Shown here one piece after another: positions 1 to 32,040 of a stretch of DNA of 32,040 nucleotides. Below the pieces are notes generated by a model. It did not search any database. It saw only the letters and a program-made list of their open reading frames with translations, and was not told the DNA's origin. Position 1 is the stretch's first letter. Every line of letters starts with the position of its first letter. Location: positions 1 through 32,040 of the forward strand of contig VBAW01000029.1 of the NCBI GenBank assembly GCA_005888635.1, written 5' to 3'. A program made the translations under genes and the position numbers. The DNA comes from Candidatus Bathyarchaeota archaeon. GTDB lineage: Archaea > Thermoproteota > Bathyarchaeia > 40CM-2-53-6.

Positions 1-1232
1 CGATTCTCTCCTTCATACTGGCCCCCGTGGCACTGACCATCGCCTTAGGTTCTCTCGCGGTCGTATCACTACTTCTGCTGACTCGACAAATCATCTCCCT
101 ATCGCAACAAGCAGAAGCATCCAAGCAGCAACAAGACCGCCTAGCTAGTGCTCAGCTACTCGTTTCCTGGGAGAACGAGTTAGGAGAAGTGAAGAAAGTT
201 CGAGATGTTGCAGACGCGACGATCAGACAAGGGTCCAGCCAGATTCTGCAGGTCCTAGCCTCCATCGAATCATACTCCAGCTACTTGCAAGGTCTGACTG
301 ATCCTAGAGAGGTCGTGGAACAAGCCTCCTCAATCTACAATCAAGACAAACAATCACTCAGCGCTGTAACAGAACGAGTCAACATGCTCCAGAAACGGCT
401 GGGAGAAGAGCCCGAGCTGAAGCGACAGCTCGCCCAAGCCCAGCTCGACATTGCTATGGTGGAGAAGAAACTCAAGAAAACACTGCTCCCTTCTCTCCCT
501 GAGGGAGTTGAATTCTCCCCGGAGTTGCTTGACGAGGCGAGCCAGATGCGTGACAGTCTCAACGAGTCAGTGTCCCGGGTCAAAACTCAGATCGAAGAGT
601 CGATGACGCGCATCATCGAGCTGAAACAGTTCCTAGAAGAGAACAAAGATCTAGAGGAGCAGGTTGACGAGCAGAAGCGGAAAGTACTGCTCTTACAGAA
701 GCAGCTGGCAGTGGTCAAGTATTCTATCAAGGGACTCGAGCAGGCTTCTGAATCGCTGAGGAACCGGGTAAAGCCCCAGGTCGAGAGGTACATGAGCCAG
801 ATTCTGCCAGTGATTACTTCTGGCCGATACAAGGCAGTCCAGCTAGAAGATGATTATACTGTGAGGGTCTTTGATCCGGAGGCGGGAGAATTTCGGCCGA
901 AAGAAGTATTCTCGGGCGGGACAGAGGATCAGTTGTTGCTAGCTATGAGGCTGGCTTTCGCGCTAGCATTGATTCCCCAGGCTAAGGGTCGCAATCCAGA
1001 ATTTCTGTTTCTGGACGAGCCTCTCGGTAGCTCTGACAAGGTCCGGCGCGAAGGAATACTCGCACTGATGCACGGGGAGTTGTCTCAGAACTTCAAGCAG
1101 ATCTTCCTCATCAGCCACGTCGGGGATTTAGAGGTGGAAGCGGACACTGTTATCGAGATGGAAAACGGGACGGTTCGGGAAGTTGTGACTCGCAAATCCT
1201 CATTACCACAGCCGATAGAGATTCCCGCCTGA
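1..1232 (+). CDS. SbcC/YhaN-like membrane-anchored coiled-coil ATPase, C-terminal part (cut by window edge)
   Basis: This is the 3' part of a long ATPase gene: the reading frame is open to the left edge, so the GTG at 27 is probably not the real start. The visible protein begins with a strongly hydrophobic stretch (residues about 1-20, counted from position 3, rich in Leu/Ala/Val). About 230 residues of charged coiled coil follow, then a C-terminal ABC half-domain. That domain has a signature-type motif FSGGTEDQ (near 913), a Walker B motif LFLDEP (near 1009) and an H-loop ISHV (near 1111). The order coiled coil, signature, Walker B is that of SMC/Rad50/SbcC C-terminal halves. A membrane segment inside the coiled coil is a feature of the YhaN-like branch. 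The Walker A half and any SbcD-like nuclease partner would lie upstream of the window. A role in DNA-end processing at the membrane is family inference. Confidence is high for the ATPase class and moderate for the YhaN branch. Confidence 0.8.
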   Translation, partial: ILSFILAPVALTIALGSLAVVSLLLLTRQIISLSQQAEASKQQQDRLASAQLLVSWENELGEVKKVRDVADATIRQGSSQILQVLASIESYSSYLQGLTDPREVVEQASSIYNQDKQSLSAVTERVNMLQKRLGEEPELKRQLAQAQLDIAMVEKKLKKTLLPSLPEGVEFSPELLDEASQMRDSLNESVSRVKTQIEESMTRIIELKQFLEENKDLEEQVDEQKRKVLLLQKQLAVVKYSIKGLEQASESLRNRVKPQVERYMSQILPVITSGRYKAVQLEDDYTVRVFDPEAGEFRPKEVFSGGTEDQLLLAMRLAFALALIPQAKGRNPEFLFLDEPLGSSDKVRREGILALMHGELSQNFKQIFLISHVGDLEVEADTVIEMENGTVREVVTRKSSLPQPIEIPA

Positions 1233-1238
1233 CACGTC

Positions 1239-1988
1239 TTGAGCCTCGACTGGCTTTACAGCTTCGACGAGCTAAGCGCGTACAGGCTGGAGACGAAGAA
1301 GGGAAAGGAGCGTCTTGAAGCTCAGATCAACAGTCTTCCTGGGCTAATGAGTTTTGCCGGAATAGAGCTTCCGAGAAAGCCGAGGATCCTCTGCTTGATG
1401 GCTGGGTCCTGCATTGAAGGAATAGCATTCGCGAAGGTCTACGATGCCGACGTAACCTGTGTTGACCTGCAAGAGCGACTATTGTCTAAGGGTCTGCGCG
1501 AGGCGAAGAAGAGAAAACTGAAACTCCATGTGGTCCACGGCGATGTCCGAGAACCATCTAAGCTGGTCAGTGGCAAATTTGATCTAGTAACCGTTCTGGG
1601 ACAACCGCTCCCACATATGGGAATCTTTGATTTCGACCAGACAATAGGCGGAGTAAAGAAACTCCTTGCGAAGAACGGGACATTCCTGATCGATCAGTCG
1701 GATCTAATCTTCAGAATTCTCCCACAATACAAGGACGCGATGACGCACAACCTGGAACCGCCAGTGTTCAGCATTCACCGCAACCTCAACGCTAGACACG
1801 GATACTTCGAACGGCTCTACTACAGCCGAGCAAGACACGATTCCTACAAGACCTACCTGTGGGCACCATGGATCATCGAGTACATGCTGAAGAAAAACGG
1901 GTTCACAGAGGTAGAGGTCAAGCCCTACGCGGATCCGTACAATATGGCTCAGACCTACTTGCACACTGCAAAAAGCCCAAATCACTGA
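1239..1988 (+). CDS. Class I SAM-dependent methyltransferase
   Basis: A 249-aa protein with a Rossmann methyltransferase core at about residues 45-150. Motif I is degenerate (ILCLMAGSCIEG instead of a clean GxGxG). The acidic end of strand 2 is VTCVDLQ, a following strand has HGDV, and motif IV is FDLVTVLGQPLPH. The substrate is not evident: no NPPY or DPPY motif is present, so amino-methylation of a nucleobase is not indicated. The C-terminal 80 residues are rich in Tyr and His and probably form the substrate lid. The start is a TTG at 1239, 6 bases after the stop of the upstream ATPase gene, which suggests cotranscription. The first codons read SLDWLYSFDELSAY, a plausible helical N-terminus. 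An alternative downstream ATG would cut into the core. Confidence 0.75.
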   Translation: MSLDWLYSFDELSAYRLETKKGKERLEAQINSLPGLMSFAGIELPRKPRILCLMAGSCIEGIAFAKVYDADVTCVDLQERLLSKGLREAKKRKLKLHVVHGDVREPSKLVSGKFDLVTVLGQPLPHMGIFDFDQTIGGVKKLLAKNGTFLIDQSDLIFRILPQYKDAMTHNLEPPVFSIHRNLNARHGYFERLYYSRARHDSYKTYLWAPWIIEYMLKKNGFTEVEVKPYADPYNMAQTYLHTAKSPNH

Positions 1989-2055
1989 ATGATTATCCAG
2001 AGGGAACTAGCAGAGAATAGTTCTTTTTACTCAATTCGTAGGAAGAAATCCGCAT

Positions 2056-2124
2056 ACTGTTCTGTTTCAAACGCGACAGGCGCAGAACAAGCCCTAAACA
2101 GGAATCGGGGCAGGCGATTTGAGA
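2056..2124 (+). repeat. Repeat D1 (copy 1 of a 69-bp tandem-type pair)
   Basis: This block begins ACTGTTCTGTTT, contains CAGAACAAGCCC and ends with AGGCGATTT. The same elements occur in the same order and total length at 2362-2430. The two copies start 306 bp apart. On the minus strand both read as a similar peptide (PRF, then ACS, then a TEQ motif), so they could be decayed coding repeats. Confidence 0.7.
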
Positions 2125-2361
2125 TCACGCAGTTTGCGCGTTGACCTGCACGTTGAGCTACACGATGTCGAAAACAGCCGACCAACTGATTCTGCGCCCT
2201 GTTTCGCAAGACTCGCCCGGTTCAGTTTCAACTGGTGAGACCCCTCGTCAGAAAATGTCAAAAGTAGTTGCTTCCCGCGACACAAAACCCGACTCTGCGA
2301 GGGAATTAACAAAGAGTAATCTTTTCTCGGACCCGGCTCTTCGGAGCCTGGGAACCAGCAG

Positions 2362-2430
2362 ACTGTTCTGTTTGAAAGTGAACAAGCCCAGAACAAGCCC
2401 CGATCGGAAATCGGGGGAAGGCGATTTTAG
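2362..2430 (+). repeat. Repeat D2 (copy 2 of the pair), containing a hairpin
   Basis: Second copy of the block at 2056-2124, again ACTGTTCTGTTT, CAGAACAAGCCC and AGGCGATTT. This copy additionally contains a perfect inverted repeat: CCCCGAT at 2398-2404 pairs with ATCGGGG at 2410-2416 across a five-base loop. In copy 1 only a GCCC/GGGC pairing remains at that place. Confidence 0.7.
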
Positions 2431-2474
2431 GTGGCGGATCTTTCATGCTTAGAAACGACTAAAATCGTGTTTTT
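2422..2474 (+). terminator. Terminator-like stem followed by a T-run
   Basis: CGATTTTAG at 2422-2430 is the exact inverse complement of CTAAAATCG at 2459-2467, and the second arm is followed by TGTTTTT. The geometry resembles a stem plus U-tract at an RNA 3' end. The 28-base loop is long for a terminator, so a structured RNA element is equally possible. Confidence 0.4.
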
Positions 2475-2623
2475 CGGATCAGGCGTCCAAGCACATTCTG
2501 CGCATGGAACTCGGATCGTCGCCTGGAAAGGTTCCGGCTGGCGGAGGCCCTCCCGAAAAATAGTGGGGGGGAGGTCTCAAATGTCCCGTGACGCGAGAGT
2601 GGTCTGCTGCGGTTGAGCGGTTT

Positions 2624-3001
2624 CTAGCCGATGTAGCTTGGGATAGTAGAAGACTGGAAGGATTTGAGAACTCTCAGCAAGGTCTCCTCGGCCTTGCTCC
2701 GGTCAGAGTCGTGTTCCTTTAGAGCCGAGGTCCAGAGATGGTAGACCATTCCTCCTTGCTCGGCAGCTTGGAAGAAGCCAAGCTCCTCGAGAGATCTTGT
2801 CAATGATAGTAGTCGATCAGAGAGGACTGAAAGACCCGCGGTTATCGTCCAGTCACCTGTCTGGTCAAGCATGACATGTATGATTCCATCGGAGAAAGTT
2901 AGCGATATGCTTCCGCCAGGCTTGAGCGAGGAGTCGACCAGGCCCGCCATCGACAATGGATCGTAGGCTCCGTGACCATTGAGGGAAGCGTTCTCTGTCA
3001 T
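2624..3001 (-). CDS. Hypothetical protein, 125 aa
   Basis: I do not recognise this family. The protein is soluble-looking, without membrane segments or a signal peptide. The middle contains alternating hydrophobic strands (SISLTFSDGIIHVML, then DWTITAGL) followed by amphipathic helices with many Leu and Glu. Such a strand-then-helix pattern could be a small alpha/beta domain. The start is an ATG at 3001, and the gene diverges from the Dph2 gene, leaving 132 bp between them in which both promoters must lie. No cysteine or histidine clusters are seen. Codon use and the regular hydrophobic pattern support a real gene, but the function is unknown. Confidence 0.55.
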   Translation of the reverse strand: MTENASLNGHGAYDPLSMAGLVDSSLKPGGSISLTFSDGIIHVMLDQTGDWTITAGLSVLSDRLLSLTRSLEELGFFQAAEQGGMVYHLWTSALKEHDSDRSKAEETLLRVLKSFQSSTIPSYIG

Positions 3002-3086
3002 GACGACTGCCCGCCTACGAGAACAGGCTTAACACTCGTGTAACTCGGTCCCGCGAAGGCATGGAACTCGTGAGCGAGTTCTGGAC

Positions 3087-3094
3087 GTTTATAT
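3087..3094 (+). promoter_or_regulatory. TATA box of the Dph2 gene
   Basis: GTTTATAT lies about 40 bases before the ATG at 3134, at a spacing that would place the transcript start near 3115-3120 and give a short leader. This matches the archaeal TATA/TBP arrangement. Confidence 0.5.
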
Positions 3095-3133
3095 CGAACA
3101 GAAGCCTCTCCAAGGCTTCCCTCGGGCTCAACC

Positions 3134-4141
3134 ATGTCCATGTATGATCTGGAGGAGGATAGGCTCGTAGCGGAGATAACGGGTAGAGGTGCCCGAAGGT
3201 TACTCATACAGCTGCCCGACGGGCTCAAGAGCGAAGGACCCCGGCTTGCCAGCCTAGTTCGAGAGAGAACTGGTGCGGATGTGTTTGTCTCAGCTTCCTC
3301 GGCTTGGGGCGCTTGCGATCTATCGCTGGATGCGGCCGCGCGTCTGAAAGCCGACCTGCTAGTTCATTATGGCCATAACGAATTTCTACGCGACGGGTCC
3401 AACGGCATACCTGTCGTCTATATTCCCGCCAAGAGCCGACACGAAATAATCCCAGTCGTGGATAAGGCGCTACCGCTCCTACAGGGACCATGCATAGGAT
3501 TGGCCACGGTTGTCCAACATCTTCACAATCTTCCAGACACCGTCAAGTTCCTAGAGGAGAAAGGGTTCATGGTCCAGCTTCCCGGACGCGGACCCTGGTC
3601 GCACGAAATAGGCCAGGTCCTGGGCTGCGACTATTTCGGACTCAAACGTATAGAGCCGGAAGTAGACTCGTTCCTAGTCATAGGAAGCTACTTCCACGGC
3701 CTCGGCGCAGCACTCTCGCTGGAAAAGCCGACAATCCTCGCCGACCCCTACGATAAGACTGTTCAATCACTCGACCAGGACCGGGCAAGAATCATACGCC
3801 AGAGATACGCAATGATCGAGAAAGCTCGACAAGCCAACAATTTCGGAATAATCATCTCCACGAAACCCGGCCAGTCCAACCCGACGATCGCACTGAACAT
3901 TCAACACCAGCTGGAGGAGAACGGCAAGAAAGCAGTCCTCCTCTACGCCGACGAAATAAGACCCGAAAAACTGCTAGACTTCACAGATGTAGACGCTTTT
4001 GTCGACACCGCATGCCCAAGACTCGCCCTCGACGATCCAGAGAGATTTCCGAAACCCATCGTGACGCGGGACGAGATCATGGTCGTAATGGGCGCATGGA
4101 CATGGGAACAGCTTCTAGAGCGCGGCCTGGTCCGCCTCTAA
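3134..4141 (+). CDS. dph2: Diphthamide biosynthesis radical enzyme Dph2 (2-(3-amino-3-carboxypropyl)histidine synthase)
   Basis: This enzyme carries out the first step of diphthamide formation on elongation factor 2. It transfers the 3-amino-3-carboxypropyl group of SAM to a histidine, using a [4Fe-4S] cluster in a non-classical radical reaction. The 335-aa length is usual for archaeal Dph2. The three cluster cysteines expected in the family are visible, one per repeat domain: Cys61 in WGACDLS, Cys165 in LGCDYFGL and Cys294 in DTACPRLALDD. The opening LLIQLPDGLK is also characteristic of the family. The ATG at 3134 lies downstream of a TATA box, with a second in-frame ATG at 3140. The stop is followed after one base by the METTL5-like methyltransferase gene, so the two are probably one transcription unit devoted to the translation machinery. 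Confidence 0.95.
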   Translation: MSMYDLEEDRLVAEITGRGARRLLIQLPDGLKSEGPRLASLVRERTGADVFVSASSAWGACDLSLDAAARLKADLLVHYGHNEFLRDGSNGIPVVYIPAKSRHEIIPVVDKALPLLQGPCIGLATVVQHLHNLPDTVKFLEEKGFMVQLPGRGPWSHEIGQVLGCDYFGLKRIEPEVDSFLVIGSYFHGLGAALSLEKPTILADPYDKTVQSLDQDRARIIRQRYAMIEKARQANNFGIIISTKPGQSNPTIALNIQHQLEENGKKAVLLYADEIRPEKLLDFTDVDAFVDTACPRLALDDPERFPKPIVTRDEIMVVMGAWTWEQLLERGLVRL

Positions 4142-4142
4142 A

Positions 4143-4775
4143 ATGGCCGACAAAAACCGTCTCTCAAAACGCCAGCTAGAAATCCTGCTCGGCAAACTGA
4201 AAATTCTCGATAAACCCAATCTAGAGCTCGAACAGTATCCTGTCTCCGCTGAAGCTGCAAGCGAACTCCTCTACATGGCAGGATTCGAACATGACGACCT
4301 AGGCGGCCGAGTCATCGACCTCGGCACTGGGACGGGACGCCTCGCGATTGGCGCCGCGCTCATGGGTGCACGAGAGACTGTCGGAGTAGACACGGATGAG
4401 AGAGCGCTGGCACTCGCCAAAGAAAACGTCGAGACGGCAGGAGTGATTGTAAAATGGGTCCATTCTGATATAGAAAAGTTCAACGGGCGATTCGACACTG
4501 TGATAATGAATCCGCCATATGGGACCCGGACTTCTCATGCGGACACAAGATTTCTGGAGAAAGCCTTCCTATTAGCCCCCGTGGCCTATTCCATCCATAA
4601 ATCAGCAACAAGAGATTTCCTGCTCCAGTTTGTGAAAAGGTCGGATAGGAAGGTCGACCAGGTAAGATCCATGAGGATGGAGATTCCCCACCTCTTCGAA
4701 TTCCACCAGAAAAAACAGAAGGGAGTCGAGGTTGACCTCTACAGGATTATCCGAACACGTTCAAGAAGTGTTTGA
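4143..4775 (+). CDS. METTL5-like N6-adenine RNA methyltransferase
   Basis: A 210-aa class I methyltransferase. The SAM-binding motif is DLGTGTG (residues 59-65), the acidic strand-2 end is VGVDTD (80-84), and the catalytic motif is NPPYGTR (123-129). NPPY is the signature of amino-methyltransferases acting on adenine or guanine. The N-terminal LEQYPVS box (29-35) is typical of METTL5 and its archaeal relatives. Eukaryotic METTL5 makes m6A in small-subunit rRNA, so rRNA is the likely substrate here, by family inference. The ATG is directly after the Dph2 stop (1-bp gap), without a visible Shine-Dalgarno site, which suggests translational coupling. A small activator protein (TRMT112-like) is not seen in the window. 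Confidence 0.88.
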   Translation: MADKNRLSKRQLEILLGKLKILDKPNLELEQYPVSAEAASELLYMAGFEHDDLGGRVIDLGTGTGRLAIGAALMGARETVGVDTDERALALAKENVETAGVIVKWVHSDIEKFNGRFDTVIMNPPYGTRTSHADTRFLEKAFLLAPVAYSIHKSATRDFLLQFVKRSDRKVDQVRSMRMEIPHLFEFHQKKQKGVEVDLYRIIRTRSRSV

Positions 4776-4788
4776 AGGAGGTTTTTTG

Positions 4789-5196
4789 TTACATTCTTCC
4801 TTGGAAGAGGGCGAATGTGTTGCCGTTGGGGTCTGTGAGTATTGCGAAGTGTCCTCTCCCTGTTTCCCGTTTTGGCACAACGATTGTTGCGCCGAGGCTT
4901 GATGCTTGCTTCAGGGATTCATCTATAGATTTGACGCTGAAGTAGTTGAGGATTCCTTGCTGGGACATGCCTTGCTCAGCCTTGTAGAGTCCGCCCAGCG
5001 TCTCATAGGGTGACCTTGCGTCTTTGTGGCTGATGAGCCAGTAGTCCATGTTCCCGCCTTCCATCTTGGTGAACTTCCAGCCGAAGAGTTGTTCGTAGAA
5101 CCGGGCTATCTTTGATGGTTCGTTGGCGGGGATTTCGAAGTGGACGACGGTGTGGTACCTGGGAGGGACTTTGGTAACGTTTTTGGTCGACTCCAT
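4789..5196 (-). CDS. VOC (glyoxalase/bleomycin-resistance) family protein
   Basis: A 135-aa protein of one vicinal-oxygen-chelate domain, the usual length for single-domain members. The sequence shows the two beta-alpha-beta-beta-beta modules. The first begins with TVVHFEIPANEPSKIARFYEQLFGW; the second begins near ILNYFSVKSIDESLKQA and ends with FAILTDPNGNTFALFQ. Candidate metal ligands are the His of VVHFE and a Glu or His in the second module (GHFAIL). The terminal Glu usual in this fold is replaced by Leu-Phe-Gln, so metal binding is uncertain. Substrate unknown. It is convergent with the METTL5-like gene, with only 13 bases between the two stops, and starts with ATG at 5196. Confidence 0.85.
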   Translation of the reverse strand: MESTKNVTKVPPRYHTVVHFEIPANEPSKIARFYEQLFGWKFTKMEGGNMDYWLISHKDARSPYETLGGLYKAEQGMSQQGILNYFSVKSIDESLKQASSLGATIVVPKRETGRGHFAILTDPNGNTFALFQGRM

Positions 5197-5336
5197 CTTT
5201 GTGTCAACGTTTCCCGTTCCATCCCTAGTAGGTCTTAAACATCCTTTCAGAAAAATGGGGAGGTATCGTTGCCTCTATGAAGTCTTGAGAAGTGCTGAGA
5301 GATTACCCTCTTCTTCTCAGAAACTGTTTTCTGGCT

Positions 5337-5633
5337 ATGCAAAGAGATTATCTGGGAAACGGCTTTCTTTTGATCGGACGTAAGCCTTTGACACAGATAT
5401 CTCATGAGAACATAACTCAAGCCCTAAACGAACTCAAACACGAAGTTCTGTCTCATCAAGTTTTTCTGGGCTGTTTTTCCAGTGCGGTTAAGAGCGGAGA
5501 AATCAAAGGGTTTGACAAAATCTTCTCTCTTCAGGATGACTCTGGCTTACTTTCTATTGGTTCCAGAAGCGAAGGAGAAGTTCCTGAGGGAATTAGAAAA
5601 GCAATTGAAGAGGAAGAGGACTCAGGACAGTAG
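5337..5633 (+). CDS. Hypothetical protein, about 98 aa
   Basis: I do not recognise this family. From the ATG at 5337 the protein reads MQRDYLGNGFLLIGRKP, continues with a helix SHENITQALNELKHEV and a central FLGCFSSAVKSGEIKGFDKIF, and ends in a very acidic tail EAIEEEEDSG-like. A GTG at 5292 would add 15 residues of less convincing sequence. The amphipathic pattern and acidic tail look coding. There are no membrane segments. It stands alone between the VOC gene and the MMPL transporter and has no clear promoter. Function unknown. Confidence 0.45.
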   Translation: MQRDYLGNGFLLIGRKPLTQISHENITQALNELKHEVLSHQVFLGCFSSAVKSGEIKGFDKIFSLQDDSGLLSIGSRSEGEVPEGIRKAIEEEEDSGQ

Positions 5634-5744
5634 GATGCTCGATTAGAGACTCTCGGAACCAAGATAGTAGGGGCGATTTTTGCCTAGGGACTCCAGGCCC
5701 GTAACGCGAGAAAAGGGTAAGGGGATCATTCTCGTGCGACAGAA

Positions 5745-8700
5745 CTAGCTGTCTTGTTTCCCCTCAGGAGGAACCGGTTTGCTCGGTGCCTCAACTATGG
5801 TCGCCGTCGTTCCTTGGGTAGGAGGAGCCAGCGTTGGCTCCATGGATGGCAATCCAGGAATTATTCTAGATACAGTAGGAACTATCTTGCTGATTTTTCG
5901 TGGCCGAATACGCATCTTTGCAGCCCACTGGCGGAGCCGATTCGTTGCGCCTCCCGCGCTCTTTGGCTTTGATCTGTCTTGTAATAGGAAGTAGGTAGCG
6001 AGAAATGATGTAACTCCCAGGATGACGCCTGTCCAGACGTTGATACCTGAAAGTATGGCCGTGGTAGTTCTGCCAACATAGTTCTGCAGGTAAGCATTGT
6101 TGGAATAGTCGAGGTACAGCGCTGAAAAGAGTCCAATGATTGCACTAGTTTCCAGTATCACTCCAAACTTCGTCTTCAGCGGAATCGGTGGGGTCAGCTT
6201 CTCTTCAGGCCTAATTGGGACCCGTCGCAAACGGCCGGGTGCCCACCAATTCAACCGCTTCATCATCATCATGATCGAGGGCACAAGATAGATCCGAGTA
6301 AGAGTCGCATCCAGCAAGACGACAATGAAGATCGCCAGTCCTAGCTGTTGAAGCATAGGAATCTGGGACAGCATCATCGTCCCATACGCGCCAGCTGTGA
6401 CCAGACCTGTCACAGTAATGATCCCGCCCGTACGTTCAACTGCCGTCTCAATCGCTTCCTCATCCTTCGCACCTCCCGCAACATACTCGCGGATCCTAGT
6501 CACCAAGAAAATATCATAGTCGAGCCCAAGCCCAACCATAATCACCAACAGCATGATAGGCAATATCCAGATCAGCTCAGTGGAGAAGTATGTCTTGAAG
6601 AAATAGATTGTTGCGGCCATTGCCCACGATATACTGAGGAGGATTGTGAAGATCAACCGTAGAGGGGTAAAGACAGAGCCCAAAGCGACTAGTAGAACGA
6701 TGAAGACTCCTACGAGCACTAATGCTGTGAGGTTAAAGTAATCAGAACCGCTCGAAGCGGCTAGATCACTGACCGACGCAGTCGCTCCACCTACAAACAT
6801 AGTGGATGAAGCCAACAACGGGTCTTGGCTCTTCAGGACATTCACATTAGCACGAATCTGAGCAACTGTTGCGATAGCTTGATCAGAATAGGGCTCACTA
6901 TCGAATGCAGCCCAGACCATGGCCGACTTGCCATCACTTCCCAGAAACGGCTTCATGCTCCGGATCATAGCTTGTTGCTCGGCAGAGTTCAGCTGGTTGA
7001 AACTCGCGAAAGGAATAGGATTCCCTGAAGGATGAGTCAGTCCGTATACCTTCGAGACTCCTGAAATCATCGCTGTTGAATTTTCTGCGGCGGATATTGC
7101 TTTCAAGGCTGTGACATTGATCCAACTCCCGGAGACCAGCATGACTGGCGTTCGGACGATCGTGTAGGTTGGCGTGACCGTTCCAGCGCCAAAGCCCTGG
7201 CTCATGATATTGTATCCGTTCTTGCTCTCCAGAGAAGATGGAATCTGTCCAATCAGATCGTGACTCGTCTGGGAAGTCAGAACAGTGCTAGCTGCAGGGA
7301 GTGAGATGGCTAACGCTAACAGAAGAACCAGTTTCGAATGTTTCGCAGTGAACTGTGCCGCCCGAGCATAGTAACTAGCACCGACCAGCTTCTTCTTCCT
7401 CCACAAACCCAAGCCACGGGGCCAGAAGATTCGATCACCAAAGAGCGAGAGAGCGGCTGGGACCAGTGTTAGAGCAACAAGCAAGGCAATCGAGATTCCC
7501 AACATGACCGCAATACCCACAGAACGCAGAAGACCAAAACTGGCGAAAGCTAGGGTGCCGAAGGCAATGACTACAGTCGCGCCGCTAGTTGCGATACTCT
7601 CACCGGCCCAAGTGACAGATCTCTCAACGGCATCCTTCTTTCCCCTACCCAACCTGCGCTCCTCCGAGTAACGGCTTACGAGGAAGATGCAGTAGTCGGA
7701 TCCCGCGCCGAGCATTGAGACAGGAAGCAGAGTCAGAACCAGATAGTGAACGCTAGTAACGTATGAACCGACCAGGTAGACGAGGCCGAAGGCTATTCCT
7801 ATCGAGAGACCGATAGCCGCGATCGGAATCAGAGGCGCAACAAGAGAAGCAAAGAACACTCCAACAATGACCAAGATCAGTGTGATCGTTATCGGATCAA
7901 TACGCTCAATGTCGGTTACGGTCTGAGTTTGAATGTCGTAGTTGAAGGCTGGCGCGCCAGTGACGTATACAGCCGGGCTCTCATTACTGATGATATCAGC
8001 TATCCCTACATCATGCCTAATCTCTGGCACACTATTCATCGGGTCAGGACCGTTCGTCCTGAAATCGAGAATCACCAGCATAGTATCGTTCTTGGCCGAT
8101 GCGAACTGGGAATACACATCCTTGCTTGGCTGCACGGGATATGTCAGCATGTTGTAGTTACGGAGGATCTGCAGCCCTAGATTAGACAGGTCAGAGCTGG
8201 TGGCTGAGGCCCCTAGATCATAGATCTCGCCCATTATCGTAAGCTGGACCGAGTTTGCCATCGCGCCTTGGGCAACAGTGTTTATGGTGAATGACCTTAT
8301 CGCGTTCTGATCATTCCAACAATTGTTATTGGAACATCCAATTCCCGAGCCGCCGCCGTAGATATTGAAGAATCTGGCAGCGGAGACGAAGAGGCTCAGA
8401 GTCTCAGCGTCAAAAGGAAGGGATTCAACGAATGGCAGGGTGATGTTGTAGTAGGAAGGCTGAGTAGCCAAAAGGGGGCTACCCTTTGTGACGTTCTGTG
8501 CGCGGGCGAACGCTCCCACGAATAGCTGTAGCGGGGTGTAGGTTGTGGCTGTGAATGTCTGGTTCCAAGACTTGTAGAAGAGTGTCAGATAGTTGAAGGC
8601 GATCGTGTGATAGGCTGCGGGGGTCTGAGACGAGACGATAGGCCAACTAGAGTTGTACGCTTGGCTGTTGTATGCCGCGAGCTGAGCCTGGTTGACGGTT

Positions 8701-9194
8701 CCCGAACCCGAATTGACCAGCGATATCCACTGGCTCACGAAAGTGCTTGGAATGCCGAACTCGATATTTGAGGCGAGGGTTGTCGCGTTTTTTGTCTGGT
8801 ATAGTTCTAGGTGTACTACGCTGGTGTAGCCTAGGAGTAGTTGGCCGTAGATGTCGTAGATGCTTGTGATGTTGTTGATGTTCGAGAGCTTTCCGTCATT
8901 ATGCAGGGTTCTGTTTAGGGCGAGTGTGAAATCCCGAACATCGTTGCCCCTGATATCGCTAGCCGTGATGACGACGATGACGCTGCTGCCCTGATCGATG
9001 CTGAATTCTCTGCTGACAATGTCTTGGGCCTTGCTCGATTCGGAATTTTTCGGATTGAACGCAGTCTCATTGTACACTATCACGCTCTGAACTTGTAGAA
9101 TCGCGGGGATGCTGAGGACTAGGGAGACTAGCCAGATCACGAACACGGCCCTGTTATGCCGGATTATGAGGCGAGCTAGTTTCGTGAATAGCAC
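5745..9194 (-). CDS. MMPL/RND family transporter
   Basis: A 1149-aa membrane protein with the two-fold layout of the RND superfamily: an N-terminal helix (about residues 15-35), a large outside domain, a block of membrane helices (about 430-600), a second outside domain, and a second block (about 825-1000). The paired Asp-Tyr residues that carry protons in MmpL proteins are present in both halves: Asp500-Tyr501 in AGSDYCIFLVSRY and Asp892-Tyr893 in GLDYDIFLVTR. The protein probably exports lipids or hydrophobic compounds using the proton gradient; the substrate is not evident. Two extra hydrophobic segments and a Pro/Thr-rich tail follow the second block, longer than in simple MMPL proteins. 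The start is an ATG at 9194. A TATA-like CTTTATG reads on the minus strand at about 9241-9248. The gene diverges from the nitrilase gene. Confidence 0.9.
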   Translation of the reverse strand: MLFTKLARLIIRHNRAVFVIWLVSLVLSIPAILQVQSVIVYNETAFNPKNSESSKAQDIVSREFSIDQGSSVIVVITASDIRGNDVRDFTLALNRTLHNDGKLSNINNITSIYDIYGQLLLGYTSVVHLELYQTKNATTLASNIEFGIPSTFVSQWISLVNSGSGTVNQAQLAAYNSQAYNSSWPIVSSQTPAAYHTIAFNYLTLFYKSWNQTFTATTYTPLQLFVGAFARAQNVTKGSPLLATQPSYYNITLPFVESLPFDAETLSLFVSAARFFNIYGGGSGIGCSNNNCWNDQNAIRSFTINTVAQGAMANSVQLTIMGEIYDLGASATSSDLSNLGLQILRNYNMLTYPVQPSKDVYSQFASAKNDTMLVILDFRTNGPDPMNSVPEIRHDVGIADIISNESPAVYVTGAPAFNYDIQTQTVTDIERIDPITITLILVIVGVFFASLVAPLIPIAAIGLSIGIAFGLVYLVGSYVTSVHYLVLTLLPVSMLGAGSDYCIFLVSRYSEERRLGRGKKDAVERSVTWAGESIATSGATVVIAFGTLAFASFGLLRSVGIAVMLGISIALLVALTLVPAALSLFGDRIFWPRGLGLWRKKKLVGASYYARAAQFTAKHSKLVLLLALAISLPAASTVLTSQTSHDLIGQIPSSLESKNGYNIMSQGFGAGTVTPTYTIVRTPVMLVSGSWINVTALKAISAAENSTAMISGVSKVYGLTHPSGNPIPFASFNQLNSAEQQAMIRSMKPFLGSDGKSAMVWAAFDSEPYSDQAIATVAQIRANVNVLKSQDPLLASSTMFVGGATASVSDLAASSGSDYFNLTALVLVGVFIVLLVALGSVFTPLRLIFTILLSISWAMAATIYFFKTYFSTELIWILPIMLLVIMVGLGLDYDIFLVTRIREYVAGGAKDEEAIETAVERTGGIITVTGLVTAGAYGTMMLSQIPMLQQLGLAIFIVVLLDATLTRIYLVPSIMMMMKRLNWWAPGRLRRVPIRPEEKLTPPIPLKTKFGVILETSAIIGLFSALYLDYSNNAYLQNYVGRTTTAILSGINVWTGVILGVTSFLATYFLLQDRSKPKSAGGATNRLRQWAAKMRIRPRKISKIVPTVSRIIPGLPSMEPTLAPPTQGTTATIVEAPSKPVPPEGKQDS

Positions 9195-9300
9195 AGTTGG
9201 CCCTCTTTAGGTTGAAACGATTGAAAACCGGGACGGCGGCCATAAAGTCGTGGTGTAACTCTGAAACGTTCGAGAACGGCTAATACCCGACTCTAGGCAC

Positions 9301-9310
9301 ATCTATAAGA
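9301..9310 (+). promoter_or_regulatory. TATA box of the nitrilase gene
   Basis: ATCTATAAGA is a good archaeal TATA candidate. The expected transcript start (about 25 bases downstream, near 9330-9335) falls just before the inferred beginning of the nitrilase reading frame, supporting the view that coding starts near 9343 and not at the first ordinary start codon at 9463. Confidence 0.45.
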
Positions 9311-9342
9311 CGAAAAAGCGACAGTTTCAAACAAGGGACCAA

Positions 9343-10173
9343 GTCACGAAGCCGATAACTCTCCTTCTAGCTCAAACCAGCCCTAAACTAGCAAAGAAGG
9401 AAGAGAACCTGAAGACAATCGCCACGCAGGCAAGCGCGGCGAGGAAGAAAAACATCGACCTTTTGGTATTTCCTGAACTGCACTTAACTGGTTATACAAT
9501 GCAAGACGAAGTGTACAATCTGGCTGAGCCGATTCCCGGACCCAGCGTCAAGAGGGTCGAGAAGCTTGCTAAGGAACATGGATTACACATTGTGTTTGGG
9601 ATGCCTGAAGAGAGCGCTGTCAAGGGGGTGATCCACAACACAGCCGTACTCGTAGGACCTAGCGGATGGGTCGGGAAGTATCGGAAGATTCACCTTCCAA
9701 CTCATACGGTCTTTGAAGAGCGACGCTACTATCGTCCGGGGCAAGAAGCTCCCGTTTTCTCGACTCCTCTCGGGACGATCGGACTGACGATATGCTACGA
9801 CCTCTACTTTCCCGAACTGACACGGCTCCAAGCGCTAGTGGGAGCACAGATGATAGTCTGCATCTCAGCCAGCCCAGGACTGAGACGCCGATTCTTCGAA
9901 GGATTCTGCCTAAGCCGGGCCATGGAAAATGCAGTCTATCTCGCCTACGTCAACCGGGTGGGCATTGAGGACGGGAACCAGTTCTGGGGAGGCAGCAGAG
10001 TCGTCGCTCCGAATGGGTCAGTCCTAGTCCAGTGCAAGTATGATGTTGAGGATTACCAGCCCTGCAAGGTTGACTTAGATGAAGTTTCGAGAGCGCGAGC
10101 TTTCATTCCGACGATAAAGGATCTTGAGCCTCAGCTCTTTGATCAGCTGAGAACCAAGAGCAGAGAAGCATAA
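9343..10173 (+). CDS. Carbon-nitrogen hydrolase (nitrilase superfamily)
   Basis: This is an amidase or nitrilase-type hydrolase. The catalytic triad is visible: Glu in VFPELHLTGY, Lys in YRKIHLP and Cys in TICYDLYFPE. The first usable start codon (TTG at 9463) lies only three residues before the catalytic Glu region and would remove the first beta strand and helix that the fold needs. The same frame is open upstream to 9265. It reads KPITLLLAQTSPKL and KKEENLKTIATQAS, exactly the expected N-terminus, but contains no ATG, GTG or TTG. The true start is therefore probably a rare codon near 9343-9355 (GTC, ACG or ATA), or the sequence carries an error there. The substrate is not evident. It is followed after 3 bases by a small membrane-protein gene. 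Confidence 0.88.
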   Translation, partial: VTKPITLLLAQTSPKLAKKEENLKTIATQASAARKKNIDLLVFPELHLTGYTMQDEVYNLAEPIPGPSVKRVEKLAKEHGLHIVFGMPEESAVKGVIHNTAVLVGPSGWVGKYRKIHLPTHTVFEERRYYRPGQEAPVFSTPLGTIGLTICYDLYFPELTRLQALVGAQMIVCISASPGLRRRFFEGFCLSRAMENAVYLAYVNRVGIEDGNQFWGGSRVVAPNGSVLVQCKYDVEDYQPCKVDLDEVSRARAFIPTIKDLEPQLFDQLRTKSREA

Positions 10174-10176
10174 GAC

Positions 10177-10713
10177 GTGTCTAAGCACTATCGCAGACTA
10201 AGCCTTGCCCAAGGTTCGTCGCTTTCTGCAGTCGGACTGTTAACGGGTCTAACTCTACTCGTTCTGGCGCCGCGAGTCAGACTGTTTCCTGTCGATCTGG
10301 TATTCATCTTTGCGGGATGGTTCTGTTTCTGGTTCTTCTCTCACGATCTTGCCCACCACATTGTCGGAAGAATTGTCGGCGTTGCCTTCCGCTACTATTT
10401 CTTGGGACGATCCTCGATAACGAAACAGAATCTGCCAATCGTATCCAACTTGCTAAGAGTAGTCCCGGTGTTGGGACTGAAGATCGACAAGTCTAGTTTG
10501 AAATCCGTTTCTCCGAACAAGGTTCGCGCAATGTATGCTTCGGGCGCCATCTCCTCCATGTTTCTACCATGGGTCGTGATACCCACCGGATTCTCGGTCG
10601 GTCTTCCAGTCGGAATCTTGCTTACGGTTCTGACCGTAGCAAATGTTGTCTTTACTCTCTATTTCAGCCCGCGAGTTGGCGACCTTCATCATGCCCGTAG
10701 GGTCAGAAGCTAG
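10177..10713 (+). CDS. Small polytopic membrane protein with HDLAHH motif
   Basis: A 178-aa protein with about four hydrophobic segments (roughly residues 15-33, 37-56, 124-140 and 143-163). Directly after the second segment sits FSHDLAHHIVGRIVG. An H-[ED]-x-x-H arrangement at the membrane recalls the metal site of site-2 proteases (usually HExxH) or histidine boxes of membrane desaturases. Here the usual Glu is Asp, and no second conserved ligand motif (such as NPxDG) is evident, so enzymatic activity is uncertain. A GTG start at 10177 comes 3 bases after the nitrilase stop, indicating cotranscription. I do not recognise a named family. Confidence 0.6.
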   Translation: MSKHYRRLSLAQGSSLSAVGLLTGLTLLVLAPRVRLFPVDLVFIFAGWFCFWFFSHDLAHHIVGRIVGVAFRYYFLGRSSITKQNLPIVSNLLRVVPVLGLKIDKSSLKSVSPNKVRAMYASGAISSMFLPWVVIPTGFSVGLPVGILLTVLTVANVVFTLYFSPRVGDLHHARRVRS

Positions 10714-10785
10714 GTCGAATCGCTTATCCCGATACATTCTGAAGCTGATTGCTTAGTTTCTATCTAGAAATCCATCCCGAGAAGA

Positions 10786-10798
10786 CTATAGTATATTA
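10786..10798 (+). promoter_or_regulatory. TATA box of the rpl10e operon
   Basis: CTATAGTATATTA is the most AT-rich box upstream of the ribosomal protein gene, 35-47 bases before its TTG start. The expected transcript start is near 10820. Confidence 0.5.
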
Positions 10799-10806
10799 GA
10801 CGGGAC

Positions 10807-10824
10807 GCCTTAGGCATCTAAGGC
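10807..10824 (+). promoter_or_regulatory. Inverted repeat at the rpl10e transcription start region
   Basis: GCCTTAG (10807-10813) and CTAAGGC (10818-10824) form a perfect 7-bp inverted repeat with a 4-base centre, directly downstream of the TATA box and 8 bases before the start codon. It could be a DNA operator or a small hairpin in the leader. Confidence 0.4.
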
Positions 10825-10832
10825 ATTTCTCT

Positions 10833-11435
10833 TTGAAAGGCAGAAACTATCGTTCTCCGTCAGGTCAGGCTTACACCCGTTTGAAATACATTCATGGATC
10901 CCCGACCCCGAAAGTCTCGAAGTTCAACATGGGGGATCTCTCGACTCATTTTGCTCGAAGGGTCCATCTTGTCTCCAGAGAGAATGTTCAGATTCGCCAC
11001 AATGCCCTAGAGTCGGCTCGAGTTTCCGCAAACAAGGTTCTCTTCGACAAGTACGGCGAGACAGGTTACAGGTTGCAGTTGTGCGTGTATCCTCACATTA
11101 TTCTCAGAGAGAACAAGATGATCGCGACTGCGGGAGCTGACCGTCTCCAGGAAGGTATGAGGCGGGCTTTCGGAAAGCCCACCGGAAGGGCTGCGCGGGT
11201 ACATGATGGCCAGTCGATACTCATCGTCTATGTTCCAGAAGATGGTGTAGATACTGCTCGAAAGGCGTTAGACACCGCGTCGACGAAATTCCCGATGAGG
11301 AGCCGCATAACCGTTGAAGAGATTCCTGTGGAAGAGCAAGCTCAAGTTCCTGTAGAAGCTCCTGCGCCTCATGAGGAAGCCGAGCCGACCGAGGCTGCGG
11401 AAGAAGTCACTCCGATTGTAACAGCGGGAGCCTAG
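10833..11435 (+). CDS. rpl10e: Large-subunit ribosomal protein L10e (uL16)
   Basis: Ribosomal protein uL16, which sits near the peptidyl-transferase centre and the A-site tRNA. The family order is visible: YTRLKYIHGSPTPK near the start, FNMGD, then VQIRHNALESARVSANK, GYRLQLCVYPHIILREN, and GMRRAFGKPTGRAARV. The core ends near residue 165. The last 35 residues form an extra tail rich in Glu, Pro and Ala (EEQAQVPVEAPAPHEEAEP), which classical archaeal L10e lacks. The start is a TTG at 10833, chosen because the N-terminal residues before YTR match the family length and no ATG is available. The gene is followed after 5 bases by PEP synthase, so the two are probably one operon. Confidence 0.93.
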   Translation: MKGRNYRSPSGQAYTRLKYIHGSPTPKVSKFNMGDLSTHFARRVHLVSRENVQIRHNALESARVSANKVLFDKYGETGYRLQLCVYPHIILRENKMIATAGADRLQEGMRRAFGKPTGRAARVHDGQSILIVYVPEDGVDTARKALDTASTKFPMRSRITVEEIPVEEQAQVPVEAPAPHEEAEPTEAAEEVTPIVTAGA

Positions 11436-11440
11436 TCTGA

Positions 11441-13831
11441 ATGGTGAGCTCCGACGCCATCGTCGTCTGGCTTGAAAATGTAAGAAAAGACGACATTCAC
11501 ATCGTCGGCGGAAAGTGCGCCAATCTCGGAGAACTGACAGCAAAAGGCGTCACGGTTCCTCCTGGCTTTGCAGTTACCGCGGACGCGTTCCGTCGATTCT
11601 TAGAAGAGACGAAGATCGGAGAAGTAATCCAAAAGACTCTGACGAGCGCTGATGGCCCGCGAGATCCGAAGCAGTATGAAGAAGCGTCGCAAGCGATCCG
11701 GAAGATCATCGAGTCAGCCCCAATGCCACTCGACATTGCCAATGAGGTTCGGAGTGCGTATCGGGATCTAGAACGGAAAACGAGTAACCCCCAGGTCAAG
11801 GTGGCCGTACGATCCTCAGCTACTAGCGAGGACCTTCCGGACGCGTCCTTTGCGGGACAACAGGATACGTATCTTAACGTGAAGGGAGAGGACGCGCTTG
11901 TCCACTACGTCCAGAAGTGCTGGTCTAGTCTCTACACGCCACGCGCAATATTCTATCGGGAGGAGAAGGGATTCCCGCACGAGAAGGTGCTCATAAGCGT
12001 CGGGGTCCAGAAGATGGTTGAATCAGAAGTCTCAGGAGTCATATTCACCCTCGATCCGGTCAACGGGGACCCGTCGAAGATCATCATTGAATCTAGCTGG
12101 GGCCTAGGCGAAGCGCTTGTCGCCGGAGTTGTCCGTCCGGACCGGTTCATTATCGACAAGGGGACGCTTCAGATTGTCCACAAGGAGATTGTCCCGAAGA
12201 TGGTTGAGCATGTTCCGAATCATCAGACCGGGCTCACGATGGAACGAGAAGTTCCGGCGGAGCGTCGGAACGCTGCGAGCCTCGGGGATGAGCAGGTTGT
12301 TGAGCTTGCGCGGCTAGCTCGGGATATCGAGGATCATTATCAGACTCCGCAGGATGTCGAGTTCGCTGTCGAGCGTTCAAAGTCTGGTCAGAAGGTGTAC
12401 GTGGTCCAGACTAGGCCTGAGACGTTCTGGGCTCGGATGAAGTCGCCCTCAGAGTCGGGAAAAAGTCCTGTGCTTGATCGCGTTGTCGTGGTTCAAGGTC
12501 TTGCGGCTAGTCCAGGTCTTCACGCGGGACGGGCCAAGATTGTGGTAGGCTTGCAGGATGCTGGGAGGATGATGAAAGACAAGGATATTCTCGTTACTAG
12601 AATGACGAATCCGGACTGGGTTCCTTACATGAAGATCGCCGGCGCGATCGTTACCGAGGATGGCGGGACTACGTGTCATGCGGCGATTGTTTCTCGCGAG
12701 ATGGGAATCCCATGCATTGTCGGGGCGAGGAACGCTACCAAGGTCTTGCAGACCGGCAAAGAGTATACCGTTGATGCAAAGGCGGGAGTTGTCTATCAGG
12801 GACTCGTCGAAGACGTTCTCAAACCCCCTGCTGCTGTGGGCCAGCAAATTCCTACTGTCATTCCTGTTACCTCGACGAGAATCTACGTGAACATCTCATT
12901 ACCCGAGCTGGCGGAGAAGGTTGCGCGGGAGACGCACGCTGACGGTGTGGGGTTGTTGAGGGCTGAACACATGATGCTCTCCGTTGGGAAGCATCCGCGG
13001 CTTTTGATCGAGGAGGGTGGCGGGCAGAAGATGGTCGATGCTTTTGCGGAGGGTGTGCGGAAGGTGGCTACTCCTTTTGCGCCGAAACCGGTCGTCTATC
13101 GTTGTCTAGATTTCAAGCCGGACGAGTTTCTCGGACTGCCGGGTGGTGAGAAGTATGAGCGCGAGGCGGGGCATGTCGGACCCAATCCATTGCTGGGTTT
13201 CAGAGGCGCGTTCCGATATGTGAAGGAGCCGGATGTGTTCCGGCTGGAGTGTCGGGCGATACGGAAGGTGCGTGAGGAGTTCAAATTGACGAATGTGCAT
13301 GTGATGCTGCCGTTCGTCCGGACCTTGGAGGATTTCCGGAACGCGAAGAAGATTATGGAGGAGGAGGGGTTGAAGAGGAGTCCGGATTTCAAGCTCTGGA
13401 TAATGTGCGAGGTTCCCGCGACGGTGTTGCTGATTGACAAGTTTGTTCTGGAGGGTATTGACGGAATCTCGTTCGGGACGAACGACTTGACGATGCTGAT
13501 TCTCGGGATCGACCGGGACGATGCGTCTATACAGGAGATTTACGATGAGCGGAATCTTGCGGTTCTGCGGGCGATGAGTCATGTTATCCGGATCTGTAGC
13601 GAGGCGGGTGTTACGACGTCTATCTGTGGCCAGGCGCCTTCGAACTATCCGGAAGTCGTCGAGTTCCTCGTACGCGAGGGAGCTGTTAGCATGAGTGTCA
13701 ACCCGGACAAGGTCATAGAGACGAAGCAGCTTGTCGCGGGGATCGAGCAGAAACTCATCCTCGAAGGTATGCGAAAGATGCGACAGAATAACGGTGATTC
13801 GGGAGCTCTCCAGCCCCGATGGCCGAAGTAG
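11441..13831 (+). CDS. ppsA: Phosphoenolpyruvate synthase
   Basis: This enzyme converts pyruvate and ATP to PEP, AMP and phosphate, the entry step of gluconeogenesis. The 796-aa length and domain order fit. An ATP-grasp domain at residues 1-340 starts with VGGKCANLGEL and contains RSSATSEDLPDASFAGQQDT. The swivelling phospho-histidine domain has GGTTCHAAIVSREMGIPC, with His413. The TIM-barrel PEP/pyruvate domain runs from about 475 to 790, with LRAEHM and the late SICGQAPS that carries the acid/base Cys729. The ATG at 11441 lies 5 bases after the L10e stop, and UPF0146 follows 15 bases after the end. Codon use shifts to more G at third positions in the second half, but without any break in the reading frame. 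Confidence 0.96.
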   Translation: MVSSDAIVVWLENVRKDDIHIVGGKCANLGELTAKGVTVPPGFAVTADAFRRFLEETKIGEVIQKTLTSADGPRDPKQYEEASQAIRKIIESAPMPLDIANEVRSAYRDLERKTSNPQVKVAVRSSATSEDLPDASFAGQQDTYLNVKGEDALVHYVQKCWSSLYTPRAIFYREEKGFPHEKVLISVGVQKMVESEVSGVIFTLDPVNGDPSKIIIESSWGLGEALVAGVVRPDRFIIDKGTLQIVHKEIVPKMVEHVPNHQTGLTMEREVPAERRNAASLGDEQVVELARLARDIEDHYQTPQDVEFAVERSKSGQKVYVVQTRPETFWARMKSPSESGKSPVLDRVVVVQGLAASPGLHAGRAKIVVGLQDAGRMMKDKDILVTRMTNPDWVPYMKIAGAIVTEDGGTTCHAAIVSREMGIPCIVGARNATKVLQTGKEYTVDAKAGVVYQGLVEDVLKPPAAVGQQIPTVIPVTSTRIYVNISLPELAEKVARETHADGVGLLRAEHMMLSVGKHPRLLIEEGGGQKMVDAFAEGVRKVATPFAPKPVVYRCLDFKPDEFLGLPGGEKYEREAGHVGPNPLLGFRGAFRYVKEPDVFRLECRAIRKVREEFKLTNVHVMLPFVRTLEDFRNAKKIMEEEGLKRSPDFKLWIMCEVPATVLLIDKFVLEGIDGISFGTNDLTMLILGIDRDDASIQEIYDERNLAVLRAMSHVIRICSEAGVTTSICGQAPSNYPEVVEFLVREGAVSMSVNPDKVIETKQLVAGIEQKLILEGMRKMRQNNGDSGALQPRWPK

Positions 13832-13846
13832 TTCTGCTAGTCATAG

Positions 13847-14281
13847 ATGTTTGATGATCTAGTCGAGTACGTCCGAGAGAACTATTCTCGAGCCTCAAAG
13901 ATTGTAGAGCTGGGAGTAGGCAGCCGAATAGACGTCGCGGAAAATATCAAGAAACATCTTCCACTAACCGAGGTTCTTGTCACGGACAAGGATGAAGCAT
14001 GGGTCCGGAAGCATATCACGAGTCACGTCCGTGCTGTAGCTGATGACGTGATGTTTCCGCAGACGCCGATCTATCAGAATGCGTCGCTAGTCTACTCGAT
14101 CCATCCACCCTTCGAGATTGTAGAGCCGATGGTTGCGCTTGCCGGGAGGATAGGGGCCGATCTTCTAGTTGTGCCGAGGTCCGATGAGCAAGAAATGTTT
14201 CATCATGATGGCTGGCGGAAGCTTGTCCGGAATGGAAGGACGCTCGGTTGGCTCAGAGACTTCAGAAAGGAACAGCATTAG
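13847..14281 (+). CDS. UPF0146 family protein
   Basis: A 144-aa archaeal protein of the UPF0146 family, function unknown. The fold looks like a reduced SAM-methyltransferase Rossmann core: KIVELGVGSRIDVAENIKKHLP, then VLVTDKDE and VRAVADDVMFPQTPIYQNASLVYSIHPPFEI, and ADLLVVPRSDEQE. The Gly-rich loop is LGVGS instead of GxGxG, and no catalytic motif is seen. It has the usual family length. The ATG at 13847 is 15 bases downstream of the PEP synthase stop, so it is probably the last gene of the rpl10e-ppsA unit. Confidence 0.88.
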   Translation: MFDDLVEYVRENYSRASKIVELGVGSRIDVAENIKKHLPLTEVLVTDKDEAWVRKHITSHVRAVADDVMFPQTPIYQNASLVYSIHPPFEIVEPMVALAGRIGADLLVVPRSDEQEMFHHDGWRKLVRNGRTLGWLRDFRKEQH

Positions 14282-14305
14282 CCTAGAACGGGATATAGAA
14301 TCATC

Positions 14306-14478
14306 CGGTTTTCTTCGTCGCGAGACTGGCCTTCATACCTTGTTTTTCTAGCTAGCCTATTACTAGCCGGATCTTGACAGGGACCGAGCAAGAACCCCGT
14401 TCGCCTCTTCTCAAGCGTCATGCGGATTTTATCATTGACTCGGACCCTCAGGCGTTTTCCAGGCGACTTCCTTGGCAC
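14306..14478 (+). repeat. Dispersed repeat R, copy 1
   Basis: Starts near CGGTTTTCTTCGTCGCGAGAC, contains TTCATACCTTGTTTTTCTA, GGATCTTGACAGGGACC and CTCGGACCC, and ends with CAGGCGACTTCCTTGG. The GTCGCG box and the AGGCGA box are 144 bases apart. Copies 2 and 3 carry the same boxes in the same order at 142 and 143 bases. Confidence 0.65.
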
Positions 14479-14548
14479 CCTCAGGACCCTACCAAGTTCG
14501 CCCGAGTCCATGTGCTGCCCTAGGGACTCTGCTGAGACTCTCGATCCG

Positions 14549-14845
14549 CTAAACGATAGAACTATGGTTCTTGTTGTTGATCTCTGCCGCCGAACCTTTC
14601 CAAGTGTTCTCAACCAGCTCCACAACATCCGCCAGATGAGCACCCAGCTCTCCGAGCCGCTTCCCCGTCTCAGGATCTTCCTCGCCGAAGAAAGAGCTGA
14701 GCCTGCCGAGAATAACCATACACTTTCTAATCGTCGCGACCTCGTATCGTATCTGTTCGCCGACCGCCATGTCCCAGAGGATGGCCCTCCGCTTTACGAT
14801 AACCTCTGAAGCCTCAGCCTCAGAATCTCCCTCTGTCTCTAACAT
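14549..14845 (-). CDS. Small acidic hypothetical protein, 98 aa
   Basis: I do not recognise this protein. It begins MLETEGDSEAEASEVIVKRR, an acidic N-terminus, followed by helical segments (RYEVATIRKCMVILGRLSSFF and then GKRLGELGAHLADVVELVENT) and a polar tail. No membrane or metal-binding features. The long helices separated by a DPETGK turn suggest a helical hairpin. The gene lies between copies 1 and 2 of the dispersed repeat and runs against its neighbours. The start is an ATG at 14845. The regular helical pattern supports a real gene; the function is unknown. Confidence 0.5.
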   Translation of the reverse strand: MLETEGDSEAEASEVIVKRRAILWDMAVGEQIRYEVATIRKCMVILGRLSSFFGEEDPETGKRLGELGAHLADVVELVENTWKGSAAEINNKNHSSIV

Positions 14846-14889
14846 GCTCGCTGAATCGGAGCCGGTCCGTGTTTAGAATCCGTGTAACT

Positions 14890-15123
14890 CTATCGCGGAT
14901 TCCAGAGTGACAACGCTGACCCGAGACTTCGATGTTCTCTGTCGCGGGAGTAGCGCGCATATTTTTTTTCTACGCCTCCGATCCGTAGCACGATCTTAAC
15001 AGGCTCGTAGCAAAACGCACTATCGCCGGCTATTGTTGTCTGGCCGATTTTAGCATCGACATAGACCCCTATGCTGTTTTCTAGGCGATTCCAAAAGGCG
15101 TTTTGCAGGGGACTATCAGGCCA
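14890..15123 (-). pseudogene. Start-less open segment inside repeat copy 2
   Basis: On the minus strand this segment is open for 77 codons, with no start codon, and reads like protein. It includes NRLENSIGVYVDAKIG, then PVKIVLRIGG and EKKYARYSRDRE. Copies 1 and 3 of the repeat carry pieces of the same peptide (RLEN then a stop in copy 1; VRILLAGDGREE and SRDAE in copy 3), interrupted by small indels and stops. This suggests the repeat may descend from a coding element. No family is recognised. Confidence 0.3.
14931..15100 (+). repeat. Dispersed repeat R, copy 2
   Basis: Contains TGTTCTCTGTCGCGGGAGTAG, GCGCATATTTTTTTTCTACG, CGATCTTAACAGGCTC, CGATTTTAGCATCGACATAG followed by ACCCC, and TAGGCGATTCCAAAAGGC. 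Boxes and spacing match copies 1 (14306) and 3 (19082). The flanking sequence at 14846-14930 and 15101-15200 shows nothing else recognisable. Confidence 0.65.
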
Positions 15124-15203
15124 TTAAGCGCCTTCGAGACGTTCTCGTCGGTACGGATTCTGGATGGTCTTTCGATTCGATTTGAGGGCTGAGAAATCGA
15201 AAT

Positions 15204-15215
15204 ATTCATGTGAAT
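15204..15215 (+). promoter_or_regulatory. Inverted repeat upstream of the antitoxin gene
   Basis: ATTCA-TG-TGAAT lies 13 bases before the ATG at 15229 and directly after an AT-rich GAAATATTC stretch that could be the TATA region. Its position suits autoregulation by the antitoxin. Confidence 0.3.
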
Positions 15216-15228
15216 GCACTTGTGTTGC

Positions 15229-15600
15229 ATGGCCCGCAAGACTCTCACAATATCCGAGAAAGCCTACAACGCGCTCGCACGAATGAAGTCTAAAGATGAA
15301 TCATTCACCAAGGTCATCCTCAGACTGGCGCAAAGGAAGAGCAAAGGTAACCTGCTCGACTACGTCAGATCTTTTCCCCCTGACAATGAGCTGGCTGATC
15401 GGATTGAGGAGGTCCTAGAGAAAAGAGGGTCCATCCGGATCAGAGCCTCCAGCCGCCCCCGAGAGGTTGCTGAGGAGAAAGGAGTCAAGGCCGGAGAGCT
15501 TGTCAATGTAGACATTCGTAAAACCCGTAAGAGCGTCTTCGGGGGGGCTAGAGGAATCGGACCCTTCACTGTCAAGGATGAGATGAAAGACCACGACTAG
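15229..15600 (+). CDS. VapB-like (DUF217/UPF0330-type) antitoxin, apparently orphan
   Basis: A 123-aa protein starting MARKTLTISEKAYNALARMK, with DESFTKVILRL at residues 25-35. This is the ribbon-helix-helix-like N-terminus typical of archaeal DUF217/UPF0330 VapB antitoxins. Classical members end near residue 75; this one has about 50 more residues (REVAEEKGVKAGELVNVDIRK) that look like an AbrB-type or DNA-binding beta segment. An upstream ATG at 15214 would add only MHLCC and is less likely. Such antitoxins normally precede a PIN-domain toxin, but the next gene is on the opposite strand and is not a PIN protein, so the partner is missing or elsewhere. Confidence 0.7.
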   Translation: MARKTLTISEKAYNALARMKSKDESFTKVILRLAQRKSKGNLLDYVRSFPPDNELADRIEEVLEKRGSIRIRASSRPREVAEEKGVKAGELVNVDIRKTRKSVFGGARGIGPFTVKDEMKDHD

Positions 15601-15630
15601 ATATGTTTTGGACGCTTACGCCTATCTCCG

Positions 15631-15936
15631 CTAAATCCCTAGTTCTAATCGAAGAAAATCTTTGACACCATCCCTCCCAGTTGCCTTAAGCCAGATAGGC
15701 CCAAGATCACGCTGCAATTCTAGGGTTAGTGTGAGGAAGGGGCAGCAGAGCTGTTCCAGAGTAGCCCACTCCGACAATGCTGTGAAAAGCGACCGGTCGT
15801 TCGGGAAGCGAAACCCATAGCCGTCCGGTAGCTCCGTAATTTCAAGATGTTTCGGGAACAACTCTTTCGCTAAGATGTCGTGTCGTTTTCTCTGTTCTTG
15901 GTCTAGGGCTGACAGGTTGCAAGAAAAGGCGTCCAC
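15631..15936 (-). CDS. Conserved hypothetical protein with LCCPF motif
   Basis: A 101-aa soluble protein. It opens FSCNLSALDQEQRKRHDILAK, continues with ELPDGYGFRFPNDRSLFTALSEW, and then shows the striking EQLCCPFLTLTLEL, ending with a conserved-looking GRDGVKDFL. The vicinal Cys-Cys-Pro-Phe plus the early Cys suggests thiol or metal chemistry, as seen in small proteins near metal- or arsenic-handling genes, but no such genes are visible here. The start is a GTG at 15936. The sequence looks like a member of a family shared with bacteria, so transfer is possible; the family name is not known to me. Confidence 0.6.
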   Translation of the reverse strand: MDAFSCNLSALDQEQRKRHDILAKELFPKHLEITELPDGYGFRFPNDRSLFTALSEWATLEQLCCPFLTLTLELQRDLGPIWLKATGRDGVKDFLRLELGI

Positions 15937-16093
15937 TGCACTTCAGACAATCAGCGACTTTTCCGAGTAGATAAACAACGGAGTTCCTGCACAGTAACTT
16001 GCTTACGCTATAGTTAGTCACCTTCGCAATAGTTTCATTCTAGAATTTGTCCCACTCTCCCACTCTTCTACTTCGAACCACACACCAAGCTCT

Positions 16094-16264
16094 ATGCAAA
16101 GCCTCGACTGCAAGGTCTTCTGCCGAACCTGCCAGGAACCAACGTACCGCGAACTCCGATACCGATCCGACTTCCAGTTCGTAGGCAGACTACTAGTATG
16201 CCAGAACTGTGGCGAGACAATCTTCGAACCGGTCGGGTCCGGGACGGCGTGCCAAGACTGTTGA
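16094..16264 (+). CDS. Small zinc-ribbon protein, 56 aa
   Basis: A short gene easily missed by length filters. The protein begins MQSLDCKVFCRTCQEPTYRE and has seven cysteines at residues 6, 10, 13, 36, 39, 53 and 56. They form three CxxC knuckles (FCRTC, VCQNC, ACQDC), the last at the very C-terminus. Two CxxC pairs suffice for one structural zinc, and the third could make a second site with Cys6. An AT-rich GCTATAGTTA lies about 85 bases upstream. It may act as a nucleic-acid-binding or adaptor protein; this is inference. It converges on the winged-helix membrane regulator gene. Confidence 0.55.
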   Translation: MQSLDCKVFCRTCQEPTYRELRYRSDFQFVGRLLVCQNCGETIFEPVGSGTACQDC

Positions 16265-16367
16265 CAAGCCTACAAGCAATGTGGCTACTGGACCTACGAG
16301 AACCTCTCGAAGAGACCGGCAGTGAGCGCAAGCGGGACGATCGCGTCAAGAAACGCTCTAAGAATTA

Positions 16368-16814
16368 TCACAAGGGTCTCAGCCGCCAGGCTCGATAGGT
16401 CTCAGACCAGAATATCGCCACAGTGAATCCTCCGAAGATGAACGCTACGATATTATGAGTTGAGAAATCGGGAGGGTAGAGAATAGGGTAGAGAGCGAGC
16501 ATTACCGTGAACATTGCGGAAAAGAAAAGATGTCTAGGTAGTAGGAAGCCCAAGACGCCGACAAAGTTCTGTAAGACACCCACCTCCACCTGTTCAGTGA
16601 GATGATACTCGCCTGTTGAGTCCTTCTCCACCAGCCCTAGTGATCGCAGTTTCTCCAGATGATGTAGCGCAACGCTGGGGCTGCTCATTCCCAGAGCACG
16701 TTGTACAGACCTTACTCCGATTGGTTCATTCCTTGTCTTTAGAAGGTGCCAGTAGACGCGTAGGGTGAGTCCCTTCAGCTCAGACTCTATGATCCTGTCG
16801 CGGTCTTCGGTCAA
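16368..16814 (-). CDS. Membrane-anchored winged-helix transcriptional regulator
   Basis: A 148-aa protein with an ArsR/MarR-like winged helix at about residues 10-75. SVQRALGMSSPSVALHHLEKL is the helix-turn-helix and LVEKDSTGEYHLTE is the wing. Two hydrophobic helices follow (about 95-113 and 121-137) with a short basic tail. The DNA-binding domain would face the cytoplasm while the helices fix the protein in the membrane, so it may sense a signal at or outside the membrane. It diverges from the beta-propeller gene, with about 240 bp between them, and could control it. No metal-binding cysteines are present, so metal sensing is not indicated. The ATG at 16814 gives the complete domain. Confidence 0.75.
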   Translation of the reverse strand: MTEDRDRIIESELKGLTLRVYWHLLKTRNEPIGVRSVQRALGMSSPSVALHHLEKLRSLGLVEKDSTGEYHLTEQVEVGVLQNFVGVLGFLLPRHLFFSAMFTVMLALYPILYPPDFSTHNIVAFIFGGFTVAIFWSETYRAWRLRPL

Positions 16815-17049
16815 AAGCCGTCTTCAGGAAAGAGAATAGCGTCAGATCAATACAAGCTTGCTTGTTTGCAGAAGTGTTTTGATTTGTGAACACCCCGTTC
16901 TAAACACTGGCCTTAAGGTCCTCCGCCTCGTACACCAAGTGCATGCAGCCGTCAGCAGACCAGAGACTGAATCAGAATCTACATTCTGGTCAATATGGTC
17001 GCCAGGTTATGCGAGTCGCATCGCACTGGGACGAGAGGAGGATGCGGCT

Positions 17050-19023
17050 GTGAAGGTTGGCTCCAAAACCCGGACTGTCTTCGGGCTGACACTGGGAATC
17101 ATCGCCGGACTCGCGCTAATACTCCTTCCCGGAATAATGGTCATGTACACTCACCTACCCAATCCCAACGCTACTGACCAGCATGTCATGGTCCCCTTCA
17201 CATCCTATCAGGAGTTGCACAGCTTCATTCTCACAAAGAGCTGCAACAGCACCGAAGTTCGCAACCTCTACAATCCCACTCCCGCTCCGGTAATCCTGAA
17301 CACGAACACGAACGGTCTCAACCCTGGCGGGTTCACCGGCACTGTTTCCACCATTGCCACAAGTGGAACCTCCACGGGTTCAATATCAACGAGCGCAACT
17401 CCCAGTCACTCTGAAACAAACGCTCAGGTAGCGGGCGTCGATGAGCTTGACACCGTAAAGAACGACGGCAGCTACATCTACACGGTAACCAATAACACCG
17501 TCGCGATCGTCCTCGCCTACCCAGTCACCGAAGCAAAATTGCTGGCCCACGTATCCGTGAACGGTACGCTCCAAGGAATTTTCGTCGACGGCAACAGGCT
17601 AGTTGTTGTCAGTCAGCAGTACCAGCAGTATCCTCTACCATACACTGGTACCGTACAACCTGCAATGGGAGCTTCCATCGCCGTCTATCCAATATTCCTC
17701 AACTATCCCCAGACCACTTCTCTATCGATCTTCGACATTTCTAACCATGCCAGTCCAGTGTTGACAACTACTCTCGTAGTAAATGGGACTCTCGCGGGGG
17801 CGCGGCTAATTGGGGACTATGCTTACCTGGTGGCGACGCAACCGGTCTACTGCACGGGTCCAATTGTGCTTCCGGTCAATGTGGTAGACGGGCGCATGGT
17901 GACAATGGGGATTGCGTCAGTCTATCACTCTGACATCGCTGATGTAGCTAACAGTTTCACTACGGTTGTTGGTATCAACGTAACCGAAGCCAACCCTACT
18001 CCAGCAGCCAAGATCTTCCTCATCGGGACGAGCAGTAACATCTACGTCTCGCTTCACCAGATCTATCTTACTCAGCCGATCTGGAGTCAGGTCGAGCAGA
18101 CTGCTGTGCATCGCATCAGTATTGATGGTGCAAGCATCAGCTATCAGGCGACGGGTACTGTGTCGGGCCATGTTCTGAACCAGTTTTCCATGGACGAGTA
18201 CAACGGCAACTTCCGCATTGCCACAACCGGCTATAGCTTCAACCAAGTAGCCTCGACGGGAGGCGTTGCGTCTACCTACGTGCAGCAAACCAACCTCTAC
18301 GTCTTAGACAGCGGCCTCCACATAATCGGAAGACTCGAAGGACTCTCGCCCGGCGAAATGTTCTACGCGGCCCGATTCATGGGCGACAGAGCCTACCTGG
18401 TCACTTTTCAGAGAATGGACCCGTTGTTCGTCATCGGTCTGCAAGACCCCACCCAGCCAAAGGTCTTGGGCCAGCTCAACATCCCTGGAGTCTCTGACTA
18501 TCTGCAGCCCTACGATGAGACTCACTTGATTGGATTCGGAAAATCTTCGACGAACGTTACCTGGGAGAACGCTGCACTGTTCCAGGGTCTCAAGCTCAGC
18601 CTCTTCGACGTCACAGACCCGAGTCATCCTATTGATACAAGCGACTATTTGGTCGGAGATCGGGGTAGTGATTCTCCAGCGTTGACGGATCACAAGTCGG
18701 TGCTTTTTGATAGGTCCCTTAACCTGCTGGTAATACCTCTGACGATTGCGCAGGCTCAACCAAGTACAACTTGCACATGGTGCTATAATCCTCTTGTCTG
18801 GCAGGGAGCCTACGTGTTCAACGTCACCGTTCAAGACGGAATCGTCTTCCGCGGCGGAATAACACACCTCGCCACCGGTCAGCTTCCAAGCTGGAACAAC
18901 AGCGGCTTCTTCGTTACCCGCGCTCTCTATATCGGCAGCGTACTCTACACGATAAGCAACAACACGGTCAAGATGAACAGTCTATCCGATCTCACAGAAC
19001 TCAACTCCGTAAACCTAGCCTAA
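17050..19023 (+). CDS. Secreted, membrane-anchored beta-propeller domain protein
   Basis: A protein of about 657 aa. From the GTG at 17050 it begins VKVGSKTRTVFGLTLGIIAG, a basic start plus a hydrophobic signal anchor. A Thr/Ser-rich linker (GTVSTIATSGTSTGSI) and the hallmark ETNAQVAGVDELDTVKNDG with YIYTVTNNTV follow; these mark the start of the archaeal/bacterial 'beta propeller domain' family (Pfam Beta_propel). Repeated strands such as LSIFDISNHASPVL and LSLFDVTDPSHPI are propeller blades. An upstream GTG/TTG in the same frame (from 16858) would add 64 residues that do not look coding. It probably lies on the outer face of the membrane; ligand unknown. It is divergent from the membrane-anchored winged-helix regulator. 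Confidence 0.82.
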   Translation: MKVGSKTRTVFGLTLGIIAGLALILLPGIMVMYTHLPNPNATDQHVMVPFTSYQELHSFILTKSCNSTEVRNLYNPTPAPVILNTNTNGLNPGGFTGTVSTIATSGTSTGSISTSATPSHSETNAQVAGVDELDTVKNDGSYIYTVTNNTVAIVLAYPVTEAKLLAHVSVNGTLQGIFVDGNRLVVVSQQYQQYPLPYTGTVQPAMGASIAVYPIFLNYPQTTSLSIFDISNHASPVLTTTLVVNGTLAGARLIGDYAYLVATQPVYCTGPIVLPVNVVDGRMVTMGIASVYHSDIADVANSFTTVVGINVTEANPTPAAKIFLIGTSSNIYVSLHQIYLTQPIWSQVEQTAVHRISIDGASISYQATGTVSGHVLNQFSMDEYNGNFRIATTGYSFNQVASTGGVASTYVQQTNLYVLDSGLHIIGRLEGLSPGEMFYAARFMGDRAYLVTFQRMDPLFVIGLQDPTQPKVLGQLNIPGVSDYLQPYDETHLIGFGKSSTNVTWENAALFQGLKLSLFDVTDPSHPIDTSDYLVGDRGSDSPALTDHKSVLFDRSLNLLVIPLTIAQAQPSTTCTWCYNPLVWQGAYVFNVTVQDGIVFRGGITHLATGQLPSWNNSGFFVTRALYIGSVLYTISNNTVKMNSLSDLTELNSVNLA

Positions 19024-19355
19024 GAACTTCGAGAGCCTAGATAGAACCTTCGGCCAAGCGTTCGCTCAGATTCAGAGAAGGCGGTTCTGCGTCGCGAGAC
19101 TAGCACGCATACCTTATTCTTCTCGACCGTCGCCGGCTAACAGGATCCTAACACGGACCCATCAACATTTCCCTATTACAGATCACTGGTCTCAACTGAC
19201 ATTAACATCGTAATGGACCCCAAGCCGTTTCCAAGGCGATTCCAAGGCAGAATCAGGTCGCTGACCTCTACTATCTGCAATCATGGGACATGGATTGAAA
19301 ATTACGACTCTGCATCCAGAGGAGTTCCCAAAAACATGACGCTTCGTTTCGAGAC
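19024..19355. other. Gene-poor stretch containing repeat copy 3
   Basis: Apart from the dispersed repeat at 19082-19251 this stretch holds nothing recognisable. A weak open frame beginning at 19213 lies mostly within the repeat and has no protein-like pattern. Confidence 0.4.
19082..19251 (+). repeat. Dispersed repeat R, copy 3
   Basis: Contains CGGTTCTGCGTCGCGAGACTAG, CACGCATACCTTATTCTTCT, CTAACAGGATCCTAACACGG, AACATCGTAATGGACCCC and CCAAGGCGATTCCAAGGC. GTCGCG to AGGCGA is 143 bases. It lies between the beta-propeller gene and the SIR2-like gene. Confidence 0.65.
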
Positions 19356-19370
19356 TCAATTGCAATTGAG
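19355..19370. repeat. Perfect 16-bp palindrome
   Basis: CTCAATTGCAATTGAG is identical to its reverse complement. It sits at the 3' end of a broken minus-strand reading frame and about 300 bp upstream of the SIR2-like gene. It could be a protein-binding site. Confidence 0.5.
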
Positions 19371-19478
19371 ATTTCTTGTATGTATTCCGTTGTCTTGTAG
19401 TTTGATTGCTATTTCTTGTTCCATTCGTGAGGGATTGGCGTGTAGTCGTTCGCGCCAGTCGCTCCGCTGACTCGACAT
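19356..19478 (-). pseudogene. 5' fragment of a protein gene, possibly nuclease-like
   Basis: From an ATG at 19478 the minus strand reads 40 codons: MSSQRSDWRERLHANPSRME, then QEIAIKLQDNGIHTRN, and a stop at 19356. The N-terminal pattern (Arg/Trp-rich start, SRMEQEIAIKL, DNGI) resembles the opening of small endonuclease domains in which an early Glu is catalytic, but this is a weak resemblance. The frame stops inside the palindrome at 19355-19370, and no continuation is obvious beyond it, so the gene looks truncated. Confidence 0.3.
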
Positions 19479-19666
19479 CTATGGGGTTGAGCTATCGTTC
19501 AGCTATTGCTCAGACACGAGAACGAAACTGTTAATCACAGCTAGCCTTCTCGCAGCTTGAAGAAGAGCATCGTCGAGAGACTAGCGAAGATGACGAACCG
19601 GTGTACGTTTCCTTACTGTCTCTTAGGAAGACACGTGCTGAAGAGTGAGAGTTTCCGCTAGTGCTG

Positions 19667-20686
19667 ATGGTTATCTTTGGTGCGGGAGCATCCTGGGATT
19701 CATACGAGCGACTCCCTCCTCCAAACGTGAACAATCTCAGACTGCCGCTTGCGAATCGACTATTCGACAGTAGGTTCGGAAATTATTACCGGCTCTTCCC
19801 GAAATGCCAGCCTTTGATTCAGCGTCTTCAACGGCAGGACGTTAACGTAGAGAATGTCCTAGAAAAATTCCAGAGCGAAGAGACTCGGCATCCTGCGAGA
19901 CGGACCCAATTGGTTTCGGTTCGGTACTATCTGAACCTCATGCTTGCACGATGTCAATCCGATTGGACAGATCAGGTCACTAAGGGTGTCACAAATTATC
20001 AGACCATGTTGGACCAAATCGAAGCTCAGCGAGTTCAGGGCGAAAAGATATGCTTGGTTACATTCAACTACGACACACTTCTTGAGCACGCTATCATCGA
20101 TAGCCTTGTTGGAGTCCCTCTCAACACGATTCCTGACTACATATCGAGTGACTACAAGGTGATCAAGCCCCATGGCTCAATAAACTGGGCGCACCCAATT
20201 CGGAACTTCCAGTCGCACAGGGGGAATAGCCAAGACTTGATCTCCGACATAATCGCGAGCGTAGCCTCCCTCGATGTCGACGCTGAATCCTACGAAACCG
20301 TTTCGGATGATCCGTTTGCAAGGCCCTATCAGAGACCCTACTTCCCTGCACTTGCTATTCCCGTGGAACATAAACAACATTACGAATGCCCACAAGAGCA
20401 CTGGAAGGTTCTGGAAGACTGTCTACGTCAGGTGACCAAGGTTCTCATTATCGGATGGCGAGCCAACGAGAATGATTTCCTCGATACTTTGGTCAAACGC
20501 ATAACGAAAAAGGCGCGAATGATGGTCGTATCTGGTACCGAAAGAGGTGCCGATGAAGTGGTAGGGAGAATTAGTGCAAAGTTTAGACCGACTGGAATAG
20601 TGCACGACTTTGTCCCATCAAAACCAGGATTCAGCAATTTCACTTCCAGTTCTGAATGGGAGAGTTTTCTAAAAGGGGAGCCGTGA
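19667..20686 (+). CDS. SIR2-like NAD-binding protein (candidate NADase, defence-type)
   Basis: A 339-aa protein of the SIR2-like superfamily. With numbering from an alternative GTG at 19661, the sequence has the NAD-binding GAGAS at 7-11, TFNYDTLLEHA at 134-144, KPHGSINW at 169-176 with the candidate catalytic His171, and IIGWRANENDF at 263-273. These replace the GAGAS/TNYD/KLHGS/IGYS boxes of SIR2-like proteins. No zinc-finger cysteines of protein deacetylases are present. This favours the SIR2-like NADase branch used in bacterial anti-phage systems (for example Thoeris and DSR families). No effector-activating domain is fused, so activation would need a partner or happen in cis. The neighbours are repeats and broken genes, as in accessory islands. 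Start ATG 19667. Confidence 0.8.
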   Translation: MVIFGAGASWDSYERLPPPNVNNLRLPLANRLFDSRFGNYYRLFPKCQPLIQRLQRQDVNVENVLEKFQSEETRHPARRTQLVSVRYYLNLMLARCQSDWTDQVTKGVTNYQTMLDQIEAQRVQGEKICLVTFNYDTLLEHAIIDSLVGVPLNTIPDYISSDYKVIKPHGSINWAHPIRNFQSHRGNSQDLISDIIASVASLDVDAESYETVSDDPFARPYQRPYFPALAIPVEHKQHYECPQEHWKVLEDCLRQVTKVLIIGWRANENDFLDTLVKRITKKARMMVVSGTERGADEVVGRISAKFRPTGIVHDFVPSKPGFSNFTSSSEWESFLKGEP

Positions 20687-20692
20687 TGTAGC

Positions 20693-20749
20693 ATGAACTG
20701 TCCGAACTGTAGCGCAGAGTTCTCTTTTGACGAGATCGTCAACGCTTAA
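20693..20749 (+). pseudogene. Mini zinc-finger fragment, 18 aa
   Basis: Seven bases after the SIR2-like stop, an ATG opens MNCPNCSAEFSFDEIVNA and then stops. CPNC is a typical first half of a zinc ribbon; the second CxxC is absent. The next open frame (20790-20987) contains a VCVDC pair in another frame, so the two may be pieces of one frameshifted gene. Confidence 0.3.
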
Positions 20750-20789
20750 GGGCGAGTTGAAGGGGTTAGTGGAGGTAGGAGAAGCTGCT

Positions 20790-20987
20790 TTGGCATTAAC
20801 ATGTAATTTTAGGTTTGAGGTTCGGTCTGAGGATGAGGTTGTTGAGTTGGTGGCTGATCATCATACTGCTCATGTCTGTGTGGACTGTCTTACGTTGTTG
20901 ACGGTTCATCGTCGTGTTCATCATATGAAGGTGGAGAAGGTTATTGTTGAGATGGCTGAGCCTATCCCCGTGCTGGCTGAAGCGTAA
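20790..20987 (+). CDS. DUF1059-like small protein (possibly a fragment)
   Basis: From the TTG at 20790 the protein reads MALTCNFRFEVRSEDEVVEL, then VADHHTAHVCVDCLTLL, HRRVHHMKVEKVIVEMAEP. The opening (Cys, Phe-x-Phe-x-Val-Arg-Ser-Glu-Asp-Glu, then AxHHTxH) resembles DUF1059 proteins, which are about 50-60 aa. The rest is unusual, and the nucleotide sequence is strongly enriched in G and T compared with its neighbours. A GTG at 20769 or TTG at 20727 are alternative starts. It may be a separate gene or the second half of a frameshifted gene that begins with the CPNC peptide at 20693. Function unknown. Confidence 0.4.
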   Translation: MALTCNFRFEVRSEDEVVELVADHHTAHVCVDCLTLLTVHRRVHHMKVEKVIVEMAEPIPVLAEA

Positions 20988-21025
20988 ACAGTCAAGCTCG
21001 CCAGTATTCTATCGATGCGCAGGAA

Positions 21026-21520
21026 TCAATCGAAACGGTCATGTTTCTCTCGAACAGACGGCTTCAGCTTGGGCAGACTGCCCTGATCCGACCTCTTCCG
21101 GGTCCCGTTTTCTTTCAGTTCTCTGATGAGCTCAGCCGCTCTGAGTATTCTAGTTCGTCCCACCTGTCGCATGTCCAAAAGGTCAGGATCGCCTGTGACT
21201 AGATAGTCCGCTCTTCCCGTGTGCGCGCAATCCAAGAACTTCTGGTCATCCTTGTCGCGGCACCTGATCTCCGCTTCGGTAGTGTTGAGGACGACCTCGC
21301 ATTTTCCCAATATGGCCTGGAACATGGCAAGGCTCATCGGGGGCGAGAGATGGAATTTCGGACGCGCAAGAGTCTCTCTAAGCTCTTCTAAGGTTTCGAG
21401 GCTCGCGAGCAGCCCCACTCTATCCTCTAGGACGAGCTTGAGAACTTGAGCCTCATTTCCTTTCTCGAAGAATATTCCAGAGAGTAGGACGTTTGTGTCA
21501 ACTACCAGCCGCGGTTTCAA
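21026..21520 (-). CDS. PIN-domain ribonuclease toxin (VapC-like)
   Basis: A 164-aa PIN-domain protein. The acidic residues of the active site are visible: Asp8 in LVVDTNVLLSG, Glu45 region in SLETLEELRE, Asp92/Asp97 in DDQKFLDCA, and Asp111 in VTGDPDLL. The order and spacing fit the COG1569-like VapC family of RNases, which cut tRNA or rRNA when freed from their antitoxin. The C-terminal 30 residues are basic and polar, beyond the usual domain. The gene overlaps the end of the AbrB-like antitoxin by 4 bases (ATGA), so it is translationally coupled and forms a toxin-antitoxin operon. Confidence 0.88.
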   Translation of the reverse strand: MKPRLVVDTNVLLSGIFFEKGNEAQVLKLVLEDRVGLLASLETLEELRETLARPKFHLSPPMSLAMFQAILGKCEVVLNTTEAEIRCRDKDDQKFLDCAHTGRADYLVTGDPDLLDMRQVGRTRILRAAELIRELKENGTRKRSDQGSLPKLKPSVREKHDRFD

Positions 21521-21798
21521 CGGGCCCGCCTGGCCCGCTCCTTCCTCACCGCTCGAATCTCCCTGGAAACATCCTTACGGGTGACACGCAGCTCCCGGAT
21601 CTTCTTCCTGACAGCCGCTAGAGTCTCTCTGGTCTCCTGAGATGCGAATCCGACCTTCTTCAAGATGATGGTATCACCTTCCCCAAAGACCAAGAGCCTG
21701 CTTCCACCCGTCAGTCCGAGCCGTTCTCGGATGAGCCCCGGGATAACGACTTGGCCCTTGCTGGAGACCCTCGTCATCTCCAAATCCATAAGCATCAT
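21517..21798 (-). CDS. AbrB/MazE-type antitoxin
   Basis: A 93-aa protein with an N-terminal swapped-hairpin AbrB DNA-binding domain at residues 7-50. The sequence TRVSSKGQVVIPGLIRERLG followed by SRLLVFGEGDTIILKK is typical. The C-terminal half is highly basic (RKKIRELRVTRKDVSREIR) and should wrap the toxin. The first ATG is at 21798, with further in-frame ATGs at 21795 and 21789 and one before TRV. An inverted repeat and TATA-like element upstream fit autoregulation. It is the first gene of the operon with the PIN toxin. Confidence 0.85.
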   Translation of the reverse strand: MMLMDLEMTRVSSKGQVVIPGLIRERLGLTGGSRLLVFGEGDTIILKKVGFASQETRETLAAVRKKIRELRVTRKDVSREIRAVRKERARRAR

Positions 21799-21805
21799 TC
21801 TAGAC

Positions 21806-21819
21806 TAAGACAGGTCTTA
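21806..21819 (-). promoter_or_regulatory. Operator-like inverted repeat of the toxin-antitoxin operon
   Basis: TAAGAC-AG-GTCTTA lies 8 bases upstream of the first antitoxin ATG. Next to it, at about 21819-21828, the minus strand reads GCTTAAAAGT, a TATA-like box. The repeat between TATA box and start is well placed to be bound by the AbrB-type antitoxin. Confidence 0.5.
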
Positions 21820-21826
21820 CTTTTAA

Positions 21827-22075
21827 GCTATCAGTGCTCTCATCGTCACGGGCATCTCGACTTGTAATAGATCCAACCATAACACTCTCAGCAGACACCT
21901 GAAAACGTTGACACACGCCACCCTAGTGTGGAACTTTTACGAGAGACGGGAAGGAAAGGACCACTCCTTCTACAAACTGTCAGCCATGGGCGAAAAACTC
22001 CTCTCATCGCTGAAGCCTGAGCTAGAAGTAACCATGCAAAAATCCGCAACCCGAAACACTCCAGCCTCTGCCTAG
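21827..22075 (+). pseudogene. 5'-truncated winged-helix regulator
   Basis: An open frame without start codon reads NTLSRHLKTLTHATLVWNFY, then ERREGKDHSFYKLSAMGEKLL, SSLKPELEV and a stop at 22075. This is the recognition helix, wing and C-terminal helix of an ArsR/PadR-like winged-helix domain. The first helices are replaced by TGISTCNRSNH-like sequence. No ATG, GTG or TTG occurs between the upstream stop (21824) and the domain, so it is most likely a relic. It may once have been the autorepressor of a neighbouring gene. Confidence 0.5.
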
Positions 22076-22100
22076 TTTATGGTCGAGGTGGAATGATCTG

Positions 22101-22430
22101 TTAGGAAGCGTGGACCTTCAGCCACGAGGCGTCGACGAGGACGGGATTTGTGGAAGTAAGAACTTCTCCAGGTAGGAGAACTCTCACCTTCCCCCTTTGA
22201 GGGGGACTTGCAACGACCGCCGCGACGCGGGCTGGTAGACCTTTGGACCCATGCTTCACGAAGCGTTCAGGGACAAAGCCTGACATGATCCTCTTTTCGT
22301 GAGCCGAAAACTCGAAGCGTATGCTTCTCTCTGCAGGTGACATGCCCTGTTTGACGTCACATGCTATCCATAGGCGCTGTCCAACCCTGAAAGGCATTTG
22401 ATTGTAATCTCCAAGAACAAAAGAAGGCAT
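22101..22430 (-). CDS. Hypothetical protein, 109 aa
   Basis: I do not recognise the family. The protein starts MPSFVLGDYNQMPFRVGQRL and is rich in short hydrophobic strands (RLWIACDVKQ, IRFEFSAHEKRIMSGFVP, ARVAAVVASPPQRGKVRVLLP). It looks like a small beta-barrel domain and has one Cys. There are no membrane segments. The start is an ATG at 22430. It diverges from the LLM oxidoreductase gene (72 bp apart) and follows the broken regulator. The strand-rich pattern supports a real gene. Confidence 0.5.
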   Translation of the reverse strand: MPSFVLGDYNQMPFRVGQRLWIACDVKQGMSPAERSIRFEFSAHEKRIMSGFVPERFVKHGSKGLPARVAAVVASPPQRGKVRVLLPGEVLTSTNPVLVDASWLKVHAS

Positions 22431-22501
22431 TCAAGCGTAAAGGATTGGAGAGGTCGACGAAGGTCCATATCTTGAATGGTCACTTGAAGAGTGACTGAAG
22501 T

Positions 22502-23569
22502 GTGAAGAGCAAAGTCAAGTTCGGATGCCGGATCTTTCTAGCGGCCAACGAGCCATTCCAGCAGATCATCAAGAGAGCCCAATTCTGCGAGAAGTACGGC
22601 TTTGACTCTGTCCTCATAGACGACCATCTGCTCTACGGGACAGGGGCAGCGGCCGCGCCCGAACCCTTCACAACCCTCGCCGCGATAGCTGCCGCGACCC
22701 GGAAAATCAGAGTCGGAATCGCAGTAACAGACCTCGTCCGTAGACACCCGGCCATCATAGCCCAGACCCTGGCCACGCTCTCCAACCAATTTCCAAAACG
22801 AGTCTTCTTGGGACTGGGCGCGGGCGATCCGATGAACCAGACACCCTTCGGATTCTCTGCGAAACACCGCGTCAGCAGACTAGAAGAGGGTCTGAAGATT
22901 ATCCGGCAGCTGTGGAACTCTAGCATAGAGAAACCACAGAACTACAAGGGACAATTCCTCTCCCTGAACAACGCATACTTGCAAGCCGGCCAGGAGAAAC
23001 AGCCAGTCCCGCCAATCTATCTAGCAGCCTTCGGTCCCAGAATGCTAAGGCTAGCGGGGGAGGCGGCCGACGGATGGATCCCGCACTGTCACACACCTGC
23101 AACATACAAGATGGATCTTGATACCATCATCGGGTCAGCGCATAATGCGGGTCGAGATTTCGGTGTGTTCCGCTCCGCATACTACACGCTATCCTCCATC
23201 TCGAAGAATCGCAAAGAAGCAGACCGGAACGTGCTGGGTCCAGCCAGATACTTCCTCGCCCTGATACCCGAGGCGTTGAAGAAGATCGATCCTTTAGCAA
23301 ACCATCCGGGCAGGATCTGGGAGAATATTTCAAACCCCAAAGAGCAGCGGGAGATAATCCGCAAGATCGCCGCAGAGATTCCGGAATCAGACGCTTACAA
23401 CACAGTCATCCACGGAACAGTTGAGGATAGTATCGAACAGGTCGAAGACTACCGGAAGGCTGGCTGCAAGGAGTTCATGCTGACCTTCACCCCCAAAGGA
23501 GGACTGTGGTCAACGACAGGTCTGCTCGACCAGATACGGCTCTTCTCGAGCAAGGTCATGAAAAAATAG
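22502..23569 (+). CDS. LLM-class (F420-type) oxidoreductase
   Basis: A 355-aa TIM-barrel protein of the luciferase-like monooxygenase superfamily, close to F420-dependent methylene-tetrahydromethanopterin reductase-like enzymes. The evidence is the N-terminal EKYGFDSVLIDDHLL, TRKIRVGIAVTDLVRRHPA, the GLGAGDPMNQTPFGF loop, VPPIYLAAFGPRMLRLAGEAADGWIPH, and a C-terminal EFMLTFTPKGG. The cofactor is probably F420 (or FMN), and the substrate is not evident; the archaeal lineage makes F420 more likely. The start is a GTG at 22502, giving VKSKVKFGCRIF. The last 16 codons (LLDQIRLFSSKVMKK) recur as broken remnants at 26.4 and 28.8 kb, pointing to past duplications of this 3' end. Confidence 0.88.
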   Translation: MKSKVKFGCRIFLAANEPFQQIIKRAQFCEKYGFDSVLIDDHLLYGTGAAAAPEPFTTLAAIAAATRKIRVGIAVTDLVRRHPAIIAQTLATLSNQFPKRVFLGLGAGDPMNQTPFGFSAKHRVSRLEEGLKIIRQLWNSSIEKPQNYKGQFLSLNNAYLQAGQEKQPVPPIYLAAFGPRMLRLAGEAADGWIPHCHTPATYKMDLDTIIGSAHNAGRDFGVFRSAYYTLSSISKNRKEADRNVLGPARYFLALIPEALKKIDPLANHPGRIWENISNPKEQREIIRKIAAEIPESDAYNTVIHGTVEDSIEQVEDYRKAGCKEFMLTFTPKGGLWSTTGLLDQIRLFSSKVMKK

Positions 23570-23634
23570 TAAGGCCGTCGCGTCCCTATGCGCCTTTTCG
23601 AGTCTTTTTGAAGAGCAATGAATAAACCCTGCGA

Positions 23635-23653
23635 GCTTGCTCGTATAGCAAGC
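23635..23653 (+). terminator. Hairpin after the LLM oxidoreductase gene
   Basis: GCTTGCT (23635-23641) and AGCAAGC (23647-23653) form a perfect 7-bp stem with a 5-base loop, 66 bases after the stop codon. A T-rich tract with TTTTT at about 23605-23609 lies between stop and hairpin and may be the actual transcript end. Confidence 0.35.
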
Positions 23654-23717
23654 CAGGGATAACTCCTCGGGAAAGGTTCGTCAATCCTGGGCAATCTGCG
23701 CTCTAATACTCGTAGTA

Positions 23718-24500
23718 GTGGTCAAAATACTCTCGCCTACTACAATTGCAAGTAGCCCACATCCTCAAGCGACTGTCCCAAGCGCTCCAGGCGATTTCTC
23801 CTTCAACCAGCCTAGTTCAGTCACTACTCAACCAACTGCGTTGTCTCAGTCGCCGCTGAGCTATTCCTTCTTTGACGGTTTCAACTATTCGAATATGAGT
23901 CAGATGCAAGCGGCGGGATGGAGAGAGTGCAGTTCGCCGGGCACACCTCAATCCGACTACTTGGTCACACCGGGTCAGTTGACACTTGTGACGGATTGGG
24001 ATAACCAGACGAGCACGGCTGTTTGCTGGAACAATATTCCTGCGGGAGTTTCTAACTGGTCGGCGAGCACCAGAGTAGCGTGGACCGGCAACAATGTTGC
24101 GGGAACCATTCACATCACAGTAACAACAACAAGCCACGCCTACACCTGGGACGCTAACGACATGTTCAAGCGATACATGCTCTGGCGAGACGGGATAGCA
24201 ATCTGGACCGGGCCATTATACATTGGGCAACTCGGAGTTTGGGACGATCTGAGAATAGACTTCGTAAGCGGAGCCATCCATCTCTACCTTGACGAGCTTC
24301 CCATGCAGACTGTGCCGGTCCAAGACACAGGGACCAACATGACTGGAATAGTGCTCCAATCGCAATCAGGAACAACAATAGCTTTGCCTACGTCATGGCC
24401 AACGCGGTGGATCCGAACGCACCAGATTTCACACTCATTGGGGGTCCAACAGGCCAGAACGTTCCAGTCGGTCAGAATGCTACTTTCACTGTCTCTCTAG
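23718..24500 (+). CDS. Secreted Ig/PKD surface protein, segment 1 of 3 (frameshifted)
   Basis: First part of a surface protein that is split into three frames. The segment contains a concanavalin/LamG-like beta-sandwich (FFDGFNYSNMSQMQAAGW, LVTPGQLTLVTDWDN, YTWDANDMFKRYMLWRDG, IDFVSGAIHLYLDE). After about 24370 the frame reads nonsense (TRWIRTHQISHS). The true continuation in the -1 frame (NNNSFAYVMANAVDPNAPDF) begins at 24371. The GTG at 23718 falls inside a hydrophobic stretch; the same frame upstream (from 23649) reads RQSWAICALILVVVVKIL, a plausible signal segment without a normal start codon. The protein would be exported and anchored by its C-terminal helix. Likely cell-surface binding role. 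Confidence 0.6.
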   Translation: MVKILSPTTIASSPHPQATVPSAPGDFSFNQPSSVTTQPTALSQSPLSYSFFDGFNYSNMSQMQAAGWRECSSPGTPQSDYLVTPGQLTLVTDWDNQTSTAVCWNNIPAGVSNWSASTRVAWTGNNVAGTIHITVTTTSHAYTWDANDMFKRYMLWRDGIAIWTGPLYIGQLGVWDDLRIDFVSGAIHLYLDELPMQTVPVQDTGTNMTGIVLQSQSGTTIALPTSWPTRWIRTHQISHSLGVQQARTFQSVRMLLSLSL

Positions 24501-25480
24501 CAAGCGTCAACGGCTTCTCCGGTCTCGTGACTTTGGCACCATCGATCTCTCCCGGTGGAACCAACTCGCTACTCGTTGCACTCTCACCGAGCGTTACCTT
24601 GACCAGGGGTGGTTCCGTCTCGGTCAATCTGACAGCTACAACTTTCCAAGTTATATCCGCATCCACGTTCAACATCCGAGTGAACGCGACGAGCGGCAGT
24701 CTCTATCACGCAATCCAGGTATCAGCCACAGTAACCGCTCCGCCCCAAGGCCAGAACATCACCATCAACGCGACTCCAGGCTCCATCATACTTCAGCAAG
24801 GCCCACTTGGACAATGGACTACTCACAACATCACGATAACCATCAGAGGAACAACCGGATTCACCGGCACCATCGCCCTGTCAGTCTCAGTTTCTGCGAT
24901 TGGGCCCTCGCCAAACGGCGCCATTACCCCGAGCCAACTACTCATCACCGGAAACGGGACCTACACCGCAATCCTCTATTTTCCCCAAGGAGGGAGCAGC
25001 ACTGAGACCTTTACGGTCACCGCAGCAACCGCCGGCCTGAGCACTTCGACGAGTGTTCAGGTAAACTTCGTCCCATCATACTTCTACACACAAGTCCGTC
25101 CATCAGGGGACATCTACCTCGGAGCTGGATCCTCCATCACGGTCAGCCTAAACCTGGTGAGTCAGAACGGAGACGCTGGCAACGTAACTCTCTCCATCCG
25201 CTCGCCTTACGCGCTTCCAGCCAACTATCCAACATTCCAGTTTCCGAACAGAGTCACCCTGATTCCCAACGCTACCCTCAGCGTACCAGTCACGATCTCC
25301 ACGAACAACAACACACCAGTCGGATCCTACATCTTCTTCATCCGCACAGACGGAGGATGGTGGACAGGAGACATAAAGATTAACCTCTACATCCTAGCTC
25401 GCTCCTACACTTCTGGAGTAGTGGTTGGGACCACCGCGACTTACAGCGTGAGCCTATCCTCCTATCCCGGGTCCCCATAA
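24395..25480 (+). CDS. Secreted Ig/PKD surface protein, segment 2 of 3 (frameshifted)
   Basis: The middle part, about 360 codons, of tandem Ig-like beta-sandwich repeats. They include DFTLIGGPTGQNVPVGQNAT with FTVSLASVNGFSGLVTL, then a similar VTLTRGGSVSVNLTA and GFTGTIALSVSVSA, and NGDAGNVTLSIRSP. They resemble the repeats found in many archaeal surface and extracellular proteins. The frame ends with a stop at 25478-25480. The -1 frame continues at once as VPITVTATVTNVTG, so a lost C in the CCCC run at 25473-25476 explains the break. Joined to segments 1 and 3, the product would be close to 870-900 aa. Two independent one-base losses either mark a decaying gene or sequencing errors. Confidence 0.6.
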   Translation: MANAVDPNAPDFTLIGGPTGQNVPVGQNATFTVSLASVNGFSGLVTLAPSISPGGTNSLLVALSPSVTLTRGGSVSVNLTATTFQVISASTFNIRVNATSGSLYHAIQVSATVTAPPQGQNITINATPGSIILQQGPLGQWTTHNITITIRGTTGFTGTIALSVSVSAIGPSPNGAITPSQLLITGNGTYTAILYFPQGGSSTETFTVTAATAGLSTSTSVQVNFVPSYFYTQVRPSGDIYLGAGSSITVSLNLVSQNGDAGNVTLSIRSPYALPANYPTFQFPNRVTLIPNATLSVPVTISTNNNTPVGSYIFFIRTDGGWWTGDIKINLYILARSYTSGVVVGTTATYSVSLSSYPGSP

Positions 25481-25494
25481 CGGTCACGGCGACA

Positions 25495-26340
25495 GTGACA
25501 AACGTAACGGGCTCAGACATCTCATACACCGAATCATTCTACGTCGACAACGTTCTCGCCAATTCCACGAGCGCAAGCATCAATATTCTGAACGGAGACC
25601 ACACAGGAACAGTATTCGTCCCATTCCCCTTCGTAGCAGCCGGCCTCCATCCCGGAGATAGCCTGTTTCCAGGAGCCCCTTATGGGTCAATCAGCATAAC
25701 CAGCACGTCGACCATATCACTAGCCGGGGAAGACAGACTCACTTTCTCCGCCGGCACTGGCATAACAATCAATCCTATTCAGATTTCCGCGACATGGGAC
25801 AGTGCAACAGGGATACTTGGGATACTAGACGGCACCGTTCCCGTAAACTCGACCAGCGTGACGGCGCACTATCGCCTTGTCCGCACAAACGCCTGGACCG
25901 GCACAAACCCATCAAACAATATCTCAGTAGATTTCACCGAGTCAACATCCCAAGCAGTACAATTCTCAACCATCACATTCACATCCACCGTGACCGGCGG
26001 CGCGCCTCCCTACACATACCGCTGGGATTTCGGGGACGGACAGACTTCTAACCAGCATGATCCAGTTCACCTATATGCCATTCCAGGAAGTTACAGGGTG
26101 GTCTTGACAGTGACAGACAAGACCGGAGATGTCGTGACTCAAACATCGATGATCAGAGTGTCCAGCTTGATCATTCCTCCATCACTTTCTAGCCTCTTTC
26201 CGGCAGCCGGCATACTCATGATTGGCCTAGTCGCCCTATCAGTGTACATTACATGCGCGATCGCGGCAACGGCTCTTGTCATAAGACACGAACAAACCAA
26301 ACAACGTCGACCTGCTCAGACGCTCCCACCCAACAATTGA
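25495..26340 (+). CDS. Secreted Ig/PKD surface protein, segment 3 of 3, with PKD domain and C-terminal membrane anchor
   Basis: Last part of the split surface protein. It continues the beta-sandwich repeats (VTNVTGSDISYTESFYVDN), then has a clear PKD domain at about residues 152-222, with the hallmarks GGAPPYTYRWDFGDGQ, HLYAIPGSYRVVLTVTD and a final IRVSS. It ends with one membrane helix (AAGILMIGLVALSVYI, about 238-262) and a short basic tail (RHEQTKQRRP), typical of a C-terminal anchor with the tail in the cytoplasm. The GTG at 25495 is only the first start-like codon in this frame; the coding continues from the previous segment. PKD and Ig domains mediate binding between cells or to polysaccharides. 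Confidence 0.7.
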   Translation: MTNVTGSDISYTESFYVDNVLANSTSASINILNGDHTGTVFVPFPFVAAGLHPGDSLFPGAPYGSISITSTSTISLAGEDRLTFSAGTGITINPIQISATWDSATGILGILDGTVPVNSTSVTAHYRLVRTNAWTGTNPSNNISVDFTESTSQAVQFSTITFTSTVTGGAPPYTYRWDFGDGQTSNQHDPVHLYAIPGSYRVVLTVTDKTGDVVTQTSMIRVSSLIIPPSLSSLFPAAGILMIGLVALSVYITCAIAATALVIRHEQTKQRRPAQTLPPNN

Positions 26341-26425
26341 CACAACTTTCTCCCTGAAAGAGCCGAGCTTTCTAGACTCATCCGAAGCGGCCTCTTGGAA
26401 GGACGTACGACAGAGGGTACGCACT

Positions 26426-26506
26426 AACGGTGGGTCTGTTCAACAAAACCAGCTCGAACAAATACAACTCTTCTCCGACAAGGTCCTGAATAGAAACCGA
26501 AACTAG
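26426..26506 (+). pseudogene. Decayed 3' end of an LLM oxidoreductase gene (copy a)
   Basis: This frame reads NGGSVQQNQLEQIQLFSDKV followed by LNRNRN and a stop. It matches the C-terminus of the intact LLM gene (KGGLWSTTGLLDQIRLFSSKV then MKK and stop), differing by one residue in length. Upstream of it the similarity is lost, so only the 3' end of a former copy remains. Confidence 0.55.
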
Positions 26507-26554
26507 GCGAAGCATCCGACCATCAGATGGCCAAGGAATCATGGTTGTCTAAAC

Positions 26555-27138
26555 ATGGTTAATAGTCGTCGAACAGCCAAGTCCCACTCGGCCTTGAAGA
26601 ACGCGATATTATGGCCTGAACCATATCCCGCAAGAGACGGAGTGGCCAAGCTCATGCGCAAGATAGAGTCCACCAGAATCCAAAAAGCCTGGCCCTGGTT
26701 GATTGTTCTAGCTCTAGTTCTGGCCGGGATGACCTATCTCATTCTCTCACATATTGGATCATCAGTTTCCTCATCTGCAGTGATAGAGCTTGACAAAGAC
26801 CTGATCTCAACAAACGGGCTGATGATAGCTTTCACTGGCATAATATTCACAGGCATGCTAGCTGAGATACGGTTCAGAACCGAACGCGCGATTCAAACAT
26901 CAGATCAGCAGCGTGCCAACCGGCTGGAAAGAACGTCGAAAGCTCTCCGAAAGACTGCTTTAGCGAGCTTTCTGTTCTTCGCACTATCCCTGTCAGATGC
27001 GATTGGCAACCTGCCGGGTCCACTATCATCCCCATCGTCAACCTTCTCCCTGGCAACCACGTTTGTGCTTCCTGTAGCGTTGATGGTAGGGGGTTGGTCA
27101 ATCTAATGATTGCACTGGCAATGATAGTCTCAGAGTGA
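26555..27138 (+). CDS. Small membrane protein (frameshifted near its end)
   Basis: From the ATG at 26555 the protein has a charged N-terminus, a hydrophobic helix (AWPWLIVLALVLAGMTYLIL, about 45-65), a second (about 85-103), a basic helix (FRTERAIQTSDQQRANRLER), and two further helices. In the given sequence the frame ends at 27106 with LMVGGWSI. The -1 frame continues as GLVNLMIALAMIVSE and stops at 27138, completing the last membrane helix, so one G appears to be lost from the GGGGG run at 27089-27093. I do not recognise a named family; four helices with a cytoplasmic charged loop suggest a sensor or accessory membrane protein. It precedes a winged-helix gene. Confidence 0.6.
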
Positions 27139-27160
27139 AAACCAAAACTGACTATCATTA

Positions 27161-27490
27161 GTGACAGGCGGTCATGGATCGCAGCGGGTTGGTCGGTTGG
27201 TCCACGAGCATAGGGAGCGGATCTATCTAAGGAAGGACGTCCTCCTGAAACTCGCAGAGCATGGTGAGCTGAACCAGAGCAGGCTGATGAGTTATTGTGG
27301 GCTGAACAATGTGAAGCACAAGGTGCTCCTGGACGAGATGGTCGAGAAGGGCTTGATACTCAGGATGGAAGAGCCTTGGGGTGCTAAGAAGATAATCAAG
27401 TACAAGATTTCCGACCGGGGAAGGATGCTTGTTAGAGAGATCTTAGAGCCCTACGAGACGCTCTTTCCGAGACGGGAGGCTGAGAAATAG
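27161..27490 (+). CDS. ArnR-like winged-helix DNA-binding protein
   Basis: A 109-aa winged-helix protein. The core is RKDVLLKLAEHGELNQSRLM, then SYCGLNNVKHKVLLDEMVEKGLIL, and a wing with KIIKYKISDRGRMLV. It resembles the small archaeal ArnR1-like/PadR-like helix-turn-helix proteins that are abundant in Thaumarchaeota. The start at GTG 27161 gives VTGGHGSQRVGRLVHEHRER; a later start would still keep the domain. The next gene (a small membrane protein) follows after 58 bases, in the same orientation. A CCGTTTTTAGG stretch at about 27512-27522 lies between them and may be a terminator or promoter element. Targets are unknown. Confidence 0.75.
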   Translation: MTGGHGSQRVGRLVHEHRERIYLRKDVLLKLAEHGELNQSRLMSYCGLNNVKHKVLLDEMVEKGLILRMEEPWGAKKIIKYKISDRGRMLVREILEPYETLFPRREAEK

Positions 27491-27548
27491 TGATGGATAA
27501 CATAGTTCCCCGACCGTTTTTAGGAACCATGCTGGTGAATACCTGGCC

Positions 27549-27911
27549 TTGACCGAGCCAGAGAAGAGAGAGAACGCTGGGGCAACTGCTGAGAACATCT
27601 TTTCCATAGTAGACAGGCTGGTCTACCAGATCGATAGGACCAAGAAATTCATACTCGTCATGATCATCGCGATTGTTGTCGCGATTCCCTTATCATGGCA
27701 TGTCTCGCCCTTTCTGCTCGGGATGCCTGGCGGTTACAGCTTCAGACTAGCGGGCATCGTAGCGGTAGTTATCGCGGCTGTATTCCTTCTGATTGGAGCT
27801 AGGCAGTGGATGTTGCTCTCTGACTGGACCCGGAAATACAAGGCGTACAAGGAACAGCAGAAAAAGATCGACGATAAACTCGACTTTGAAGACAGCAACG
27901 AAGAACCGTAG
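27549..27911 (+). CDS. Small two-helix membrane protein, 120 aa
   Basis: The protein starts with a TTG at 27549 and reads TEPEKRENAGATAENIFSIV, then two hydrophobic helices (FILVMIIAIVVAIPLSW, about 37-55, and LAGIVAVVIAAVFLLIGA, about 66-84), then a charged amphipathic C-terminus (WTRKYKAYKEQQKKIDDKL) that looks like a coiled coil. Unknown function. It probably belongs with the winged-helix gene upstream, as a regulator plus small membrane protein pair; this is inference from orientation and spacing. Confidence 0.6.
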   Translation: MTEPEKRENAGATAENIFSIVDRLVYQIDRTKKFILVMIIAIVVAIPLSWHVSPFLLGMPGGYSFRLAGIVAVVIAAVFLLIGARQWMLLSDWTRKYKAYKEQQKKIDDKLDFEDSNEEP

Positions 27912-28127
27912 TACAGCTCTGGTCGAAGAAGAATCGCTGAGGTTTTGCTGGGCGTTTCTCGCGCTAATCATCAGGTAACTTTGGTACGTAACAGATGTCA
28001 ACAATGACTATAACAAAAAATCAGACGCTATACTGAGCATGGCAGCTTCAAGAATCATCATTGTCGCGCATGGCCTCGGCTTCGTCGGATGGATCAGTCC
28101 CGCCATCAGCACAAGGAGGGTGGACCC

Positions 28128-28586
28128 GTGACGACGGAAACGACCAAGCCGAAGCGCAAGAAGCTCTGGATCATCAGCATAGCGATAGCGGTAGTCGTCA
28201 TTGCTGTCGTCGCCACCTTTCTGGTTGTGATGAACCAGGCCGTCGGTCCTCCTGCGCCTCCCAACGGTCCCAACGTAGCCATCTGGAATGGTAGCTTCTG
28301 CAGAAACTCGGGAAACTGTGGATACAGCCCGAGCGTCAAGACCGTCTTGAACGGGACCACCCTAACCTGGACGAACAATGGAATGACGCACACCGTCACC
28401 AGCTGTGACGCAACTCAGTACACGTCGGCAGGATGCCCGAGCCAAAACGCGGTAGGTCTAAACAGCTTCGACTCAGGAGCAATGTCCGATGGAGCAACGT
28501 TCACGTGGACATTCACGGTGAAGGGGACATACTACTACTATTGCACTCTCCATCCCTGGATGCAAGGGGAAATAATCGTTCAATAG
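28128..28586 (+). CDS. Halocyanin/plastocyanin-like cupredoxin
   Basis: A 152-aa membrane-anchored blue-copper protein. The start is the GTG at 28128, supported by AAGGAGG at 28113-28119 (8 bases before it). The protein begins VTTETTKPKRKKLWIISIA with a hydrophobic anchor up to about residue 38 and a Pro-rich linker. The type 1 copper ligands are His in NNGMTHTVT, then Cys, His and Met in YYYCTLHPWMQG. It would carry electrons at the outer face of the membrane, between a donor such as a b/c-type complex and an acceptor such as a terminal oxidase; no partner gene is visible. An upstream GTG/ATG (28089) would add 13 polar residues. Confidence 0.88.
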   Translation: MTTETTKPKRKKLWIISIAIAVVVIAVVATFLVVMNQAVGPPAPPNGPNVAIWNGSFCRNSGNCGYSPSVKTVLNGTTLTWTNNGMTHTVTSCDATQYTSAGCPSQNAVGLNSFDSGAMSDGATFTWTFTVKGTYYYYCTLHPWMQGEIIVQ

Positions 28587-28961
28587 TTGAAACCGCAAGT
28601 TCTCATGCGCCCATCGACCTGAGAATCCTGAACGATTATTCGACGATGCCCAAGATCTTGATCGCTAAGAGAGAGACTTTCCGCGAGAATATCGGTCGCG
28701 CTATACCACGAAGAGCTAGGAAGGGTGATTCTTGAAGGAGTCATCGAGAAGGACCGAGTTGGACCAGTAGGACTAACCAACAAGAATAGCGGAAATTCGG
28801 AAATCTCCGCGCCCACTAGAATCTATCCGGCTGGCCCAAAGACCTAGCCGAACAGATACGACTCTTCTCCACAAGATACTCGCAGATATCGGGACTAGTC
28901 GGATAGCTTAAGTTAGCACGGGGTTGGATATCACCAGCATGCCTGGTGAATCCGAGCAGAC
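28587..28961. other. Gene-poor stretch with LLM gene remnant
   Basis: Between the cupredoxin and CruF-like genes no intact gene is recognised. A 60-codon open frame (about 28663-28845) reads ARISVALYHEELGRVILEG and IEKDRVGPVGLTN but has no clear start. The LLM remnant at 28832-28906 is listed separately. Confidence 0.35.
28832..28906 (+). pseudogene. Decayed 3' end of an LLM oxidoreductase gene (copy b)
   Basis: The frame reads GWPKDLAEQIRLFSTRY-like sequence (WPKDLAEQIRLFST, then RYSQISGLVG and stop), matching LLDQIRLFSSKV of the intact LLM gene at 22502-23569 and of remnant copy a at 26426. The rest of the gene is absent. Confidence 0.5.
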
Positions 28962-29819
28962 ATGACCAGCTCGGCTCCGACGCGCAATCAGAGGCTGACA
29001 GACAGCGTTCTCTGGATATTAGTAGTAGCATATGCGGTCGGGAGCCGCATAATCCCGGGCTTCATCACGCCCCTGCTGTTTCCCTTCGCGTTGGTCCACG
29101 GGGGGAGGCGGTATGGATGGAAGACTATTGCTGTCTTCATGGTCGTCACGGCAATCGTCAGCAACATCCTGGAAAACAGTAGCATCCTGACCGGGTTTCC
29201 ATTCGGCCGCTACTACTACACTGACTCGCTGGGACCCAAGATGGCTCTCGTACCCTTCTTCATCTCCCTCTCCTACATCTCGTTCGGCTATCTCGCCTGG
29301 GTCTTCTCCACCCTCCTCGTAAGCGAAGTCCGCAAGGGGTCTGCCCTCCTCGTGTCGGTCACGGTTCCGCTAGTCGCATCTTTCGTAATGGTCGCATGGG
29401 ATTTCTGCCTCGACCCGATAGCCTCCACCATCAATCACGCTTGGATATGGAAGGACGGAGGAGGATACTTTGGCGTACCATTCTCCAACTATCTCGGCTG
29501 GTCATTCACCGTCTACATCTTCTTCCAGCTTTTCGCCCTGTACCAGCGGAAGCGTGGAGCGGAAGACCTGAGTCGAGCACTACCAGCAACCCACTATCTC
29601 CAGGCTATCATACTCTACCTCTGGACAGGAGTCGGGTTTGTCCTCGGCTACTTGTTCATGTCCCCCAGCACTTACGTGACAGATGCAGCTGGGCACTCTT
29701 GGACGACAGGTGACATCTTTGAGTCGATGGCGATCTCGGCAATATACACTATGATCTTCATCTCGATACTAGCCCTTGCGATACTCTACAGAGACCAACT
29801 AACGCAGAAAAGAGCGTAA
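28962..29819 (+). CDS. CruF-like carotenoid hydratase family membrane protein
   Basis: A 285-aa polytopic membrane protein with about seven hydrophobic segments. Family marks include NILENSSILTGFPFGRYYYT, VMVAWDFCLDPIAS and WKDGGGYFGVPFSNYLGWS. These are the motifs of the DUF422/CruF group, which hydrates the ends of C50 or C40 carotenoids (for example bisanhydrobacterioruberin). No other carotenoid gene is present in the window, so the pathway and substrate cannot be decided, and a different activity in this lineage is possible. The start is an ATG at 28962. The gene stands alone, in the same direction as the cupredoxin gene. Confidence 0.8.
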   Translation: MTSSAPTRNQRLTDSVLWILVVAYAVGSRIIPGFITPLLFPFALVHGGRRYGWKTIAVFMVVTAIVSNILENSSILTGFPFGRYYYTDSLGPKMALVPFFISLSYISFGYLAWVFSTLLVSEVRKGSALLVSVTVPLVASFVMVAWDFCLDPIASTINHAWIWKDGGGYFGVPFSNYLGWSFTVYIFFQLFALYQRKRGAEDLSRALPATHYLQAIILYLWTGVGFVLGYLFMSPSTYVTDAAGHSWTTGDIFESMAISAIYTMIFISILALAILYRDQLTQKRA

Positions 29820-29906
29820 ATTCTGAATTGATCGTTGGCCGAGCGTCATGTCTAGCCGTATTGGCGACGAAAAAAATGAGAAGTTGGATGTTTGACGATC
29901 GTTTGA

Positions 29907-30335
29907 TTACTTTTTGGCGTAGACTTTTGCGGTGAACGTCTGGTCGGCTTGGCTGGCGGTTCCCTCGATCCAGCCCTTGGTATTGTTGAGCCAGGAGAGG
30001 CTCGGCGATTGCGTCATGTACTTTTGTTCTCCCTCGAACCAGATGGTTCCGTCAGCGTTGTTGCGTCCCTTGCCGTGGCTTGTTGCGACGACCATGTCCT
30101 TGCCCGCCATCTGGATGCTTTTGCCTTCCCATTCGCTCGTACCGTCGGTCTTCATGTGAATACTGACCGTCTCCATGAAGTTGGCCTGGTACTTGCCCGT
30201 GATCTGGCCTACGTCGTTGTTCTCGATCTTGATGCCGTTAGCGCCGATGTCTTTGATGCTGAAGCTGTCGGTCTTACCGCGCAGCTCGGCGATTACCTCG
30301 CCTTTGGTTTGCTGTTGAGATTGCATACTACTCAT
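29907..30335 (-). CDS. Hypothetical lipocalin-like protein, 142 aa
   Basis: The protein reads like a small beta barrel: GEVIAELRGKTDSFSIKDIG, NDVGQITGKYQANFMETVSI, DGTSEWEGKSIQMAGKDMVV, ADGTIWFEGEQKYM and WIEGTASQADQTFTAKVYA. Alternating polar and hydrophobic residues with many Gly and Thr suggest eight to ten strands, similar to DUF3224-like or lipocalin-like proteins; no exact family is recognised. No signal peptide is present, so it is cytoplasmic. The first ATG is at 30335 and a second (MQSQQQ) at 30326. On the minus strand AAAAAAAGGAGGTACAA lies about 30 bases upstream, too far for a usual Shine-Dalgarno site. Confidence 0.65.
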   Translation of the reverse strand: MSSMQSQQQTKGEVIAELRGKTDSFSIKDIGANGIKIENNDVGQITGKYQANFMETVSIHMKTDGTSEWEGKSIQMAGKDMVVATSHGKGRNNADGTIWFEGEQKYMTQSPSLSWLNNTKGWIEGTASQADQTFTAKVYAKK

Positions 30336-30480
30336 CTCCGAATGCGGGAGAGGCCTCTATTTGAACGGTTGTACCTCCTTTTTTTGAGAAACCCGTCCAA
30401 AGACCGGCCATGCTATCTCTGAGCAGCCCAAAATACAACTGGTCTACAAACCTGGTGCACAGGCACGAGGGATAGTCGTA

Positions 30481-31410
30481 GTGAATAGGAGGACGTCTGC
30501 GAGCCGGAGCCGAGCCCATAGGAGACGGAAATATCAGACGGTGGCGCGTGAAGCTCCTTCGAATTTTGTAGCGGACCTGCAACGATTGAGAGACTGGCCC
30601 TCGATGAAGGGCAGCCTCTGGAGGAGAGCATTCCTAGTCAAGCTAACGCATGCGCCGAATGCTCGGCTGCTGACTGGGTCTATCAGTGGCAGAAATCTCA
30701 AGATCCTCGACGTTGGTTGCGGAACAGGCTGCATCAGCCTTGAACTGTCGCGGATGGGACACGATGTACTAGGCTTAGACCTGAATGAGAGGATGATTGA
30801 GATTGCGACCCGTACTAAGAAGACCAAAGATTCCGGAAGTGGAAAACTGCAGTATGAAATGGCAGACTTTGACAAGTGGTCGGGCACCGCAGGAGCCTAC
30901 GATGCGGTGATTTTCAGTCGAGTACTTCATGATCTTCCAGACCCGGAAAACGCCCTCTTGAAGGCTCACCGCCTATTGAAAAGTCGTGGGAGAATTCTCT
31001 GTCTCGAATACGCGTACAACATGATGGATAAGAAAACAGCAACTTGGCTCTACCAGATTCGAAAACCACTAGAGCTTCAGGACTGGTACTCGTCACCTCA
31101 CCTACCAGATGATCCCGGCAAAGGCGTCGATCTCATCATGCACGAAGCGGTAACCGGAAGAAAACAGCACATCAACACGTTTGAGGAGATGATCCGACCA
31201 CTCAAACGGTTATTCCACCAGGAAACCTTCTCATGGCATCCCTACCATTTTTGGGACGTACTTTCAGACATGCGGATCCCAAACCCTAGGATTGAGGAAC
31301 GTCTCGCAACGATGATCAAGAAACTGGAAGAATTCCTGTTGGGAAAAGGCGAGATTCAGCCAGCCCTCTTCCTCTACAAGGGAACGAAAGCACGACGCTT
31401 ACCACGTTAG
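30481..31410 (+). CDS. Class I SAM-dependent methyltransferase
   Basis: A 309-aa methyltransferase. A basic N-terminal extension of about 35 residues (NRRTSASRSRAHRRRKYQ) precedes an SAM-binding core at about 70-190: ILDVGCGTGCISLELSRMG (75-93) as motif I, VLGLDLNERMIEIA as the acidic strand-2 end, MADFDKW, and AVIFSRVLHDLPDPENAL as motif IV. The core resembles UbiE/Methyltransf_11-type enzymes acting on small molecules. The C-terminal 110 residues (HEAVTGRKQHINTFEEMIR, HPYHFWDVLSDM) probably form the substrate lid. The GTG at 30481 is preceded by GAGGGA about 9 bases upstream, which supports that start. Substrate not evident. Confidence 0.8.
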   Translation: MNRRTSASRSRAHRRRKYQTVAREAPSNFVADLQRLRDWPSMKGSLWRRAFLVKLTHAPNARLLTGSISGRNLKILDVGCGTGCISLELSRMGHDVLGLDLNERMIEIATRTKKTKDSGSGKLQYEMADFDKWSGTAGAYDAVIFSRVLHDLPDPENALLKAHRLLKSRGRILCLEYAYNMMDKKTATWLYQIRKPLELQDWYSSPHLPDDPGKGVDLIMHEAVTGRKQHINTFEEMIRPLKRLFHQETFSWHPYHFWDVLSDMRIPNPRIEERLATMIKKLEEFLLGKGEIQPALFLYKGTKARRLPR

Positions 31411-31526
31411 AAGTTCGTGCCGTGAACTAACTCAGCATACGTTGGGGCACTGATCTTTCTTGTTCAGAGTAGTTTTGGGTTTAGACATTGTCACAGAACA
31501 GGAGACAACTTCTAGATGCACATCTC

Positions 31527-32040
31527 TCAGGCTGGGTTCGAGCCTTGGATTTCTCTCTGTAGAACGTCATAGGCGAGGGGTCCGTCTTTGTAGTCAACTA
31601 CCATTATGATGTCGCCGTACCCTAGAAATGCGTCAAGGATGTTGACTCCGTTTCTGAATAGTAGTTCAGTGACGTAGGATGCTATTCCTGGGGTCATCTC
31701 GGCACGAGGCGACAAATTGAGTATCAGCTTAGCAACGTTCGTCTGGGTCGCAGCCTCTCTAAGATGCTCCAGCTTCCCTTGAACGATAGTGTAATCCTCC
31801 TCCGGCAGAATCAGCTTGATCGAGTTTGAGAGGGGGAAGATGTGTGGGAACTCTGAGAGTTCGCCTGCTGCTTCCGACAATTCTTTGACTATGGCTGAGA
31901 ACTGGTTTCTTGGTGCTCTTATCGTCACGTCTACTATGCCGCTTGATAGAGAGATTCTTGCGTCTTTGAGGACTCTTGACGCGTCTGGGCTTTTGCTGTT
32001 GGATAGTGTGTCGGAGAATCTCTTGATGGCTACTACCAGG
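31527..32040 (-). CDS. ACT-like domain protein (N-terminus outside window)
   Basis: The frame is open to the right edge, so the GTG at 31928 is not necessarily the true start; upstream codons read LVVAIKRFSDTLSNS and LKDARISLSSGIVDVTIRA. The C-terminal part has an ACT-like pattern: ELLFRNGVNILDAFLGYGDI followed by IMVVDYKDGPLAYDVLQREI, ending near the stop at 31527. ACT domains bind small ligands such as amino acids; the upstream part, outside the window, may hold a winged helix or other partner. The gene converges on the methyltransferase at 30481-31410, with 116 bases between the stops. Confidence 0.65.
   Translation of the reverse strand, partial: LVVAIKRFSDTLSNSKSPDASRVLKDARISLSSGIVDVTIRAPRNQFSAIVKELSEAAGELSEFPHIFPLSNSIKLILPEEDYTIVQGKLEHLREAATQTNVAKLILNLSPRAEMTPGIASYVTELLFRNGVNILDAFLGYGDIIMVVDYKDGPLAYDVLQREIQGSNPA

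Follow-up and report, generated by a model that had tools for sequence, protein, structure and literature searches.

The BIME/REP and RIB families of enterobacteria are short, extragenic, composite or tandem repeats that are present in >10-100 copies per genome (PMC2817692), and in these respects the elements described here are alike, a likeness that is one of kind and carries no claim of a relation in sequence. By the same account, RIBs are described as sitting at transcription-unit 3' ends, with roles in termination proposed for them (PMC2817692). MITEs, RUP, and the SPRITE-type repeats of pneumococci are likewise small, non-coding, dispersed, and intergenic, with SPRITE being named a terminator-like element (PMC10969869). 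As for archaea, transcription termination relies on a U-tract and aCPSF1 (PMC8716108), and such terminators share with our elements an oligo-T stretch that lacks a conserved hairpin and whose distance past the stop codon is plausible. A further parallel is offered by the integron attC site, likewise a repeat that follows genes immediately, in constant orientation, while the downstream neighbours change.

Here, we analysed a 32,040-nucleotide stretch (the window) from the genome of a Candidatus Bathyarchaeota archaeon (G000), in which three copies of a repeat, R, had been noticed. Judged from sequence, R is best read as a single subfamily, specific to its lineage, within a superfamily of ~180-300-bp intergenic repeats that spans a genus of soil Bathyarchaeia, and that this superfamily is real, non-coding, and intergenic we regard as almost certain. 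Unlike in REP/BIME, the basic unit is not a 20-40-bp imperfect palindrome, as R has no conserved inverted structure, and the elements measure 180-300 bp. Unlike the RAYT-associated REPs, they occur without a Y1/RAYT transposase in the 18 genomes of the genus. A MITE is defined by its terminal inverted repeats, and these our elements lack. They also differ from ordinary archaeal terminators in being a repeat family of 180-300 bp, for which a terminator role is what we infer, and from attC in having no conserved single-strand fold (RNA parameters, both strands) and in their scattered switch points. In all, they resemble the bacterial extragenic repeats (BIME/RIB, RUP, SPRITE) without showing the MITE and REP features that were tested. 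To our knowledge, few intergenic repeat families as large and as rich in copies have been described from archaea other than the Sulfolobales and haloarchaea, and a search of part of the literature found none reported from Bathyarchaeia.

Elements within the window

From a reading of the window sequence, the three R copies lie where the preliminary description had placed them, and its box spacings are exact, with GTCGCG at 14317, 14941, and 19091 standing 144, 142, and 143 bases ahead of AGGCGA at 14461, 15083, and 19234. Local alignment of copies 1-3 by pair gave scores of 319, 337, and 325, while dinucleotide shuffles gave means of 131-141 (s.d. ~16) and a top score of 201-208 in 1000 shuffles; the pairs thus exceed shuffled sequence by z = 10.9-12.1, where scores no better than those of shuffles had been named among the grounds for dismissing the family. 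Unguided repeat finding also groups both boxes (families D1 and D2), and a sequence-only profile hits the window at 14309-14486, 14933-15103, and 19082-19259, in each case on the + strand. The elements and their accessory blocks are as follows.

2059-2304, - strand: S3 element with box TTTTGTGTCGCGGG (R2 profile, E 5.6e-55 within the window)
2367-2606, - strand: second S3 element, more diverged (R2 profile, E 1.6e-19)
14278-14308, + strand: 5' block of R copy 1 (TTAGCCTAGAACGGGATATAGAATCATCCGG), weakly conserved, overlapping the UPF0146 stop codon (TAG)
14309-14486, + strand: R copy 1, with GTCGCG box at 14317, T5 at 14343-14347, and AGGCGAC at 14461
14933-15120, + strand: R copy 2, with a GGCGATTCC-like stretch duplicated near its 3' end
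19082-19259, + strand: R copy 3 (group A), 60 nt behind a beta-propeller gene
19260-19382, + strand: group-A 3' tail of R copy 3, carrying ATCTGCAATCATGGGACATGGATTGAAA plus, at 19340-19357, the degenerate second box GCTTCGTTTCGAGACTCA

Copy 1 (R1 profile, E 1.2e-37 within the window) stands 30 nt behind the UPF0146 stop codon, and its 5' block represents a weaker conserved stretch that extends ~35 bases 5' of the R core (TTAGCCTAGAAC...) and recurs ahead of the core in several copies that follow unrelated genes. Because of the small duplication near its end, the true end of copy 2 is placed at the TCAGG of 15116-15120; this copy occupies a divergent gap, an exception to the usual placement. 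Copy 3 lacks T5, and its nearest relative, G014:C5, has the 3' tail in common. The tail can be aligned with 11 other group-A/D copies, HSPs reaching +123, and it resembles the start of a second, GGTAAC-type element, while the R2 profile scores on it at chance level only. Part of the group-A tail, ...GGGACATGGATTGAAA, resembled a CRISPR repeat; there was no array behind it, and no 20-mer recurred at 40-100-base spacing beside any of 39 loci.

The two S3 elements are arranged in tandem, the one at 2367-2606 lying 5' of that at 2059-2304 with ~60 nt between them, and together they fill the convergent gap that separates the genes at 1239-1988 (+) and 2624-3001 (-). This pair at 2059-2606, the wider superfamily, and the location behind stop codons do not figure in the preliminary description.

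Copies and subfamilies across the genus

With copy 3 as query, blastn returned eight more matches in the genome (E < 1e-7), and with the sequence-only profile, built from 12 R copies, the number of full or near-full copies in the 2.18-Mb genome came to 15 (E < 1e-24), of which 12 lie outside the window. A profile search of this genome and its relatives had been proposed, with a lack of further copies to count against the family; in the outcome, R profile matches (E <= 0.1) extend to 11 of the 18 genomes of the genus. The preliminary description of a real, old family, dispersed and non-coding, is upheld. Despite ~30% of positions differing, the R core keeps a nearly constant length, most full copies being 176-183 bp; two copies, C68 and C78, are truncated by contig ends. 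Short contigs hold some of the G003, G006, G008, and G014 hits, possibly mis-binned DNA, and all genome-wide statements here rest on profile and pattern searches, with sequence stretches taken around the matches. Weak matches were seen in one genome (G018) of another genus of the same family. A pattern scan over named genomes gave matches confined to Bathyarchaeota/Crenarchaeota soil MAGs (13_1_40CM_3_52_10, BA_12, BA_7, BA_24); a scan of viral contigs, made with a viral origin in mind, gave none.

At gene ends without R, other sequences with the same start turned up. The 5' box common to the subfamilies reads TTnTGyGTCGCGAG, and its pattern TTNTGYGTCGCGAG has 81 matches across 17 of the 18 genus genomes; a control pattern in reversed form matches there twice, and the pattern itself is absent from 20 further genomes of the order. 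The subfamilies include R (178 bp), its 185-bp relative (e.g., L053, L058, L061), S3 (~240 bp), and a GGTAAC type, and still other members occur in outgroup species. Copies of S3 were found with its profile (R2) in 18 of 18 genus genomes, with at least 51 in the present one, such counts being lower bounds with 112 candidates scored per genome. Tandem pairs of elements, ~60 bases apart, are common, the one in the window having counterparts elsewhere in G000 and G010.

Behind the box, R and S3 carry a T-tract at a distance of 20-40 nt. Of 29 R copies, 62% have T5 within the 20-44-nt interval, as do 73% of 45 S3 copies; at most other positions its frequency is near zero (in S3 it is again high, 0.47, at 100-124), with a shuffle expectation of <=0.01. 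The outgroup-species copies have C/G-rich stretches in place of the T-tract. Moreover, a loose 3' motif, CAGGsN6-9rGGCG, is present in 38% of R, 12% of S3, and 58% of 12 outgroup copies, with none in the reversed controls, as counted by one regular expression chosen after examples had been seen.

Placement and turnover at gene ends

The preliminary description had the copies confined to gene-poor accessory DNA, which is not wholly accurate: other R copies lie behind the genes for ribosomal protein S24e, Alba, and FKBP (names taken from the protein sequences). Of the 39 R copies having a neighbour, 33 are co-oriented with the upstream gene, and 20 of these begin 18-76 nt past its stop codon. 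S3 is not strand-biased toward the upstream gene (20 + vs 12 -). When gaps of at least 250 nt in the G000 and G010 stretches were classed by orientation, using our own uncurated gene calls by codon score, elements proved rarer in divergent gaps (5/61 of gaps with an element vs 25/69 of those without, P 1.4e-4) and commoner in convergent ones (23/61 vs 11/69, P 0.006).

The same gene end can hold different elements in related species. Behind UPF0146, G000 has R, G010 an R truncated after ~66 nt, and G004 the 185-bp type. The Alba gene is followed by R in four species, whereas G016 has an S3-like copy at this site and G005 a diverged box. At the end of the S24e gene, G000 carries R and G016 the 185-bp type; and behind FKBP, there is R in G000 and G010 and the GGTAAC type in G009 and G001. 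In most outgroup genomes, no element lies directly behind these four genes. A convergent gap whose two flanks are both conserved contains a single S3 element in G000 and two S3 elements of opposite orientation in its sister species G010, and many copies sit at the same place in both of these genomes. A family whose sequence differs between related species at one and the same gene end amounts to a natural experiment on the spread of intergenic repeats, and it bears on the question of whether such elements are selfish repeats or transcript ends. The family also provides a concrete marker for tracing rearrangements in the genus and for checking the binning of soil metagenome genomes.

Certain copies appear to change subfamily along their length. 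L028, of the Alba series, matches its relatives for the first ~45 bases only and then follows group A, and L045 switches near position 80-92; on sequence, both look like recombinants of two subfamilies. In other comparisons (L040/L055, L040/L042, and L053/L058), the upstream gene and the whole element are common and homology is lost at the element's 3' end, while L041/L048 and L023/L038 have only the downstream side in common. Among homology-block ends between G000 and G010, 6 of 27 fall inside elements vs ~12% expected (P = 0.09), and breakpoint enrichment is therefore suggestive only and unproved.

Possible roles and origins

As a working principle, on which our confidence is evenly divided, we propose termination combined with recombination-driven spread. 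The element would work at the DNA level and also as the unstructured end of a transcript, its T-tract ending transcription of the upstream gene after the manner of archaeal U-tract terminators, and copies would spread and be exchanged as elements recombine with one another, by ectopic exchange or conversion, or else through some recombinase. If the T-tract does end transcripts, as we infer, the element would for that reason be tolerated or useful at gene ends. However, since S3 lacks a strand bias and one site has flipped orientation, not all copies can terminate the same gene. The lack of T5 in copy 3 and of the T-tract in outgroup copies also tells against this reading. T-tract conservation inside one subfamily may be due to common descent alone, and the avoidance of promoter gaps fits as well with selection against harmful insertions, or with a selfish element.

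Two of the identities first suggested for R find no support. Decayed pieces of one protein-coding element are hardly credible: some copies (L003/L006) are open in one frame over much of their length, but every frame is broken in most copies and none is open across them, indels of 1-2 bases being common with the frame not kept, and no such gene was found beside the copies. Non-coding RNA genes of conserved structure, present as repeats, would agree with the fixed length, the conserved blocks, and the GCCCnGATTnnGGATCnGGGC palindrome at the end of S3 copies, yet we hold them to be very improbable, as there is no consensus fold on either strand. RNAalifold energies of R are near zero on both strands (12 and 30 copies), with three consensus pairs and no compensatory change, and mean folding z values are 0.1 and -0.26 for 30 R copies and -0.17 and -0.73 for 25 S3 copies; the low RNAalifold energies of S3 copies are, by z-score, no better than those of shuffled sequences. 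There was no Rfam match above the gathering score, and a tRNA search gave no match.

A third suggestion, that of a non-autonomous mobile element, keeps a loose plausibility because of the lineage-specific expansions, tandem pairs, and swaps, though the classical features are missing. In its fuller form, the elements would be MITE-like, mobilised by a host or extinct transposase that does without terminal inverted repeats, with the sites behind genes being merely harmless places for insertion. The copy number, the lineage-specific subfamilies, the tandem pairs, and the presence of different subfamilies at the same gene ends are all what such an origin would produce. Even so, we consider it unlikely: the best end-to-end inverted match is as in shuffles (P = 0.50), and at no offset do the flanks match more than shuffled pairings, so that target-site duplications show no excess, although some insertion mechanisms leave none. 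Moreover, a search of the genus genomes, covering the Y1 family only, found the Y1 transposase (PF01797) in 0 of 18, five control genomes being positive. No clean pair of filled and empty sites was found, and the many positions shared by G000 and G010, together with the marked preference of R for the strand of its upstream gene, also speak against such an origin. That the elements are bound by a protein which organises the chromosome or acts in replication, and have spread for that reason, strikes us as decidedly improbable. The box does contain the palindrome TCGCGA and is short, highly conserved, genus-restricted, and common to otherwise unalignable subfamilies, but each element has one box, and such a reading gives no evident purpose to the ~100-150 further conserved bases.

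Beyond the working principle of termination with recombination-driven spread, the superfamily might consist of exchangeable gene-end modules whose 5' box marks the junction at which whole 3' flanks swap, an idea that we put forward with considerable doubt. Were it true, flanks with a terminator, and sometimes with the next gene, would be swapped by a dedicated recombination process, and this swapping would drive gene-order change in the genus. A related and similarly doubtful proposal is that the element is a recombination platform joining gene cassettes or blocks, comparable in effect to attC sites or rearrangement hot spots. Against this stand the missing attC-like fold, the scatter of switch points (element end, ~45, ~66, and ~80-92) rather than a single base, the P of 0.09 for breakpoint enrichment, and the fact that no recombinase was identified. 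It would nevertheless account for the loss of homology at the element 3' end in L040/L055/L042 and L053/L058 and for the likeness confined to the downstream side in L041/L048 and L023/L038. In addition, a ~480-bp block with one gene is found behind an element end in G001 but not in G009, and next to R copies 1 and 2, one-gene blocks occur in a different order among G000, G004, and G010.

Elements and neighbouring blocks in the window

2059-2606 (-), two elements in tandem of S3, a ~240-bp subfamily of the R superfamily, occupying a whole convergent gap
14530-16315, one-gene blocks in the window: a 98-aa gene, a VapB antitoxin and a 101-aa gene (unknown family)
19383-19530 (-), a recurring ~148-bp stretch with 84-91% identity to copies in other loci

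The convergent gap filled by the S3 pair is bordered by a methyltransferase gene (1239-1988) on one side and an unknown gene (2624-3001) on the other, and in the related genome G010 an S3 element lies behind the end of the methyltransferase gene, oriented opposite to the window's pair. The order of the one-gene blocks differs in G004 and G010. The 19383-19530 stretch resembles the beginning of a small endonuclease-like gene that has been truncated (MSSQRSDWRERLHANPSRMEQEIAIKLQDNG...), and locus L027 carries a longer relative.

Variation among the copies

Common to 12 outgroup-species copies (L180, L183-L185, L188-L190, L193, L200-L202, and L204) is the 5' box TTnTGyGTCGCGAG. At the position of the R/S3 T-tract, these copies have a C-run/G-run stretch (e.g., CCCCCCCTTTTGGGGGAGG), which is perhaps a hairpin version.

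Five copies (L021, L022, L029, L047, and L059) have a second common non-coding block ~140 bp upstream of the element; a run of T is part of this block, as is the palindrome CCCCCGGGGG (GTGAAGGAGTTTTTTT...CCCCCGGGGGG).

Matches on short contigs

Strong R or S3 matches were found on short contigs of G014 (C5, C22, and C73), G006 (C76, C116, C145, and C186), G008 (C11), and G003 (C6 and C70), these genomes otherwise having few or only weak matches. Such contigs may be mis-binned, with a source species near G000, the genome holding the window.
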